Assembly: GCA_947498785.1 (NCBI GenBank)
Contig: CANMLS010000018.1
Location: 1-64,000 of the forward strand
From: an uncultured Aquimarina sp.
GTDB lineage: Bacteria; Bacteroidota; Bacteroidia; Flavobacteriales; Flavobacteriaceae
Length of the DNA stretch: 64,000 bases
Direction of reading: 5' to 3'
Shown here: positions 1 through 64,000 of the stretch, piece after piece
Position numbering within the stretch: position 1 is the first letter of the stretch
Layout of the letters: every line of letters begins with the position of its first letter
The notes under the pieces: generated by a model
Seen by the model: the letters and a program-made list of their open reading frames with translations, nothing else
The model's database searches: none
Told to the model about the DNA's origin: nothing
Translations under genes and position numbers: made by a program

Positions 1-42
1 CTAGAAAGGTGTACTATGCATGAACCCGTAACTGTTAAACAA

Positions 43-3000
43 CTAAAAATAATTGCGAACTAAATGGGTAACCCTATTATTTTTTTTGTCAAGATCGACA
101 TGAATTATTTGTTCGGCGTCAGCTACAACTGCTAAGTTTGGATTGTGTGTAACAATAATTAGCTGTCGTTTTTTCTTGGCTTGTCTTATGAACGGCACCA
201 ATACTTCAAAAACACTTTGGTTATCAAGATTATCTTCAGGTTGATCTATAATTAGTGGTTTATCATCATTATCCAGCAATAAATAAAATACAATCAATGC
301 TGCGCCACGTTCACCTGGCGATAGTTGCTCAATGCTTTTTCCTAAAAATTTAAGTTCATACTTCTCATCCAAATATTTTAAACCATACATATAGTTGTAC
401 AGATCCTTTAGTTCTTTAGACTCTTTGATCTGAGAGAATAGGTTTTGCTTAGAGTCGTTAGCATATTCGAGCTTGTTTGTGATACTTTGCAAAAATTTAA
501 TTATACTTTCTTCACTATTAGGATCTGTGACTTCCACGAATTCCTTAACAGCCGCTTCAGCTTCCTCTTGACCTCTAAAAGATCCTGCTCTTCCTTTATC
601 TATATATTCTAAGAAGTTGGCAACAAAATTTCTAATCTGCATTGACGCTTCAAGCGAAATCTCATACTCCTTGATTTCAATCATATTTTCAGATAGCTTT
701 TTGTCAATATTTGATTTGAAGTGAGAATAGATATCAACTATAGATTTCTTTTTATCGTAAATATCTTTGGTAATTTCCTCACGTGCACTTTTCTTTTGCT
801 CAATTTTACTATCTAGTTCCTCTGTGATAAACTTTAATTGGTTTTTGAAATAATAGAGAGTTCCTGGTGAAGGTAGTTTTTCGTTACCTTTTTTGTCAGC
901 CAATGTTTTTTTCCATTGTAAAAGCTGGTTTTTGAATGATTCAATAGCTTTTTCCTTTGCGTCTAGGGTTTTTGAAAGTGTTTCAATTTCAGCTTTCCGG
1001 GTACTTATTTTGTAGTTTAGTAATTCATCTTTATTGGAAATTAATTTTTGATGTTCTCCTGTGCTGTATTCCTTTCGCCCTAATTGAAGTTCGACTATAA
1101 GTTTTTCTTTCTTTTTATTAGAAATAACTTTATCAATTGGCACTAAATTTATGATTGGTGTGGGATAAACATCTTCAATGGAAATATTGAAAGGTTCAAG
1201 CTCCTGACCTTCTTCTTCTCTAACAGCCTTTATTCGCTCTTGTTCGCTTTCAAACCTATGGAGTATTTGGTTGAGCGTTGTTAACTCACTATTCAAGATA
1301 GTAAGTTTATCAATCAAATTTTCCTTTTCCTGAATAAGCTTTGTCAATTCCTGAGTTGTTTGTTGTAGTTTTTTGAAATTTTCTCCCTTATTTTCATCTT
1401 CTGAGTCACCGTTCTCTTCATTAGGATAAGGGTCAATAGGTTTGTTCTTAAGATGACTATCTATTTCAGCTTGTATAGTCTCTATTTTACTCTCAATGTT
1501 CTTTTTATGTTCATCTGTGCCTTTTCTTTGTAGATTAATTAAATCATCATTAATATCAAAAAGTCTCTGCCGCAGGTCATCAATTGAATCTTCTGCATTT
1601 TGCTTCTTAAGATCAATAAACTCTTCAAAAGTAGCTTTATCTAGTCGTTCCGTTTCGTCAAGGTGTGTAAATACTACCTGATTAATTTCTTTTTTAAAAT
1701 TCTCATTGTTTTCAATCTCATTACATAAATCCTCGAAATAACTCTGTGGTAAATATTTAACTTTTTCTTCAAGATCGTAATCAATAGTATTGTGCAGATT
1801 TGCTTCATTTATAAAACCACTTTCCCAAACTAATTTTGCCTTAAAATTTTTAGCTAAACCACTCTTACGAAACTTTTTCGAACTCAAAAAAGAAAAGTAT
1901 TCAAAGTTGTGAGAGTTCCCCAAAAGGCCAATTATATCTGTAATTGCACTTTTACCTTTACCCTTATTACCAATGATAGCTGTTAACTCTTTACTAGGAT
2001 AAACTATTTGTTCTTTGAACCAGACCCCTTTCGACTCATTGTAACCCTCAATTTGGTCAATTGTTATTTTCTTTATGTAACGTGTCTTATTGTTACGTAC
2101 ACGAATATGTATTTCAGGCTCAGCTCCAATATAAATTCTGCCTTTAGGTTCATATAATAAATACATTAACCCTTTAAACGTAGGATTGATTTTTACCCAA
2201 GTAAAACAATTTCCAATTCGATCTTTATTATTTGTTTTTGTGCTGTATGTGTGAGCATCACTACAATCTAAGAGCAAATCATTTACATTTTGACTTTTAA
2301 GAGAAGCTTTGGATTTATTAAAAGCTTCGGTATCTGCTGAAGAAATAAAAACGAAATCAGCTGTATTAATTACGCTTTTTTTTTCGGCAGGTGATCCAGT
2401 CCATCGCATAGCATCCCATTCAGTTTTTCCAACGGCGGTTAGATATTTACCTTTGATATGGATATTTTTTAGCTTTTCCATAAGTTGAGAATATGGTATA
2501 TTAAGCGATTGAAAACCAATCTTAAGTGAAGACCCTGTTAATGCTCCTTGAGATGATTCTTTGAGTTTATTCCCTAAATCAATTAAGCTATCTCTAGTTA
2601 TTAAACCACCCCAATCACTCTCTGTAGATTGATAGTCTGCAAAGATTTTATATTCAGAACTTAGTGAGTTTAAAAATTGATTTTGAATTATATCAGGACT
2701 TAATTCATTAGAAAATATGATATGGAAATTAACTCTTTTAAAGGGGTTGTCTGAATTAATACTACCAAATTTGTCAATTCTAAGTTCGATTACAGGAAGT
2801 ATTAAATCAATATTCTGTAGACGCCCTATTTTTTTAAACTCTAGTATTTTACGATAGCCATCAATAAATATATAATCATTGATACCAATAATTTTGAATT
2901 CTTTTGGTAGTGCTTCAAGATCATCAATAAACTCTTCCCAAACTTGATCTGATTGACCATCTCCATAGCTTTGTTCGATAGAATATGGTGTGTGAACGTG

Positions 3001-3054
3001 TAAGTCACATTTGATCCATTCTGAACCTGTATTGTAATTTTCTTCTGACTCCAT
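43..3054 (-). CDS. TrlF-like PHP-domain / SMC-type AAA ATPase (probable defence protein)
   Basis: About 1003 aa. An N-terminal PHP phosphoesterase domain shows DLHVHTP near residue 19 and a later SDAH motif near residue 265. It is followed by an SMC/Rad50-like ATPase split by a long charged coiled coil: Walker A GNKGKGKS near residue 365, then at the C-terminus signature LSPGERGA, Walker B with LIIDQPEDNLD and a switch VTHNPNL. This is the architecture I know as the TrlF family AAA-like ATPase, often found in mobile or defence islands. The predicted job is ATP-driven nucleic-acid sensing coupled to phosphoester cleavage; substrate unknown. The start was set at MESEEN because an upstream ATG (3105) would add 17 hydrophobic residues. 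It lies last in a minus-strand gene row, about 150 bp after the nuclease gene. Confidence 0.8.
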   Translation of the reverse strand: MESEENYNTGSEWIKCDLHVHTPYSIEQSYGDGQSDQVWEEFIDDLEALPKEFKIIGINDYIFIDGYRKILEFKKIGRLQNIDLILPVIELRIDKFGSINSDNPFKRVNFHIIFSNELSPDIIQNQFLNSLSSEYKIFADYQSTESDWGGLITRDSLIDLGNKLKESSQGALTGSSLKIGFQSLNIPYSQLMEKLKNIHIKGKYLTAVGKTEWDAMRWTGSPAEKKSVINTADFVFISSADTEAFNKSKASLKSQNVNDLLLDCSDAHTYSTKTNNKDRIGNCFTWVKINPTFKGLMYLLYEPKGRIYIGAEPEIHIRVRNNKTRYIKKITIDQIEGYNESKGVWFKEQIVYPSKELTAIIGNKGKGKSAITDIIGLLGNSHNFEYFSFLSSKKFRKSGLAKNFKAKLVWESGFINEANLHNTIDYDLEEKVKYLPQSYFEDLCNEIENNENFKKEINQVVFTHLDETERLDKATFEEFIDLKKQNAEDSIDDLRQRLFDINDDLINLQRKGTDEHKKNIESKIETIQAEIDSHLKNKPIDPYPNEENGDSEDENKGENFKKLQQTTQELTKLIQEKENLIDKLTILNSELTTLNQILHRFESEQERIKAVREEEGQELEPFNISIEDVYPTPIINLVPIDKVISNKKKEKLIVELQLGRKEYSTGEHQKLISNKDELLNYKISTRKAEIETLSKTLDAKEKAIESFKNQLLQWKKTLADKKGNEKLPSPGTLYYFKNQLKFITEELDSKIEQKKSAREEITKDIYDKKKSIVDIYSHFKSNIDKKLSENMIEIKEYEISLEASMQIRNFVANFLEYIDKGRAGSFRGQEEAEAAVKEFVEVTDPNSEESIIKFLQSITNKLEYANDSKQNLFSQIKESKELKDLYNYMYGLKYLDEKYELKFLGKSIEQLSPGERGAALIVFYLLLDNDDKPLIIDQPEDNLDNQSVFEVLVPFIRQAKKKRQLIIVTHNPNLAVVADAEQIIHVDLDKKNNRVTHLVRNYF

Positions 3055-3206
3055 ACTTTTTAAATAACTAGTTTCAATAAACAGCAAAAGCCAATGAATA
3101 TACATTAGCTTTTCGAAATAAATATAATTAAAATCTGGGTTAACTTTTTACGGATTCTCACATATTGATAACATTTTCCTTATATCATTAAAATGTATTA
3201 TTTAAT

Positions 3207-4310
3207 TTACATATTTAATCTACCCCAAACCACAGGATGCTCACTAGCAGCATTATTTTTATTAGTAACCGTTTTATAGGTAGACCATCGAGGTCTTTTT
3301 TCTGGCCATATTGCTTTACGATTAAGACCGCTATCAATCATAGTTTCAAAAAGAGGTGGGGATACTAGCATATAATCTTTTTGCTTAATATTCACTCCCA
3401 ATCTGTAAGCTCCCATTCGAAAGTAAGTGGCATCATCACCTTCATCACAATCAACCTCAAAAGAAAGGTGTTTAGTGATATCTTTTAGACTGGTTTCCTG
3501 AAGGAGAGGTGCTAGAGAATTACAATAGGAAACAGCATTGAGAGTCCCTACAATAATAACCTTCTTTTTCCCGCTAGCAATTAAGTTTTTGTAAATTTCT
3601 GAAATGTCTTCTGCTTGTTTTCTTCTTATCGCATCAGTATGTTCTTTGTTTTTGTCTTGTTCCTGTAAATGTGCTGCAAGTACCCAAATCGTGTTTTGTA
3701 AAGGTGTTGTTATTGTATACTCAATACATTCTGTTTTAGAATGAATAGTATGAGATGTAACAGATTGAATTGTATATCCTTTGCGAAGCAAAATACCCAT
3801 CTCACAACCTCGCATATCAGTACCTTGTATCACAAAAGAAGTTGCATAAGGGTCACAGTCAAACTTAGGTAGTACTTGCCGATTAAATTCTTCTAAAGAA
3901 GCTCTATCCTCAATCTCTTGTAATATTAAAACATCTGGATTGAGGTCTGCGATGACCTTGGCTTTGCTTTCTGTAGCTATTGGATGTATCGGTACGGTTT
4001 GTAATTCGATCCAACCGTTCCAGTTCGTTAGATTGCTAGCTTTATTGATGGTGGAATGGTGTACTCCTTTCATATATAAAAAACCTGCTTTTCTGCGTAA
4101 AACTGCATAGGGGAGAGGGGTTGTTTTTTCAAAACCGATGAGAAAAGATAATTCGCGAATACGATCCTGTTCCTGAGAAGAGTTAGAAGTTTTTCTCATC
4201 AGGGCGTCTAATTCTTGAATCCAGTCGATCATACATTTTGTCAGTGGTTTTTTAATCAAACTTTTATCACGATGAAAAAGGTTTTGGATGTTGAAGGTTG
4301 CTATTTTCAT
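3207..4310 (-). CDS. Endonuclease/exonuclease/phosphatase-fold protein with altered active site
   Basis: 367 aa, no signal peptide. It has the EEP (DNase I-like) fold pattern in order: FNIQNL at the N-terminus, LQEIED near residue 135 (metal-binding Glu), AAHLQ near residue 213 (catalytic His region), then GTLNA where the family normally has GDFN, and SEHPVV at the C-terminus where the family has SDHxPV. So two catalytic acidic positions are changed (Asp to Thr, Asp to Glu). Only 2 nt separate it from the upstream ATPase gene, so they are almost surely co-transcribed. It may be a weak or inactive nuclease, a phosphodiesterase with shifted specificity, or a partner of the TrlF-like protein encoded next. 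Confidence 0.75.
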   Translation of the reverse strand: MKIATFNIQNLFHRDKSLIKKPLTKCMIDWIQELDALMRKTSNSSQEQDRIRELSFLIGFEKTTPLPYAVLRRKAGFLYMKGVHHSTINKASNLTNWNGWIELQTVPIHPIATESKAKVIADLNPDVLILQEIEDRASLEEFNRQVLPKFDCDPYATSFVIQGTDMRGCEMGILLRKGYTIQSVTSHTIHSKTECIEYTITTPLQNTIWVLAAHLQEQDKNKEHTDAIRRKQAEDISEIYKNLIASGKKKVIIVGTLNAVSYCNSLAPLLQETSLKDITKHLSFEVDCDEGDDATYFRMGAYRLGVNIKQKDYMLVSPPLFETMIDSGLNRKAIWPEKRPRWSTYKTVTNKNNAASEHPVVWGRLNM

Positions 4311-4312
4311 AA

Positions 4313-4969
4313 TTATATACGTTTATCATTTGCATTTTTATCGAATGCGATTAGGTTGAACAATTGTCTCATTCTGCTACGTACCCTGTTTCCATATAGA
4401 TCTTCCAGTTCTTGTGCATTAAGATTCGTAGTGGCGTGGGTTTTTATATGATGTTTTATAAAGAGTTCGTGACGGGATAGTAATATTTCACCCATCACAT
4501 TGCAGTCCTTTCCGTAATGCCTGCCAATGGGTTCGACTCCCAAGTCATCAAAGCAGAAGAACTGACTATTTCCATACTCTTCAATAATTTTATATCCCAA
4601 ATGATTAAACGCAAAGACAATATTTCGGGTTGGAAAAACCATATAAGGTCGTTGAAGAGGAACCAAAAACTTAAGAAGTTTCATCAGGCTGGTTTTACCA
4701 CAACCTACTGGACCGGATAGTAAAAGTCCTTTGTTTGGATCAATACCATTGAGATCACAGTTTTTTTGGTCTTTGATGAAATAATTGCAAAGTTTTAAGA
4801 TGATAGGGTGATCTTCCTCATAAATTTTAAAATGCTTTCCAAATAGTAGTTTTCCTTTTGCATCCAAATACACAAGGATTTTCGGAAAATCGTAGATCAC
4901 ATTTTTACCATCAAATTTCCCTATCGAAAATTCTACTCCACCTTCCACTATTTTAGAGGGGTTGATCAT
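4313..4969 (-). CDS. DnaC/IstB-like AAA+ ATPase of a mobile element
   Basis: 218 aa. Walker A is GPVGCGKTSLM near residue 91, Walker B is FCFDDLGVEP near residue 139, followed by a sensor region (ATTNLN) and a box VII-like arginine stretch (GNRVRSRMRQ). This resembles helicase loaders of the DnaC group carried by Bacteroidetes integrative elements, where they probably recruit host DnaB to the element's replication origin. The gene overlaps the upstream winged-helix gene by 17 nt, pointing to translational coupling. DnaC-like versus transposon IstB-like cannot be separated by eye, but no transposase is present. Confidence 0.75.
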   Translation of the reverse strand: MINPSKIVEGGVEFSIGKFDGKNVIYDFPKILVYLDAKGKLLFGKHFKIYEEDHPIILKLCNYFIKDQKNCDLNGIDPNKGLLLSGPVGCGKTSLMKLLKFLVPLQRPYMVFPTRNIVFAFNHLGYKIIEEYGNSQFFCFDDLGVEPIGRHYGKDCNVMGEILLSRHELFIKHHIKTHATTNLNAQELEDLYGNRVRSRMRQLFNLIAFDKNANDKRI

Positions 4970-5600
4970 AATCTTTTATTTTACTTGTTCTTAGGTTGTC
5001 CTTAATTTGAGAAACTGCGGTATCGGTTTCCAGTTTCTTTGCTTTTAGCATCCAATTGTTTGCGGTAGCCTGCCAATCCACGATTTTCGATTTTCCTCCC
5101 AATTTCCAACCGATTGCCTGGTAATGGTTATAGAATTTTAATCCTTCAACAGCAGGCCATCCCATCGTTTTAAAAAAATCAATGACTTCAATTTCAGTTT
5201 TGGGTAGCCTAGGTTTATTTCTCTTTAGAATAGTTTTAGTATTGTTTGTATTAGATACTAAGGCTTGTTCATCACCGGTTTTGTCCTTATTCACATCTTG
5301 TTTATGAGTTGTATCAAAAATGAGCATCTTGATCTGGCTACCCTTATATGGATTGTGAGATGGCATATAATGAATGTATTTTCTACTATCTAGAAGCTTT
5401 AGGCATCTATGGTATGTCGCTTTTGATCCCACTTTTGCCAGTCGCATAATTTCCTCACGGTTTATAAAGAATGTTTCTGGAAATCGATTGATATTCCAAA
5501 ATTGAAACAACGCCATATATAAGCTGATGTGAGTTGGATTGAGATGGCCATCTTTCGCAAATTGTTGAAATACTCCGTTAAGGTGTTTTATGTAATTCAT
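4953..5600 (-). CDS. Winged-helix replication/regulatory protein of mobile elements
   Basis: 215 aa. The first 110 residues look like a winged helix: an opening of helices (HISLYMALFQFWN), then a recognition-helix pattern (NREEIMRLAKVGSKATYHRCLKLL) and a wing. A basic linker follows, then a C-terminal domain rich in aromatic residues with a DnaD-like look (FYNHYQAIGWKLGGKSKIVDWQATANNWM). Proteins of this layout sit beside DnaC-like ATPases in Bacteroidetes elements and probably act as initiator or primosome-like proteins. The gene starts 5 nt after the HTH gene and overlaps the ATPase gene, so the three form one operon. Exact function is inferred. Confidence 0.65.
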   Translation of the reverse strand: MNYIKHLNGVFQQFAKDGHLNPTHISLYMALFQFWNINRFPETFFINREEIMRLAKVGSKATYHRCLKLLDSRKYIHYMPSHNPYKGSQIKMLIFDTTHKQDVNKDKTGDEQALVSNTNNTKTILKRNKPRLPKTEIEVIDFFKTMGWPAVEGLKFYNHYQAIGWKLGGKSKIVDWQATANNWMLKAKKLETDTAVSQIKDNLRTSKIKDYDQPL

Positions 5601-5605
5601 AGATT

Positions 5606-5887
5606 TTATTCATAATTATGGTGAATTTGGTTTTCAGACATTACCTTTTGTATTTCTTCTGCTGCAAAATAAATAATACCACCTATCTTGGTGTATGGTA
5701 ACGTGCCATTGACCCGCAGGTTTAATAAAGTGCCAGGACTTATTTTTAGCAATTCCATTACCTCTGCTGATTTAAGGTATTTCTTTAAACTACTGTTCGT
5801 ATGATGGGTTAGCAATTCTTTAATATCATCGAGTAATTCTAGCTTGAATTCACGAAGATCGTCTGTAGTAATAATACTTGTTGGCAT
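5606..5887 (-). CDS. Small helix-turn-helix protein, excisionase-like
   Basis: 93 aa. Residues 40-88 match the HTH_17/MerR-type excisionase domain: YLKSAEVMELLKISPGTLLNLRVNGTLPYTKIGGIIYF, with the usual turn and a wing leading to a lysine/isoleucine strand. Proteins of this kind (compare Xis2c/Xis2d of CTnDOT) bend DNA at att sites or control excision genes. It is the first gene of the minus-strand operon, with a fitting promoter just upstream (TTG, 19 nt, TATCTTTA) and a very short leader. RteC is encoded immediately upstream, as in CTnDOT where RteC activates the excision operon. Confidence 0.75.
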   Translation of the reverse strand: MPTSIITTDDLREFKLELLDDIKELLTHHTNSSLKKYLKSAEVMELLKISPGTLLNLRVNGTLPYTKIGGIIYFAAEEIQKVMSENQIHHNYE

Positions 5888-5900
5888 AATAAAACGATTT

Positions 5901-5930
5901 TAAAGATAGGAGCCAACAACTTGCTGTCAA
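5901..5930 (-). promoter_or_regulatory. Candidate promoter of the excisionase-like operon
   Basis: On the minus strand TTG (5928-5930) is followed after 19 nt by TATCTTTA (5901-5908), one base off the Bacteroidetes -7 box TAnnTTTG. Transcription would begin about 7 nt downstream, only a few bases before the ATG at 5887. Confidence 0.45.
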
Positions 5931-6011
5931 CTAAACTGAAGACCCCTATCAGGATTTGATTTTCGTTTTACAAAATTGTAAGTGTTTGTTGGAATTTGTT
6001 CACAAGGTGTA

Positions 6012-6153
6012 CCCAAGTTGGGGAAAATTTATTTTTGTGAATAGTAGGTGATAATCATCTCTAAATTAGACTAAAAAGAATCAGAATTAATTTATAATAA
6101 TAGTACGAATGGCAGAAAGTATGAATTCCCAAGATGAACCCAAGTTGGGAATT
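6012..6153. repeat. Two CCCAAGTTGGG palindromes and a nested inverted repeat upstream of the excision-type operon
   Basis: CCCAAGTTGGG, a palindrome around a central G, occurs at 6012-6022 and again at 6139-6149. The second copy is embedded in a larger inverted repeat, AATTCCCAA (6124-6132) and TTGGGAATT (6145-6153), which touches the rteC stop codon. They lie between rteC and the operon promoter at 5901-5930, where an RteC-type activator would be expected to bind. The rest of the 264-bp gap shows nothing else I can name. Confidence 0.5.
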
Positions 6154-6988
6154 ATTCATCATTTTCATCCATCTTTTTAATCAGATTTTCTTTTAGAGTA
6201 TCCAAAAGTTTCGTGCGGTTTACTTTTCTGGATCGGATCTCAGAAAATGTATGGTAATAATCTCCAAGGTCTATGTTGAATGCCTGCTCAAATGTTTTCG
6301 CAACATCTTTGATTCCATATTTTTGCTTAATCAGATTGCTACTGTGCAAGGCATAGATTAATTCTACGGCTGCCGCTTTACTAGATACCCATTCGAGACT
6401 GTGTTTATTATAGGAATCAGTGAGAGAGTTGATATGACTATTTTCAACTTGTTTTTTTCTCTCTTTTAAGTAATCCATATAGAGATAAAACCCTTCGATT
6501 TTTGCCCATAACACATCACAATACGTGTTAAATTCAGGATCATTCAAATAAAAATGGGAATTTTCAAAATATAACGTTTGTTGATGCTCACGAGTAAAAT
6601 AGTATTCATCAAAATGTGTACAATCTTGGTTTTTATACAAAACGATTTCTGTGTTTTTTTTAAAGAACTCGTTTGTTTTTCGTAACTGCTGATTTAGAAA
6701 CTTATCTTGATAGTTCTTACCGATCTTTGGTATTTGGATCTCGCATGAACGAACTTCAATAAAATAAATCAACTGCCTCATTGGTTTTACCTTAATATTC
6801 TTAAAGAAGTTAATTTCTTGATGAGAAGCTTCAAAATTGTGAGATTGTAAATATGTTTTAAGGGTATTCAGAGTTTTTTGGCAAAGAGATATGCCTAAAT
6901 TCGCTTGCTTCAAATACGTGTTATTTGAAGTTTTGCGTATTTCATTTAGTTCCGCCGCAAAGGTTAACATAATAGCTTCGTAAAACAT
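6152..6988 (-). CDS. RteC-family regulator of element excision/transfer
   Basis: 278 aa with the RteC pattern: an N-terminal helical region, FFKNIKVKPMRQLIYFIEVRSCEIQIPK, an FDEYYFTREHQ segment and a C-terminal helical winged-helix part (SSKAAAVELIYALHSSNLIK, KDVAKTFEQAFNIDLGDYYHTFSEIRSRKVNRTKLLDTLKENL). In CTnDOT, RteC switches on the excision operon in response to RteA/RteB. Here no RteA/RteB sensor pair is seen in the window. The next gene downstream on the same strand is the excisionase-like HTH gene, so context agrees. Confidence 0.8.
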   Translation of the reverse strand: MFYEAIMLTFAAELNEIRKTSNNTYLKQANLGISLCQKTLNTLKTYLQSHNFEASHQEINFFKNIKVKPMRQLIYFIEVRSCEIQIPKIGKNYQDKFLNQQLRKTNEFFKKNTEIVLYKNQDCTHFDEYYFTREHQQTLYFENSHFYLNDPEFNTYCDVLWAKIEGFYLYMDYLKERKKQVENSHINSLTDSYNKHSLEWVSSKAAAVELIYALHSSNLIKQKYGIKDVAKTFEQAFNIDLGDYYHTFSEIRSRKVNRTKLLDTLKENLIKKMDENDE

Positions 6989-7126
6989 ATTCAGTTTTTA
7001 TGATATTTAATATGAAATATGTTAGCTAGTTAGTGTAGTAAATAGTTGAGTTAATAACGTATATAAAATATGGGATTACAATAAATTTAGTGAAATTTTC
7101 GGCTGTTTAATATCAATTTATGGCTA

Positions 7127-7176
7127 TTTTCTGGAAAAACGATACAGATTTTCCAGAAAAACGGTTTATAATTTTG
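7127..7176 (+). promoter_or_regulatory. 12-bp inverted repeat over a promoter of the GNAT/AraC pair
   Basis: TTTTCTGGAAAA (7127-7138) and TTTTCCAGAAAA (7149-7160) are perfect inverted copies with a 10-nt spacer. A match to the -7 box, TAATTTTG, follows at 7169-7176, so the second half-site overlaps where the -33 box would sit. This looks like an operator in the 296-bp gap between rteC (minus) and the acetyltransferase gene (plus). The rest of the gap is AT-rich with nothing else recognisable. Confidence 0.45.
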
Positions 7177-7284
7177 CATTGAGAAAAATAGTTGCGTAAT
7201 TGAATACTATTAGATGTTAGCCTTGTTAAGTGTCATCTTTATCCTACCCCTTGTATTTTTAATTAACATTTGATTTATTCATAA

Positions 7285-7851
7285 ATGAGAGAAGCTATTC
7301 TTAAAGATAAGCATAGGGTTGTTGATATTATATCACAGGCTTTTGATCAAAACAATTCTGTGAATTATGTTGTAAAACAGGATAAGAAAAGAAAGTTACG
7401 AATAGCCCTACTAATTGAGTATTGTTTTTATCAAGGTATTCAATTCGGAAAAGTTCTTATTTCTGAAGATGAAAGAGCTGCGTGTATACTAGTTTTTCCT
7501 TGGCTTAAAAAAACTACTGTGTCTTCTATATTATGGGATGCGAAACTCATATTTAAAGTAATCGGATTAGGAAGAGTGGGCGATGTTTTGAAAAGAGAGC
7601 GCCTATTAAAAGCGAACCATCCTGGTGAACCATTTTATCACTTGTGGTATATAGGCGTTGATCCAGAATATCAGAATAGTGGCATTGGCAGCAAATTGCT
7701 TGAGGAAGTCTTACAAACTTATAATGATAAGACAGTCTATCTCGAAACTTCAGTCTTTTCTAACTTGAAATTTTATAAAAAATTTGATTTTGAAGTTGTT
7801 GAAACTATAGATTTAGGATACAATTTGTATGTATTGAAAAAGGCTAGATAG
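7285..7851 (+). CDS. GNAT family N-acetyltransferase
   Basis: 188 aa. The C-terminal half holds the acetyl-CoA motif A: LWYIGVDPEYQNSGIGSKLLEEVL around residues 120-145, with Q/N-x-G-I-G-S matching the Q/RxxGxG/A loop, followed by VYLETSVFSNLKFYKKFDF, the typical last strand-helix. The acceptor substrate is unknown. It lies 1 nt from the start of the AraC-type regulator, so the two are an operon. The pair is inside the integrative element and reads opposite to the integration genes, so it is probably cargo. Confidence 0.8.
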   Translation: MREAILKDKHRVVDIISQAFDQNNSVNYVVKQDKKRKLRIALLIEYCFYQGIQFGKVLISEDERAACILVFPWLKKTTVSSILWDAKLIFKVIGLGRVGDVLKRERLLKANHPGEPFYHLWYIGVDPEYQNSGIGSKLLEEVLQTYNDKTVYLETSVFSNLKFYKKFDFEVVETIDLGYNLYVLKKAR

Positions 7852-7852
7852 T

Positions 7853-8947
7853 ATGTTTGGAACTGAAATGCATTTTACTACATTTGTTATTCTGATTTTC
7901 CAAACATTGGTCTTATTTGCTCAATTGCTATTTTATTTGTCCAGACCTAATGACCGCTCTCGATTAAGATTCCTTATTCTTATCATTACATATATTCTAT
8001 ACAATTTTTTCTCTGGTATCTATCCAGATGAACAGTTTTTGATTAAAGTGTTCTTACAGAATATTATTGCTTATTTGGTTGGGATTATAGTAGTGGTCTA
8101 TTTCGTCTATTATATATACAAAGAGTTTGATACTTATCCATTTAAATATTTTGATGTCAAAACGCTATTTTTTGTTTTAATCACTTCGTTTATACTTCTA
8201 TTTATAGTACCATATTATATTTCGGGTAACTTATCGCTCTCCAGAAAGATTTTTATTTCAATCCCGTTGATGATTTCTTTCGCTTTTGTATATCAAATTG
8301 GCAATGAGTTGATAAGAATTTATAAAAATTCAAGCGCCTCGAAATCTAAATATTATAAATATAGAGTAGTTTCAGGTTATTTAGGGTTGTTTACTTTATC
8401 CCTTATGCCTGTCATTGTAGCTTTTGGCGATTATCAAAGTATCGAGCAACCAGTAGTAAATTTCGGATTTATTATAATGATGACGGTTTACATTTTTGAT
8501 TTTGTTCAAGAGGCAAAACAAGAAGCAATAATCTTAATGGAAGTTGAGCAAAAAGGTAAAAATCACACTAAGACTAAAGAAATAGAAATTCCAAAAGACA
8601 TAGTTGCCAATATTCTTAATAATCTAAAAAAATTCGAGGATAAAGAAGAGTTTTTAAAAGGAAAAATAACAACGGTTAATTTATCTAAAAAATTCAACAC
8701 AAATTCTAAATATCTTTCTAAAGTTGTACACTCGTACAAGAATAAGACTTTTACGGAATATGTAAATGAACTAAAAATCAATTACATCATTAATAGATTA
8801 AAGCAGGATAAGAAATTTAAGCATTATACACTAAGGGCTATTGCAAAAGAAGTAGGATTTAATACAACCGAAGCTTTTGCCCAAGCTTTTTATAAACAGG
8901 AAAAGATTAAGTTTTCAGATTACTTGAAAAAAGTAAGGAACCAGTAG
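7853..8947 (+). CDS. Membrane-anchored AraC-family transcriptional regulator
   Basis: 364 aa. About seven hydrophobic segments fill residues 8-220 (for example FVILIFQTLVLFAQLLFYL and TLFFVLITSFILLFIVPYY). An AraC/XylS double HTH domain covers residues 265-364: TVNLSKKFNTNSKYLSKVVHSYKNKTFTEYVNELKINYIINRL, then LRAIAKEVGFNTTEAFAQAFYKQEKIKFSDYL. This layout is common in Flavobacteriia and suggests a membrane sensor acting directly on DNA. It may regulate the acetyltransferase gene upstream through the inverted repeat at 7127-7160 (inference). Confidence 0.85.
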   Translation: MFGTEMHFTTFVILIFQTLVLFAQLLFYLSRPNDRSRLRFLILIITYILYNFFSGIYPDEQFLIKVFLQNIIAYLVGIIVVVYFVYYIYKEFDTYPFKYFDVKTLFFVLITSFILLFIVPYYISGNLSLSRKIFISIPLMISFAFVYQIGNELIRIYKNSSASKSKYYKYRVVSGYLGLFTLSLMPVIVAFGDYQSIEQPVVNFGFIIMMTVYIFDFVQEAKQEAIILMEVEQKGKNHTKTKEIEIPKDIVANILNNLKKFEDKEEFLKGKITTVNLSKKFNTNSKYLSKVVHSYKNKTFTEYVNELKINYIINRLKQDKKFKHYTLRAIAKEVGFNTTEAFAQAFYKQEKIKFSDYLKKVRNQ

Positions 8948-8965
8948 GGATATTTTTTAAAATTT

Positions 8966-10210
8966 TCAGGAAACCTTTTCTTCGTTTTGTTGTGAAAGAC
9001 GGTTCATTTTGTTTTTAAGAATTTGCATATCCTCACTAATTTTTTGGTCTAAAATCTTTGCATAATGTTGTGTAGTTCTAAGCGAATTGTGACCAAGCAT
9101 TTTACTTACAGACTCAATCGGTACACCATTAGAAAGCGTAACGGTTGTAGCAAATGTATGTCGGGCCAAATGAAAAGTCAAATTCTTATTGATTTCACAT
9201 AAATCTGCTATTTCTTTAAGGTAGGCGTTCATCTTTTGGTTACTCAAAACTGGTAGTAACGTATCTTCATTTGTCACATTAGAGGTGTTTTTGTATTTTT
9301 CGATAATCAGTGCAGCGGTAGGTAAAATAGGTATACTACTTCGCGTGTTCGTCTTAGTTCGATTAATTTTAATCCAGATTTCTCCATCAAGACCTAGAAC
9401 TAAGTCATTTGCAGACAATTTCTTCACATCGGCGTAAGCCAATCCGGTAAAACAGCAAAATAAGAAAATATCTTTTACTTGATCTAATCGCTTAGTGTGC
9501 AAATCCTTTTCGGTCATTCTTTGAATTTCCTCTTTAGTCAAAAACTCGCGTTCGACAATTCTCAGTTTTGCTTTCCAATGTAAAAAAGGATCTTTACTAA
9601 TCCACTCATTTGCATGAGCAATTCTAATTATTTTTTTAAAATTAGTGATATATTTCATCGCTGTGTTGTGGCTACAACTTCGCTCAGTTTTTAGATAATA
9701 TTCGAATCCTTTGATAAATTTAAAATCAACTTCCTTAACTGAAATATCCTTTACATTAAATTGAAATATTATGTAATCTTCGATATGTTTTTTTGCTGTT
9801 TTGTATCGTGTAACTGTACCGGGTGCAAAATCTTTTCCTATTAGTTTTTCGACTTTTTTATTATGCTCTTGAAAGATTTCAAGTAGCATTCTTCGTTTAT
9901 CGCTTCTTCCAAGATATATATTTTTAACAATCTCTGCAGTAATTAAAGCATCTTCTTTAGAAAGTCTCTCTTGAATTTGATGAATCTTATGTCGAATGGA
10001 ACCCATATATCTATTTAATTCACGAACGTTCGATGTAGTGCCTCTTATTTTACCTGCATCGGAATTCCATTTAGTTAAAAGGACTTTTCGTCCTATACTA
10101 AACTCACTACGTTTTCCATCTACCGTTATTCTTGAATAAATAGGAATCATACCATCTTTATCAATATTACTTCCTTTAGGGTAGAATAAGACAGAAAATG
10201 TGGGTTGCAT
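8966..10210 (-). CDS. Tyrosine recombinase/integrase, CTnDOT-like
   Basis: 414 aa in the usual three parts: an N-terminal arm-binding domain (SVLFYPKGSNIDKDGMIPIY, typical of Bacteroidetes integrases), a SAM-like core-binding domain (about 110-210) and a catalytic domain. In the catalytic domain the position usually held by the first Arg reads FTGLAYADV, so that Arg is missing, as known for IntDOT. The HLARHTFAT box supplies HxxR, LGHNSLRTTQHYAK supplies the second His and the catalytic Tyr. The gene starts 239 bp from the tmRNA 3' end, which marks the likely attachment site. Confidence 0.9.
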   Translation of the reverse strand: MQPTFSVLFYPKGSNIDKDGMIPIYSRITVDGKRSEFSIGRKVLLTKWNSDAGKIRGTTSNVRELNRYMGSIRHKIHQIQERLSKEDALITAEIVKNIYLGRSDKRRMLLEIFQEHNKKVEKLIGKDFAPGTVTRYKTAKKHIEDYIIFQFNVKDISVKEVDFKFIKGFEYYLKTERSCSHNTAMKYITNFKKIIRIAHANEWISKDPFLHWKAKLRIVEREFLTKEEIQRMTEKDLHTKRLDQVKDIFLFCCFTGLAYADVKKLSANDLVLGLDGEIWIKINRTKTNTRSSIPILPTAALIIEKYKNTSNVTNEDTLLPVLSNQKMNAYLKEIADLCEINKNLTFHLARHTFATTVTLSNGVPIESVSKMLGHNSLRTTQHYAKILDQKISEDMQILKNKMNRLSQQNEEKVS

Positions 10211-10212
10211 AG

Positions 10213-10380
10213 GTGCTTGTTTTTTAAATACGTTTAAAGATACAAAAATAATTTTTAAAAATAATCATAACGTATTGTATAACAGGTTTTAATAAGTGAT
10301 TGAGTGCTTGTTTTTGTTTGTATTTTTAAGCACCGAATAAAGCACTTTTTATTTGATATTATATGATTTCATTTGATATT
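10213..10380. repeat. Short direct and inverted repeats upstream of the integrase (candidate arm-type sites)
   Basis: GTGCTTGTTTTT is repeated exactly at 10213-10224 and 10304-10315. The inverse of its core, AAGCAC, appears at 10328-10333, and AAAGCACTT at 10339-10347. ATTTGATATT is repeated at 10351-10360 and 10371-10380. All lie between the integrase start and the tmRNA 3' end, where arm-binding sites of an att region are expected. Binding is inferred from position only. Confidence 0.4.
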
Positions 10381-10391
10381 AAAAGAAAATT

Positions 10392-10425
10392 AAAAAGCCC
10401 ATAAACATAGTATTTATAGGCTTTT
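10392..10425 (-). terminator. Intrinsic terminator downstream of tmRNA
   Basis: A stem of AAAAGCCYATAAA type with a 7-nt loop (one mismatch, a G-U pair on the minus strand) followed by T-rich sequence on the minus strand, about 25 nt past the tmRNA 3' end. Confidence 0.6.
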
Positions 10426-10448
10426 GAAGGAATTTGGTTAATTCCTAG

Positions 10449-10845
10449 TGGAGTCGGAGGGATTCGAACCCTCGTCCAAACAAGTAATACAACAGCTTTC
10501 TACACGCTTAGTTTTTGTTTAATTTTCGACGATAGGAAAGACCAAAAACCGCCAACTTATCGCTTATTCTCAATTAAGTTTCAAAATTATATCAAGATCC
10601 TATAACTTCTAGGTTTACTTTTACGATACCTCATGATCAATCGCCGTAAACCAAGGCTCTTGAGAGGTATCCTGCTTGTTCACCTTGTGAACCGAGGCAC
10701 TATCCTACTAAAATTCAGATTATGCAGCTAGGGCGTAGTTATTCTCGCCGTTTAAAAAAGGTGAAATATGATATTTACGAGCTATATCCCAGCGCTCGAC
10801 GTGCTTACCACTCTATTAATCTCGCTGTCAAAACCAGTCGACCCC
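10449..10845 (-). ncRNA. ssrA: tmRNA (ssrA)
   Basis: The 5' end begins GGGGTCGACTGGTTTTGACAGC and the 3' end carries a T-arm (GAGGG TTCGAAT CCCTC) and acceptor strand CGACTCC plus discriminator A. The two acceptor strands pair over 7 bp, with one G-U. The CCA tail is not encoded (genomic CTA follows). The tag reading frame is at 10720-10749 on the minus strand and reads GENNYALAA then TAA, the form expected for Bacteroidetes. It rescues stalled ribosomes and tags incomplete proteins for proteolysis. The 3' end also seems to serve as the attachment site of the integrative element to its left. Confidence 0.97.
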
Positions 10846-10871
10846 AATAGTATTTGTTTCAATTTGATCAC

Positions 10872-10879
10872 CAAATATA
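10872..10879 (-). promoter_or_regulatory. Candidate -7 box of the tmRNA gene
   Basis: TATATTTG on the minus strand, an exact match to TAnnTTTG, 27 nt before the mature tmRNA 5' end. A short leader would then be removed by RNase P. No clear TTG sits at the proper upstream distance. Confidence 0.4.
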
Positions 10880-10995
10880 GATAATACAGAACTACTATTT
10901 ATAATTTGATTAAAAAATCAAAGGTCGGCAAAGATACGCATAATTGTCATATCTTTAACCGCAATTTTAAATCACAAAAAACATACCAATTATAT

Positions 10996-12204
10996 ATGAC
11001 TAAGTTCGGTATTATTAAAGAACGAAAAAATCCCCCAGATCGTCGTGTAGTTTTCTCTCCAAATGGCTTGTTATCAGTAATAAATAAATTTCCAAATGCT
11101 TCTTTTAATGTAGAGTGTTCTGATGTTAGAATTTTTGGAGATAAAGCATATAGAAAAGCGGGGTTTACAGTGTCAGAAGATCTGTCAGATTGTGATGTAT
11201 TACTTGGAGTTAAAGAGGTTCCTATTTCTGCTTTGATCCCTAATAAGAAATATTTTTTCTTTTCACACACTATAAAAAAACAACCCTATAATAGGGATCT
11301 TCTTAATGCAATTCTCAAAAAAAACATAGAACTTTATGATCATGAGGTAGTTGTCGGTTATAACGGATTTAGATTAATTGGTTTTGGAAAATATGCAGGG
11401 ATTGTAGGAGCATATAATGGATTTAGGGCATGGGGTCTTAAATATAATACATTCAACCTTCCAAAAGCAGAAACCCTTAGTGATCAAAAAGCATTAGAAT
11501 TAGAATTATCTAATATTAAGCTTCCAAATATAAAAATTGTACTTACAGGAAATGGTAAAGTTGGTGGAGGGGCTAAAGAGATTTTGGATGCTATGAGTAT
11601 CAGAGAAGTAACAGTAGAGGAATATTTAAAGACTACCTTTGATGAGCCAGTGTATGTGCAGATTGATGTTTTGGACTATTGTAAACGAAAAGATGGGAAA
11701 ATACTTGATAGAAATGATTTCTATAAGAATTCAATAGAATATAAGAGTGATTTTATGCGATTTGCAAAAGTAAGTGATATGTATATAGCAGGTCATTTTT
11801 TTGGTGATGGAGCTCCTTTTATTTTTACTCGAAATGATGCAAAATCTAGGGATTTTAAAATCAAATTGGTAGCAGACATTTCATGTGATATTGATGGTCC
11901 TGTGGCAAGTACAATCAGATCCTCTACAATAGAAGATCCTGTTTATGGTTACGATCCAGAAACCGAAACCGAAATTGATTTTACAGACCCAAAAGCAATA
12001 ACGGTAATGGCAGTTGATAATTTACCGTGTGAGTTACCTAAGGACGCTAGTGAAGGATTTGGAGAAATGTTTTTGGCATCAGTAATTCCAGCTTTTTTTA
12101 ATGAAGATAAAGACGGTATTTTGGAAAGAGCAAGAATGACCCAAGGAGGAAGATTAACTGAAAGGTATAGTTATCTTCAGGATTATGTAGATGGTAAAGA
12201 GTAA
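10996..12204 (+). CDS. Alanine dehydrogenase / lysine-forming saccharopine dehydrogenase-like oxidoreductase
   Basis: 402 aa. The N-terminal domain has the PNT/alanine dehydrogenase pattern (GIIKERKNPPDRRVVFSP, then DVLLGVKEVP), followed by a nucleotide-binding segment (IKIVLTGNGKVGGGAKEILDAM, GxGxVG type) near residue 205. The C-terminal part (LVADISCDIDGPVASTIRSSTIEDPVYGYDP) is like LYS1-type saccharopine dehydrogenases, which act on amino acids with NAD(P). The substrate cannot be fixed by eye. The start was placed at MTKFGIIKERK because the 30 residues from an upstream alternative start are basic and unlike the family. pyrF follows 27 nt downstream. Confidence 0.7.
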   Translation: MTKFGIIKERKNPPDRRVVFSPNGLLSVINKFPNASFNVECSDVRIFGDKAYRKAGFTVSEDLSDCDVLLGVKEVPISALIPNKKYFFFSHTIKKQPYNRDLLNAILKKNIELYDHEVVVGYNGFRLIGFGKYAGIVGAYNGFRAWGLKYNTFNLPKAETLSDQKALELELSNIKLPNIKIVLTGNGKVGGGAKEILDAMSIREVTVEEYLKTTFDEPVYVQIDVLDYCKRKDGKILDRNDFYKNSIEYKSDFMRFAKVSDMYIAGHFFGDGAPFIFTRNDAKSRDFKIKLVADISCDIDGPVASTIRSSTIEDPVYGYDPETETEIDFTDPKAITVMAVDNLPCELPKDASEGFGEMFLASVIPAFFNEDKDGILERARMTQGGRLTERYSYLQDYVDGKE

Positions 12205-12231
12205 TAATCAATAAATAGATTTAGTACAATT

Positions 12232-13053
12232 ATGACAACTCAGGAACTTGTTGCACAAATACACAAGAAAAAATCATTTTTATGTATTGGTTTAGATGTC
12301 GATTTACATAAAATCCCTAAGCATGTATTAGAAAAAGAAGATCCCATTTTTGAGTTTAATAAAGCAATTATAGATGCTACTCACCATCTTACAGTTGCAT
12401 ATAAACCCAATACAGCTTTTTATGAAGCTTATGGTATCAAAGGTTGGAAATCTTTAGAAAAAACGATTGTTTATTTAAACAAAAATTACCCTGATATTTT
12501 TACAATTGCAGATGCCAAACGAGGTGATATTGGAAATACAAGTACGATGTATGCCAAAGCTTTTTTTGAAGATTTAGAATTTGATTCTGTTACCATTGCT
12601 CCATATATGGGTAAGGATTCTGTAGAACCGTTTTTGGCTTTTGAGAATAAGCATACTATACTTTTAGCATTGACATCTAATCAAGGAGCTTTCGACTTTC
12701 AGACAAAAGATGTTGAAGGAAAAGAATTGTATAAACAAGTACTAGAAACCTCTAAGTCCTATGTGAATTCAGAAAATTTAATGTATGTTGTAGGTGCTAC
12801 AAAGGCAGAATACTTGTCAGACATAAGAAAAATTATTCCTCATAGTTTTTTATTGGTTCCGGGAGTAGGGGCACAAGGTGGAAACTTACAGGAGGTATGT
12901 AAATATGGATTAAATGATCAAATAGGGTTATTGATTAATTCATCCAGAGGAATTATTTATGCATCAAACGGAATCAATTATGATGAAGCTGCAGCAAATA
13001 AGGCAAGTGAATTACAAAAACAAATGCAAGAAATTCTGAAAGAAACAAAGTAA
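12232..13053 (+). CDS. pyrF: Orotidine-5'-phosphate decarboxylase
   Basis: 273 aa, the length of the type 2 PyrF family. [10 protein letters not shown] near residue 20 and the catalytic box [22 protein letters not shown] near residue 93 carry the Lys/Asp active-site set, and VPGVGAQGG near residue 208 binds phosphate. It converts OMP to UMP, the last step of de novo pyrimidine synthesis, in the cytoplasm. It follows the dehydrogenase gene at short distance and ends in a strong terminator. Confidence 0.95.
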
Positions 13054-13054
13054 A

Positions 13055-13101
13055 AAAAAGGAACAAGATGGATATGAATATGAAAATCCTTGTTCCTTTT
13101 T
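13055..13101. terminator. Strong bidirectional intrinsic terminator after pyrF
   Basis: A perfect 13-bp stem, AAAAAGGAACAAG (13055-13067) against CTTGTTCCTTTTT (13089-13101), with a 21-nt loop. It starts right after the pyrF stop codon and also fits the small minus-strand gene that converges on it. Confidence 0.85.
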
Positions 13102-13113
13102 CAATAAATAGAA

Positions 13114-13230
13114 CTAACGTCTATTTGCGTTAAACACTTGTTTGGCATATCCAAATAATCCATAAGCAATAAACAGTATGAAAAATGGCATTATACCATA
13201 GAAGATGATGTTTGGTAATATTGAATTCAT
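13114..13230 (-). CDS. Small single-pass membrane protein
   Basis: 38 aa. Reading starts MNSILPNIIFYG, a hydrophobic stretch IMPFFILFIAYGLFGYA spans the membrane, and the tail KQVFNANRR is basic, as expected for a cytoplasmic end. It converges on pyrF and ends next to the shared terminator at 13055-13101, which supports a real transcript. Function unknown; I do not recognise a named family. Confidence 0.55.
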   Translation of the reverse strand: MNSILPNIIFYGIMPFFILFIAYGLFGYAKQVFNANRR

Positions 13231-13362
13231 AGCCCCAAAATTTTAATTATTAATCTTTCTAATGTAGGGAATTTATCACTAAAAACCTATTTTAACAACT
13301 TGATATTTAGATATTTAATCTTTTTTTATGATTTATTTATATTACATTTAAGAATATAGGGT

Positions 13363-14145
13363 ATGGTTTACATTGATCAATTAGGAAGAAAAATAGAACT
13401 ATGGAATGTTCCACAGAGAATAATTTCTTTGGTTCCTTCACAAACAGAACTATTAGTTTCTTTAGGATTAATAGATAGTATTGTCGGAGTAACTAAATTT
13501 TGTGTACACCCTGTGTCCATAAGAAGTCAGAGAATCAATGTTGGGGGGACTAAAAAAGTGAATTTTAATAAAATCAAAAAGCTGAATCCCGATATTATCC
13601 TTTGTAATAAAGAGGAGAATACAAAAGAGATTGTAGAGAGGTTACAAAGTAAATACCCTGTTCATGTTTCTGATATTTATTCTGTATCTGAAGCTTTAGA
13701 AATGATTAAACAATATGGAGCGATTTTTGACAAAAAAATAGAAGCTAATAGACTTATCTCTAATATCAAAATTCAGAAAGTATCTTTTGATAATTTTGTA
13801 CTCAATAAGTCTAAAAAACGAGTGGCGTATTTTATATGGAGAAATCCATGGATGGTTGCAGGTAAGAACACATTTGTAGATTATATGCTTAACCTCAATG
13901 GCTTTGTTAATGTTTTTGGTAATGAAGATCGTTATCCCGAAATTTCTGAAGAAAAACTTAATGAAATTGAAAATTTGGATATGATTTTATTATCATCAGA
14001 ACCTTTTCCATTTTCAGAAAAGCATATAGAAGAGATAAAAACTATTGTTCCCAATACCAGAGTTGTTCTTGTAGACGGAGAATATTTTTCATGGTATGGT
14101 TCGCGTTTAATATATGCATTTTCGTATTTTAGAACGCTTCATTGA
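13363..14145 (+). CDS. BtuF-like helical-backbone metal/cobalamin receptor
   Basis: 260 aa. It shows the periplasmic-binding-protein class III layout: RIISLVPSQTELLVSLGL at the N-terminus, VGGTKKVNFNKIKKLNPDIILCNKEEN near residue 60, a long linking helix around residue 115-145, and a second lobe ending in VLVDGEYFSWYGSRL. BtuF proteins bind vitamin B12 for ABC import. No signal peptide is visible, so a cytoplasmic place or a helper role is possible; such leaderless forms are common in Flavobacteriia. No ABC permease is nearby. Confidence 0.7.
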   Translation: MVYIDQLGRKIELWNVPQRIISLVPSQTELLVSLGLIDSIVGVTKFCVHPVSIRSQRINVGGTKKVNFNKIKKLNPDIILCNKEENTKEIVERLQSKYPVHVSDIYSVSEALEMIKQYGAIFDKKIEANRLISNIKIQKVSFDNFVLNKSKKRVAYFIWRNPWMVAGKNTFVDYMLNLNGFVNVFGNEDRYPEISEEKLNEIENLDMILLSSEPFPFSEKHIEEIKTIVPNTRVVLVDGEYFSWYGSRLIYAFSYFRTLH

Positions 14146-14203
14146 CCTGTTTTTTTCAAGTAAATCAAAGTTTAAAGACATAAACATTTCTATATAAATA
14201 CTT

Positions 14204-14272
14204 AATCTAAAATAAGATTTTATGCTTTATTTTAGATTGTATGCATATTATACAAAATAAGTTATATTTTTG
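14204..14272 (+). promoter_or_regulatory. 12-bp inverted repeat followed by a promoter of the hydrolase gene
   Basis: AATCTAAAATAA (14204-14215) and TTATTTTAGATT (14227-14238) form a perfect inverted repeat, either a weak terminator for the preceding gene or an operator. TATTTTTG at 14265-14272 matches the -7 box exactly and would start transcription about 15 nt before the TTG start codon at 14296. Confidence 0.4.
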
Positions 14273-14295
14273 ACGTTCTTAAAAAAACATACTTA

Positions 14296-15075
14296 TTGCT
14301 TAATTATTCAGTATATAAACATCCTAAAAGTACAGTGTGGGTAACTTTTGTTCATGGAGCTGGAGGTAGTTCTTCTATTTGGTTTAAACAGGTACGAGAA
14401 TTTAGAAAACATTTCAATATATTATTATTAGATCTTAGAGGACACGGTAATTCTAAACCAGCTCTTAAAGATGCTTTTAATTCTAAGTATACTTTTGATT
14501 CGATAACAGATGATATTGTAGAGGTTATTGATAAAGAAAAGATTGAGAAATCTCACTTTGTTGGTATCTCCTTAGGAACAATATTGATTAGAAATTTAGC
14601 AGAAAAATATCCTGATCGTGTATTCAGTATGATTATGGGAGGAGCAATCATGAAATTAAATTTTAGATCTCAGGTTTTGATGCGATTAGGTGTTGTATTT
14701 AAATCTGTAGTTCCTTATATGATGCTTTATAAGTTATTTGCTTTTATCATCATGCCCAAGAAAAACCATAAACAATCTAGGTTATTGTTTGCCAATGAAG
14801 CAAAAAAATTATATCAAAAAGAATTTATTCGTTGGTTTAGGTTGACTTCTGAGATTAATCCTTTATTGCGTTTCTTTAGAGATAAAGATATTAATATTCG
14901 TACACTTTATATGATGGGAGAAGAAGATCATCTTTTCTTACCTACCATAAAAAAAGTAGTATCTACTCATAAGTTTTCAGAATTACTAGTGATTAAAAAT
15001 TCTGGTCACGTTGTTAATGTAGAACAACCAGAGGTATTCAATAAAGAATCAATAGCATTTATTGGTCAGTTTTAG
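14296..15075 (+). CDS. Alpha/beta hydrolase
   Basis: 259 aa. The oxyanion region is FVHGAGGSSSIW near residue 18, then LDLRGHGNSKP near residue 46, the nucleophile elbow FVGISLGTILI (GxSxG type) near residue 92, and the catalytic His in NSGHVVNVEQP close to the C-terminus. The substrate is unknown. The start is a TTG codon; no ATG is found before the first conserved block, and the promoter at 14265-14272 leaves room only for a short leader, which supports TTG. Confidence 0.8.
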   Translation: MLNYSVYKHPKSTVWVTFVHGAGGSSSIWFKQVREFRKHFNILLLDLRGHGNSKPALKDAFNSKYTFDSITDDIVEVIDKEKIEKSHFVGISLGTILIRNLAEKYPDRVFSMIMGGAIMKLNFRSQVLMRLGVVFKSVVPYMMLYKLFAFIIMPKKNHKQSRLLFANEAKKLYQKEFIRWFRLTSEINPLLRFFRDKDINIRTLYMMGEEDHLFLPTIKKVVSTHKFSELLVIKNSGHVVNVEQPEVFNKESIAFIGQF

Positions 15076-15085
15076 ACAACTTCGG

Positions 15086-15256
15086 TTATTGCTCTTCAAT
15101 TTGTTTTATCTGCATCATGATTTTACCTGCTTTTTCATGTAGTTTATCACTTTTGGGTTTATCTTTAAGTGCTAATTTATATGAAGTCTTCATCAGTTTG
15201 CAATAATTACTTTGCAATTTTTGTAGTTCGTTTTTATTTCTAAACCAGGCAAACAT
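15086..15256 (-). CDS. Lacal_2735 family small protein
   Basis: 56 aa, MFAWFRNKNELQKLQSNYCK then LMKTSYKLAL, ending KIMMQIKQIEEQ. The start MF-x-x-F-K/R-x-K-x-E and the two helical heptad-like stretches match the small flavobacterial family named Lacal_2735 as I remember it. Function unknown; it is predicted to be all-helical and cytoplasmic. It converges on the hydrolase gene, with only 10 nt between the stop codons. Confidence 0.7.
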   Translation of the reverse strand: MFAWFRNKNELQKLQSNYCKLMKTSYKLALKDKPKSDKLHEKAGKIMMQIKQIEEQ

Positions 15257-15570
15257 TTTTTATTCTATTGTATTAATACTGCAAAAATACCAGTTAAAAA
15301 GAAACGCTATTCTTAATTATGAGTTAACATTACCTAAAGTTGTAATAAATCAATTCATTTTGATTTTTTTTATTTGATCTAAAAATTGAGACTTTTTGCT
15401 TTGATAATGACTTTTTTGAGCTTCATAGGAGGCTTCTAGTCAATAAAAAGACTAGATATAAGTGAAGAAAGATAATTTTGAAAGAAATTGTAAAAAGTCA
15501 AGATAAATTCAATAAAAACAGATGTTTTACTTCATGTTTACTGTTTGGGTATAATAATTTGAGATAGATT
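15257..15570. other. 314-bp gap with a small nested inverted repeat
   Basis: No ORF with coding character. The only structure seen is CTAGTC (15436-15441) and GACTAG (15450-15455) enclosed by CTTCA (15421-15425) and TGAAG (15463-15467). The rest is AT-rich and holds the upstream region of the Lacal_2735 gene. Confidence 0.4.
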
Positions 15571-16281
15571 TTAATCTTGTAAAGCAAATACTTTTTTTAA
15601 TAAATCTGTTGTTCTGGAACTAAGCTTGGTTCTGATGTCTTTTTCTTCAACTGCAATCATGGTATACACGCCTTTAAGAGCTTCGTTAGTAACATAATCT
15701 GTTAGATCAGGATTAACATTATTTGTAAGAGGTATTGCATTGTATTTCTTAATGATACTAGACCAGATTTTATCAGCACCTACTTTGGAGAATGATTTGT
15801 TAATTACTGGGTTAAACTTTTGATACAGTTGACTCCGAGTTCTATTTTTTAGGTATGAAGTTGCGGCACTATCATTACCAAGAAGAATTTGTTTTGCATC
15901 AGTAAACGTAATTTGTTTTACAGCATTTATAAATATAGGTGTAGCTTCTTTTACAGCATCTTCTGCAGCTCGATTAAGTACTTTTAACCCTTCATCAGCA
16001 AGTTTACCTAGCCCAACATCCCTTAATGTCTTATCTACTTTTCTTAATTCCTGAGGAAGTAAAACCTTTACCAGTTGATTTCTGTAAAAACCATCTTTCA
16101 AGGTAAGTTTAGCAACTTGTTTATCAATTCCATTATCCAGAGCTTCTCTCAGTCCGTTAGCAATATCAATATTACTTATCCCAAAGCCTCCAGTAGTTTG
16201 AGGAAGACTGTTTACTACTTGCTGTAGTTCTGCACAGCTAGATAATATAAAGATACACAGTATAGCAATACATTTTTTCAT
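15571..16281 (-). CDS. DUF4197 lipoprotein
   Basis: 236 aa. A lipoprotein signal ends in FILSSCAEL with the acylated Cys near residue 16. The mature part carries DUF4197 features: IANGLREALDNGIDKQVAKL, DGFYRNQLVKVLLPQELRKVDKTLRDVGLG, and EALKGVYTMIAVEEKDIRTKLSSRTTDLLKKVF near the end. Function unknown; proteins of this family are mostly helical and periplasmic. It stands alone, with purU upstream on the same strand. Confidence 0.85.
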   Translation of the reverse strand: MKKCIAILCIFILSSCAELQQVVNSLPQTTGGFGISNIDIANGLREALDNGIDKQVAKLTLKDGFYRNQLVKVLLPQELRKVDKTLRDVGLGKLADEGLKVLNRAAEDAVKEATPIFINAVKQITFTDAKQILLGNDSAATSYLKNRTRSQLYQKFNPVINKSFSKVGADKIWSSIIKKYNAIPLTNNVNPDLTDYVTNEALKGVYTMIAVEEKDIRTKLSSRTTDLLKKVFALQD

Positions 16282-16331
16282 AGATGATTGAGTTATGAGG
16301 TTGTATTATAAGGCACTAATTTAAATAATAA

Positions 16332-17186
16332 CTATGAAAAAATAACTGTTTTGTTATTATAAACTAAAACCTTTCTCTCTATATGATGTTTAATTGCTCT
16401 CGACAATACAATTTTTTCGAGATCACGGCCTTTTAAAATAAAATCCTGTACGTTATGAATATGTGATACACGAACGATCTCCTGTTCGATAATTGGACCT
16501 TCGTCAAGATCTGAAGTTACATAATGACTTGTTGCTCCAATAATTTTCACCCCCCTTTCATAAGCCGAATGATAAGGTTTAGCTCCTGGAAACGCAGGTA
16601 AGAATGAGTGATGAATGTTTATAATCTTATTAGGGAACTGATCGACAAAATTAGGGGATAGGATCTGCATATATCTGGCAAGAACTATAAAATCAATTTT
16701 ATGCTCTTTCAGAAGTTCTAATTGTTGGGCTTCAGCTTGTTCTTTTGTCGCTTTAGTAACCGGAATATATTTAAAAGGGATATTAAAAGCTTTTGCTATG
16801 GGAGCAAGATCATTATGATTGCTTACGATAATCGGAATCTTTACTTTTAACTCACCTGAAGCATGTCTTCCTAAAATATCATAAAGACAGTGATCATATT
16901 TAGAAACAAAAAGAGCCATTTTAGGCTTTTTTTCGGTATTATACATTTCCCAATGCATATTATAGTTTTTTGCAACATGAGTATTAAATAATTCTTTAAA
17001 TAATGCTAATTTTTCTTCATCTTGATCAAACTCACATTCTAATCGCATAAAAAACTCCTTTAACTCACGATCGACATGTTGTTCTATATATATTGTGTTC
17101 CCTTTTTTTGACAGGATGAAATTGGTCACAGTTGCAATAATTCCTTTTTTGTCGGGGCAGTTGATCAATAAAGTGGTCTCTTTCAT
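16332..17186 (-). CDS. purU: Formyltetrahydrofolate deformylase
   Basis: 284 aa, the usual PurU length. An N-terminal ACT domain (LLINCPDKKGIIATVTNFIL) is followed by a formyltransferase-like hydrolase domain with ARYMQILS, NIHHSFLPAFPGAKPYHSAYERGVKIIGATSHYVTSDLDEGPII, including the catalytic Asn-His-Asp set. It hydrolyses 10-formyl-THF to THF and formate, balancing one-carbon units. The start was chosen at MKETTLLINC; an upstream ATG (17252) would add 22 residues not found in the family. Confidence 0.93.
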   Translation of the reverse strand: MKETTLLINCPDKKGIIATVTNFILSKKGNTIYIEQHVDRELKEFFMRLECEFDQDEEKLALFKELFNTHVAKNYNMHWEMYNTEKKPKMALFVSKYDHCLYDILGRHASGELKVKIPIIVSNHNDLAPIAKAFNIPFKYIPVTKATKEQAEAQQLELLKEHKIDFIVLARYMQILSPNFVDQFPNKIINIHHSFLPAFPGAKPYHSAYERGVKIIGATSHYVTSDLDEGPIIEQEIVRVSHIHNVQDFILKGRDLEKIVLSRAIKHHIERKVLVYNNKTVIFS

Positions 17187-17417
17187 GAAGTTTATTTTTT
17201 CTGATGATAAACTTACTATTATTGAGGCTATTTCTACAAATATTTTATCCAAAGGTTGACGGTTTTACTTTGTTTTTAATCAATTAGAAATAGATTGCTG
17301 TTATCAGTGCATATTTTTTAAAAAAACAACTATAATTAATGCTAAATTTGAGCTATGAATAATGTAAATGCCAAACAGATTAAAAAAATTATATAATTCT
17401 AAAAAAATAACCCTTTT

Positions 17418-17444
17418 TGCTGCGCATTTCGTAAATTAGCAGCA
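17418..17444. promoter_or_regulatory. Inverted repeat upstream of icmF
   Basis: TGCTGC (17418-17423) and GCAGCA (17439-17444) with a 15-nt spacer, 23 nt before the icmF start. It could be a regulator site between the divergent purU and icmF genes; no regulator is encoded nearby. Confidence 0.25.
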
Positions 17445-17466
17445 TTAAAATCACTTTTTATTGTCA

Positions 17467-20400
17467 ATGGAACAAATAGCACCGTATACACCTAAGAATA
17501 AAGTAAGAATAGTAACTGCAGCTTCGTTATTTGATGGTCATGATGCAGCGATAAATATTATGCGTCGTATTATTCAATCTACAGGAGTTGAGGTTATTCA
17601 TCTTGGTCATGATCGTAGCGTTGAAGAAGTAGTAAACTGTGCTATACAAGAAGATGCAAACGCTATTGCGATGACATCATATCAAGGTGGTCATAACGAG
17701 TATTTTAAGTATATGTATGATTTGCTAAAGGAAAAAGGAGCAACTCATATTAAAATATTTGGCGGAGGTGGAGGAGTAATTCTTCCAGAAGAGATCAAAG
17801 ATCTAATGGATTATGGAATTACTCGTATATATTCTCCTGATGATGGAAGAGAACTTGGGCTACAAGGAATGATTAATGATCTGGTACAACGTTCTGATTT
17901 TCCTATCGGAGATAATCTTAATGGAGAAGCAGATCATTTAGCAGAAAAAGAAATAGGTGCTATTGCACGAGTTATTTCTGCTGCAGAAAACTTTCCTGAA
18001 ATAGCAAAAGATGCATTAGATAAAATTCATATCAAAAATAAAACCTCTAAAACTCCAGTACTAGGAATTACTGGTACAGGAGGTGCAGGAAAATCCTCAT
18101 TAGTAGATGAATTGGTTCGTCGATTTTTAATTGATTTCCCGACAAAAACTATAGGATTAATTTCTGTGGATCCTTCTAAGCGAAAAACCGGAGGAGCTTT
18201 ATTAGGAGATCGAATTCGAATGAATGCTATTAACTCTCCTAGAGTATATATGCGTTCACTGGCAACCAGACAATCTAATCTGGCATTATCAAAATACGTA
18301 GCTGAAGCAATAGAGGTGTTAAAGGCTGCAGAATTTGATATCATCATTCTTGAAACATCAGGAATAGGACAATCAGATACCGAAATCTTAGAACATAGTG
18401 ATACTTCTCTATATGTAATGACTCCCGAGTTTGGAGCAGCAACGCAACTAGAAAAGATAGATATGTTGGATTTTGCTGACCTTGTAGCGATCAATAAGTT
18501 CGATAAAAGAGGTTCTCTCGATGCTTTACGTGATGTGAAAAAACAATATATGCGTAATCATCAGTTGTGGGATGTTCCACAAGATGAGTTACCTGTATAC
18601 GGAACTATTGCTTCGCAGTTTAATGATCCGGGAATGAATACACTCTACAAGGCTATTATGGATAAAGTCGTAGAGAGGACAGGTGCAGCACTTCAATCAG
18701 ATTTTCATATTTCTAAAGAAATGTCTGAAAAAATATTTGTGATCCCTCCAAGTAGAACCCGATACTTATCAGAAATTGCAGAAAACAATAGAGCATATGA
18801 TAAAACAGCAAATACTCAAGTAGAGGTCGCTCAAAAATTATATGGAGTTTATAAGACAATTTGTAGTGTTGCAGATATTCATTTTCTTGGTTTATCCAAA
18901 AATGGTATAGACGATGATGGATTAAGAGATATAAAAGATGATGATAAGAAAGTATTCTTAAAATTACTTTTAGCAGAATTTGATAGAGTAAAACTTAACC
19001 TAGACCCTTATAATTGGGAAATTATTATAGGTTGGGGAACCAAAGTCAAAAAATATAAAGATCCTATCTACTCATTTAAAGTAAGAGATAAGGAAATAAA
19101 AATTGAAACACATACAGAATCGTTATCACATAGTCAGATTCCTAAAGTAGCATTACCCAAATATGAAGCTTGGGGGGATGTTTTAAAATGGTGTTTGCAA
19201 GAAAATGTTCCTGGTGAGTTTCCGTATGCTTCAGGGCTGTATCCTTTTAAACGTACAGGAGAAGATCCGACTCGAATGTTTGCAGGTGAAGGAGGTCCAG
19301 AACGAACGAATCGTCGTTTCCATTATGTAAGTTTAGGAATGCCGGCCAAACGTCTTTCTACTGCATTTGATTCGGTAACATTGTATGGAAATGACCCTGA
19401 TCATAGACCTGATATATATGGTAAGATTGGTAATGCAGGAGTTTCTATTTGTTGTCTTGATGATGCTAAGAAATTGTACTCTGGCTTCGATTTAACTCAT
19501 GCCATGACTTCGGTAAGTATGACGATCAATGGACCAGCACCTATGTTGTTAGGATTCTTTATGAATGCTGCAATTGATCAAAATTGTGAGAAATATATTA
19601 AAGAGAATGATCTAGAGACAGAAGTAGCCGAAAAAATCAATAAAATTTATAAAGAAAAGGGAGTAGAACGCCCAAAATATCAAGGTGAATTACCAGAAGG
19701 TAATGACGGACTTGGATTAATGCTTCTTGGGGTTACAGGAGATCAGGTTTTACCAGCAGAGGTATATAACCAAATTAAGGCGACCACCTTAAATACTGTT
19801 AGAGGAACTGTGCAAGCAGATATTCTTAAAGAAGATCAAGCACAAAACACTTGTATTTTCTCTACAGAATTTGCGCTTAGATTAATGGGAGATGTGCAAG
19901 AATATTTTATAGAAGAACAAGTACGTAACTTCTATTCTGTATCTATATCCGGATATCATATTGCAGAGGCAGGAGCAAATCCTATTACTCAATTAGCACT
20001 AACATTGGCAAACGGATTTACATATGTAGAGTATTATCTAAGCCGCGGAATGGATATCAATAAATTTGGACCTAACTTATCTTTCTTTTTCTCCAATGGT
20101 ATTGATCCAGAATATGCCGTGATTGGTAGAGTTGCACGTAAGATTTGGGCAAAAGCCTTAAAACATAAGTACGGAGCTAATTCTAGAGCACAAATGCTAA
20201 AATATCATATTCAGACTTCTGGTCGTTCATTACATGCTCAGGAGATTGATTTTAATGATATTCGTACTACACTTCAGGCATTGTATGCAATCTATGATAA
20301 TTGTAACTCGTTACATACAAATGCTTACGATGAGGCCATTACCACACCAACAGAAGAATCTGTGCGTAGAGCGATGGCAATACAGTTGATCATTAATAAA

Positions 20401-20901
20401 GAATTAGGGTTGGCTAAAAATGAAAACCCAATTCAAGGATCATTTATCATAGAAGAACTGACAGATTTAGTAGAAGAAGCTGTGTTAACAGAGTTTGATA
20501 GAATCACAGAAAGAGGAGGAGTATTAGGAGCCATGGAAACCATGTATCAGCGTAGTAAAATACAAGAAGAAAGTTTGTATTACGAAACGTTGAAGCATAA
20601 CGGAGAGTTTCCAATTATTGGAGTAAATACATTTTTAAGTTCTAAAGGATCTCCAACAGTAACGCCAGGAGAAGTAATTCGAGCAACTGAAGAAGAAAAA
20701 CAATATCAGATTAGAATGTTAAATGAGTTACATAAAGGGAATACTGATGTTACAGCAGAATTATTGAAAGATCTGCAACAAAAAGCAATCAGTAATCAAA
20801 ACATCTTTGAAGCTTTAATGGAAGTATGTAAAAAATGTTCTTTAGGACAAATTACAGCTTCTCTATTCGAAGTAGGAGGACAATACCGACGAAATATGTA
20901 A
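17467..20901 (+). CDS. icmF: Fused isobutyryl-CoA mutase (IcmF)
   Basis: 1144 aa, one chain with the three IcmF parts. A B12-binding domain (1-140) shows [14 protein letters not shown] and GGGGGVI. A MeaB-like G domain (about 195-410) has Walker [11 protein letters not shown] and switch [16 protein letters not shown]. The C-terminal TIM-barrel mutase domain (about 550-1144) has [14 protein letters not shown] with the active His. Gln793 in QAQNT stands where methylmalonyl-CoA mutase has Arg207, and Phe594 (YPFKR) where it has Tyr89, the known marks of isobutyryl-CoA specificity. It interconverts isobutyryl- and n-butyryl-CoA using adenosylcobalamin. Start: ATG at 17467, two codons after an in-frame TTG. 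Confidence 0.93.
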
Positions 20902-21135
20902 GTAGATACATTTTAAAATAAGATGATAATTTAAATATGTATATCGCTTATCTCATGGAGTAATAGAGAACAAGAAATTAATATTTAATGATATGGATGT
21001 TTTTAGTTAAAGCTTATTAGGAAAGTAATTAAAACCTTAACATGGTAGGTGTAGATGTTCTAAAAAAAACAATTTTGTGAAACTATGAATAAGATGATTT
21101 ATCCAGAATTTTACAGAAAATAATTAACATATGAT

Positions 21136-21519
21136 CTACAAAGTCATTAGCCAATGATGTTGCAAACGTTTAAATTTTCTCAGTTCCTTGCGCAGTAAAA
21201 CTAAAAATTCTTTACCATTACTTTCTGATTGTTCTAGGCGTTCACAATTTTTGTAAAGCCTATTAGTAATACGTATTAGAGAATTTGCATGGCGAATACG
21301 ATCATCCTGAAATGTTTGGTTTTCTGCAGTTATAATTTTAGGAGCCAAGGCATCCGATTGTCTTATAATGTCACCTGTAAAATAAATATGAGGATTCTCA
21401 CTCCCATTACTTTGAAGGTGAGCTAAGTCATGAACTAGATAGCTGGAAATACTTCGCGAAAGCGTAAATATTTCTAAAGCTTTTTTGTACAATCTTTTAT
21501 TTCTTGGTTTTCGTCTCAT
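21136..21519 (-). CDS. Hypothetical helical protein
   Basis: 127 aa, basic, without signal peptide or membrane segment. Long helices separated by short turns (SRSISSYLVHDLAHLQ, FQDDRIRHANSLIRITNRLYKNCERLEQ, FLVLLRKELRKFKRLQHHW) give it a four-helix-bundle look. I do not recognise the family. It lies divergent from the Lrp-type gene, with about 200 bp between starts, so the two might share control. Confidence 0.55.
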   Translation of the reverse strand: MRRKPRNKRLYKKALEIFTLSRSISSYLVHDLAHLQSNGSENPHIYFTGDIIRQSDALAPKIITAENQTFQDDRIRHANSLIRITNRLYKNCERLEQSESNGKEFLVLLRKELRKFKRLQHHWLMTL

Positions 21520-21588
21520 ATATTTCGTTCCTCAAAAATAAAATAATTTTCAGTAATTTTTCTTTTGAAATTAAAGAGAATAGGTTTA

Positions 21589-21623
21589 TTTGCTTTAATT
21601 ATTAATTATAAATAATATATTTG
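21589..21623 (+). promoter_or_regulatory. Promoter of the Lrp-type gene
   Basis: TTTG at 21589-21592 and TATATTTG at 21616-21623 with a 23-nt spacer, a full Bacteroidetes-type promoter at the upper spacing limit. The leader to the ATG at 21721 would be about 90 nt. Confidence 0.5.
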
Positions 21624-21720
21624 ATTTAAAATAAAAGGAAAAGCAATAGAGTACACAATTTTTATCTACACAGTGATAATTTTAACTGTAAATGGATATA
21701 AGAAAACTAATAGTAAAAGT

Positions 21721-22185
21721 ATGAAAATAGATGTTACAAACTGGGGTATTTTACAATGCTTACAGCAAAATGCAAGGTTATCTAATGCAGAAATAGGAAG
21801 AAAAGTTGGTTTGAGTTCTCCTGCTGTGGCAGAAAGAATCAAAAAGATGGAAGATTATGGTGTGTTAAAAGGATATAAAGCTGAGGTTTCATACACAAAA
21901 ACGGGATACCAGTTAAAAGCAATCATTACGTTACGTGCTTTTATGGGAAGATTACAACCTTTTTTAGTTAAAGTAGCTACATTTAAAGAAGTAATGAACT
22001 GCTATAGAATTACAGGGAATGAAAATATTGTTATGGAGGTGATTTTACGCGATCAAATACATTTACAAGAGTTTATTGATAGGCTTATTACTTATGGTGA
22101 AGTCAAAACTCATATTATACTTTCTAATCTTATAGAGAATAACCCTATTACTAATTCTGCAGGTTTAAATGAATTAGAAATTTAA
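21721..22185 (+). CDS. Lrp/AsnC family transcriptional regulator
   Basis: 154 aa. The N-terminal HTH is MKIDVTNWGILQCLQQNARLSNAEIGRKVGLSSPAVAERIKKMEDYGVLKGYKA, followed by a RAM/ACT-like ligand-binding domain with CYRITGNENIVMEV near residue 105. Lrp proteins sense amino acids or related metabolites as oligomers. The start MKIDVTNW was used because 16 upstream residues in the open frame are not family-like. Its target is unknown; a structured RNA motif follows directly downstream. Confidence 0.88.
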   Translation: MKIDVTNWGILQCLQQNARLSNAEIGRKVGLSSPAVAERIKKMEDYGVLKGYKAEVSYTKTGYQLKAIITLRAFMGRLQPFLVKVATFKEVMNCYRITGNENIVMEVILRDQIHLQEFIDRLITYGEVKTHIILSNLIENNPITNSAGLNELEI

Positions 22186-22228
22186 GTTTTTTGGCATGAG
22201 ATTTGTACATATGCTTATATGATGAACC

Positions 22229-22321
22229 ATCTTTATCTTGTGTGAGGACATTAGTAAGGGGAACTAAAGAGAGTACAAGGGAGAGATAATAAAACGCCTA
22301 TAGAAATTAAGGCGTTTTATT
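22229..22321 (+). ncRNA. Structured RNA motif, copy 1, with terminator
   Basis: Two segments, GTGTGAGGACATTAGT (22240-22255) and CTAAAGAGAGTAC (22264-22276), recur at 24440-24491. A 13-bp outer stem pairs 22229-22241 with 22275-22287 (one mismatch, two G-U pairs), and an inner stem TTAGT/ACTAA closes a short loop. The conserved bases fall in the internal loop between the stems, as in structured RNAs. An intrinsic terminator (AATAAAACGCC / GGCGTTTTATT, 22288-22321) follows at once. It could be a free sRNA or the 3' end of the Lrp mRNA; it might be a known flavobacterial motif such as Flavo-1, which I cannot check. Confidence 0.6.
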
Positions 22322-22330
22322 TATTATTTA

Positions 22331-22615
22331 TCATTTAACTGTGATGCAGCCATCTTTGATCTCTATATTAGAGTTATTGTTGATAGTTATCCAGCCACAA
22401 TTGGTTTTGATTTCAGCTTTTTCACTTCCTCCTTGTATAGTTACAGAAGCAGTTCTGCTACTATCAAACTCAACGGTTTTTGATGAACCCGCTATTTTTA
22501 CTTCAAATTTATAACTTTTGGAATCTTTGTTATAATATCTGATATTCACATTAGCTTGAACAAGAAAACTAAACATCATAAATAAAATAATAAACAACTT
22601 TTTATTTTTTTTCAT
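22331..22615 (-). CDS. Small secreted protein, unknown function
   Basis: 94 aa. A signal peptide (KKLFIILFMMFSFLVQANV) leads to a mature part of about 70 residues rich in beta strands and Ser/Thr/Asn (SYKFEVKIAGSSKTVEF, AEIKTNCGWITINNNSNIEI). The two Cys are in KTNCGW and KDGCITV and could form a disulfide. I do not know the family. It converges on the RNA motif copy 1, whose terminator ends 10 nt from the stop codon. Confidence 0.6.
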   Translation of the reverse strand: MKKNKKLFIILFMMFSFLVQANVNIRYYNKDSKSYKFEVKIAGSSKTVEFDSSRTASVTIQGGSEKAEIKTNCGWITINNNSNIEIKDGCITVK

Positions 22616-22785
22616 GGTAAAGAGTTTTGGAAATTTGATTAAAAATGCTGATTTTGAGTTGTTTAAAATAGAAAAAATATATCAATAAAAAGTATGTTTA
22701 ATGTTATTTTTGTCAACTGACTCTTTTATGAGTTAAAGAGAAATTATTAAAATTACTTCCAAAATCTAACATGTAGTGTATTTTT

Positions 22786-24243
22786 TTGTTATTTAGTTAT
22801 AAAATCACATATATCGTGCTATTTTCTTTCTTAAAACAATGTCTTGTTATTAGTGTGCTATTTCTTAATGTCTTAAGTTATGGACAAGACAAGCTTACTC
22901 TTAAAAAAGGAGTAGTAATGGATTCTGTATCGGTTTCTTCTATAAACGGTATGTTTAGTGTTTATCTACCAAAAGATTTTGATACCAACAAAAGTTGGCC
23001 TTTATTACTTGGATTTGATTCTTCTGGAAAAACCAGTAGAATTGCAAGGTTATACAAAGAAGCAGCAGAAGAATATGGTTATATCGTTGTTATAGCAGAT
23101 TTTTTAGAGAACCAGAAGCCAAAAGAAAAAGTTGAATATATGTTAACTTTTATGAACTATGTCTATACTCTTTTTTCAATTCAAAAGAGGAGAGTATACG
23201 TTACCGCTTTTGGGGAAGACTCTAAACTGGTTAGTTTATTACCAGCATTATATTCTGATGAAATTTCTGGTGTCATTGCAATAGAAGATAGTTATTATTA
23301 TTATTATAATTCGAGTATCAGAATTAAAAAGAATTTTTCATATTTAGGTTTAGTAAATATTACAAATCATAGACTTAAAGATTTTTTGAGTAATAAAGCA
23401 TACCTTAAAAGTAAAGCAATTCCAGCAGATGTTTTTGTTTACAATAATAAATCCAAGTTCCCAGATCAAGGACTTATCAAGAAAACACTTTCTACGTTTA
23501 CGCTTCAGGCAATGCTCAAAGGAAGAATACCAAAAGATTCTATTTGGGTTCAGCATTTGTTTAAAAAAGAATTAGCAGAAGTTGATACTTTTATAAATAA
23601 AAAGGAATTTTTATTTGCGAATGAAGAACTTAAGAAAATCAGGATCAAATATGGTATGTTTTTTAATACCAATTATTTAAAAGAACAACAGAAAGAAATT
23701 AAAAAACATAAAGAATATAGACGCGAAAAACGATTAAAATCCAAATACGCTTATAAAGAAATGTTGATTAGAGAACAATATATATATGCTCTTGAAGAAG
23801 ATATTGAAGGAGAGGATTTTGAAAATCTTGGTTGGTGGAAATACCAAATATCACAAGTAGATACTTTAATTCAGAATAAAGAAAAATATGCTCATAACAT
23901 GGGACTTAGAGCAAAAAAATACTTGAAGTTTCTAGTAGATAGTTATAAAGTAGAACTAGAAAAGAACAATAAAAATCTGATAAAAAAAATGTTTCTTAAC
24001 ATACTTAGCACAATTGCGGATGAGCAAGATTTTGAATCCTACAAGAAAGTTATTTCTCTAAGTGCTCAAGATCAAGATTATGAAACTGCTTTATTTTATC
24101 TAGAAAGAATGTTGCAAAATGGATATAAAGATATAGATGGACTTTATACGATCGAAGGTACTCTGGCCTTAAAACTATCTAAGGAATACAACAAACTTAT
24201 CAAAAAACACTTAGGAACTTCTAAGTATTTCTTTTCAAATTAA
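22786..24243 (+). CDS. Secreted esterase-like protein with degenerate nucleophile
   Basis: 485 aa. A signal peptide ends near VLSYGQ. Residues 45-220 resemble a PHB-depolymerase/LpqC-type esterase (FSVYLPKDFDTNKSWPLLLGFD, then YIVVIADF), but the elbow reads VTAFGEDSK, not GxSxG, so catalysis is doubtful. The C-terminal half is helical and charged, perhaps TPR-like. The start is uncertain: GTG 22777, TTG 22786 or GTG 22816 all keep a signal peptide, and there is no ATG before residue 45. Function unknown. Confidence 0.55.
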   Translation: MLFSYKITYIVLFSFLKQCLVISVLFLNVLSYGQDKLTLKKGVVMDSVSVSSINGMFSVYLPKDFDTNKSWPLLLGFDSSGKTSRIARLYKEAAEEYGYIVVIADFLENQKPKEKVEYMLTFMNYVYTLFSIQKRRVYVTAFGEDSKLVSLLPALYSDEISGVIAIEDSYYYYYNSSIRIKKNFSYLGLVNITNHRLKDFLSNKAYLKSKAIPADVFVYNNKSKFPDQGLIKKTLSTFTLQAMLKGRIPKDSIWVQHLFKKELAEVDTFINKKEFLFANEELKKIRIKYGMFFNTNYLKEQQKEIKKHKEYRREKRLKSKYAYKEMLIREQYIYALEEDIEGEDFENLGWWKYQISQVDTLIQNKEKYAHNMGLRAKKYLKFLVDSYKVELEKNNKNLIKKMFLNILSTIADEQDFESYKKVISLSAQDQDYETALFYLERMLQNGYKDIDGLYTIEGTLALKLSKEYNKLIKKHLGTSKYFFSN

Positions 24244-24303
24244 ATTGAAATCATAAAGTTTTGTGCATTTCATCGATTTATTATGTTTTTTGTCGTCTTT
24301 ATT

Positions 24304-24335
24304 TTTGAGTTAACAATTTTTTTGTGCTATATTTA
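24304..24335 (+). promoter_or_regulatory. Promoter of the second RNA motif
   Basis: TTTG at 24304-24307, 20 nt spacer, TATATTTA at 24328-24335 (one base off TAnnTTTG). Transcription would begin near 24342, inside the gap between two convergent genes, so it can only make an independent RNA. Confidence 0.55.
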
Positions 24336-24341
24336 CACCAT

Positions 24342-24541
24342 CATTAAAAAACTTTGATGTATGGCCAAAAACTAACATTTTAACTTGTATGACGATATGA
24401 ATTAAAATATTAGTTTGGAATACATCAGGGTCGAATTAGGTGTGAGGACATTAGTCTAAAGACCCCAAATCTTGAAAGCTAAAGAGAGTACGTAATTTGC
24501 CCTAAGGATTGAAAGCGTTCATTGAACGCTTTCATTTTTTT
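24342..24541 (+). ncRNA. Structured RNA of about 200 nt carrying motif copy 2
   Basis: Its own promoter (24304-24335) and terminator (GAAAGCGTTC 24511-24520 / GAACGCTTTC 24524-24533 plus T run) define a transcript in a 315-bp gap. The first part folds into a long hairpin closed by TGATGTAT (24355-24362) and ATACATCA (24420-24427), continued by CCAAA/TTTGG, CTAA/TTAG and ATTTTAA/TTAAAAT. The second part holds the shared motif: outer stem 24428-24438 with 24493-24503, conserved GTGTGAGGACATTAGT (24440-24455) and CTAAAGAGAGTAC (24479-24491), inner stem TTAG/CTAA. Function unknown. Confidence 0.65.
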
Positions 24542-24558
24542 TGCGTCAAACATAACCT

Positions 24559-25314
24559 CTATTTATCGACCACTAAATGAGGTACATTTTCTAGTTTCCA
24601 ATCAATAACCAAACCTCCTGCTATTGATTGTGCTATCTCTTCACCATATAGATATTCACATAAATATAGAGCAGCTTCAAAACTTTTAGCACCTCCTGCA
24701 GAAGTTATATATTTTCCATCATGAACAAATAATACTTCCTTTCTAACATCCAATTTTGGAAACATAGTACGCATTTTATCAATATCGCTAGGAAATGTAG
24801 TAGAAACTATAGAGTCCAGAACCCCCGCTTTTGCAAGTACAAAAGCTCCATCGCAATGAGAAGTCATAAATGTAGCTTTGTGGTCAACTTGTTTGATAAA
24901 TTCAATCATGGCATGATCATCTAAATCAGTATCCAAATGATGCTCTGCACTGGGAACCACCAAAATATCAATATGAGGTAAAGAATCTATAACATAATTA
25001 TAATCAGGAATAATTTTTACTCCTTCAAAAGTGGTTATTGGCAGATCAGTATTTGCTACCGTAAAAACATTCATTTGTTTGATGTTCTTTCTATATTGTG
25101 TATGTTGAAAAATATCATAAGGAGCAGTAAATTCTGTATTGTACGTTCCATTCATAATCAAAAAAGCAACGTTATATCGGTTGGATTCCAATTTTGGAAA
25201 CTCTTTTTTCTTTTCGATTGCTTTCTCTTCTGAAACAGTTTGTTCCTTTTTTTGTTGTATTTGAGTGCATCCAAAAATGAGTATTGCAATCAGAATCAAA
25301 ATGAAATTTTTCAT
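24559..25314 (-). CDS. DJ-1/PfpI family lipoprotein
   Basis: 251 aa. Lipoprotein signal with Cys at about residue 16 (LIFGCTQ), then a charged linker. The DJ-1/PfpI (class I glutamine amidotransferase-like) domain spans 48-240: NVAFLIMNGTYNTEFTAPYDIF, the Cys nucleophile in FMTSHCDGAFVLAKAG near residue 157, and SAGGAKSFEAALYL. Relatives include AraC-linked sensors and proteases or hydratases. The exact activity is unknown, but membrane anchoring in the envelope is unusual. It follows the MFS gene at 23 nt, so they are probably one operon. Confidence 0.82.
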   Translation of the reverse strand: MKNFILILIAILIFGCTQIQQKKEQTVSEEKAIEKKKEFPKLESNRYNVAFLIMNGTYNTEFTAPYDIFQHTQYRKNIKQMNVFTVANTDLPITTFEGVKIIPDYNYVIDSLPHIDILVVPSAEHHLDTDLDDHAMIEFIKQVDHKATFMTSHCDGAFVLAKAGVLDSIVSTTFPSDIDKMRTMFPKLDVRKEVLFVHDGKYITSAGGAKSFEAALYLCEYLYGEEIAQSIAGGLVIDWKLENVPHLVVDK

Positions 25315-25337
25315 TAATTAAAATTTTAAGTTGAGGT

Positions 25338-26552
25338 TTAATTAGCGCTTTCTTCCCTAGTAACTTTTCGCTTTACAATGTAAAGTAAAAATGTTCCTAA
25401 AATAGCAATACAGGTCATAAGTATCCAAGTATTGTTATACCCGTATTGATCTATAAATTGCATTCCAGAATTGTGTCCAAAAATATGAGCTGCAGAAAAA
25501 GACATGCTATACAAACCCATATAGGCACCTTGTCTTCCTTTTTTTGCTCTATCCAATGCAAAAGCGTTTCCATATGGAAAAGCAACCATTTCACCCAATG
25601 TAGCTATGATCATCCCTAAAACTAAAACCCCTGCCCAAGGCGTCACTAATAAAAGGGCAAAGCTTATTCCTGTATAAATAAAACCACTGATGACATTTCC
25701 AATTTTTGAAAACCTTGATTTTTCTAAGTAAGCAATTAAAGGCATTTCAAAGAAGAATATGAGTGCGCCATTTAAAGCAAGCAAAAGACCAATTTTTTCT
25801 TCAGATAGTTTGTGTATTTCTTTATAGTATAAAGGTAAAGTAGAGAAGTATTGAACAAATATAAAACCGAATAGTACAAGCGCAATTAAAAATAAAATAT
25901 AGATACCATCTTTATAGGGTTTTACAGGGTTCTTAACAACAACTTCTTTGTCTTGTTCCTTGGTTTTTTTTGGGTGAAGTGTTTGTGTCATTACAAAACC
26001 AGCTATAATACATGTAATTCCATCAGCCCAAAATAGTCCATTATATCCTATAAGGGTAATGATAAGTCCACCAAGTGCCGGACCTGCAGAGAATCCCAGA
26101 TTGATAGCTAGTCGTATAAAAGTTAATGATCGGGTTTTGTTTTCAGGTTTACTATATGCACTTAATGCTACAAAAAAAGCAGGTCTTGCCATATCTGCAA
26201 TGGCAATGAGAATAAAAAAACCAATACAAATACTCCAGAAGCTAGAAAAATATTGAATAACAAGAAATGAAATCCCAGTTAGCATAAGAGAAGTTAGGAT
26301 AACCTTATAATACCCGATTTGGTCACTTAGTTTACCCCCAATCCAGGCTCCTGTAAATGAGCCTAACCCATAACTGGTCATGATCCAACCAACTTGTTCT
26401 AATGAAAAATCCAAGTCATCTGTAAGGTACAGCGATAAAAATGGAATTACCATTGCACCAGCCCTGTTGATTAATGTAATCAATGCTAACCACCATACTT
26501 CTTTTGATAGTCCAGAAAAAGAATCAATATAATGATGTAAAATCCTGCTCAA
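25338..26552 (-). CDS. MFS transporter
   Basis: 404 aa with 12 predicted membrane helices. A signature loop between helices 2 and 3, GSFTGAWIGGKLSDQIGYYKV, matches the MFS motif GxLaDrxGrkxx. A central charged loop (HPKKTKEQDKEVVVKN) separates the two six-helix halves. It looks like a drug or metabolite exporter of the DHA1 type; substrate unknown. The downstream DJ-1-like lipoprotein is likely co-transcribed. Confidence 0.85.
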   Translation of the reverse strand: MSRILHHYIDSFSGLSKEVWWLALITLINRAGAMVIPFLSLYLTDDLDFSLEQVGWIMTSYGLGSFTGAWIGGKLSDQIGYYKVILTSLMLTGISFLVIQYFSSFWSICIGFFILIAIADMARPAFFVALSAYSKPENKTRSLTFIRLAINLGFSAGPALGGLIITLIGYNGLFWADGITCIIAGFVMTQTLHPKKTKEQDKEVVVKNPVKPYKDGIYILFLIALVLFGFIFVQYFSTLPLYYKEIHKLSEEKIGLLLALNGALIFFFEMPLIAYLEKSRFSKIGNVISGFIYTGISFALLLVTPWAGVLVLGMIIATLGEMVAFPYGNAFALDRAKKGRQGAYMGLYSMSFSAAHIFGHNSGMQFIDQYGYNNTWILMTCIAILGTFLLYIVKRKVTREESAN

Positions 26553-26661
26553 TGAATTGATGATTTGTGTTGTTTCACTAAAATATTGGGTAAAAGTAGT
26601 TTTTTATCTATTATTTGAATACAATTTTATTAAAATTAATTAGTTAACTAATTGTAAATTG

Positions 26662-26669
26662 TATTTTTG
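26662..26669 (+). promoter_or_regulatory. -7 box that decides the start of the DUF1684 gene
   Basis: TATTTTTG exactly matches TAnnTTTG. It contains the in-frame TTG (26667) that an automatic call would use as a start, so that codon would not be transcribed; the GTG at 26691 is the better start. Confidence 0.4.
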
Positions 26670-26690
26670 CAAAAAAAACAAAAAAGGAAG

Positions 26691-27305
26691 GTGTTTAGGC
26701 TATTATTACTACTCATATTTTTTACGTTAAATACTGTTGCTCAGGATTCTATAGCAATCAAAAGAATATTGTCTTTTCAGGAAAAGATTAATGCAACGTT
26801 TTCTTCTGAAGAAACCTCACCATTAACAACAAAAGATTTCAAACAATTTAAGAAACTAGATTTTTTTAAAATAGATACTTCTTTTTGTGTTAAAGCAAAA
26901 TTTGAACGTACTCCCTACGAGACTCCTTTTATTATGAAAACTACTACGGGAACAGAACCTTTATATGTAAAATATGGCGAAGCAAGATTTATACTTCAAG
27001 AAAAAGAATATGTATTGAATATATATCAAAATCAGGGATTAAAGACACAACCCGAATATGAAGATTATTTGTTTCTCCCTTTTACTGATTCATCAAATCA
27101 GGAATCAAGTTATAGTGGAGGACGTTTTATAGACCTTAAAATACCAGAAGGAGAATCAATTTTAATTGATTTTAATACCGCTTATAATCCATATTGCGCA
27201 TATAATAATCGATATTCTTCCCCGATACCTCCTGTAGAAAATCACCTAGATGTTAAGATACTTGCTGGAGTCAAAAAATATAAGAAGTACCCAGAAAACG
27301 AATAA
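26691..27305 (+). CDS. DUF1684 domain secreted protein
   Basis: 204 aa from GTG. A signal peptide (FRLLLLLIFFTLNTVAQ) ends in the typical VAQ-D site. The mature part has DUF1684 marks: FKQFKKLDFFKI, YVKYGEARFILQEKEYVLNIYQNQG, DYLFLPFTDSSNQESSYSGGRFIDL and FNTAYNPYCAYNNRYSSPIPP. Biochemical role unknown. The start is uncertain: TTG at 26667 would add 8 basic residues but lies in a promoter box. It ends before a strong terminator shared with the porin gene. Confidence 0.8.
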   Translation: MFRLLLLLIFFTLNTVAQDSIAIKRILSFQEKINATFSSEETSPLTTKDFKQFKKLDFFKIDTSFCVKAKFERTPYETPFIMKTTTGTEPLYVKYGEARFILQEKEYVLNIYQNQGLKTQPEYEDYLFLPFTDSSNQESSYSGGRFIDLKIPEGESILIDFNTAYNPYCAYNNRYSSPIPPVENHLDVKILAGVKKYKKYPENE

Positions 27306-27308
27306 AAC

Positions 27309-27340
27309 AAAAAGCGTTCTGAAGATTCAGAACGCTTTTT
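27309..27340. terminator. Bidirectional terminator between DUF1684 and porin genes
   Basis: Perfect inverted repeat AAAAAGCGTTCTGAA / TTCAGAACGCTTTTT with T runs in both directions, between two convergent genes. Confidence 0.85.
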
Positions 27341-27362
27341 ATTTTTAAATAAAATATATAAT

Positions 27363-28475
27363 TTAAAACTTATAGATAGCACCTAGTACAAAAGAAGAAA
27401 GACTCTTCGTAGCTTCTCCATCATTATCTGGGAATGTATCCTCTGATGTTGAATCCAATCTTAACTCAGGTTTTAGTGTAAGATTTCCTATATCATAACT
27501 TCCAGTTAATGTTGCAGCAAAAACGCTACCTTCACCTTCAGCATCAGTTGTTAGAGCTCCGACTCCTCCTTCAAACTCTGCAAAATATTCTCCTCTTAAC
27601 CCAAGAGTAAATTTTTCTGAGGTTTTATATTGTGGATAAAGTGCTACTCCGTAGAAACCTGATGCATCTCCATCTTCCTGTGGTTCTGTAGATAGGTAAG
27701 TACCGTTGATACCAAGATAAAAATCTTCGGTTAAATCCCATCCTGTAGTTAAATCAGCTTGAAAAGTAGGCCCAACTTCTCCTGGTTCACCTTCATTTCC
27801 ATATCTAAAATTAAGAAAAGCACTACCATTATCAACAGAATATCCTACTTGAGCTCCAAAAATGTAAGTATCGAACGGGTTGTTTTCTGTATAATCAGTT
27901 GGATTCATAACAGCTACCATTGCAGACCATTTTTCACTAAGAGCAAAATCTGCTTTTAAACCTGTATGAGAGAAAGGTCCATAAGAGAACATATAAGAAG
28001 TAGAATAGTTGAAGTTTCCTGTTGGAGAAATTACTTCATATCCTAGATATGTGTTAAAATTACCAATGGTAAGTTTTACTTTTTCAGAAACATTCCAATA
28101 TGCATACAATTGATTAACAATTTGTGCAGAACCATCAGAATTGAATACAGCATCCTCTCCTCTTTGTCCAAATACAAGATCAGCTACAAATCCAACTTTT
28201 TCACCTTCGTATCCTAAAATCACATTCGCCATGCCTAGTGCAAAACCTGATTGATTAACGAATGATGTTCCTGGAGCGACAAATGAACCGTCATCATTAG
28301 CCTTGTTAGGTGCTCCAATATTGTACCTATAATAACCATCTACTGATCCATTAACAGAAAAATTATCAAACCACTTTTTTTCTTCCTCTTCTTGTGCAAT
28401 TGTGGTGAAGCTTGCAAAAGCCAAAGCGACAATACTTACTTTTCTTAAAAAATTTGTAACAGTTTTTGCTTTCAT
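27363..28475 (-). CDS. Outer-membrane porin (beta-barrel porin-2 type)
   Basis: 370 aa. A signal peptide ends at FTTIAQ-EEEE. The mature protein is a run of alternating amphipathic beta strands with aromatic girdles (FSVNGSVDGYYRYNIGAPN, LYAYWNVSEKVKLTIGNFNTYLGYEVISPTGNFNYSTSYMFSYGPFSHTGLKADF) ending in Phe (SSFVLGAIYKF), needed for BAM assembly. Such porins often lie in ammonium-transport clusters with P-II and Amt. Here P-II is the next gene upstream but Amt is absent. The start MKAKTV was preferred over an ATG three codons earlier. Confidence 0.8.
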   Translation of the reverse strand: MKAKTVTNFLRKVSIVALAFASFTTIAQEEEEKKWFDNFSVNGSVDGYYRYNIGAPNKANDDGSFVAPGTSFVNQSGFALGMANVILGYEGEKVGFVADLVFGQRGEDAVFNSDGSAQIVNQLYAYWNVSEKVKLTIGNFNTYLGYEVISPTGNFNYSTSYMFSYGPFSHTGLKADFALSEKWSAMVAVMNPTDYTENNPFDTYIFGAQVGYSVDNGSAFLNFRYGNEGEPGEVGPTFQADLTTGWDLTEDFYLGINGTYLSTEPQEDGDASGFYGVALYPQYKTSEKFTLGLRGEYFAEFEGGVGALTTDAEGEGSVFAATLTGSYDIGNLTLKPELRLDSTSEDTFPDNDGEATKSLSSFVLGAIYKF

Positions 28476-28618
28476 AATAAACATTAATTATTGTAATTGT
28501 TTTTAATCTGAATTGTGAAATTATGTTAAAATAACTTTACCCCAATAAAAAATAGGGGGTATGACTGCATTTTTACACTTTTTTGATTTTTTACCTTAAA
28601 AAAATTAAGGTTTAATGT

Positions 28619-28732
28619 TTATTTGTAAGATTTTTGAGAATTTGAAAGTCTCTTTTTCAAGTTTTTAAGGAAAATATAAAGAAGAACAAATATAATTCCA
28701 GTATTCGTCATGTTGAAAATTATATAAGTCAT
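28619..28732 (-). CDS. Possible small membrane protein
   Basis: 37 aa: MTYIIFNMTNTG, then a hydrophobic stretch IIFVLLYIF, then a basic tail LKNLKKRLSNSQKSYK. It lies between the P-II gene and the porin on the same strand, in the 290-bp gap where an ammonium transporter might be expected. No family recognised and no clear ribosome site, so it may be chance. An inverted repeat ACCTTAA/TTAAGGT (28593-28611) follows. Confidence 0.3.
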   Translation of the reverse strand: MTYIIFNMTNTGIIFVLLYIFLKNLKKRLSNSQKSYK

Positions 28733-28765
28733 ATTGAGTTTGAAATATATAATAAGTAGAAAAAA

Positions 28766-29104
28766 TTAGGTTAAGGCTTGTTTACCTTTTTCTTCAGTTC
28801 TGATTCGATATGCATTTTGTATATCTGAGGTGAAAATTTTACCATCTCCAACTTCTCCTGTTTTTGAAGCCTCAATAATAGTTTGTATTGTCTTTTCTTC
28901 AAATTCATCAGAGACGACTATAGATAAATATCTGCGTTGAATATCCGAAGTACTATAAGAAATCCCTCTGTAGGTTTGTCCTTTTTTTTCGTTACCTACA
29001 CCAGTAACATCCCAATATGTAAAGAAATTCACTTCAATCTCATGTAGGGCTTCCTTAACAGCTTTAAATTTTGATTTACGGATAATGGCTTCGATTTTTT
29101 TCAT
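28766..29104 (-). CDS. P-II family nitrogen regulatory protein
   Basis: 112 aa, standard P-II length. MKKIEAIIRKSKFKAVKEALHEIEVNFFTYWDVTGVG, T-loop QTYRGISY (the second Tyr matches the uridylylated Tyr51), and the nucleotide-binding TGEVGDGKIFTSDIQNAYRIRTEEKG. It senses ATP/ADP and 2-oxoglutarate and controls nitrogen proteins. The region after the T-loop (STSDIQRRYLSIVVSD) is less conserved than usual. It lies 15 nt downstream of crcB on the same strand, with the porin further downstream; no amt or glnA nearby. Confidence 0.88.
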   Translation of the reverse strand: MKKIEAIIRKSKFKAVKEALHEIEVNFFTYWDVTGVGNEKKGQTYRGISYSTSDIQRRYLSIVVSDEFEEKTIQTIIEASKTGEVGDGKIFTSDIQNAYRIRTEEKGKQALT

Positions 29105-29119
29105 GATTATAGAATTGGA

Positions 29120-29485
29120 TTATTTTACAAGGAACATTCCTAAAAATACAAAAAGGAATCCAATAACAAAAGAACCAATTGTATACACAAAAAAAGTAAC
29201 GAAATCTCCAGATTTTAGTAACATATGGTTTTCATATGCAAATGTAGAAAAAGTAGTGAAGCCTCCGCAGAAACCTGTTGCCAGTAAAGCAACAGCATTT
29301 TGGGATATGACATTGTTCTTAAGAGCGAGTCCCAAAATAAGACCAATGAGTAAACTGCCTAATATATTAGCCGTAAAAGTTCCATAAGGGATTCCTGTAG
29401 TCGTACTATTCAGATATTTACTAATTAGAAAACGAGCTATACTCCCTGTACCTCCTCCAATAAATACTAATAGTATTTGCTTCAT
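29120..29485 (-). CDS. crcB: Fluoride exporter CrcB/Fluc
   Basis: 121 aa with four membrane helices. GGGTGSIARFLISKYL at the N-terminus, GTFTANILGSLLIGLILG (the conserved Asn in the pore helix), then ATGFCGGFTTFSTFAYE with the Phe-box and Na+ site TTFSTF. It forms an antiparallel dimer that lets fluoride leave the cell. P-II is encoded next in the same direction. I see no fluoride riboswitch in the short upstream gap, which holds a 34-bp palindrome instead. Confidence 0.92.
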   Translation of the reverse strand: MKQILLVFIGGGTGSIARFLISKYLNSTTTGIPYGTFTANILGSLLIGLILGLALKNNVISQNAVALLATGFCGGFTTFSTFAYENHMLLKSGDFVTFFVYTIGSFVIGFLFVFLGMFLVK

Positions 29486-29500
29486 TAATGGTAAAATTAA

Positions 29501-29534
29501 ACCTGCATTTTATGCTATAGCATAAAATGCAGGT
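29501..29534 (-). terminator. Perfect 34-bp palindrome, probable terminator
   Basis: Every base from 29501 to 29534 pairs with its mirror around 29517/29518 (ends ACCTGCATTTT and AAAATGCAGGT). On the minus strand it is 12 nt past the stop of the SRPBCC/GyrI gene and followed by TTTAATTTT, as in an intrinsic terminator. It also lies just upstream of crcB, so an operator role is possible. Confidence 0.6.
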
Positions 29535-29546
29535 GGGATAAAATTT

Positions 29547-30581
29547 CTATTTTATTGGAATATAAATCTCTGTAACCCATTCTGCAGGATTAGGTTGTAA
29601 TTTAGGTTCTTCTTTATACACCTCAAAAGCAGGTGATTCCGTATTAGGTTCAAGACCATTCTCTATTATATATTTATATCCAGCTTTCCATGCTTCCTTA
29701 AGATTTGTATAATCTCCTTTAAGTGTCGTTTTTACTACTTTTTGCTTAGGTAAGAAATCACATTGTATAGCGCTTCCTTCTGGAGTAATCACTTTATCTC
29801 TTGTGGGGATAGCAGTAGAGAAAATTGCCGTTCCTTGTTCTTCATTATATTCATTGTATATAGTCAACGGCATTCCTGTTTGTGGAAGATTGTTTTGTTT
29901 CATATATGTGCTGACATCAGGTATCATTTCGGCTATTTTTTCTGAAATTACTGCAACCGAAGAGGTAATAGCACTATACATATAAAATCCACCTTCATGT
30001 TCTGTGACGCCATCAACATGGATTTCATATTTTTTCATCTCATCATTTGCATACGTATCAAGCTTTTCTAATCCTTTAGTATACATAGATTTTAATGTTT
30101 CAGATAAACTACCATCCTGGGTAATCCAAAATGCTTTCTCCATAAACGATTGCTCACCCTTCATACCCCAAGTGACTTTTGTCTTTTTATCTTCGATTTT
30201 TTCAAATTTCCAATACACATCACTTTTGCTTTCTCCCATAGGAGTAATAAATGTGATTTCCTGATCTATACTAGTAAATGGTAAAACTTTTTTAGTTTCC
30301 ATTTCACCATCACCTTGTGTTTCACTTTTCCAGCTATAAGATCCGCCTTCTCCACTTGTTTTTTCTGCATACTCCATAACAAGGTCATCAGACATGTCCA
30401 TCCATGGGCCCCATTTTGCCCAAGTTTTATATTCATTAATAGTGCTAAATAATAATTCATCGGGAGCATCTATTATTCGACTTTCTTCAACTTGATATTC
30501 GCCATTAATGGTAGCAACATATACAGCGCCGCCAATGACTACTAATAATAGTAGAAAAAATAAATACTTTATTATTTTCAT
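29547..30581 (-). CDS. SRPBCC + GyrI-like effector-binding protein, membrane anchored
   Basis: 344 aa. A single N-terminal membrane helix (YLFFLLLLVVIGGAVYVATI) is followed by an SRPBCC/polyketide-cyclase-like domain (about 30-180: YQVEESRIIDAPDELLFSTINEYKTWAKWGPW) and a GyrI-like/AraC effector-binding domain (about 195-344: ITSSVAVISEKIAEMIPDV, ending EWVTEIYIPIK). Both folds bind small hydrophobic ligands. No DNA-binding domain is present, so a ligand-handling or scavenging role is likelier than gene control. The gene stands alone. Confidence 0.75.
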   Translation of the reverse strand: MKIIKYLFFLLLLVVIGGAVYVATINGEYQVEESRIIDAPDELLFSTINEYKTWAKWGPWMDMSDDLVMEYAEKTSGEGGSYSWKSETQGDGEMETKKVLPFTSIDQEITFITPMGESKSDVYWKFEKIEDKKTKVTWGMKGEQSFMEKAFWITQDGSLSETLKSMYTKGLEKLDTYANDEMKKYEIHVDGVTEHEGGFYMYSAITSSVAVISEKIAEMIPDVSTYMKQNNLPQTGMPLTIYNEYNEEQGTAIFSTAIPTRDKVITPEGSAIQCDFLPKQKVVKTTLKGDYTNLKEAWKAGYKYIIENGLEPNTESPAFEVYKEEPKLQPNPAEWVTEIYIPIK

Positions 30582-30643
30582 CTTAGTCAGTTTAGATTGT
30601 TTGATCAGCTAATATAAACAAATTTAACATCCTTTTATTTTGT

Positions 30644-30651
30644 TACATTTG
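30644..30651 (+). promoter_or_regulatory. -7 box of the DPP III-like gene
   Basis: TACATTTG matches TAnnTTTG exactly, 23 nt before the ATG at 30675. No TTG at the expected -33 distance. Confidence 0.4.
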
Positions 30652-30674
30652 TCAAAAACCATAAAATAGAAGAA

Positions 30675-32726
30675 ATGAAACTCAATAGAATACTATTTTT
30701 TATTGCTGTTGCCAGTCTGTTAATAGCATGTAAAAAAGACCCTAAAGCTACAGATCAAAATGTTCTAAAAGATGATTATCTTGAAGTTGAAGAGGGTAAA
30801 TTTGATTATACGGTTGAGCAATTTGCTGACCTAAAAATTTTAAGATACCAAATTCCTGGTTGGGATAACCTTACCTTAAAAGAGCAAAAACTAGTTTTTT
30901 ATCTTACACAGGCAGGGTTGAGTGGCAGAGATATTATGTGGGATCAGAATTACCGTCATAATCTTGCGATTAGAAAAGCATTAGAGAAAATTTATACTTC
31001 GTATGATGGAAATAAAACTTCTAAAGATTGGAAGGCTTTTGAGACATACTTAAAAAGAGTTTGGTTTTCTAATGGGATACACCATCATTATAGTAATGAT
31101 AAAATAAAACCAGAGTTTAGTCAAGATTATTTAAGTTCTTTACTCGCTGCGACAAGTACAGAGGTTTCTAAAGAGGTCTATGAAGCAATTTTTAATGATG
31201 AAGATGTTAAAAAAGTAAACCAAGCAAAAGGAATTGATAATGTGGCTCTATCTGCGGTTAATTTTTATGGTCCTGGAGTAACGAATGACGATGTATCCTC
31301 ATTTTATGGGAAAATGAAATCTCCTAATGCAGATAAACCATTGTCATTTGGTTTAAATTCTCAATTGGTAAAAGAAAATGGAAAGTTAAAAGAGAGAATT
31401 TATAAATCTGGAGGATTATATGGAGCTGCAATTGATGAAATCGTCAAATGGCTCGAAAAAGCGCAAAGTGTTGCAGAAAACAAAGCACAGGGAGATGCTT
31501 TAGGTTTGTTAATCAAATACTATAAAACTGGAGATTTACAAACTTGGGATGATTATAATGTAGCATGGACAGCTGCTACAGAAGGTAATATTGACTATAT
31601 CAATAGCTTTATTGAAGTATACAATGATCCATTAGGGTATAGAGGCTCTTATGAGACGATTGTACAAATCAAAGACTTTGATATGTCTAAAAAAATGTCT
31701 GTATTGTCAGAAAACGCACAGTGGTTCGAGGATAACTCTCCATTAATGAAAGAACATAAAAAAGATAGTGTGGTGGGAGTTTCTTATAAAGTAGTTGCTG
31801 TTGCAGGAGAAGCGGGAGATGCCTCTCCAAGTACACCAATCGGAGTTAATCTACCAAATGCAAATTGGATTAGAGCGGTTGTGGGTTCTAAGTCGGTATC
31901 TTTAGGAAATATTATTGGAGCATATAACAATGCAGGAGGTTCTGGTCGTTTAAAAGAATTTGTACATGATGATGAGGAATTTGAATTAGAAGAACAATAT
32001 GGACCGTTGGGAGATAAGTTACATACTGCTTTACATGAAGTTGTAGGGCATGCATCAGGGCAATTAAATCCTGGAGTAGGCGAAACTAAAGAAACGTTGA
32101 AGAATTATGCTTCTACAATGGAAGAAGGCCGTGCAGATTTGGTTGGCTTATATTATTTAATGGACCCTAAATTACAAGAACTGGGATTAGTAGAAGATTG
32201 GGAGAAAACAGGAAAAGCTGCTTATGATGGTTATATTAGAAACGGTTTGTTGACACAGCTTATTCGTTTAAACCTTGGGGATGATGTCGAAGAAGCGCAT
32301 ATGAGAAATCGCCAATGGGTAAGTGCCTGGGCTTTTGAACAAGGAAAGAAAGATAATGTAATTGAAAAAGTAACCAGAGATGGAAAAACATATTATAATA
32401 TTAATGATTATAAAAAGTTACGAGAAATCTTCGGACGTTTGTTACGTGAAACTCAACGTATAAAATCAGAAGGAGATTATAAAGCTGCCGAAGAATTGGT
32501 AGAAGGCTATGGTGTAAAAGTAGACCAGTCAATTCATGCAGAAGTGTTAAAACGTAATGAACAATTTACTTCTGCTCCTTATAGCGGATTTGTGAATCCT
32601 GTTTTAGTACCAGAAATGGATGAAAAAGGAGAGATTATAAAAATTAAGGTTACTCAGCCAGAAGACTTTGTGTCCCAAATGTTAATGTATAGTAAGCATT
32701 ATAACTTTTTGCCTGAGGTGAACTAA
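30675..32726 (+). CDS. Dipeptidyl-peptidase III-like zinc peptidase (M49), lipoprotein
   Basis: 683 aa. Lipoprotein signal with Cys at residue 19 (ASLLIACKKD). The zinc site is split by the M49 pattern: ALHEVVGHASG near residue 459 (HExxGH) and, about 45 residues later, EEGRADLVGLYYL (EExRAD). DPP III releases dipeptides from peptide N-termini. The envelope anchor suggests periplasmic or surface peptide use, common in protein-eating flavobacteria. It ends before a strong terminator. Confidence 0.88.
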   Translation: MKLNRILFFIAVASLLIACKKDPKATDQNVLKDDYLEVEEGKFDYTVEQFADLKILRYQIPGWDNLTLKEQKLVFYLTQAGLSGRDIMWDQNYRHNLAIRKALEKIYTSYDGNKTSKDWKAFETYLKRVWFSNGIHHHYSNDKIKPEFSQDYLSSLLAATSTEVSKEVYEAIFNDEDVKKVNQAKGIDNVALSAVNFYGPGVTNDDVSSFYGKMKSPNADKPLSFGLNSQLVKENGKLKERIYKSGGLYGAAIDEIVKWLEKAQSVAENKAQGDALGLLIKYYKTGDLQTWDDYNVAWTAATEGNIDYINSFIEVYNDPLGYRGSYETIVQIKDFDMSKKMSVLSENAQWFEDNSPLMKEHKKDSVVGVSYKVVAVAGEAGDASPSTPIGVNLPNANWIRAVVGSKSVSLGNIIGAYNNAGGSGRLKEFVHDDEEFELEEQYGPLGDKLHTALHEVVGHASGQLNPGVGETKETLKNYASTMEEGRADLVGLYYLMDPKLQELGLVEDWEKTGKAAYDGYIRNGLLTQLIRLNLGDDVEEAHMRNRQWVSAWAFEQGKKDNVIEKVTRDGKTYYNINDYKKLREIFGRLLRETQRIKSEGDYKAAEELVEGYGVKVDQSIHAEVLKRNEQFTSAPYSGFVNPVLVPEMDEKGEIIKIKVTQPEDFVSQMLMYSKHYNFLPEVN

Positions 32727-32748
32727 GAAAAGAATGAACATATAATAA

Positions 32749-32783
32749 AAAACACCGAAGATGTCAAAAACCTTCGGTGTTTT
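32749..32783. terminator. Bidirectional terminator
   Basis: AAAACACCGAAG (32749-32760) and CTTCGGTGTTTT (32772-32783), perfect 12-bp stem with T runs, between the convergent peptidase gene and the unknown gene at 32788. Confidence 0.85.
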
Positions 32784-32787
32784 GTTT

Positions 32788-33363
32788 TTATGATTCTTCA
32801 TCAACAGACCAACTATAAACCAAAGAGGCATCCCCAGTAAAAGGTTTATCATAATCAATTTCATGAAAATCTTCAAATTCGGGACCAAACCTTTCAAAAG
32901 CGCTTACGAATCCAAAAGATCTGTCTTTAACTTTACTTAATATTTTTCCAACTAGAGAGACTGCTGTCTTGGCTACTACTAACCATGGCACAGAAGATCC
33001 AACGATATTATTTACTATTCCAAAAGCATCTCCAGCTACCCCATTTTCTACATCTTTCAGAATTTCTCCCAAATCCCTTGTGGATTTTCTCGTATGGTAG
33101 AGGCGTATATGAACATTTAACTCTCTATCCTCAGGAAGTTCTCGACTTAAAACAAAAAGCCCCTCAGATCCAATTTGTTCAGTATCAAATTGAAAACTAT
33201 TGTCATGTTTTTTGCTCAATTTAAATGGTTTTACGGGTAGTGTCGTTATTATCATCTTGTCTTCTTCAGTAGGATGGTCTGCCATAACAACAAAATATAA
33301 TTTCCACCTCTTTTTTGAACGATGGATACGAACTTCATCTATTTCTAATCGCACTCTTGTCAT
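32788..33363 (-). CDS. Unknown protein next to the 21-bp repeat field
   Basis: 191 aa, no signal peptide. The first 90 residues look like beta strands (RVRLEIDEVRIHRSKKRWKLYFVVMADHP, LNVHIRLYHTRK), perhaps a C2-like sandwich. A more hydrophobic centre with Gly/Val (AGDAFGIVNNIVGSSVPWLVVAKTAVSLVGKIL) is followed by an acidic C-terminus (SLVYSWSVDEES). I do not recognise the family. Its upstream region contains the arrays at 33559-33762, so it may be their regulated gene (inference). Confidence 0.55.
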   Translation of the reverse strand: MTRVRLEIDEVRIHRSKKRWKLYFVVMADHPTEEDKMIITTLPVKPFKLSKKHDNSFQFDTEQIGSEGLFVLSRELPEDRELNVHIRLYHTRKSTRDLGEILKDVENGVAGDAFGIVNNIVGSSVPWLVVAKTAVSLVGKILSKVKDRSFGFVSAFERFGPEFEDFHEIDYDKPFTGDASLVYSWSVDEES

Positions 33364-33926
33364 GATTTTTTATTTAATGTTAATATGATATAAAACTACC
33401 TCACAATCAAGCACAAAAACATACCCATAGCAGGGTATTTTAAGCTTTAAAGATGGTATTAAGCATGATCAAGGTGTTTTTGATGATGAATGAGGTCAAT
33501 CTTTTCATCATCAACCTTCTTCTAAGCACTTTATTAAGGATTGCAAAGGGGTATCGAGGTACTTCGAGGTCATCAAATGGTACTTCGAAGTGATAAAAAG
33601 GTAGTTCGAATCACCTTTTTTTGGGTCATTAGCCCTTATTGTATCACAAGAGATTTGAAAATATCATTTTTATTCGACGGAGTATCAACTCGAAGAGTAA
33701 ATGTATCACTTCGAACCCATAACGTATCAGCTCGAAGCGGCAAACTATCAGCTCGAACCACCTTTTGATGGCAACGAGTCCCTTTTGAGATGGGGTACCC
33801 CCTTGTCGAGGAGAGGTATTTGTGGTATGATATACTCTATAAGACTTTATTAGTAAAATGTTTTAAACGAAAAAAGAATGTACTGTACAGCCTAGAAATT
33901 ATGGTAGGTGATATAAAATATCTCTT
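33364..33926. other. 563-bp intergenic region between a response-regulator gene and an unknown gene
   Basis: Holds the repeat arrays (33559-33762). Left and right of them I see only AT-rich sequence and one GC-richer stretch around 33790-33815. No intrinsic terminator for the response-regulator operon stands out. Confidence 0.5.
33559..33762. repeat. Phased 21-bp repeats in two inverted arrays
   Basis: Left array: units of GTACTTCGARGT type start at 33559, 33580 and 33601. Right array: units of GTATCANCTCGAA type start at 33682, 33703, 33724 and 33745, exactly 21 bp apart, with weaker units at 33641 and 33661 (GTATCA, ATATCA). The left units are the inverse of the right ones (TTCGAAGTGATA against TATCACTTCGAA), so the arrays face each other across a centre near 33630. 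The 21-bp step is two helical turns, so every site would lie on one DNA face. This lies in a 563-bp gap with no credible gene. Confidence 0.85.
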
Positions 33927-34553
33927 TTAAAAATTATACTTTTTCTCGATGGCATAACGTAATAATTCTCCTTTGCCATGGAGTCCAAGTTTACGAATAA
34001 TATTTTTACGATGCGTTTCTACTGTGGATACTGAGTTAAAACGTATCGCTGCAATTTCTGATGAGGTTTTTCCTTGTCCGATGAGTTTTAAAATTTCGCG
34101 TTCACTTTTAGAGAGTAATTGCTTTTTGGCCGACTGTTTACCATCTTTAGAAAAAAGTGATATATCTATAGCAGCATCAAAATAGGTTTCTCCTCGTATA
34201 ACTTGATGAATAGCGCTTAATACTTCTTCTAGAGGAGAGTTTTTTAATAAATACCCTGATGCACCAGCATCAATCATTTGTCGCACTGCATCTTCTTGAT
34301 CAAACATAGAAAAGGCAATAATTTTGGTGTGTGGTAATTCTTTTTTTATGATTTTGGTTACAACAATACCATCGATTTTGGGCATTCTAATATCTGTTAG
34401 TACTATTTTGGGTTGCTTTTTACGAACAATATCCAGTAGTTTTTCTCCATCATTAGCCATGCCTACAATGCTAATTTCTTCTTCATATCTTAGAAGAAGT
34501 TCTATTCCGTCAATAAGAGATTGGTGATCTTCAGCTATTGCGATAGTAATCAT
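33927..34553 (-). CDS. NarL/LuxR-type response regulator
   Basis: 208 aa. Receiver domain 1-120 with acidic pocket (AEDH at the start), phospho-Asp in VLTDIRMPKIDG near residue 56, and Lys in YLLKNSPL near residue 106. C-terminal LuxR HTH: LSKSEREILKLIGQGKTSSEIAAIRFNSVSTVETHRKNIIRKLG. It overlaps the sensor kinase gene by 4 nt (ATGA type), so the two form a matched two-component pair. The 21-bp repeats just downstream could be its targets (inference). Confidence 0.92.
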   Translation of the reverse strand: MITIAIAEDHQSLIDGIELLLRYEEEISIVGMANDGEKLLDIVRKKQPKIVLTDIRMPKIDGIVVTKIIKKELPHTKIIAFSMFDQEDAVRQMIDAGASGYLLKNSPLEEVLSAIHQVIRGETYFDAAIDISLFSKDGKQSAKKQLLSKSEREILKLIGQGKTSSEIAAIRFNSVSTVETHRKNIIRKLGLHGKGELLRYAIEKKYNF

Positions 34554-36460
34554 ATAGGTATATTTATGATGATATTAGTTCCTTTTCCTATAGTAGAATC
34601 AATCTCAAAAGTTCCTTCGAGATATTCTATGCGTTTTTCTATGGTTTTTAATCCCATACCATCTTTTTCTACCGATACTTTAGAGTCAAATCCTTTTCCG
34701 TTATCCTCAATAATAATGTTTAACAGAGAATCATGATTTGTTAAAGAGATGTGTACTTCTGTTGCATTGGCGTGTTTGATGATATTGGTGATCAATTCTT
34801 GTATCATTCTAAATATTGAAATCTCTAAGCCATTATCTAATCGTTCCTCTAATCCATAATCTTGTACTTCGATTTGAAGAGTATTAGTATTAGAAGCTTT
34901 TTTTGCAAATTTTTTGATTGCTGGTAATAATCCTTGATTAGCCATTACACCACTATTTTTTTCATGGGCAATGGTTCTTACTTTTTGATAAGCTTCTTCT
35001 AACAGGTGATCTGTTTTGGTATATAGTTCTTCAATATTTTTTGTTTTTGAGTTATTTCTATTTTTGGTTAAGTGTTGAAAATGAAGTTTGACGGTGGCTA
35101 ATGTACTTCCTAAGTTGTCATGTAACTCATTAGCCAAACGCTGTCGTTCTTTTTCCTGACCAGAAATCATAGCGTCAATAGCGGTGAGTTCCTGATCCTT
35201 GAGTAGTTTTTCTGTTTTTTGAATTTCTATCTCTCGTTCTTGTTCGGCTATGCGTTGTTTGCGTTTTGTGTTTTTGTAAACAAGTAATACGATTATAGAT
35301 CCGACTATGAGAATAGAAATAGAGCCTATCAGGAGGTTTCTATTTCGTAGTCTATTAGCCTCAGTTTTAAGGTTGGTATTGAGCAGTTGTATAATTTTCT
35401 TTTCTTTTTCTGCAGTATCAAGTTTTACGTTTAATTCTGAAATTTTCAAGGTATTTTGATTGTACTTTAATTTGTGTTCTATCTTTATTGATTTATGTAA
35501 AAATTGATAGGCTGAATCATATTTTTTGAGTTCGAAATAGTATTTGGCAGAATTCCTATGAATATACAACTGGCTTCTAAGAGGTGATGTATGATCTATA
35601 TAGTTTCTGGAAGAATCTAGATACTTCAAGGCGTTTTTGAAATTGTTTTCTTCTGCATCCATTGCTGATAATCGGATATAAGACCCAAAAGTCATATACC
35701 TCATAAAAGGATATGATTTTGTAGTATTTAGTGTTTTTTTATGAAATTTTCTGGCCTTTTTATGATCTTTTTCAAAACCAGCATAAATTGCTTTTTCATA
35801 ATAGTATTTTACTAAAAGGTTATTGTATTTTGAAAATTCAGAGTCTATTATGTTTTCTATATCACAGAAATTTTCTTTAAGAGAAAATTCATCCTTATTA
35901 ATGGTTTTTGAATTCAAGATCAATTTATAAAGCTCATACCAAAATAAATCAATTTTATCGAATGATAATGTATAAAGTTCTTTTAAGAAGTTTTTATGTA
36001 ATTCATTAGTACTTAGTATTTCCCAGTGAAAAAGTTCTAATAACCCTAGGATGAATTGTTTTGTTATGGGAGCATATCCTATTTCTTTTGATAAGTAGTA
36101 ACCTTGAGAAAAATATTCATATGATTTGCTTTGAAGTGGATGAAGATATAATTCATTATATCCTAATAATAAAAGTAAGGTAGCTTTTTCAAATTTGGAA
36201 TTGGTGATGTAATTTTTTTTATTGTATTCTTCAAGTATATCTCTTCGACCAGATTGATAGAGAGTATTTGCAAGTTTTTCTAATAATATAACTTCTTTTC
36301 CTTCAAGGTTTTTAAGTTGAAGTTTTGCTTTTTCAAACTCTAAACTTTTTAGACTAAAAAAATAGGCATCATAAATATCTAAATTATTTTTTGGATACAT
36401 TGCTGTTCCAAATAGACAGGAAACAAAAAGAAGGAAAAGAAGTGTTATTGTTTTTTTCAC
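34550..36460 (-). CDS. Sensor histidine kinase, HisKA_3 type with TPR-like sensor
   Basis: 636 aa. Signal sequence, then a helical TPR-like periplasmic part (about 25-380), a membrane helix (LLIGSISILIVGSIIVLLVY near 385), a coiled coil, the HisKA_3 box ERQRLANELHDNLGSTLATVKLHF with the phospho-His near residue 445, and an HATPase_c domain with ELITNIIKHANA, IIIEDNGKGFD and GMGLKTIEKRI. This is the flavobacterial DegS/NarX-like layout. It overlaps both neighbours by 4 nt: the regulator after it and the unknown gene before it. Confidence 0.9.
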   Translation of the reverse strand: MKKTITLLFLLFVSCLFGTAMYPKNNLDIYDAYFFSLKSLEFEKAKLQLKNLEGKEVILLEKLANTLYQSGRRDILEEYNKKNYITNSKFEKATLLLLLGYNELYLHPLQSKSYEYFSQGYYLSKEIGYAPITKQFILGLLELFHWEILSTNELHKNFLKELYTLSFDKIDLFWYELYKLILNSKTINKDEFSLKENFCDIENIIDSEFSKYNNLLVKYYYEKAIYAGFEKDHKKARKFHKKTLNTTKSYPFMRYMTFGSYIRLSAMDAEENNFKNALKYLDSSRNYIDHTSPLRSQLYIHRNSAKYYFELKKYDSAYQFLHKSIKIEHKLKYNQNTLKISELNVKLDTAEKEKKIIQLLNTNLKTEANRLRNRNLLIGSISILIVGSIIVLLVYKNTKRKQRIAEQEREIEIQKTEKLLKDQELTAIDAMISGQEKERQRLANELHDNLGSTLATVKLHFQHLTKNRNNSKTKNIEELYTKTDHLLEEAYQKVRTIAHEKNSGVMANQGLLPAIKKFAKKASNTNTLQIEVQDYGLEERLDNGLEISIFRMIQELITNIIKHANATEVHISLTNHDSLLNIIIEDNGKGFDSKVSVEKDGMGLKTIEKRIEYLEGTFEIDSTIGKGTNIIINIPI

Positions 36461-37110
36461 CTTACAATTGCGTTGATTCGACTTCTAGGGCATCTGCCAT
36501 CAACAGTTGTTTTATTATTGTCTGTGGCAATTGGGGATAAAAATCTTATCGTAGGTGCTTTTATAGCTGGAGGTTTTCCTGTTGATACTCGTATCCTATG
36601 ATTGGTATTTGGGATAGTTTGAAAATCATCACTTGGAATATCATCATATCGATATTCTTTTTTTAGCAATGTCAATCCATCCCTATCATAAAATTCTGTG
36701 TCAAAAGCAAAATTTGACACACCTAAATCATCATTTGCAAATTGTTCTAGTGTTCTATTAAATATTAATTTAGAGTTGTTGGTTATGGTTTCTGTTTTAT
36801 CAAAAACAAATTTTTTAATAATTGAGTCAGCTTCAAAAGCCTTTATTTTAAGGTGAAAATTAATGCTCCCATCGTTGTCGTTTTTTATTGGATTTGAAAT
36901 GCCGATTATTCCCAAGTTGATAATTCCTTTGTAATTAATGAGGAATAATTCAACTCCTTCTAAGGATGTTTCATGATTTTTGGTTGATTTAGATGTTTGA
37001 AATCTTGCAAAAATTCCGAAGAAAGTTTCATACAATTGTGAAGTATATACGAGTTGGAAATGATTTTTATTTGAAAAATCAAAGGATAGGGTTAGTTCTA
37101 ATTCTTCCAT
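36457..37110 (-). CDS. Unknown protein translationally coupled to the histidine kinase
   Basis: 217 aa, no signal peptide. Mostly predicted beta strands (ELELTLSFDFSNKNHFQLVYTSQLYETFFGIFARFQTSK, VELFLINYKGIINLGIIGISNP, SINFHLKIKAFEADSIIKKFVF), then a Pro/Arg-rich basic tail (RCPRSRINAIVR). It is the first gene of the operon and overlaps the kinase gene by 4 nt, so it probably takes part in the same signalling. I do not know the family. Confidence 0.55.
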   Translation of the reverse strand: MEELELTLSFDFSNKNHFQLVYTSQLYETFFGIFARFQTSKSTKNHETSLEGVELFLINYKGIINLGIIGISNPIKNDNDGSINFHLKIKAFEADSIIKKFVFDKTETITNNSKLIFNRTLEQFANDDLGVSNFAFDTEFYDRDGLTLLKKEYRYDDIPSDDFQTIPNTNHRIRVSTGKPPAIKAPTIRFLSPIATDNNKTTVDGRCPRSRINAIVR

Positions 37111-37232
37111 TTTAATTGTTTTTAGTTAGTTATTTAGTTCCTCCAAAATTCTTTAAAAAGGACATATCATATTATACCCGATACAAGGTATTTTTCCTTT
37201 GATAATAAAATTCCAAAAGATATTTAGGTTAT

Positions 37233-37248
37233 ATATCAAATATGATAT
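37233..37248. promoter_or_regulatory. Small inverted repeat upstream of the two-component operon
   Basis: ATATCA (37233-37238) and TGATAT (37243-37248) with a 4-nt spacer, in the 186-bp gap upstream of the operon. May be an operator, but such repeats also arise by chance in AT-rich DNA. Confidence 0.2.
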
Positions 37249-37296
37249 TAACTAAAAAGATTACTATTTTGACAGAAAACTAGGGGTGTTGATGGT

Positions 37297-37488
37297 TTAC
37301 TCAGGTTGTAAATACGTTTTTAACATAAATAACAATAAAATAAAGATAATAAAACCAATCAAAATGAAGACGCTGCCTTTGTAATATTTACGATGTAGTC
37401 TGATGTCTTTTCTATAGCTGAAGATCATTAATAGGATAAAAGCTATAACAAAACATCCTGCAAATATCAATTGGCCTGTACTAAACAT
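37297..37488 (-). CDS. Small two-helix membrane protein
   Basis: 63 aa. Helix 1 LIFAGCFVIAFILLMIFSY, a basic cytoplasmic loop RKDIRLHRKYYKGS, helix 2 VFILIGFIIFILLLFMLKTYL. Both ends would face out, by the positive-inside rule. I recall similar proteins throughout Flavobacteriia but no function. It is divergent from the MazG-like gene, 53 bp away. Confidence 0.65.
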   Translation of the reverse strand: MFSTGQLIFAGCFVIAFILLMIFSYRKDIRLHRKYYKGSVFILIGFIIFILLLFMLKTYLQPE

Positions 37489-37541
37489 AATTTGCTATTT
37501 TTACGGCAAAGATAATAACTGAGATCAATAAAAATCAACAT

Positions 37542-37928
37542 ATGAAAGATAAAATTAGTGCGGTACAAGAGTTTCATACTGCGTTTAAATTGGGATACAA
37601 GAATGAACCTGTTGCTGATTTGGGAGAGGCAAAAAATACACTGCGATTCAACCTTATGAAAGAAGAGAATGAAGAGTATTTTGAAGCAGCTCAGGACAAT
37701 GATTTAGTAGAGGTGGCTGATGCTTTAGGAGATATGTTGTATATTTTATGTGGTACTATTATAGAGCATGGTATGCAGCACAAAATCGAAGAGGTGTTTA
37801 ATGAAATTCAGCGAAGTAATATGAGTAAGTTAGGTGAAGATGGATTACCCATTTATCGCGAGGATGGCAAAGTTTTAAAAGGCCCAAACTATTTTAAACC
37901 AAATATTAAAGAAATCTTAGATCGATAA
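37542..37928 (+). CDS. MazG-like nucleoside triphosphate pyrophosphohydrolase
   Basis: 128 aa, all-helical. The metal site follows the MazG/PRA-PH pattern: LMKEENEEYFEAAQDNDLVEVADALGDMLYIL, with ExxE...ExxD acids. The later part NMSKLGEDGLPIYREDGKVLKGPNYFKPNI is usual for this flavobacterial group. It likely hydrolyses NTPs or dNTPs to monophosphates for pool cleaning; the true substrate is unknown. Single gene. Confidence 0.8.
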   Translation: MKDKISAVQEFHTAFKLGYKNEPVADLGEAKNTLRFNLMKEENEEYFEAAQDNDLVEVADALGDMLYILCGTIIEHGMQHKIEEVFNEIQRSNMSKLGEDGLPIYREDGKVLKGPNYFKPNIKEILDR

Positions 37929-38129
37929 ATAATATTATTTCTGATTTATAATTTACCTTTTTTCTACTGATACTTTAAAATAAAACTAAACTGTAGCTGG
38001 AGCTGTGCTAGATTTTTCTTTTTCACCTAACCAGAAAGATAATTGTTTTTTATTGGAGTTTTTTTACAAAATGTTTATGTTCTTTTAATCTAATTATTAG
38101 TTTATTTTTTAAGGTAATTTGCTTAAAAT

Positions 38130-39197
38130 CTATACTTTATATCTCCATCCAAAAGGATCTTCAGAGATGTTATATTGTATATCCATAAGAGCTTTTTTGA
38201 AATAGTCGGCATAAGAATTTTCTTGTTTTTGGATTTCATAATGTTCACCCTGATATCCAAAAGCTTTTACAGGACTTACTACTGCAGCAGTACCTGCTCC
38301 AAATATTTCTTTAAGACTTCCATTTTTAGCAGCTTCAACAATTTCACTTACCTTTACTGGTCTTACATCTACTTTTATTCCTTCTTTTTCGGCAATAGTA
38401 ATTAAGCTTTTACGTGTCACTCCATCCAAAATACGATCACTGATAGGAGCAGTAAGTAAGGTGTCATTAACTCTAAAAAAGACATTCATAGTCCCAGCTT
38501 CTTCCATGTACTCATGTGCATTAGAATCAGTCCAGATTACTTGCTGGTATCCTTGTTCTTTAGCAAGATTGGTTGGGTAAAATTGTCCTGCATAGTTACC
38601 AGCTGCTTTAGCGTATCCAAAACCACCACTGGCAGAACGACTAAATTTTTCGGCAACCAAAACACTTACATCTCCACTATAATAGGATTGTGCAGGAGAA
38701 CATATGATCAAAAATTTATATTCATCTGCTTCAGAAGCAGAAACACTTGCTTGAGTGGCGATGACAAATGGTCGAATATATAAAGAGTTTCCAAAACCTG
38801 GTTTGATCCAATTATTATCTAATTTTAATAAAGCATTTAGACCATCAAAGAAATACTCTTTTGGAAATTCTGGCATTGCCAGACGCTCTGCTGATTTGTT
38901 AATTCGATTAAAATTTTCATCGGGTCTGAATAGAAAAGTATCTCCCTTATCATCTTTGTAAGCTTTCATACCTTCAAAAACAGCTTGCCCATAGTGAAAG
39001 ACACGAGCAGAAGGATCCATAGTAAGAGGTCCGTATGGGACAATCTTTGGTGTTTGCCATTCTCCATTCATATAATCGCAGACAAACATATGATCTGTAA
39101 ATATTTTTCCGAAATTAAGATTTTCAAAATCTACCTGTCCAATTTTGGATTTACTTACTTCATTAATTTCTAAAGTCTGAGAAATTGTGTTTTTCAT
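38130..39197 (-). CDS. ilvE: Branched-chain amino acid aminotransferase
   Basis: 355 aa, type II BCAT length. PGPL-like start (PYGPLTMDPSARVFHYGQAVFEGMKAYK), the PLP Lys in GGFGYAKAAGNYAGQ near residue 195, and EEAGTMNVFF with the phosphate and substrate loop; C-terminal IFGAGTAAVVSPV. It moves the amino group between 2-oxoglutarate and Val, Leu or Ile, in synthesis and breakdown. It stands alone and is divergent from the DUF4920 gene. Confidence 0.94.
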   Translation of the reverse strand: MKNTISQTLEINEVSKSKIGQVDFENLNFGKIFTDHMFVCDYMNGEWQTPKIVPYGPLTMDPSARVFHYGQAVFEGMKAYKDDKGDTFLFRPDENFNRINKSAERLAMPEFPKEYFFDGLNALLKLDNNWIKPGFGNSLYIRPFVIATQASVSASEADEYKFLIICSPAQSYYSGDVSVLVAEKFSRSASGGFGYAKAAGNYAGQFYPTNLAKEQGYQQVIWTDSNAHEYMEEAGTMNVFFRVNDTLLTAPISDRILDGVTRKSLITIAEKEGIKVDVRPVKVSEIVEAAKNGSLKEIFGAGTAAVVSPVKAFGYQGEHYEIQKQENSYADYFKKALMDIQYNISEDPFGWRYKV

Positions 39198-39342
39198 CCT
39201 ATTTAAATTTAAAAAAAAAGGGTAGTAAACTACCGCGAGTTTATAAACTATACTCTTTGCCTGAAAATAAAAGTGATACTCACCTTATAGCTTTCCTTAC
39301 AAAAATACCTTTTTCTGTTAAAATAAGAATTTTAAAAATGTT

Positions 39343-39350
39343 TAATTTTG
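39343..39350 (+). promoter_or_regulatory. -7 box of the DUF4920-mnmD operon
   Basis: TAATTTTG matches TAnnTTTG exactly and lies 25 nt before the ATG at 39376, giving a short leader. Confidence 0.45.
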
Positions 39351-39375
39351 CAAAACGTAAGAATAATAAAAGATT

Positions 39376-39882
39376 ATGAAAAAAAACATACTATTTTTTG
39401 CGGGATTGCTATTATTGGTGAGCTGTGATTTATCGAATAAAAGTCAGAATACATTCTCTGTTTCAGAGACTGATAGCAAAAACTATGAAAATTTCGGAGA
39501 AAAAGTGTCCCCAAAGAATATTCATGATAAAAATTCGATTGCAGAACAATATGAATCTCTTAAAGAAGGAGATACAGTTGCAATTACATTTTCAAGCACA
39601 GTTAATGATGTTTGTAAAGTTAAAGGATGTTGGATGAAAGTGACTCTTGGAAATGATAAAGAAGCCATGATAAAGTTTAAAGATTATGGTTTTTTTGTTC
39701 CTATGGATATCGAAAATGATACAGTGATTGTTCAAGGTAAGGCATATATAAGTGAGGTGTCTGTAGATGAACAACGTCATCTTGCAAGCGATGCTGGAAA
39801 AACAAATGAAGAGATAGCGAGTATTACAACTGCAAAAAAAACATACTCATTTATCGCAGATGGGGTTTTGATAAAAGACTAA
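39376..39882 (+). CDS. DUF4920 lipoprotein
   Basis: 168 aa. Lipoprotein signal with Cys at residue 17 (LLLLVSCDLS). The DUF4920 domain has ENFGEKVSP, VNDVCKVKGCWMKVTL with a CxxxGCWM motif (possible metal or redox Cys pair), FKDYGFFVPMDI and DEQRHLASDAGKTNEEI. Function unknown. It overlaps mnmD by one base (TAATG), so the pair is coupled. Confidence 0.88.
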   Translation: MKKNILFFAGLLLLVSCDLSNKSQNTFSVSETDSKNYENFGEKVSPKNIHDKNSIAEQYESLKEGDTVAITFSSTVNDVCKVKGCWMKVTLGNDKEAMIKFKDYGFFVPMDIENDTVIVQGKAYISEVSVDEQRHLASDAGKTNEEIASITTAKKTYSFIADGVLIKD

Positions 39883-40589
39883 TGCAAGATCAGATACAAC
39901 GCAAAATTATTACTACAGCAGATGGATCAAAAACGATCCGTTTACCAGAATTGAATGAGCAATATCATTCTAGGCATGGAGCAATTAATGAAGCTAAACA
40001 TGTTTTTATAGAAACAGGTTTTAACTACGTTTTAGGTGAGAACACTTTTAATCCACTTCGTGTTTTAGAAATAGGCTTCGGAACAGGATTAAACGCTTTT
40101 GTAACTTTTTTAGAAGCGCAGAAAACAAACCAAAAGATTAATTATGTAGGAGTAGAAGCATATCCAGTTTCTATAAATGAAGCAAAGCTTATGGAATATC
40201 CAGATGCTCTTTCTGAAAAAGAAAAGACAGATATTTTTGATATTTTACATGAATCATCTTGGGAACATCCATACGAAATCACATCTAATTTTACATTAAC
40301 AAAAAGGAAACAGTTTTTTGTTGATATAGAGGATCAAAACAGTTTTGATTTGATATATTTTGATGCTTTTGGTGCGAGAGTTCAACCAGAACTTTGGACT
40401 ACAGAAATTTTTAAGAAAATGTATAATGCGCTTTGTTTAAATGGAGTTTTGGTGACTTATGCAGCAAAAGGAAGTGTGCGAAGAGCAATGCAAGAAGTTG
40501 GTTTTGATACAGAAAGACTCCCTGGTCCTCCTGGAAAAAGAGAAATGCTTAGGGCTACAAAAAGAGATTGTACTTCTGGAGCAAACTGA
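39882..40589 (+). CDS. mnmD: tRNA (mnm5s2U34)-methyltransferase MnmD-like
   Basis: 235 aa. SAM-binding motif I is VLEIGFGTGLNAFVTFLEA near residue 65, then YVGVEAYPVS, LIYFDAFGARVQPELWTTEIFKKMY, and the family's C-terminal block YAAKGSVRRAMQEVGFDTERLPGPPGKREMLRA. It matches the methyltransferase half of bacterial MnmC (free-standing MnmD), which finishes the wobble base of some tRNAs. The FAD oxidase half is absent, as usual outside proteobacteria. Confidence 0.88.
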   Translation: MQDQIQRKIITTADGSKTIRLPELNEQYHSRHGAINEAKHVFIETGFNYVLGENTFNPLRVLEIGFGTGLNAFVTFLEAQKTNQKINYVGVEAYPVSINEAKLMEYPDALSEKEKTDIFDILHESSWEHPYEITSNFTLTKRKQFFVDIEDQNSFDLIYFDAFGARVQPELWTTEIFKKMYNALCLNGVLVTYAAKGSVRRAMQEVGFDTERLPGPPGKREMLRATKRDCTSGAN

Positions 40590-40779
40590 ATTTGTAAGAC
40601 AAAAATTTGGAGTAAATAATTGTTAAACCTATAATAAAGAAATTGGTTTTGTTACAAGGTGATGGTATTTTGTGTCAAAATCTAGTAAACCTATTGTATA
40701 AACAAAATAACTAGCACAAAGCACTTATTATAATAAGTGATCATTTGTCATAATGATCAAAAATAATAAAAAAGAACAG

Positions 40780-41685
40780 ATGAAAATTTTAATTACTGGT
40801 GCGACCGGTTTAATAGGTCAGGAAATAGTAAGTATGTGTCACCTGTCAAACATCGATGTAAATTACCTTACTACTAGTAAAAATAAATTAAGTTCTGATC
40901 CTGGTTATACAGGCTATTTTTGGGATCCAAAAAAGGGTGAAATAGATACTAATTGTTTTGTTGATGTAGAAGTGATTATTAATCTAGTAGGAGCCACGGT
41001 AGCAAAACGATGGACTTCATCCTATAAAAAAGAAATATTAGAGAGTAGAATTAATACCGCTGCTCTTATCTTGGAGTCTTTGAAAACCATAAAACATTCT
41101 GTTCGCCATATTGTTTCGGCCAGTGCAATCGGTATATATTTAGATTCATTTCAAAATTATTATATGGAAGATACACCCGAAAGAGATTCGGGTTTTTTGG
41201 GAGAAGTAGTACAACAATGGGAGAAGGCAGTACTTGATTTTGAAACTATAAATATCGATGTTAGTTTATTACGTATTGGATTGGTATTGTCAGAAAAAGG
41301 AGGGGCATTTCCTAAAATAGCAAGACCAATACAATTAGGGATGGGAGCTTTTTTTGGCAATGGTAAACAATGGCAGAGCTGGATACATGTTCACGATCTT
41401 GCTCGTATGTTCATGTTTGTCGTTAAGGAGGAATTAACAGGTGTTTTTAATGCAGTTACATCAAATCCTGTCTCTAATAAAAGACTTACTAAGGTGATCG
41501 CAGAAAAATATAATAAAAAAATCATATTACCTAATGTACCAAGACTTACCATGAAGTTGATTCTTGGTGATATGCATAGTCTTTTATTTTCGAGTCAGCG
41601 GGTGTGTAGTAGTAAGATTTCTTTTTTAGGATTTGATTTTAATTATGATAATATTGAGAAGGCAGTTGATGTACTGGTTGAATAA
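40780..41685 (+). CDS. TIGR01777 family NAD(P)-dependent epimerase
   Basis: 301 aa. Rossmann start MKILITGATGLIGQEIV, then VDVEVIINLVGATVAKRWTSSYKKEILESRI (family mark), SASAIGIY with SDR Ser/Tyr surroundings, ALLRIGLVLSEKGGAFPKI and WIHVHDLARMF. Relatives (YfcH, SulA-like) are poorly known in function. The ATG at 40780 was preferred because it directly opens the Rossmann strand; a start 27 nt earlier adds nine polar residues. Confidence 0.85.
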   Translation: MKILITGATGLIGQEIVSMCHLSNIDVNYLTTSKNKLSSDPGYTGYFWDPKKGEIDTNCFVDVEVIINLVGATVAKRWTSSYKKEILESRINTAALILESLKTIKHSVRHIVSASAIGIYLDSFQNYYMEDTPERDSGFLGEVVQQWEKAVLDFETINIDVSLLRIGLVLSEKGGAFPKIARPIQLGMGAFFGNGKQWQSWIHVHDLARMFMFVVKEELTGVFNAVTSNPVSNKRLTKVIAEKYNKKIILPNVPRLTMKLILGDMHSLLFSSQRVCSSKISFLGFDFNYDNIEKAVDVLVE

Positions 41686-41722
41686 AAAAACCGATATCAT
41701 TTTAATAATGACACCGGCTTTT
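41685..41722 (-). terminator. Terminator of the YceI gene
   Basis: On the minus strand a 15-bp stem with three G-U pairs (AAAAGCCGGTGTCAT side at 41708-41722) closes a short loop and ends in TTTTTT. On the plus strand the same pairs would be A-C mismatches, so it acts mainly on the minus strand. Confidence 0.6.
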
Positions 41723-41743
41723 GTTGTAAATAAGATTGTGAAA

Positions 41744-42415
41744 TTATCCTTTATTAGCTTTTACGGTAACTTTTAATTCAATGTCATCATTTATAAACTT
41801 ATCACCTAAGTCTGTAAATACTGATTTTGAAGCATAATTAATGCCCCAATCTGTACGATTAATAGTGAATATTTCTGTATTTAAAATCATAGTATCACCT
41901 TCTATAGATGTATTTGCAGGAAATAAAATGTTCTTTTTAATTCCTTTTATAGTAAGATTACCTTCTATATAAGTTTTTCCTTCTTTATTTGCAACTTCAG
42001 TTACTTCAAAAGAAGCTTTAGGATGTTGAGCTACGTTAAAAAAATGATCTTCGAGGTCTTTTCCTTCACCTTTTAAATGTTTTTCTAAATCTTCTTTTTC
42101 TTCTCCTTCAATATCAGTTACAGTGATAGATGTCATGTCAATTTCAAATGAAGCACCTTCAATTTTTTCATCTTTGATTTTAAGGTTGCCTTTTGCTATT
42201 TTAAGGGTTCCACTATGTTTCCCTGTTGGTTTTGAGCCTGTCCATTCTATAGTACTAGATGCAGAATCTACAATATAAGTAGTTGCTTCTGACGAAGCTT
42301 CTTTTACTTCTTCTGCCTCATTAGCTACTGTTTGATTTTGTTTTTCTCCTTTGCAAGAATAAGTAAAAATAATGATTGCAGTAGTTACTAATACGCCTAT
42401 TAGTTTGATTTTCAT
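41744..42415 (-). CDS. YceI-like lipoprotein
   Basis: 223 aa. Lipoprotein signal (IIIFTYSCKGE) and an acidic linker, then the YceI lipocalin-like domain: YIVDSASSTIEWTGSKPTGKHSGTLKIAKGNLKI, EDHFFNVAQHPKASFEVTEV, GNLTIKGIKKNILFPA and FTINRTDWGINYAS. YceI proteins bind isoprenoid lipids in the periplasm. The domain usually follows a plain signal peptide; here it is lipid-anchored. It lies divergent from grpE. Confidence 0.9.
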   Translation of the reverse strand: MKIKLIGVLVTTAIIIFTYSCKGEKQNQTVANEAEEVKEASSEATTYIVDSASSTIEWTGSKPTGKHSGTLKIAKGNLKIKDEKIEGASFEIDMTSITVTDIEGEEKEDLEKHLKGEGKDLEDHFFNVAQHPKASFEVTEVANKEGKTYIEGNLTIKGIKKNILFPANTSIEGDTMILNTEIFTINRTDWGINYASKSVFTDLGDKFINDDIELKVTVKANKG

Positions 42416-42501
42416 AAAAGTTAGTTTATATGGGTTCTATAATGATTTCAAAAATATTTTTTAACAAATGAAATACTCTTAATTATATACTAAAAAATTC
42501 C

Positions 42502-42543
42502 TGTGACATTATGACATTCAATTCAAAAATGGCAGTACTTTTG
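42502..42543 (+). promoter_or_regulatory. Promoter region of grpE-dnaJ
   Basis: The -7 box TACTTTTG (42536-42543) matches exactly. A direct repeat of TGACATT within TGTGACATTATGACATT (about 42502-42518) sits where a -33 element or heat-shock regulator site would be. Confidence 0.4.
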
Positions 42544-42581
42544 CTACTTCAAATTCAAAACGTATAAAAGGTACGAATTAC

Positions 42582-43124
42582 ATGAGTAAGAAAAATAAAA
42601 ATACTGAAGATGTAAAGGATCAGGTAGAAGAAGTACTTGATACCCCTGTTGATGAAACAGAGACTGAAATAATAGATCCTGTGACAGAGCTTAAAGAAGA
42701 ATTGAATAAGGAAAAAGATAAATTTTTAAGGCTTTTTGCAGAATTTGAAAACTATAAAAAACGAACTTCTAAAGAACGTTTGGAGTTATTCAAGACAGCA
42801 AGTCAGGATGTGATACAGTCTATGTTACCTGTATTAGATGATTTTGACAGAGCGTCAAAAGAAATTGAAAAGTCAGAAGATAAGAATCTTATCAAAGGAG
42901 TCGAACTTATTCATAACAAGTTAAAGGAAACCTTGAAAAGCAAAGGTTTGTCAGAAGTAGAAGTAATTGCTGGAGATGTTTTTAATGCAGATGATCATGA
43001 AGCTATTACTCAAATTCCAGCTCCGAGTGATGATCTTAAAGGTAAGATTGTTGACGTTATAGAAAAAGGCTATAAATTAGGGGATAAGGTTATTCGTTTC
43101 CCTAAAGTAGTAACTGGACAATAA
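42582..43124 (+). CDS. grpE: Nucleotide exchange factor GrpE
   Basis: 180 aa. Acidic N-terminus, long coiled coil (KEELNKEKDKFLRLFAEFENYKKRTSKERLELFKTASQDVIQSMLPVLDDFDRA) and the beta domain FNADDHEAITQIPAPSDDLKGKIVDVIEKGYKLGDKVIRFPKVVTG. It drives ADP release from DnaK. dnaJ follows after 6 nt; dnaK itself is elsewhere. Confidence 0.96.
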   Translation: MSKKNKNTEDVKDQVEEVLDTPVDETETEIIDPVTELKEELNKEKDKFLRLFAEFENYKKRTSKERLELFKTASQDVIQSMLPVLDDFDRASKEIEKSEDKNLIKGVELIHNKLKETLKSKGLSEVEVIAGDVFNADDHEAITQIPAPSDDLKGKIVDVIEKGYKLGDKVIRFPKVVTGQ

Positions 43125-43130
43125 ATAGGT

Positions 43131-44243
43131 ATGAAGGAAGATTTTTACGAAATATTAGGTATAAGCAAAAATGCTACAGATGCTGAAATAAAAAAAGCAT
43201 ACCGTAAAAAAGCTATAGAATACCACCCAGATAAAAACCCTGGAGATGCTACGGCAGAAGAGAAGTTTAAAAAAGCAGCTGAAGCATATGAGGTTTTAAG
43301 CGACCCTGATAAAAAAGCACGTTATGATCAATATGGTCATCAGGCATTTGAAGGCGGTGGCTTTGGCGGTGGCGGAGGTATGAATATGGATGATATCTTT
43401 AGTCAATTTGGAGATATCTTTGGCGGTGGCGGTTTTGGTGGTTTTGGCGGTTTTGGTGGCGGCGGAAGACAACGCAGAGCTAAAGGAAGTAATCTACGTA
43501 TTCGAGTTAAACTTACTTTGGAGGAGATCGCTAATGGAGTAGATAAAAAGATCAAAGTAAAACGAAAAATCCAAGCTCCAGGAACTACGTACAAAACTTG
43601 TGGAACTTGTAATGGAACAGGACAAGTAACTAGAGTTACCAATACAATTCTTGGAAGAATGCAAACTTCATCTGCATGTTCTACTTGTGGAGGAGCAGGT
43701 CAAACAATAGATCATAGGCCTTCTGATGCCGATGGTCAAGGACTAAAAGTGACAGAAGAAACCGTAAGTATTAGTATTCCTGCTGGAGTAGAGGATGGTA
43801 TGCAACTTAAGGTTTCAGGAAAAGGTAACGAAGCTCCAGGTAATGGAATTGCTGGAGATCTTTTGGTAGCTATAGAGGAGCAAGAACATCCAGAACTTCA
43901 ACGAGAAGGAAATAATTTGCATTACGATTTGTATATCAGTTTTTCTGAAGCTGCTTTAGGAGCATCGAGAGAAATTGATACCGTATCAGGTAAGGTACGC
44001 ATCAAGATCGAAGAAGGAGTACAAAGCGGTAAGATTCTTAGATTAAGAGGAAAAGGTATTCCTAGTCTTAATGGTTATGGAAAAGGAGATTTACTGGTTC
44101 ATGTTAATGTTTGGACTCCAAAAACACTAAATAAAGAACAACGAGAATTTTTCGAAAGAATGTCTAAAGATGATCATTTTAGACCTAATCCTGAAAGTGG
44201 AGAGAAATCATTTTTTGAAAAAGTAAAAGATATGTTTTCTTAA
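43131..44243 (+). CDS. dnaJ: Chaperone DnaJ with a reduced zinc domain
   Basis: 370 aa. J domain 1-70 with the HPD motif (IEYHPDKNPGD), a Gly/Phe-rich stretch (GGFGGFGGFGGGG), then a zinc region with only two CxxCxGxG motifs, CGTCNGTG and CSTCGGAG, where classical DnaJ has four; the rest of the region is DHRPSDADGQG. C-terminal substrate domains follow (SISIPAGVEDGMQLKVSGKGNEAP, GDLLVHVNVWTPK). I remember the same half-set in other flavobacterial DnaJ, so it is probably lineage-typical. It works with DnaK and GrpE. Confidence 0.95.
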   Translation: MKEDFYEILGISKNATDAEIKKAYRKKAIEYHPDKNPGDATAEEKFKKAAEAYEVLSDPDKKARYDQYGHQAFEGGGFGGGGGMNMDDIFSQFGDIFGGGGFGGFGGFGGGGRQRRAKGSNLRIRVKLTLEEIANGVDKKIKVKRKIQAPGTTYKTCGTCNGTGQVTRVTNTILGRMQTSSACSTCGGAGQTIDHRPSDADGQGLKVTEETVSISIPAGVEDGMQLKVSGKGNEAPGNGIAGDLLVAIEEQEHPELQREGNNLHYDLYISFSEAALGASREIDTVSGKVRIKIEEGVQSGKILRLRGKGIPSLNGYGKGDLLVHVNVWTPKTLNKEQREFFERMSKDDHFRPNPESGEKSFFEKVKDMFS

Positions 44244-44310
44244 TAAAATTGAGTGATTTTAACCATAGATAATGATTCAATTCTATTAACGTTTGATTAA
44301 GAAAAATTCG

Positions 44311-44413
44311 TATATTTGAGACATCACTAGCGCATTTAGTGATAATTTTTCTTTTTCATAGCAATTTTTTTCCCATCCTAAATACTTGTATTCAGGGTGG
44401 GTTTTGTTTTTTT
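44311..44413 (+). ncRNA. Candidate small RNA of about 90 nt
   Basis: A -7 box TATATTTG (44311-44318) with TTTG 15 nt upstream (short spacing) would start a transcript near 44324. It opens with a perfect 7-bp hairpin, ATCACTA (44323-44329) / TAGTGAT (44337-44343), continues as a U-rich single strand, and ends in a terminator CCCATCC (44372-44378) / GGGTGGG (44395-44401) plus T run to 44413. No ORF lies inside. It sits in the 284-bp gap between dnaJ and the ABC transporter, so it could also be an attenuated leader of the latter. Identity unknown. Confidence 0.55.
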
Positions 44414-44527
44414 ATAAGGTTTGATATTCAAAATATATATTAATTAATATTTAACATAATTAGTATAAGTTTTTAAGTTTTCGTATCATTCAGGTTCTAT
44501 ATAAACTACAATAATATTTTACAGTCT

Positions 44528-45457
44528 ATGACTAATCTTTTAGAGGTGCGGCAAGCCACAAAACGATTTGGAACTTTTACAGCATTAGAAGATGTATCAA
44601 TTCAAGTACCTAAAGGAAGTATTTTTGGATTACTGGGACCTAACGGAGCAGGTAAGACTACACTAATAAGGATTATTAATCAAATTACGTTGCCAGATGA
44701 AGGAAGTGTATATTTGGATAATGAATTGCTAAATCCAAAACATATTAGAGATATTGGGTATTTACCCGAAGAAAGAGGATTGTATAAGTCTATGAAGGTT
44801 GGAGAACAAGCATTATACTTAGCTCAACTCAAAGGGCTTAGTAAAACAGAAGCTAAAGAACGTCTCAAGTTTTGGTTCGATAAATTTGAAATAACCCATT
44901 GGTGGAACAAGAAAATACAAGAACTTTCTAAAGGAATGGCTCAGAAAGTACAATTCATTGTAACTATATTACATAGACCTAAATTACTGATTTTTGATGA
45001 GCCTTTTAGTGGTTTTGACCCTATAAATGCAAATGTCATCAAAGATGAAATCTTGCAATTACGAGATGAAGGAGCTACGGTGATATTTTCTACGCATCGA
45101 ATGGAGAGCGTAGAAGAGTTATGTGATCATATTGCATTAATTAATAAGTCTAAAAAAATCCTAGAAGGTGAAGTCACTGAAATCAAAAGAATGTATAAAT
45201 CTAATACCTTCGAAGTTGGCCTTTTAACCGATGATCATGATACCATATACCGTAGTTTAAAAGAAAAATTTATAGTCACTCCTGCAGATTTTAAAGTCAT
45301 TGATGATCAATTGAAAATGAAAATAACTCTAGATGATAATGCATCATCTAATGAATTATTACAATACTTGTCGGGAAGAGGACAAGTTATGAGATTTAAT
45401 GAAGTAATACCTGGAGTTAACGAGATATTTATTAAAACGATCACAGAGAATGAGTAA
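44528..45457 (+). CDS. ABC transporter ATP-binding protein (NatA-like)
   Basis: 309 aa. Walker A GPNGAGKTTLI near residue 39, Q-loop region NQITLPDEG, signature ELSKGMAQKVQ near residue 138, Walker B LLIFDEPFSGFDP, switch STHRMESVEELCDHI. The extra C-terminal 90 residues are usual in NatA/CcmA-like exporters. It overlaps the permease gene by 8 nt. The pair most resembles NatAB, known for sodium or antibiotic export in Bacillus; the substrate here is unknown. Confidence 0.9.
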   Translation: MTNLLEVRQATKRFGTFTALEDVSIQVPKGSIFGLLGPNGAGKTTLIRIINQITLPDEGSVYLDNELLNPKHIRDIGYLPEERGLYKSMKVGEQALYLAQLKGLSKTEAKERLKFWFDKFEITHWWNKKIQELSKGMAQKVQFIVTILHRPKLLIFDEPFSGFDPINANVIKDEILQLRDEGATVIFSTHRMESVEELCDHIALINKSKKILEGEVTEIKRMYKSNTFEVGLLTDDHDTIYRSLKEKFIVTPADFKVIDDQLKMKITLDDNASSNELLQYLSGRGQVMRFNEVIPGVNEIFIKTITENE

Positions 45458-46748
45458 CCTTAAGCTAATTATAAAAAGAGAATTTATAGCCCGAGTTCGC
45501 AATAAAACATTTGTGGTGATGACTTTTTTAAGTCCGTTGATTGTTGTAGGCATGATTTCATTAATAGCATGGTTAACCACCTTAAATAATGATGAGATTC
45601 ATAAAGTTGCATTCTTAGATGAAACAGGTCTGTTTACCTCTGATTTTAAAGATTCTGATAAAGTTGATTATATTGATTATAGTGCATTGCCTTTAAATGA
45701 TGCAAAGGATTCTGTGGTAATTAAACAATTGAATGGGTTGCTATATATTCCAAAAAAGAACACTAATAGAGAGCTTGCGACAGCAATTCAATTTTATGCA
45801 GATGAATCTCCTAATATCTCAGCCCTTAATAAAATTGAAAAAATAATAGGAGATAAGCTGACAAATCAAAATTTTACAGAAAAAGGCTTGGATTTATCTA
45901 TGATAGAAAATGCTAAAGCCAAAGTAAATATCCAAATAGAGAATTTTTCTGGTGAGAAAACTTCTAAGATGTCTAGTTATGTAAAAATGGTTTTTGGTGG
46001 AGCCGCAGGGTATTTTTTGATGATGTTTATCATTATTTACGGTAATATGGTGATGCGATCTGTAATAGAAGAAAAATCTAATCGTATTATAGAAATTATT
46101 ATTTCTTCGGTAAAGCCGTTACAATTAATGATGGGGAAAATATTAGGAACTTCTTTTGCTGGAATTCTTCAGTTTTTGGTTTGGGTAATTTTAGGAGGAG
46201 TTTTATTAACTATAGCTACATCAATTTTTGGTATAGATCCGCAGCCAGTGGGGATGGATCAATCATTGGCTTTGCAAGAAGGAAATCACGAAGAAATACA
46301 ATTATTACTTCAGGATATTATGAAACTTCCGTTAGGAACTCTGATATTTTCATTTTTCATTTATTTCATAGGAGGTTATTTTTTATATAGTTCTATTTAT
46401 GCAGCAATAGGTGCTGCAGTTGATAGTGAAACAGATTCTCAACAATTTATGTTGCCCATTATATTACCTCTGATGTTAGGGATTTATGTAGGTTTCTTTT
46501 CTGTAATAGAAAATCCTCATGGTACTGTATCAATGGTGTTTTCTATGATTCCTTTGACATCTCCAATAGTTATGTTAATGCGGATTCCTTTTGGAGTACC
46601 TTGGTGGGAAGTATTGATCTCTATTCTTTTGTTGATAGGAAGTATTATCTTTATCATATGGCTAGCAGGGAAAATATATAGAGTAGGAATACTCATGTAT
46701 GGAAAAAAACCAAGTTATAAAGAATTATTTAAATGGATAAAGTATTAA
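45450..46748 (+). CDS. ABC transporter permease (NatB/ABC-2 type)
   Basis: 432 aa. First membrane helix FVVMTFLSPLIVVGMISLIAWL after a basic start (IKREFIARVRNKT), an external domain of about 130 residues, then five helices from about residue 180 (AAGYFLMMFIIIYGNMVMRSVIEEKSNRIIEIIISSVKPLQLMMGKILGT is the typical ABC-2 coupling region). With the ATPase it forms an exporter. MscS follows 4 nt downstream, so the genes are co-transcribed. Confidence 0.9.
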   Translation: MSNLKLIIKREFIARVRNKTFVVMTFLSPLIVVGMISLIAWLTTLNNDEIHKVAFLDETGLFTSDFKDSDKVDYIDYSALPLNDAKDSVVIKQLNGLLYIPKKNTNRELATAIQFYADESPNISALNKIEKIIGDKLTNQNFTEKGLDLSMIENAKAKVNIQIENFSGEKTSKMSSYVKMVFGGAAGYFLMMFIIIYGNMVMRSVIEEKSNRIIEIIISSVKPLQLMMGKILGTSFAGILQFLVWVILGGVLLTIATSIFGIDPQPVGMDQSLALQEGNHEEIQLLLQDIMKLPLGTLIFSFFIYFIGGYFLYSSIYAAIGAAVDSETDSQQFMLPIILPLMLGIYVGFFSVIENPHGTVSMVFSMIPLTSPIVMLMRIPFGVPWWEVLISILLLIGSIIFIIWLAGKIYRVGILMYGKKPSYKELFKWIKY

Positions 46749-46752
46749 TCCT

Positions 46753-47637
46753 ATGATTCAAGAAGAACTTACAGATCAGGTAAAAGAAGTAATTCAAGAA
46801 AATATTTGGGGCACTATACAGGGTTTTTTGGACTATGAAATTTTTTATTTTGGAAAAGATCATGCAATTAAGCTCACTCTTGGATTATTACTTTTTGTAG
46901 TTTTAATAGTAATAATTACTTCTTTTCTACTTAAAGTTTTTAAAAGAATTGTTACAAAAAAACTGCGTAGAGAGGATAAGCAAAAATTCGAATCTATATT
47001 CTCATTTTCAAAATATTTTGTTTATCTCATCGTTATATTTTTTACTTTAGACAGCATTGGCTTTAATATTACGGCGATATTTGCTGCTTCTGCTGCTTTA
47101 TTAGTAGGAGTTGGACTTGCTTTACAAACCCTTATTCAAGATATATTGTCTGGGGTTTTTATTTTTATTGACCAAACTGTGCATGTTGGAGATATAATAG
47201 AGTTAGATGGTAAGGTAGGGAGAGTAGAAGAAATTAAACTGCGAACTACCAGAGCAGTTACCATTGATAATAAAGTACTGATTATACCTAATCATAAATA
47301 CTTAACATCTGTGTTGTATAATTGGACTCAAAATGGTACGGTGACAAGAGAATCGATTACAGTTGGTGTAGCATATGGTAGCGATACCGAGTTGATTAAA
47401 GAATTGCTTACCAAAGCGGCTTTATCTAATTCAAATGTGTTAAAAGAGCCACCCCCGTTGGTTTTGTTTACCGATTTTGCAGATAGCTCATTAAATTTTG
47501 AATTAATTTTTACAATAAATGATAGTTTTCAAGAAGCAATACCAAAAAGTGAAATACGATTTGAAATAGATCGTTTGTTTAGAGCGCATAATATTAGCAT
47601 TCCTTTTCCTCAACGTGAAATCACAATTTTAAAATAA
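46753..47637 (+). CDS. MscS-family mechanosensitive channel
   Basis: 294 aa. Three membrane helices, the last a Gly/Ala-rich pore helix (FAASAALLVGVGLALQTLIQDILSGVFIFIDQ), then the beta domain with VGDIIELDGKVGRVEEIKLRTTRAVTIDNKVLIIPN and an alpha/beta C-terminus. It opens under membrane tension to release solutes during hypo-osmotic shock. It follows the ABC permease at once; a link to the exporter is not obvious. Confidence 0.92.
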   Translation: MIQEELTDQVKEVIQENIWGTIQGFLDYEIFYFGKDHAIKLTLGLLLFVVLIVIITSFLLKVFKRIVTKKLRREDKQKFESIFSFSKYFVYLIVIFFTLDSIGFNITAIFAASAALLVGVGLALQTLIQDILSGVFIFIDQTVHVGDIIELDGKVGRVEEIKLRTTRAVTIDNKVLIIPNHKYLTSVLYNWTQNGTVTRESITVGVAYGSDTELIKELLTKAALSNSNVLKEPPPLVLFTDFADSSLNFELIFTINDSFQEAIPKSEIRFEIDRLFRAHNISIPFPQREITILK

Positions 47638-47678
47638 TAAAATAATATCGAAGTACATTTAACAAATAACTGCTAGAG

Positions 47679-48578
47679 ATGATAAAAAACTCCTTATTGG
47701 TAGTATGCTTATTTCTATGTACTTTTAATACTCTAAAAGCGCAGGGTACCGATTTGGTGAGGTTTGAATATGCATATATCCCTCAGGCAGATAGTGATAA
47801 TGTGTACAGTAGAATTAGGTTCTCTTTTAACTATCCCATAAAAATGGATGAGAAAGGAAGTTATTTGGTAATCAGCCCGCAATACAGATATAATAATTTG
47901 GAGATAAATGATAGATTGATTATTGATGATGGGGGAGACTTTAATAGTTTCCAAACCTTTAGTTTAGAGCTTGGTTATACATTTAAAATGAAAAATGATT
48001 GGCGTTTTGGCACTAAAGTGGGGGGAGGAATTTCATCTAATTTTGAAGATTCTGGTGTAAAAAGTGATGATTTTAGATATACAGGGTCTATATATTTTGT
48101 AAAAAGTTATAAGGATAAGAATGCTCCTAAAACATCCCGGTTAATATTAGGCTTGAAGTATACTACACCAGCAAGTATAAATTTCCCATTACCTATTATT
48201 AATTATTTTAAAAGATTTCATCCTAGTTGGTCATATTCTCTAGGTACGCCCAAAACAAGTATTAAGTATTTTTTTAATAAAAAGAATACATTACAAGCGT
48301 TTATTGGTCTTGATCGATTTTATGGTAATCTGCAGAATAACAGGATGGTTACGGGAGAGAATGGAGTGGCGAAAATAGCAGAAAATGCATCTATGTTAAA
48401 TATTCTAGGAGCATTAGGATACCAATATTATATTACGGAACACTTATTGTTCTATGCATACGGAGGATATACATTAAGTAATGAAATTCGATTACGGGAT
48501 GGAAATCAGGAAAATATACTAACGATTAATGATAGAAATACATTCTATTTTCGTAGCGGAATAAAACTAAAAATATAA
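47679..48578 (+). CDS. Outer-membrane beta-barrel protein, DUF6268-like
   Basis: 299 aa. Signal peptide ending LKAQG, then many amphipathic beta strands (FEYAYIPQADSDNVYSRIRFSFNYPI, LELGYTFKMKNDWRFGTKVGGG, LLFYAYGGYTLSNEI) to a final FYFRSGIKLKI. I think it belongs to the DUF6268 barrels, without certainty. It overlaps the sigma-54 activator gene by one base (TAATG), so both are made together. Confidence 0.7.
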   Translation: MIKNSLLVVCLFLCTFNTLKAQGTDLVRFEYAYIPQADSDNVYSRIRFSFNYPIKMDEKGSYLVISPQYRYNNLEINDRLIIDDGGDFNSFQTFSLELGYTFKMKNDWRFGTKVGGGISSNFEDSGVKSDDFRYTGSIYFVKSYKDKNAPKTSRLILGLKYTTPASINFPLPIINYFKRFHPSWSYSLGTPKTSIKYFFNKKNTLQAFIGLDRFYGNLQNNRMVTGENGVAKIAENASMLNILGALGYQYYITEHLLFYAYGGYTLSNEIRLRDGNQENILTINDRNTFYFRSGIKLKI

Positions 48579-49741
48579 TGGCAAAAATACTAGTAATTGA
48601 AGACGAAGCAGCAATCAGAAGAGTTCTTGTGAAAATCTTATCTGAAGAAAGTAGTAATTATGAGGTTTTTGAAGCTGAAGATGGGCTCGCTGGGATTGAA
48701 AAAATTAAAACAGAAGATTACGATCTAGTACTTTGTGATATTAAAATGCCAAAGATGGATGGAGTAGAAGTATTGGAAGCTATAAAAAAGATAAAACCAG
48801 AAACCCCTATTGTTATGATTTCTGGTCATGGCGATTTAGATACTGCGGTTAACACCATGCGTTTAGGTGCTTTTGATTATATCTCTAAACCACCAGATTT
48901 AAACCGTTTGCTCAATACTGTTCGTAATGCTTTGGATCGAAAAGAGTTGGTTGTAGAAAATAAAATGCTTAAAAAGAAAGTTTCCAAAAACTACGAGATG
49001 ATAGGTGAGTCTCAAGCAATTTCTGATATTAAAAATATTATTGATAAGGTTGCTGCAACTGATGCAAGAGTATTGATTACTGGGCCTAATGGAACAGGGA
49101 AAGAATTAGTAGCACATTGGATTCATCAAAAAGGCGAACGTTCAAAAGGACCAATGATTGAGGTGAATTGCGCAGCAATACCTGGAGAATTAATAGAAAG
49201 TGAGCTTTTTGGGCATGTAAAAGGAGCTTTTACTTCTGCAAATAAAGATCGAGCAGGTAAATTTGAAGCAGCTAATGGAGGAACAATATTTCTCGATGAA
49301 ATTGGAGATATGAGTCTTTCGGCACAAGCAAAAGTGTTAAGAGCTTTGCAAGAAAACAAGATACAGCGAGTGGGTAGTGATAAAGATATTAAAGTAGATG
49401 TTAGAGTTGTTGCTGCAACAAATAAGGATTTAAAGAAAGAGATAGCAGAAAATAATTTTAGAGAAGATTTGTATCATAGGCTTGCTGTGATTTTAATAAA
49501 AGTTCCTGCTCTTAATGATAGAAGAGATGATATCCCTTTGTTGGTAGAGTATTTTGCTAAGAAAATATCAGGAGAGCAAGGATCACCTGTCAAGAAATTT
49601 TCGTCTAAAGCAATCAAACAATTACAACAGTATGATTGGACAGGTAATATAAGAGAACTTCGAAATGTAATTGAACGCCTTATCATTCTTGGCGGGAATG
49701 AGGTAAGTGAGGAAGATGTTAAACTTTTTGCTGCAAAGTAA
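48578..49741 (+). CDS. Sigma-54 response regulator without DNA-binding domain
   Basis: 387 aa. Receiver 1-120 with phospho-Asp in LVLCDIKMPKMDG near residue 54 and Lys in DYISKPPD. AAA+ domain 140-370: Walker A GPNGTGKELVA, GAFTSANKD (GAFTSA, where most relatives have GAFTGA), FLDEIGDMS, and arginine fingers in NNFREDLYHRLAV. The chain stops at EEDVKLFAAK right after the AAA+ helical lid, so the usual Fis-type HTH is absent. It may act on sigma-54 from solution. No histidine kinase lies beside it. Confidence 0.9.
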   Translation: MAKILVIEDEAAIRRVLVKILSEESSNYEVFEAEDGLAGIEKIKTEDYDLVLCDIKMPKMDGVEVLEAIKKIKPETPIVMISGHGDLDTAVNTMRLGAFDYISKPPDLNRLLNTVRNALDRKELVVENKMLKKKVSKNYEMIGESQAISDIKNIIDKVAATDARVLITGPNGTGKELVAHWIHQKGERSKGPMIEVNCAAIPGELIESELFGHVKGAFTSANKDRAGKFEAANGGTIFLDEIGDMSLSAQAKVLRALQENKIQRVGSDKDIKVDVRVVAATNKDLKKEIAENNFREDLYHRLAVILIKVPALNDRRDDIPLLVEYFAKKISGEQGSPVKKFSSKAIKQLQQYDWTGNIRELRNVIERLIILGGNEVSEEDVKLFAAK

Positions 49742-49793
49742 GAAGTAATCAAAATCAGTATCTTGCGACCAAAACCCCATATACCCCAAAAAA

Positions 49794-50315
49794 ATGAAAA
49801 GAATTTTGTGTTTTACTTTATTGTCATTTTTTATACATATAACAAATGCACAATATGACCCAGGAGCGACCAATTATGGTTTGGTAGCAGCAAAGAGTTT
49901 TGCTTTGGATAAAGAAGTGGGGTTGGGAGCAAGGATAGAATATGCTTTTAATTGTTATACTACTTTTATGGGTGAGTATAATCGTACATTTGCTATAGGA
50001 GCAGACGAAGATTATGAAGGGTTTAATGAATTGGCTTTTGGAGTAAACCTGATCTTGTTTAATTGGTACCCTACAACCATAACGGCAGGAATGGGATATG
50101 TGGGCAATGATTCGAGCATTTTTGAGGATATCGAGGATGAAGCTTTTTTGGGCTTCAGAACAGGAAACTTTAATCATGGAGCACAAATAAAAATTAGAGC
50201 ATTACATCAAGCCACTCGATATGTCCATATTTTTGCAGAATTAAATGTTAAGAGTTTAGGGCGACGATATGATACTTTTCTAATAGGTTTTAGCTACGAC
50301 TTTTATGCAAAGTAA
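49794..50315 (+). CDS. Small outer-membrane beta-barrel protein, unknown
   Basis: 173 aa. Signal peptide ending ITNAQ-YDPG, then about eight beta strands with aromatic ends (VGLGARIEYAFNCYTTFMGEYNRTF, AFGVNLILFNWYPTTITAGMGYVG, FLIGFSYDFYAK), consistent with a small eight-stranded barrel. Family not recognised. It follows the sigma-54 activator at 52 nt and is probably the last gene of that row. Confidence 0.6.
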   Translation: MKRILCFTLLSFFIHITNAQYDPGATNYGLVAAKSFALDKEVGLGARIEYAFNCYTTFMGEYNRTFAIGADEDYEGFNELAFGVNLILFNWYPTTITAGMGYVGNDSSIFEDIEDEAFLGFRTGNFNHGAQIKIRALHQATRYVHIFAELNVKSLGRRYDTFLIGFSYDFYAK

Positions 50316-50439
50316 ATCCTTATTATTCTAAAGAAAAATAGATGCGATTAAAACTGAAATATATCATAGTTTAACATCAAAACTATTTTCTTACACATAG
50401 AAACTTTAGTATCTTTCGGATAATAACACAAATCATAAG

Positions 50440-51318
50440 ATGAAGAAGATAAATCACGAAGACTTTAAAGTATCTAATCCTTTAGAGTTGTCAAATATCC
50501 CTACCACTTTTGACCTTGAAGAAGATGAAAAGACAATAGAAAAAGAACTTGAAAAAGTTCGTGAAAAACTAGGGAAGCTTCAAGATACATTATATGCTCA
50601 TGGCAAATATGCAGTATTGGTTTGTTTTCAGGGTATGGATACTTCTGGGAAAGATAGCTTAATCAGAGAAGTTTTTAAAGATTTTAATACCCGTGGTATA
50701 ATAGTGCATAGTTTTAAGGTACCTACAGAACTAGAATTGGGGCATGATTATTTATGGAGGCATTATATAGCACTGCCACAACAAGGAAAGTTTGGGGTCT
50801 TTAACAGGACACACTATGAAAATGTTTTGGTCACACGAGTACATCCCGAATATATAATGGGCGAAAATATTCCCCATGTCAATACCGTTGAGGATATAAC
50901 TGATACTTTCTGGGATAAGCGTTTTGAACAAATACAAAATTTTGAAAAGCATATTGCAGAAAATGGTACGTTGATCTATAAATTTTACTTACACCTATCC
51001 AAAGGAGAACAAAAGAATAGATTACTACGCAGACTTGAAAAGAAAGAAAAAAATTGGAAGTTTTCATCTGGAGATCTAAAAGAGCGTAAACTTTGGGATA
51101 CATATCAAACTTGTTATCAAGAAGCAATAAACAGAACTTCTTTGCCTCATGCTCCCTGGTATGTAATTCCAGCAGATGATAAGCCCGTAGCACGATATAT
51201 TGTAGCCAAAACATTATATGATACTTTAAAAGAATATGATGATATACAGGAACCTGAACTAGATGATAAAACAAAAGCGAATCTAGGACTTTATAGAGAG
51301 CAATTAGAAAACGAATAA
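50440..51318 (+). CDS. PPK2-family polyphosphate kinase
   Basis: 292 aa. Walker A GMDTSGKDSLIREVF near residue 66, the lid region LWRHYIALPQQGKFGVFNRTHYENVLVTRVHPE, Walker B-like LIYKFYLHLSKGEQKNRLLRRLEKKEKNWKFS, and APWYVIPADDKPVARYIVAKTL. These match polyphosphate:nucleotide phosphotransferases (PPK2). They make NTP or NDP from polyphosphate, or the reverse; the class (AMP, ADP or both) cannot be read by eye. Confidence 0.9.
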   Translation: MKKINHEDFKVSNPLELSNIPTTFDLEEDEKTIEKELEKVREKLGKLQDTLYAHGKYAVLVCFQGMDTSGKDSLIREVFKDFNTRGIIVHSFKVPTELELGHDYLWRHYIALPQQGKFGVFNRTHYENVLVTRVHPEYIMGENIPHVNTVEDITDTFWDKRFEQIQNFEKHIAENGTLIYKFYLHLSKGEQKNRLLRRLEKKEKNWKFSSGDLKERKLWDTYQTCYQEAINRTSLPHAPWYVIPADDKPVARYIVAKTLYDTLKEYDDIQEPELDDKTKANLGLYREQLENE

Positions 51319-51339
51319 AAGCTTGTTAAAAAATACATT

Positions 51340-52728
51340 ATGTTAAGAATTATAACCCCAATAATATTTACAATTTTATCATTAAACAGTTACGCTCAGA
51401 ATGAAGCAAAAGAAGATGCTGTCATATTAAAAAAAATATACGATACTTCGCTACTCAATGGTAAGAGTTATTCATGGTTGGATTATTTGTCCAATCAAAT
51501 TGGAGGGCGACTTTCTGGTTCTGTAAATGCACAATTGGCAGTAGAATGGGGAGAAAAAGAATTGAAAGAACTAGGTATTGATAAAGTATGGTTACAATCG
51601 GTTATGGTTCCTAAGTGGACCAGAGGAGTAACAGAATTTGCATATATAGAAACAGAACCAGGGGTAACAACCAATGTGCCGATCTGTGCTTTAGGAGGAT
51701 CAGTACCTACACCAATAGGAGGAATGAAAGCTTCGATTATCGAAGTAAAAGGATTAGACGAACTCGCAACATTGGGAAAGGAACAAGTTGAAGGAAAGCT
51801 AGTTTTCTATAATCGTCCTATGCAAGCAGATCTGATAGAAACATTTAGAGCATATGGAGGTTGTGTTGATCAAAGATACTCTGGTGCAGCAGAAGCTGCT
51901 AAGTATGGAGCAATTGGAGTAATCGTTCGCTCAATGAATCTTAGATTAGACGACTTTCCACATACAGGATCAATGAGTTATGGAGATCTTAAAGATGTAG
52001 ATAAAATTCCAGCGGTTGCAATTAGTACAAATGGAGCAGATCTGTTAAGTTCTATGCTTAAACTCAACCCAAAGATTAAGTTTCACATTAATATGAACTG
52101 TCGTACATGGAAAGATGTAAAATCATACAATGTAATTGGAGAAATCACAGGAAGTGAATTTCCTAATGAATATATGGTTGTTGGTGGACATCTTGATTCC
52201 TGGGATCTTGGTGATGGTTCTCATGATGATGGAGCAGGGGTTGTACAATCTATGGAAGTGTTACGCATATTTAAAGAAATTGGATATAAACCAAAACGAT
52301 CTATTCGTGTGGTTTTATTTATGAATGAAGAAAATGGTTTGCGTGGGGGAAAAAAATATGCAGCAGTTGCTAAAAATAAGGGAGAGGATCATGTTTTTGC
52401 TTTAGAAAGCGATGCAGGAGGGTTTACACCAAGAGGTTTTTCTTTTGATTGTGATGATGCTAATTTTAATCAGGTTGAAGGCTGGAAACCTCTTTTTGAA
52501 CCGTATTTAGTGCACTATTTCGCCAAAGGTGGAAGTGGTGCAGATATAGGACCTCTTAAAAAAGATGGAATTGTACTTGCTGGATTAAGACCTGATTCGC
52601 AACGTTACTTTGATTATCACCATGCAAAGAATGATACTTTTGACGCAGTTAACAAAAGAGAACTCGAATTAGGAGCAGCTACAATGACGAGCCTTATGTA
52701 TCTTTTTGATAAGTATGGAGTGAAATAG
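51340..52728 (+). CDS. Secreted M28-family zinc peptidase
   Basis: 462 aa. Signal peptide ending NSYAQ, PA-type inserted domain (about 110-245), then the M28 site: GGHLDSWDLGDGSHDDGAGV (His, Asp bridging), MNEENGLRGG (Glu pair), LESDAGG (Asp) and DYHHAKNDTFDAV (His). All five zinc ligands are present. It is an aminopeptidase or carboxypeptidase Q-like enzyme of the envelope. It follows the PPK2 gene at 21 nt and may share its transcript. Confidence 0.92.
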   Translation: MLRIITPIIFTILSLNSYAQNEAKEDAVILKKIYDTSLLNGKSYSWLDYLSNQIGGRLSGSVNAQLAVEWGEKELKELGIDKVWLQSVMVPKWTRGVTEFAYIETEPGVTTNVPICALGGSVPTPIGGMKASIIEVKGLDELATLGKEQVEGKLVFYNRPMQADLIETFRAYGGCVDQRYSGAAEAAKYGAIGVIVRSMNLRLDDFPHTGSMSYGDLKDVDKIPAVAISTNGADLLSSMLKLNPKIKFHINMNCRTWKDVKSYNVIGEITGSEFPNEYMVVGGHLDSWDLGDGSHDDGAGVVQSMEVLRIFKEIGYKPKRSIRVVLFMNEENGLRGGKKYAAVAKNKGEDHVFALESDAGGFTPRGFSFDCDDANFNQVEGWKPLFEPYLVHYFAKGGSGADIGPLKKDGIVLAGLRPDSQRYFDYHHAKNDTFDAVNKRELELGAATMTSLMYLFDKYGVK

Positions 52729-52870
52729 TTTGTATTCTTTATTTTTTTTGAGTGTAGCTAAAAATCAGGGTAAAGCAATTGCTATTAGACTGTAGAGGGA
52801 ATGAATGTTTCACTGGAAACATTGAGGTTAGTACATTGTGTGTTATTTACATTAAGACAGAAAAAATAAA

Positions 52871-53431
52871 ATGAAGAATACATTATATAAAATAATAGTA
52901 TTGTTATTTCTTGTTGGAGTGTACAGTAACTGCACTTCAGAAACTGAAAAACAAGTTGATAAAACAAATAAGTTGCTAGATAATGGTATGCGTTTGGTTG
53001 TTGAAAAAACCAATGAAATAACCAAAGAAATAGGTGTTTTTTCGAAACATAATTATAGAACAACACGTAGTTACACTTATAAATTTACTGTGGATGGAGG
53101 TGATGTAAATTGGGATGGTGGTAGTGGAGAGCCTAAACATATACTTTTTTGTGAGAATGCAGTTTATGTTCATTATCTAAAGGAAAAATATATAACTCTT
53201 GAACAGAGAAATTCTGGTGATCCAAATATTGAGTATAATGAATCCGTTAATAATGTGAAAGAAGTATTTGAATTGTATATTGATAATCGCTATTTTTTTA
53301 AGCTTTTTGGGGATGATTATTGGGTAGAAATTACACCTGAATCGTATGAGAATAAAAAAATATCCTGCAAAGAATATGATATCCCAAATGATAATGAGCT
53401 CTCATTGATTATCCTAGATAAAGATGGTTAG
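52871..53431 (+). CDS. Unknown lipoprotein
   Basis: 186 aa. Lipoprotein signal with Cys at about residue 18 (VGVYSNCTSE), a helical stalk (KQVDKTNKLLDNGMRLVVEKTNEITKEIGVF) and a beta-rich C-terminal part (YTYKFTVDGGDVNWDGGSGEPKHILF, FELYIDNRYFFKLFGDDYWVEI). I do not recognise it. It sits alone between the peptidase and the MATE gene. Confidence 0.5.
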   Translation: MKNTLYKIIVLLFLVGVYSNCTSETEKQVDKTNKLLDNGMRLVVEKTNEITKEIGVFSKHNYRTTRSYTYKFTVDGGDVNWDGGSGEPKHILFCENAVYVHYLKEKYITLEQRNSGDPNIEYNESVNNVKEVFELYIDNRYFFKLFGDDYWVEITPESYENKKISCKEYDIPNDNELSLIILDKDG

Positions 53432-53867
53432 TATAATCAAAAACCCTGTTGCATGATGTCGTTTTGTAAAACACTGTTAGCCTATAAACAAGTATATTTA
53501 AGATTGGGATACTTGCAAAAAGTATAGATAGAAGATATTTTTTATAACCAATAATATCCACGCAGATGTAATAGTAGTAAAAAGTATAAAAGGAAAAAAG
53601 ATTAAACTAGCTACCTAAATAACTTGTATGATGATATCATGAGTAAGAGAAGTACTAAACATACAAGTTTCGCTAGAATAAATGGTATAGTTTGGTAATA
53701 TAAGTGTTTCAGAAACAGTACCTACATTTATTAAGTAAATTCTAGTCTGATTTTTCTTTTGATTCCTTTTTCATTATCAATACTTTCAGCCGTATTTTGG
53801 TTTTATGGCTTATTTTAAAATAACGTTAAATATATGGGAAGAATATTTTAATTTATATGGGTTCTAA
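53432..53867. other. Non-coding gap with two inverted repeats
   Basis: No ORF of note. CAAGTAT (53489-53495) / ATACTTG (53509-53515) form one hairpin. A larger one is AACTTGTATG (53621-53630) / CATACAAGTT (53660-53669), enclosing the palindrome ATGATATCAT (53631-53640). Either an operator or part of a small RNA; no clear promoter or terminator. Confidence 0.35.
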
Positions 53868-53875
53868 TACCTTTG
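53868..53875 (+). promoter_or_regulatory. -7 box that decides the MATE start
   Basis: TACCTTTG matches TAnnTTTG exactly. The first in-frame TTG (53873) lies inside it and cannot be the start; the ATG at 53894 is 18 nt downstream. Confidence 0.55.
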
Positions 53876-53893
53876 CGCCTTCAAAATGAGAAA

Positions 53894-55261
53894 ATGCTAC
53901 AACAATATACCAAAGAGTTTCGATATAATTTTAAGCTAGCGGCACCTGTTATGTTAGGTATGTTAGGACATACTTTTGTAGGATTAATCGATAATATTAT
54001 GGTTGGGCAGTTGGGAACTGCAGAATTGGCGGCGGTGTCTTTAGGGAATAGTTTTATGTTTATAGCAATGTCTTTAGGTATTGGATTTTCTACAGCGATT
54101 ACACCTTTGGTTGCAGAAGCAGATGGAGAGAATAATTTTAAAACAGGTAAATTAGCATTCAAGCATGGACTATTTTTATGTACTAGTCTAGGAATAGTTT
54201 TGTTTTTATTGATTTTGGTTGCAAAGCCATTAATGTATTTGATGAAACAGCCAATAGAAGTGGTTGAGCTAGCAATACCCTATCTGGATCTTGTAGCTTT
54301 TTCTTTGATTCCTTTAGTAAGCTTTCAAGCACTGAAACAGTTCTCAGACGGGTTGTCTATGACAAGATATCCAATGTACGCTACACTTATTGCAAATGTG
54401 GTTAATATCGTTTTAAATTATCTGTTGATCTTTGGTAAGTTTGGTTTTCCTCAAATGGGAATAGTAGGAGCTGCTGTGGGAACTCTAGTCTCAAGATTTG
54501 TAATGATTATCTTTTTATGGATATTATTAAGAGGTAAAGAAAAATCGAAAGCTTATGTTAAACAAATTAAATTCTTTGTTTTAGAGAGAAAAATGCTCAA
54601 CAAAATAGTAGCATTGGGGTTTCCTTCTGCTTTACAAATGTTTTTTGAGGTAGCGATTTTTACTGCTGCCATATGGTTATCAGGGATTTTGGGTAAAAAC
54701 CCGCAAGCAGCAAATCAAATTGCGTTAAATTTATCTTCAATGACATTTATGGTTGCTATGGGGCTTAGTGTGGCAGCAATGGTACGTGTTGGTAATCAAA
54801 AAGGATTACAACAGTTTGTAGAGTTGAGAAGAATCGCTATTTCAATTTTTTTGTTATCCTTTCTTATAGCAACGGTTTTTGCATTGATTTTTATCATTTT
54901 TAATCAAATGTTACCTAAAATTTATTTAGATGTAAAAGATGTAGAAAACCTTGCAGATAATACAGCAGTGATAATCATTGCAGCTAAATTATTAATTATA
55001 GCAGCACTGTTTCAAATTTCAGATGCTATACAGGTTACGGTATTAGGAGCTTTACGAGGACTTCAGGATGTTAAAATACCTACATTTATTACATTTATTG
55101 CATATTGGATAATAGGATTTCCTATTAGTTATTATCTTGGATTGTATACCGAATATAAAAGTTCAGGAATTTGGATTGGACTATTAGCGGGACTTACTGC
55201 ATCAGCAATATTATTATATGTTAGATTCAATATTTTAACAAAAAAATTAATTAAAAAATAA
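53894..55261 (+). CDS. MATE-family efflux transporter
   Basis: 455 aa with 12 membrane helices. N-terminal APVMLGMLGHTFVGLIDNIMVGQLGTAELAAVSLGNSF is the MATE hallmark, and the second half repeats the pattern (ALGFPSALQMFFEVAIFTAAIWLSGILGKNPQAANQIALNLSSM). It exports cationic drugs or metabolites in exchange for Na+ or H+, NorM-like. Start at MLQQYTKEF because the earlier TTG sits inside a promoter box. Confidence 0.92.
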   Translation: MLQQYTKEFRYNFKLAAPVMLGMLGHTFVGLIDNIMVGQLGTAELAAVSLGNSFMFIAMSLGIGFSTAITPLVAEADGENNFKTGKLAFKHGLFLCTSLGIVLFLLILVAKPLMYLMKQPIEVVELAIPYLDLVAFSLIPLVSFQALKQFSDGLSMTRYPMYATLIANVVNIVLNYLLIFGKFGFPQMGIVGAAVGTLVSRFVMIIFLWILLRGKEKSKAYVKQIKFFVLERKMLNKIVALGFPSALQMFFEVAIFTAAIWLSGILGKNPQAANQIALNLSSMTFMVAMGLSVAAMVRVGNQKGLQQFVELRRIAISIFLLSFLIATVFALIFIIFNQMLPKIYLDVKDVENLADNTAVIIIAAKLLIIAALFQISDAIQVTVLGALRGLQDVKIPTFITFIAYWIIGFPISYYLGLYTEYKSSGIWIGLLAGLTASAILLYVRFNILTKKLIKK

Positions 55262-55445
55262 TAATTCACTTTATTTTATACAACAAATATTTTGATAGGT
55301 TATACAATTTTTTTACCCTAAAAATCATGAAAAACAAACTCGCTTTTTAAATAAAATAAAAGTTGAATACCTTTTTTACACTTCTTACGTTTATTGGGTA
55401 TTAACCAATAATTAACTATCTTTCCAAAAAATACAGAATACAAAA

Positions 55446-56531
55446 ATGAGAGTCCCAAATTCCAAATTTTGTCTGCTGCTTATTGTTATTACTTTAATGG
55501 TAAGTCAAAGTAGTATAGGTCAGAACTTTATTCATAGTAAAAAACAGAATCTTATTCCCAATCCTAGTTTCGAAGAAACCAATGCAGCCATTAAAAGATT
55601 AGACATGGAAATGCAGAATTTTGGGATTATGAAAGATTGGAAACCTTCTATTAATACTCCAGATGCTTATCATCCAGATTTAGAACAGGTTAGGTTTATC
55701 CATAAATCGCCTAATTTTTTAAAGCAATTTGGAAAACAAGAACCAAGAACCGGAGAAGGAAAAGTAGGAATGTATATTGCGGGCGGTACGTATAAAGAAG
55801 GTGTGACGGCTAAATTAAAACGTCCTTTATCAGCTGGTAAATATTACTATTTTCATATGTATGTTTCTTTGGGAGAAGGGATATCAAATTCTTGTACATC
55901 ATCTATAGGATCATATTTTAGTGCAAGAAGTCCTAAAATAACAGGAACATCAAAGCTTCCTCTAAATATAGAATCCTCAAAAATGGTATGTGATACCAAA
56001 GAATGGGTCAAAGTGTGTGGAGTATATAGAGCAAAAGGAACGGAGAAATATCTTTCTCTGGGATATTTCTCTGATGCACCAAAAGGAAAATCTGTAAAAG
56101 GAGGCGGGTTTGATACCGCTTATTATTTTATTGATGATGTATTGTTAATGGAAATGAGAGATACCAAAAACCTTTCTTCTAGTCAGGTTTGTGATATGGC
56201 ATTAGATTTTTCTCCTGTAGAATTTTTAATCGGAGAAAGTGAAGCATATACAGAGATTAAAAAAGCGTTAGATTCATATATCCAATACGTTAAAATATTT
56301 AAAGTGACTTCTGTTAAGATAATTGGCCATGCAGATGATGCAGGGACTGCCTTTGAAAACGAAATCATGTCAGCAATGAGAGCTAGCAATGTTAAACAAT
56401 ACTTTGTTGAACAAGGAATTGACGAATCTATTATTGAAGTAATTGCAGCTGGAAATACAGAACCTATTGTTGTTGCAGGATCTGACTTAGATCCAGAATC
56501 AAATAATAGAGTAGAGATTAAGATCGAATAG
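55446..56531 (+). CDS. OmpA-family outer-membrane protein with N-terminal carbohydrate-module-like domain
   Basis: 361 aa. Signal peptide ending SSIGQ, then a jelly-roll-like domain that opens with LIPNPSFEE (about 30-235), typical of secreted binding modules. The C-terminal 100 residues are an OmpA domain: YIQYVKIFKVTSVKIIGHADDAGTAFENEIMSAMRASNVKQYFVEQGI, ending SNNRVEIKIE, with the Arg used to bind peptidoglycan. It probably links the cell wall to an outer or surface structure. Single gene. Confidence 0.82.
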   Translation: MRVPNSKFCLLLIVITLMVSQSSIGQNFIHSKKQNLIPNPSFEETNAAIKRLDMEMQNFGIMKDWKPSINTPDAYHPDLEQVRFIHKSPNFLKQFGKQEPRTGEGKVGMYIAGGTYKEGVTAKLKRPLSAGKYYYFHMYVSLGEGISNSCTSSIGSYFSARSPKITGTSKLPLNIESSKMVCDTKEWVKVCGVYRAKGTEKYLSLGYFSDAPKGKSVKGGGFDTAYYFIDDVLLMEMRDTKNLSSSQVCDMALDFSPVEFLIGESEAYTEIKKALDSYIQYVKIFKVTSVKIIGHADDAGTAFENEIMSAMRASNVKQYFVEQGIDESIIEVIAAGNTEPIVVAGSDLDPESNNRVEIKIE

Positions 56532-56567
56532 TATAGAAATTATTTTCTGATGTGCCCGAAAAGATAG

Positions 56568-56575
56568 TACCTTTG
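56568..56575 (+). promoter_or_regulatory. -7 box upstream of the 75-aa protein gene
   Basis: TACCTTTG, an exact TAnnTTTG match, 25 nt before the ATG at 56601. It probably drives both this gene and the PAP2 gene. Confidence 0.45.
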
Positions 56576-56600
56576 GTCATTATAATTTTAAGTGTTGATT

Positions 56601-56828
56601 ATGGGGTTTCCGAAATTCTTACTAGGGGATAATACAGACTATCCAGATGCTATTTTTGTTATTCACACCGAGTTTCCTAGATTTATAATTAATCTTGCAG
56701 ATGACGAGGTAGAATGGTTAGAAGAGTTTGATAAAAATGATGAGAAAGATTTGCAAGAAGAAGCAGAGAGTCTTTTTCAAGCAGCAAATGATTTTTATGA
56801 TCGTGAGATAGAGCGATATGATGAATAA
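56601..56828 (+). CDS. Small acidic conserved protein
   Basis: 75 aa. MGFPKFLLGDNTDYPDAIFV, then IHTEFPRFIINLADDEVEWL and a very acidic helical C-terminus (EEFDKNDEKDLQEEAESLFQAANDFYDREIE). I recall similar proteins in Flavobacteriia without function. GTG (56592) upstream is in frame, but ATG 56601 lies at the right distance from the promoter. The PAP2 gene follows 23 nt downstream. Confidence 0.65.
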   Translation: MGFPKFLLGDNTDYPDAIFVIHTEFPRFIINLADDEVEWLEEFDKNDEKDLQEEAESLFQAANDFYDREIERYDE

Positions 56829-56851
56829 TAATACAATACAACATCTTAAGA

Positions 56852-57424
56852 ATGGAAGAGCTTATACAATTAGATAAAGATCTTTTTTTATACCTCAATA
56901 ATTTAGGAACTCCCGCGTGGGATGGATTTTGGTTATTTATGACCGAGAAATTCTATCAAATCCCTCTCTATTTAGTATTGCTGTTCTTTTTTTATAAGTA
57001 TTTTGGTATTAGAGGAACGATTATTACTTTAATTGTTGTAGCAGCATTGATTGCAGCAACAGATCAATTATCAAATTTGTTTAAAAATGTGTTATTCATG
57101 CGCCCAAGACCATGTAGGGCAGATGGAGTTGCAGAGTTGACACGCTTTATTGCAGAACGATGTGGTCGACATGGTTATTTTTCTGGTCATGCTGCCAATT
57201 CTATGGCCTTAGCATTTTTTACAGGTTTAGCTTTGCAAAAGCATTTAAAATATATTTTTCCTTTTATGGTAGTATGGTCTATCATTGTAGCTTATAGTAG
57301 AATTTATGTAGGAGTGCATTATCCTGGAGATATCATTACAGGTATGGCAATTGGTATTGGATTAGGAGTAGGAGCTTACAAATTACAAGGATTTCTTATT
57401 AATAAATATGGAGAAACTTCATAA
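56852..57424 (+). CDS. PAP2-family phosphatase
   Basis: 190 aa, about five membrane helices. The three-part acid phosphatase site is present: NVLFMRPRPCR (KxxxxxxRP type), GYFSGHAANS (PSGH type, with Phe for Pro) and YSRIYVGVHYPGDIITG (SRxxxxxHxxxD). It likely removes phosphate from undecaprenyl pyrophosphate or lipid A/phospholipids; substrate unknown. Confidence 0.9.
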   Translation: MEELIQLDKDLFLYLNNLGTPAWDGFWLFMTEKFYQIPLYLVLLFFFYKYFGIRGTIITLIVVAALIAATDQLSNLFKNVLFMRPRPCRADGVAELTRFIAERCGRHGYFSGHAANSMALAFFTGLALQKHLKYIFPFMVVWSIIVAYSRIYVGVHYPGDIITGMAIGIGLGVGAYKLQGFLINKYGETS

Positions 57425-57589
57425 GAGAATATCTATAAATTGATTCCTCCCCTTTAGGCCACAAATTTTGGGATGTTATTGAATTTTGAAAAAGTGATAT
57501 ACCTATTACTTTCACTGAAAACAGTGTAATACTCATAAAGAATTTCTTATATTTTTGATGTGCATTAATTTATCATAACCGTACATCAT
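57425..57589. other. Gap upstream of the pseudogene
   Basis: 165 bp, AT-rich, with no gene or strong hairpin seen. It presumably holds the promoter of the broken gene at 57590. Confidence 0.3.
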
Positions 57590-57943
57590 ATGATTAGAAA
57601 AACAAGCATAATAATGATGTTAGTTTTTATAAGTCAGTTTTAAAGAGAATGTTATAGTCAGACCACAACTGCTAGTAGCATTATTGATATTACAGAAATT
57701 ATAAAACGCAAAAAGAAAGATAAAACGCAACAAGAAATACTTATTGATTTTGAAAAAAAATATAATATAGATGATCGTATTTTAGTTGAAGAATTTCAAA
57801 ATTATTATGAATTAGTAGTAAGTCATTTAAATAAAAATGGTTATACTGGTGGAGCAGAAGGATATACTTTGGATAAAAAAACAGGAAAAATAGAATTGGT
57901 ATGGCATGAACATCCTATAAAACTGCCAGAATGGAGGTTTTAA
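57590..57943 (+). pseudogene. Secreted-protein gene broken by one in-frame stop
   Basis: A 118-codon frame starts MIRKTSIIMMLVFISQF, is stopped by TAA at 57641-57643, and reads on without a break for 99 codons: RECYSQTTTASS, then IDITEIIKRKKKDKTQQ, DFEKKYNIDDRILVEEFQNY, to HPIKLPEWRF and TAA. Without that stop it would be a normal secreted protein, with a signal peptide cut after CYSQ. No ATG follows the stop in frame. Family not recognised. One base change, or a sequencing error, explains it. Confidence 0.6.
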
Positions 57944-57968
57944 AAAAAAGTAATTGACTACATGATAT

Positions 57969-60212
57969 TTATTTTTTCCTAAACTTTTTGTTTTTCTTCT
58001 TTTTACCAAAAAGACGCTTAAGAAAGTTGTCTCTCTTTTCTGGTTTACAATCCATGTCTTTTATAACTTCTTCAGAGGTTTCTTCAAATTTACTTTTTGT
58101 TATAGGATCAAAAATAGGGTCTTGATTCATTTTTTGATAGAGCTTGGCAAATATTGGCAATGCTGTATTAGCTCCCTGACCCAATGCAGTGGTTTTAAAG
58201 CCTATGTTATAGTTGTTATTTCCAACCCAAGTAATAGTTACCAAACTGGGAGTAATACCAACAAACCATCCATCTTTATTATCTTGAGTAGTTCCTGTTT
58301 TACCAGCAATTGCATTTTCTAATTTATAAATAGTTCTTAGCCTCTTTGCTGTGCCTTCTTCTACGGTTGATTTCATCATTTTCAAAAGTACTTGCCTAGT
58401 GTACTCATTATAAGCAGGAGTTTTCGATACTTCTGGTTCGAATGAAGCAATTAGATTACCGTTTTTATCTTCAATTCTTGAGATGTAATAGGGTTTTACG
58501 CTTTTTCCTTGGTTTACATAACTAGCATATGCACCAGATAATTCTTTTAGTTTAATACCATCAGTGCCTAGAGCCATTGCAGGGTCTTCTGAGAGTGAAG
58601 TTGTAATACCTAATTTTTTTACTTGTTCTATTACTTTTGGTATTCCTACTTCATTAAGTACTTTGACTGCTATGGTATTTGTAGAGGTGCTTAAAGCTTT
58701 TTCTAATGTGAAATTAAGATATGGATCTTCCTCTTCTGCAGCGTTTTTTGGTGTCCAATTATTAAGGTTAGTATAGGTAATTTCTTTAGTAGAAAAATAA
58801 GTACAGGGTTTCATTCCATTTTCAATTGCAGTAGTGTATACAAAGGGTTTAAACGTTGAGCCTACTTGTCTTTCACTTTGCGAGACATGGTCATATTTAA
58901 AGTATCGATAATCGATTCCTCCAAGGTAAGCTCTAACGGCACCTGTTTTGGGTTCAATAGAAATCATTCCTGTATTCAGAAATTTTAGATAATGTTTTAG
59001 GCTATCTATAGAAGATGTCTTTTTGGTTATGTTTCCATTCCATTCGAATAATTCTATATCCTTTTGTCTTGATAGAGAATCTATAATTTGGGTTTCGGTG
59101 AGGCCTTGTTCTTTATATGTTTTATAGGTATTGAGGTTTTTAATCGCATTTTCTACAAGTTCTTTATTGCTTTTCCAAGGAGCTGATTCTCCATATGATT
59201 TTTCATAATCACGTTGCAGTACTTGCATATGTTCTTTCATAGCATTCTCGGCCAAAGATTGCATTTTGTAGTCCATAGTAGTATATAGAATTAGTCCATC
59301 ATTATAAATGTCATAAGTGCTATTGTCTGGTTTTTTATGTTTTTCCAGAATTTTCACCAATTCTTTTTTTACTTCTTCCCTAAAATAAGGAGCTACTCCA
59401 AGATCGTGATTAAAATATTGGTAATCGATTTCAATGGGTTGACTCATAGCCTGATTAGAACGAATCGAACTGATATACTTGTATTTGACCATCTGTTGTA
59501 GGACAACATCCCTTCTTAATTGACTTCTCTCTGGAAAAAGTCTAGGATTATAACTATGATTAGCTTTTAAACTTCCGATAAGAGTAGCTGATTCAGATAA
59601 GGTCAATTGATGGGTTGGTTTATTAAAGAATTTTTGAGAAGCACTCTCAATTCCATACGTATTGTCGGGAAATGGCACTGTATTGAAGTATAATGTAATG
59701 ATTTCTTTTTTAGAATAGATTTCTTCCATTCTTTTTGCAACAAATGATTCTTTTAGTTTATTAATTACAGTACTAAATATTGCATGCTTTTTTCTGCCAA
59801 ATAAGTTTTTGGCCAATTGAAGCGTAATGGTACTTCCTCCTCCTGATGATTTGTTACGTAATAAAATGGTTTTGAAAAAAACACGTAATAAACTTTTATT
59901 ATCTACACCTTCATGTTCATAGAATCTTATATCTTCTGTAGCTACCAGAGCATCTATAAGGTGTTGAGGTAAATCTTTATAGGTGATAGGTTGTCTGTCA
60001 TAGATGTAGTACTTGCCAATTAGATGGCCATCTTTATCTAATACCTGAGTAGCTTCAGCCTGTTTTAAAGAGCTTAATTCTTCTTTAGTTGGTAATTTTC
60101 CCCAAAAACCAAAATAAATACTAGCATAAAAGCAAATGTTTAATAAAACAAACCCACCAACTGTCAATAGAAACCATTTGAACCATTTCTTTTGTATTAT
60201 CCTTTTAATCAT
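57969..60212 (-). CDS. Class A penicillin-binding protein 1A
   Basis: 747 aa. A short cytoplasmic basic part and one membrane helix (FLLTVGGFVLLNICFYASIYF), a glycosyltransferase GT51 domain with ALVATEDIRFYEHEGVD and GGSTITLQLAKNLF, then a transpeptidase domain with SxxK in VGSTFKPFVYTTAI, SxN in ALSTSTNTIAV and KTGT in IAGKTGTTQDNKDGWFVGITP. The C-terminus is a basic tail (RLFGKKKKNKKFRKK). It polymerises and crosslinks peptidoglycan. Confidence 0.95.
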   Translation of the reverse strand: MIKRIIQKKWFKWFLLTVGGFVLLNICFYASIYFGFWGKLPTKEELSSLKQAEATQVLDKDGHLIGKYYIYDRQPITYKDLPQHLIDALVATEDIRFYEHEGVDNKSLLRVFFKTILLRNKSSGGGSTITLQLAKNLFGRKKHAIFSTVINKLKESFVAKRMEEIYSKKEIITLYFNTVPFPDNTYGIESASQKFFNKPTHQLTLSESATLIGSLKANHSYNPRLFPERSQLRRDVVLQQMVKYKYISSIRSNQAMSQPIEIDYQYFNHDLGVAPYFREEVKKELVKILEKHKKPDNSTYDIYNDGLILYTTMDYKMQSLAENAMKEHMQVLQRDYEKSYGESAPWKSNKELVENAIKNLNTYKTYKEQGLTETQIIDSLSRQKDIELFEWNGNITKKTSSIDSLKHYLKFLNTGMISIEPKTGAVRAYLGGIDYRYFKYDHVSQSERQVGSTFKPFVYTTAIENGMKPCTYFSTKEITYTNLNNWTPKNAAEEEDPYLNFTLEKALSTSTNTIAVKVLNEVGIPKVIEQVKKLGITTSLSEDPAMALGTDGIKLKELSGAYASYVNQGKSVKPYYISRIEDKNGNLIASFEPEVSKTPAYNEYTRQVLLKMMKSTVEEGTAKRLRTIYKLENAIAGKTGTTQDNKDGWFVGITPSLVTITWVGNNNYNIGFKTTALGQGANTALPIFAKLYQKMNQDPIFDPITKSKFEETSEEVIKDMDCKPEKRDNFLKRLFGKKKKNKKFRKK

Positions 60213-60769
60213 ACCCCAATATTGATAATAATAACGTACAAAACACAGAATTATTAAATAATGTCATATGATAGGTTTATTTCTATGAACAAAAATTTCA
60301 TAAAATCTATTTTACTCTATATAGAGGTTTTTAGTATGAAGTAGCTTGCAAATACAATAAAGGGTTTTAATAACAATATCTAGTTTTTACAGTTTTTTAA
60401 TACTAGAGGTTTAAACTTTACTACTCAATTATTGTCTTTTTCTTACATCTTAGTATGGCTATGGAGTGTGAAAAAGACTTTTTTGATCAAAAGAATACTG
60501 TTTTTTACTAGAAATAATATTCAAACACTTCATTTTTAACAAGTAAAAGAGGGAAATATTTTTTGTTTTTTTAAAGTTGTTTTTTGAAAAGTTTCATTTT
60601 TTTTAATTAGACTTGTAGTACATATTACTCAGTGAAATACTTATTTTTTTATTTGAAAATTACTTGAGGTGAATAGTATGATTATCCCTCAAGATTTGTG
60701 ATTTATACCAATACATGCGTGCATGTTATTTGTTTTTGTATACGTATTAACCTAAACCTACTGCAGATC
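60213..60769. other. 557-bp gap with two inverted repeats near its right end
   Basis: No ORF of note. CTTGAGG (60663-60669) / CCTCAAG (60687-60693) and ACATGC (60713-60718) / GCATGT (60721-60726) lie 50-100 bp before the 93-aa gene and may be regulatory. The rest, including the upstream region of PBP1A, is AT-rich. Confidence 0.35.
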
Positions 60770-61051
60770 ATGAAAAGAGTAATTGTTGACTACAAAAAAT
60801 TAAATGAAGACATCTTAAATCTTTTAGTAGAGAAATTTCCAGATGGATATAATGATAAGGATATTATTTCATTTAGAAATCAACATAATGAAGCTATTGA
60901 AGCCGTTGAAGTAAAAACAAATGATACAATTTACTTAGTTAAAATTAGCAAAAGATTGGCTGATTCTATGGAGAGTTTTGATAGTTCTGATGTTGATATT
61001 CCTATTGCCGTTATTGACGATCAGGTAAAAGAACTAGATGTTGATAAATAA
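60770..61051 (+). CDS. Small acidic conserved protein, unknown
   Basis: 93 aa: MKRVIVDYKKLNEDILNLLV, FPDGYNDKDIISFRNQHNEAIEAVEVKTNDTIYLVKISKRLADSME, then an acidic tail (FDSSDVDIPIAVIDDQVKELDVDK). I recall like proteins across Flavobacteriia; function unknown, cytoplasmic. The start MKRVIVDY was chosen over an earlier in-frame codon that adds a Cys/Ile-rich stretch. Confidence 0.65.
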   Translation: MKRVIVDYKKLNEDILNLLVEKFPDGYNDKDIISFRNQHNEAIEAVEVKTNDTIYLVKISKRLADSMESFDSSDVDIPIAVIDDQVKELDVDK

Positions 61052-61591
61052 AATAGTTATAATTTAAAGTATATGTGTCGAACTTTATTCATGTTAGTGA
61101 TATTCGATGTTTTTCAGGTGTACATGTTATAGCTAAATTTAATTTTTTTAGGTATACTTCTAAAAATAAATATTTTAGAGGAGGAAATACCATGGAGTAA
61201 TATTTTATAATATCTGATGAATGAATTGGATCTATGAACTATGGTAAACTTTTCTAAACCTATTTTTCTTTAATATATAATACAAACACTTTTTTACTCA
61301 ATTCTTCATCCTTTTATACATTTTGGTGCGGCTAAGAAGTATAAAAAACACTATTCTATTCCAGAATCAAAAGAGTTTAAATTTGACTAAAATTAAATAT
61401 TTTACTTAACCATTATTGTTTTGTTAAATTAATGTTATAAAAAACATAATTTTTACTTAATTTTAAGCCATTTACCACATTATGTGAGGTTTATACAAAA
61501 TACGACTTAAGTAAAATATTAATTTAACAGATATAACCTGTCAAAGTAAAGGTGAGGGGAAGCCTTTTTGAGGGTTATGTAAAATGAACAA
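61052..61591. other. 540-bp gap with repeated TTTTACTTAA sites and a leader hairpin
   Basis: TTTTACTTAA occurs at 61400-61409 and 61451-61460, and inverted (TTAAGTAAAA) at 61507-61516; the outer pair extends to a 14-bp inverted repeat (61396-61409 with 61507-61520). Just before the next gene a nested hairpin, ATAACC (61533-61538) / GGTTAT (61573-61578) around AAAGG (61548-61552) / CCTTT (61563-61567), could be a regulatory leader. The left half shows nothing. Confidence 0.4.
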
Positions 61592-62863
61592 ATGAAGCAT
61601 AAGGGATGTTATTTGCTCATTTTTTTTATTGGGATAAAGGTATTTGGTCAAGTACAAGATAGCATATACAAGAGACCATTTTTTATAGTGCCAGAAATTT
61701 TAGTAGGAAAAACGGGAGAAGCTAATACTGGTTTTCCAGAAACCAAATTACAAAAATCTTTTTTTATTAGTTTAGGAAGGCATAATAAGATGTATGATCA
61801 ACAATGGGCAATCTTATTAGGGTATCCTAAAACTGGAATTTCTCTTGGTGTCACTAATTTTGGAAATACTGAAAAATTAGGAATGGCATATACATTAATG
61901 CCATTTATTGAAGTTGGGATATTTAGTAAGTATTCTAATAGATGGAATTTAAATATAGGTATGGGGAGTTCTTACATTGATAAACAATTTAACCCAGATA
62001 CTAATCCATTTAATCACGCTGTAACGACAAAAATAAATTGGGCTTTTAGGTCATTTGTTTATTATGATCTATTAAAAGGAGAAACGATAAATTGGCGTTT
62101 GGGATTTGGATATACTCATTATTCTAATGGGCATACTAGATTGCCAAATCAAGGGCTTAATTCTTTTTTGATCAGCTTATCATCAAGTATCGGAAAAGAA
62201 GACCAAACTCCTGATTCGTACCAAGTTATTCAAGAAGACTATAGAATTCGTACTTCAGAAACTTATTTTTCTGGAAGAATAGGCATTGGACAAAATGTCC
62301 TTTCGCGTATTTATAACGATAAAAAAGAAGTATATTCAGTAGCACTTTCTGCTGGTAAAATCATAAATAGAACCTTTAAGTTTGGAGCTGGTTTTTACTA
62401 TCGATTTTATGAACAATATTATGATCATATAAAGGAAAATGGAGAGTTAATAAGTGAGCAAGTACCTAATTTTAGAGAAAACCCTTACCATTATGCAACA
62501 AATCTAGGTGTTTTTGTCAGTACAGAACTTTTAATGGGGCATTTGGGTGTCGAGATTGACCTTGGTGTAAACATTTATAAACCTTTTTATAAAATTGACT
62601 GGCAACTCAGTCAGGGATATTTTTTTAATGGTGAATACGTTAGATTTGGAGAATTAGATTCGTATTATCAAATAAAAAGAACCATATCTTCTAAGCTTGG
62701 GATAAAATATTATTTGTTCAATACCAGTAAGTCTCCTAAGAGTAATATATTTTTGGGAGCGAGTATTAATGCCAATCTTGGGCAAGCTGATTTTTCTGAT
62801 CTTAGTTTGGGATATGTATATAGATTCAATATTAGAGAAAAAAAGAAAATACGTTCTAATTAG
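61592..62863 (+). CDS. PagL-like acyloxyacyl hydrolase (lipid A 3-O-deacylase candidate), extended
   Basis: 423 aa. Signal peptide ending KVFGQ. The barrel carries GFGYTHYSNGHTRLPNQGLNSF near residue 185, which fits the PagL site (HxSNG, PNxGxN) where His and Ser cut the 3-O-acyl chain of lipid A. PagL is about 170 aa; here a second beta-rich half of over 200 residues follows (YSVALSAGKIINRTFKFGAGFYYRF, LGVEIDLGVNIYKPFYKIDW). The role of the extra half is unknown. It overlaps the convergent meaB gene by 4 nt. Confidence 0.7.
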   Translation: MKHKGCYLLIFFIGIKVFGQVQDSIYKRPFFIVPEILVGKTGEANTGFPETKLQKSFFISLGRHNKMYDQQWAILLGYPKTGISLGVTNFGNTEKLGMAYTLMPFIEVGIFSKYSNRWNLNIGMGSSYIDKQFNPDTNPFNHAVTTKINWAFRSFVYYDLLKGETINWRLGFGYTHYSNGHTRLPNQGLNSFLISLSSSIGKEDQTPDSYQVIQEDYRIRTSETYFSGRIGIGQNVLSRIYNDKKEVYSVALSAGKIINRTFKFGAGFYYRFYEQYYDHIKENGELISEQVPNFRENPYHYATNLGVFVSTELLMGHLGVEIDLGVNIYKPFYKIDWQLSQGYFFNGEYVRFGELDSYYQIKRTISSKLGIKYYLFNTSKSPKSNIFLGASINANLGQADFSDLSLGYVYRFNIREKKKIRSN

Positions 62864-63939
62864 TCTGTTTTTTTACTTAAATTAAATAAATATCGAGCAG
62901 CAGCAAAGGGAGTGATTTTGTGTTGTTGGACATTTTGAATTTGTAAATCTAATTCATTTTTGATTTTTGGGTTTGTATAAAATGAACTTTTTAATTGTTC
63001 TTCTATAGTTTGAAGAAGCCAAAATTTATTTTGTTGAATTCTGTTTTCTTCAAAAAAGCCATTTTTAGAAGTAACGTCTTGGAATTTCAAGATTAATTTC
63101 CAAATATCTTCAATACCAGAACCTTCTATAGCACTACATGTTAGTACTTCTGGCAACCAGGTATTTTGCGAGACTGGATATAAATGTAATGCTTTTCTAA
63201 ATTGATTTTTGGCTTTTCTTGCGCTTAATATATTATCACCATCTGCTTTATTAATGACCAGAGCATCAGCCATCTCTATAATACCTCTTTTAATACCTTG
63301 TAATTCATCACCTGCACCTGCTAATTTTAACAATAAAAAGAAATCTACCATGCTATGTACGGCTGTTTCACTTTGTCCTACACCTACAGTTTCAATGATA
63401 ATAACATCATATCCAGCAGCTTCACAAAGAATAATAGATTCTCTGGTTTTTTGGGCAACTCCTCCCAGTGATTTCCCCGATGGCGAAGGACGAATAAAGG
63501 CTTCTGGAGAACGTACAAGAGATTCCATTCGGGTTTTATCACCTAATATACTACCATGAGATATTGTACTACTGGGATCTACAGCCAAAACAGCAACTTT
63601 TTTCCCTTTTTGGATTAAGAGATTGCCCATGGCTTCGATAAAAGTACTTTTTCCAACTCCTGGAACTCCGGTAATTCCTATTCGTATAGAATTATTTGCA
63701 TAAGGAAGGCACATTTCGACAAGCTGTTGTGCTTTTTCAGAATGGTTTTGCTGTAAACTTTCAATTAGTGTGATCCCTTTACTTAAAGCTGCGGTATCTT
63801 TATTAATAATTTTATCAAATAAAATCTTTACAGAAACTTCTTTCTGTTGTAGTCTTTTAAACCTGTCAATAGCATATCCTATAGTACTAGTAGGTACTTT
63901 AGAAGTATGACTTTTATGTTCTGTTTGATCTTTAGGCAC
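62860..63939 (-). CDS. meaB: Methylmalonyl-CoA mutase-associated GTPase MeaB
   Basis: 359 aa. Walker A GITGVPGVGKSTFIEAMG near residue 93, switch region LAVDPSSTISHGSILGDKTRM, ETVGVGQSE, and the base-binding VINKADG. The long N-terminal helical part and C-terminal dimer arm are usual for MeaB/ArgK. It guards and loads adenosylcobalamin on methylmalonyl-CoA mutase, whose genes are not in the window. icmF at 17.5 kb carries its own MeaB-like domain, so this one must serve another mutase. Confidence 0.93.
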   Translation of the reverse strand: MPKDQTEHKSHTSKVPTSTIGYAIDRFKRLQQKEVSVKILFDKIINKDTAALSKGITLIESLQQNHSEKAQQLVEMCLPYANNSIRIGITGVPGVGKSTFIEAMGNLLIQKGKKVAVLAVDPSSTISHGSILGDKTRMESLVRSPEAFIRPSPSGKSLGGVAQKTRESIILCEAAGYDVIIIETVGVGQSETAVHSMVDFFLLLKLAGAGDELQGIKRGIIEMADALVINKADGDNILSARKAKNQFRKALHLYPVSQNTWLPEVLTCSAIEGSGIEDIWKLILKFQDVTSKNGFFEENRIQQNKFWLLQTIEEQLKSSFYTNPKIKNELDLQIQNVQQHKITPFAAARYLFNLSKKTD

Positions 63940-64000
63940 AAGATAGCTTTATGGCAAAGTTATAAATTCCTTATTTGGAAACCTGAAAAATTAATAGGAT

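Follow-up and report, generated by a model that had tools for sequence, protein, structure and literature searches.

Two candidate terminator-ended small RNAs with a common internal-loop core in Aquimarina and other Flavobacteriaceae

Two related elements between convergent genes

The window, a 64,000-nucleotide stretch of a contig from an uncultured Aquimarina sp., contains two related elements on its forward strand, each lying between a convergent gene pair. The first is preceded by the gene of an Lrp/AsnC regulator (21673-22185, +) and followed by an orphan of 94 aa that by eye appears secreted (22331-22615, -); the second is preceded by a 485-aa orphan with no Pfam match (22786-24243, +) and followed by a DJ-1/PfpI protein gene (24559-25314, -). 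A sequence-only reading of this DNA had described the two elements as copies of one RNA motif, set between convergent genes and each ending in an intrinsic terminator, and both the gene arrangement and the terminators (terminator-like hairpins at 22288-22321 and at 24511-24533, the latter with a T-run) were confirmed. The copies also lie where that reading had placed them, with GTGTGAGGACATTAGT and CTAAAGAGAGTAC at 22240-22255 and 22264-22276 in the first and at 24440-24455 and 24479-24491 in the second. As a joint gapped pattern, these two halves have two exact matches in the 5.67 Mb genome and none in its reversed control. Each half alone, with up to two mismatches allowed, gives four matches in the window; among 100 shuffles, 2 reached that count with the 5′ half and 11 with the 3′ half. 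Single half matches are thus poor support, and the exact joint match together with the relatives described below makes the case.

The first element would encode a short RNA of about 105 nt (22218-22321, +), its start placed from a sigma54-type promoter by the usual promoter-to-start spacing of this class and its end from the terminator (22288-22321, +), which is evident in both sequence and fold. The promoter, TGGCATGAGATTTG with -24/-12 elements (22192-22205, +), lies just 3′ of the Lrp/AsnC gene and belongs to a strict pattern found in relatives; an RpoN gene is present in the source genome. The 5′ strand of an outer helix (22229-22242, +), supported by the minimum free energy (MFE) fold and by covariation in relatives, pairs with 22274-22287. 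It leads into the loop 5′ side UGAGGACA (22243-22250, +), an inner stem-loop UUAGU...ACUAA supported by alignment and fold (22251-22267, +), whose variable apical loop occupies 22256-22262, and the loop 3′ side AGAGAG (22268-22273, +). The fold of 22214-22325 has an MFE of -24.6 kcal/mol (z -2.90; none of 200 shuffles folds as stably) and takes exactly the form supported across the family.

The second element would encode a long RNA of about 200 nt (24341-24542, +), its probable start lying just downstream of a -7 box, TATATTTA (TAnnTTTR; 24328-24335, +), of a Bacteroidetes sigmaA-type promoter. An operator-like repeat, TGCATTTCATCGA-N7-TGTTTTTTGTCG (24264-24295, +), lies further upstream. The RNA opens with an extra 5′ hairpin, GAUGUAU...AUACAUC with an apical UGACGA (24356-24426, +), present in the long type only and supported by alignment A5. 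It continues with the loop 5′ side UGAGGACA (24443-24450, +), an inner stem UUAG/CUAA bearing the apical hairpin AGACCCCAAAUCU in its alignment-supported form (24451-24482, +; apical loop at about 24460-24475) and the loop 3′ side AGAGAG (24483-24488, +), and it ends in an intrinsic terminator visible in sequence and fold (24511-24542, +). The fold of 24336-24545 reaches an MFE of -57.4 kcal/mol (z -4.81; none of 200 shuffles folds as stably), and this single-sequence fold pairs part of 24451-24482, and part of the core, in a way unlike the family structure. The promoter elements and the extra 5′ domain of the long copy were absent from the earlier reading.

Common to both copies is an asymmetric 8 x 6 internal loop, UGAGGACA opposite AGAGAG. 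The earlier claim that both flanking stems differ in sequence while still pairing stands in part: within the window the outer stem differs and pairs in both copies, and the inner stem is identical (TTAG/CTAA). Change in the inner stem was seen in relatives, as TTGG/CCAA and TTAA/TTAA.

A conserved core across Aquimarina and ten other genera

Named genomes were scanned exactly with GTGAGGACA-N3-33-AGAGAGTAC, which returned 105 stretches. Among these, matches with the TTAG-type inner stem came from Aquimarina or near relatives, typically with one short copy (about 35 nt) and one or more long copies (about 49 nt) per genome; scattered matches in other phyla looked chance-like by eye. The same pattern matched 2 of 299 genomes of the family Flavobacteriaceae, both of the genus Aquimarina. 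Filtering for a preceding GT and an inner-stem-like start, with duplicates removed, left 87 copies (28 short, 59 long), in which the core columns are fixed by construction through pattern and filter.

A covariance model built from 56 of the 87 copies (R1) matched 51 of 66 genus genomes at E<=0.1, with one to five matches each. At E<=0.01 its matches in the family covered 11 of 397 genomes, from 7 of 237 genera. A second model (R2), for which 33 diverse copies were used, found matches in 5 of 395 genomes of the order and 2 of 345 of the phylum, every one inside Flavobacteriaceae. With few candidates scored per genome in the model searches (12-14 in those of the order and the phylum), the family may extend further, and absence elsewhere is weak evidence. 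A looser pattern matched 24 of 397 family genomes, with 5 genomes in the reversed control; judged from the matched letters, 14 of the 24 carry true copies and 10 are chance matches. For three of these ten the judgement also had the flanks to go by, or a true copy lies alongside; with R2, G226, another of the chance-like set, nonetheless reached 19.3 bits (E 0.02). Accepted copies come from the genus (g1) and ten further genera (g2, g33, g61, g80, g81, g97, g104, g107, g173 and g203). A search without further copies showing compensating changes would have refuted the earlier reading; such copies were found, both across the genus and in ten other genera.

The collected set comprises 125 copies, 107 from the genus and 18 from other genera, divided into 52 short-class (core <42 nt) and 73 long-class members. 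One weak copy (L171:4967-5048; 37.3 bits) lies directly after an intact long copy, which suggests tandem duplication followed by decay. Viral contigs were scanned as well, giving 74 pattern matches, the best of which reached 26 bits with R2 (E 0.0063). Among the best 4 of 14 R2 matches, those checked lay in open stretches of 74 codons (L244 and L249; L295 has the same letters as L244) or 240 codons (L263), and no convincing phage-borne copy was seen.

The family consensus of the loop is UGAGGACA / AGRNAG, set between outer and inner helix. Its 5′ side is exact in 121 of the 125 copies and carries a single change in the other four. Its 3′ side reads AGAGAG in 102 and AGAUAG in 5 of the 107 genus copies, and AGGCAG (12), AGAGAG (4) or AGAUAG (2) in the 18 copies from other genera. 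This invariance is partly a matter of selection, since the copies were mostly found by patterns and models built on the core. Across the family alignments the outer stems, apical loops and tails vary while the core stays. Two other readings of the loop, kink-turn and bulged-G, were weighed by eye and set aside, since one position on its 3′ side is variable and the adjoining A-U varies in the manner of a Watson-Crick pair.

In the alignment of 33 diverse copies, made by MAFFT without structure from rows of which many had been found by a structure-using model, 11 of 14 pairs change on both sides and 87.9% of cells pair. The covariation score of 0.491 exceeds the shuffled mean of 0.220, with none of 500 shuffles reaching it and slid structures attaining at most 0.124; this bears out the earlier proposal of a structured RNA rather than a chance repeat. 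The outer-helix pair at the loop is G-U, A-U or G-C, the pair two steps from the loop runs through G-C, A-U, C-G and U-A, and the pair beyond that is U-A, C-G or U-G. In the extra 5′ helix of the long type (alignment A5), 20 of 31 pairs change on both sides in some copies, as do 26 of 55 pairs of the full long structure across 44 copies. The long-copy covariation of 0.225 compares with 0.163 for shuffled alignments (0 of 500 reach it) and at most 0.076 for slid versions, the structure being taken from one member's fold, which by itself favours it over slid versions.

Two promoter classes and their genomic settings

A sigma54 promoter was visible upstream of the 28 short copies first collected. 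In the full set, the strict -24/-12 pattern occurs within 80 nt upstream of 44 of 52 short-class copies and of none of the 73 long-class copies, against a background of 1.0% of random 80-nt stretches. Five of the short-class copies that miss the strict pattern carry near-consensus sites (L026, L045, L095, L107 and L149), and three (L155, L174 and L175) are without a recognisable sigma54 site. The distance from strict site to core is 46-58 nt in Aquimarina and 36-42 nt in the other genera, a near-constant spacing that would place the transcript start at or just before the outer helix. Passages of a transcriptome study within Flavobacteriaceae report sigma54 promoters of the same kind from a related flavobacterium, together with a mutation test of one of them (PMC9723704).

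Upstream of long-class copies, the TAnnTTTR box is present in 63 of 72 cases, 108-120 nt before the core in 54 of them (raw counts, given without a background rate). Many long copies further carry an operator-like element of the TGTATTTCATCGA-N7-TGTTTTTTATCG type above the -7 box, the narrow form of the pattern being found in 28 of 72. In the source genome the operator-like repeat has four sites at up to three mismatches, with none in the reversed control; the three other than that of the long copy (L209, L211 and L212) lie near unrelated genes. These sites may represent a regulon, possibly of a LytTR-like regulator; the 20-bp period of the repeat presumably recalls LytTR sites. The promoter elements found at each copy make it likely that the two RNAs are transcription units of their own, and two promoter classes on one core would provide separate inputs to one effector.

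Of the 124 copies that could be tested (a further one sits at a contig edge and was excluded), 114 have a terminator-like hairpin within 80 nt downstream, again a raw count given without a background rate. The genomic setting is largely syntenic within the genus: the Lrp gene precedes 30 of the 37 short copies, and 36 of the 70 long ones are flanked by the 485-aa orphan and the DJ-1 gene. The 485-aa orphan is the next upstream gene in 43 of the 70 long genus copies. Outside the genus, genes for an S1/P1 nuclease and a convergent AlkB-like oxygenase flank 9 of 15 short-class copies; this setting was seen at L148, L149, L150, L151, L173, L190, L192, L193 and others. The convergent arrangement of the window is not general: with open frames of at least 90 aa counted as neighbours, it holds for 55 of the 73 long-class copies and for 15 of the 52 in the short class.

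With relatives in most of the Aquimarina genomes searched and in ten other genera, usually with their own promoter and terminator, the elements look like an undescribed family of regulatory RNAs. Comparison among relatives demonstrates the family, its predicted structure and its candidate promoter and terminator elements as features of sequence, and RNA would be made from both loci. That the family is one of structured, self-promoted small RNAs is, judged on these patterns, highly probable. The best overall explanation, which as a whole we hold with about even confidence, makes the two window elements sibling terminator-ended small RNAs of one undescribed family whose core would bind a protein.

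Candidate modes of action and their alternatives

Under this explanation each RNA would form an imperfect hairpin with a near-invariant 8 x 6 loop (UGAGGACA / AGRNAG), followed by a terminator. A sigma54 promoter would feed the short RNA (about 105 nt), while the long RNA (about 200 nt, with the extra 5′ hairpin) would be fed by a sigmaA promoter and an upstream operator-like element. The loop is the one feature common to all copies, which favours a protein-binding module, and the core may therefore serve as a protein-binding platform: as more RNA is made, a protein would be titrated or delivered, as with CsrB-type or CrcZ-type RNAs. Granted a small RNA family, we put protein binding as the main action at slightly short of an even chance. 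The conserved loop fits protein and ligand binding alike, and the two cannot be separated on this evidence.

Both window copies lie between convergent genes and adjoin terminators, as expected of a 3′-end element such as a bidirectional terminator or an mRNA 3′-UTR stability structure, but the copies have sigma54- or sigmaA-type elements of their own at near-constant distances, neighbour orientation varies across the family, and termination does not need a conserved loop; we regard this explanation as very improbable. Still harder to credit is a mobile or REP-like repeat spread through the genome, for which several copies per genome, some close together, might speak, since the 5.67 Mb source genome holds two copies only and the loci are largely syntenic in the genus, as counted above. 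A small-molecule aptamer, or in some lineages a cis-acting attenuator of the downstream gene, is a more serious contender. A strictly conserved loop between variable helices with a terminator close behind is riboswitch-like, and for 32 of the 52 short-class copies the first open frame of at least 90 aa past the core, 30-503 nt away, runs in the same direction. Moreover, among 33 genus short copies with enough sequence, alignment to the frame of the 485-aa orphan starts within 200 nt downstream in 11, so that a leader or attenuator role is possible in some species. On the other side, both next genes in the window are antisense, and so is the next frame for 63 of the 73 long-class copies and 17 of the 52 in the short class, of which a further 3 have none in reach. 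The 485-aa orphan lies 400-520 nt off in 4 of the 33, 880-1090 nt off in 12 and not within 1500 nt in 6, and those 9 of 15 short-class copies from other genera face the convergent AlkB-like gene. A constant same-strand downstream gene class was found neither in the window nor among the 63 long-class copies, and the 32 same-strand short-class cases do not share one. Nor do the two folds contain an alternative pairing with the terminator. Because a terminator usually intervenes and the downstream gene is not constant, we prefer an RNA acting elsewhere; the counts of same-strand frames and orphan distances led us to raise the standing of sensing or cis-attenuation slightly, and within a small RNA family it remains unlikely as the main action.

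A further alternative is trans-acting antisense pairing, for which the UGAGGACAUUAG arm, or else the C-rich apical loop found in long-type RNAs, would be the mRNA seed. Seed pairing is known for the Bacteroidota small RNAs GibS and FopS, according to passages of PMC11697453, and the complement of the UGAGGACAUUAG arm contains AUG. The apical loops, too, are non-random, a possible sign of base pairing: in Aquimarina, 28 of the 37 short copies have GGG and 56 of the 70 long ones CCC, and outside the genus CCC recurs in 9 of 15 short-class copies. Against this, 19 genomes together contain 25 occurrences of TAATGTCCTCA, the perfect 11-nt complement, outside the RNA genes; 6 of the genomes lack it, and its reversed control is more frequent. 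A perfect 11-nt target of the conserved arm common to the 19 genomes was not found. A shorter seed within the 5′ arm is still conceivable. The 3′ arm AGRNAG is conserved together with the 5′ arm, which is what a structural motif requires. Loop-loop kissing of the siblings, GGG of the short RNA with CCC of the long, was considered and rejected: within-genome complementarity is 10.52, versus 10.81 for shuffled partners, and 447 of 500 shuffles over 23 pairs are at least as high, leaving no co-variation of the sibling loops within genomes. For a small RNA family we therefore judge base pairing with mRNA rather unlikely as the main action, and reserve a small remainder of probability for some other action.

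Protein binding by the core, our preferred reading, leads to a wider proposal that is possible and held tentatively: a Flavobacteriaceae RNA hub, in which separately signalled siblings converge on one RNA-binding protein through a new internal-loop motif. If so, sigma54 activators on one side and sigmaA with a repeated operator on the other would act as the separate signals, and the family would represent a CsrB- or 6S-like global control system for Flavobacteriaceae. To our impression, few regulatory RNAs have been described in this family of bacteria. A defined loop, two promoter classes and culturable hosts together provide a handle with which to fish out the protein or ligand. Passages of PMC9723704 link the sigma54 regulon of F. 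psychrophilum to protein quality control, envelope stress and gliding, and the RNA family may tie the flavobacterial sigma54 regulon to an RNA output.

Comparison with known RNAs proceeded from Rfam 15, against which the whole window gave one match at the gathering cut-off, a tmRNA gene (10446-10845, -); a search of 22150-24600 at E<=5 added two matches, both far below cut-off. 6S-Flavo RNA (RF01685), a hairpin with a bubble and, like the new family, a Bacteroidetes non-coding RNA, does not match at either copy, its only match in the source genome (105.8 bits, cut-off 85) lying on another contig (G000:C34 39130-39237). Identity with a CsrA-titrating RNA was likewise rejected, as the CsrA domain PF02599 has 0 matches in the source genome and was positive in 3 of 14 control genomes. 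CsrB/CsrC and RsmY/RsmZ are sibling small RNAs with a common protein-binding motif in repeated hairpin loops; the new family resembles them in its siblings and in the AGGA within its core, but carries that AGGA once per RNA, in an internal loop, rather than as repeated GGA hairpin loops. CrcZ/CrcY and Qrr are sigma54-dependent regulatory small RNAs of Proteobacteria, often present as sibling copies, and the short class shares with them a sigma54 -24/-12 site near the predicted transcript start; we know of no resemblance in sequence or structure. Five paired-arm matches (one to two mismatches) to the E. coli rrnB operon have arms hundreds of bases or more apart, and none makes rRNA mimicry plausible.

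The Rfam comparison that the earlier reading had proposed, with Flavo-1 named, returned no family match for either copy: Flavo-1 (RF01705), which passages of PMC2864571 list as a non-cis Bacteroidetes RNA candidate, is not matched by cmscan at gathering or at E<=5. In the literature searched, which lay apart from supplements and a 2017 list of 224 RNA candidates and so leaves an earlier unnamed listing possible, neither a description of the family nor the letters GAGGACAUUAG were found, and Bacteroidota terms do not appear in the main text of the genome-wide discovery papers PMC11109978 and PMC8632094. Close parallels within Bacteroidota are FopS and GibS of Bacteroides, which, in the passages of PMC11697453 concerned, are paralogous, multicopy and terminator-ended, are bound by a global RNA-binding protein and act by seed pairing. 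The new family resembles them as a set of multicopy paralogous small RNAs with a terminator end; on the account given in those passages, FopS RNAs keep a single-stranded 5′ seed, whereas the new family keeps a double-sided loop while its 5′ tails vary.
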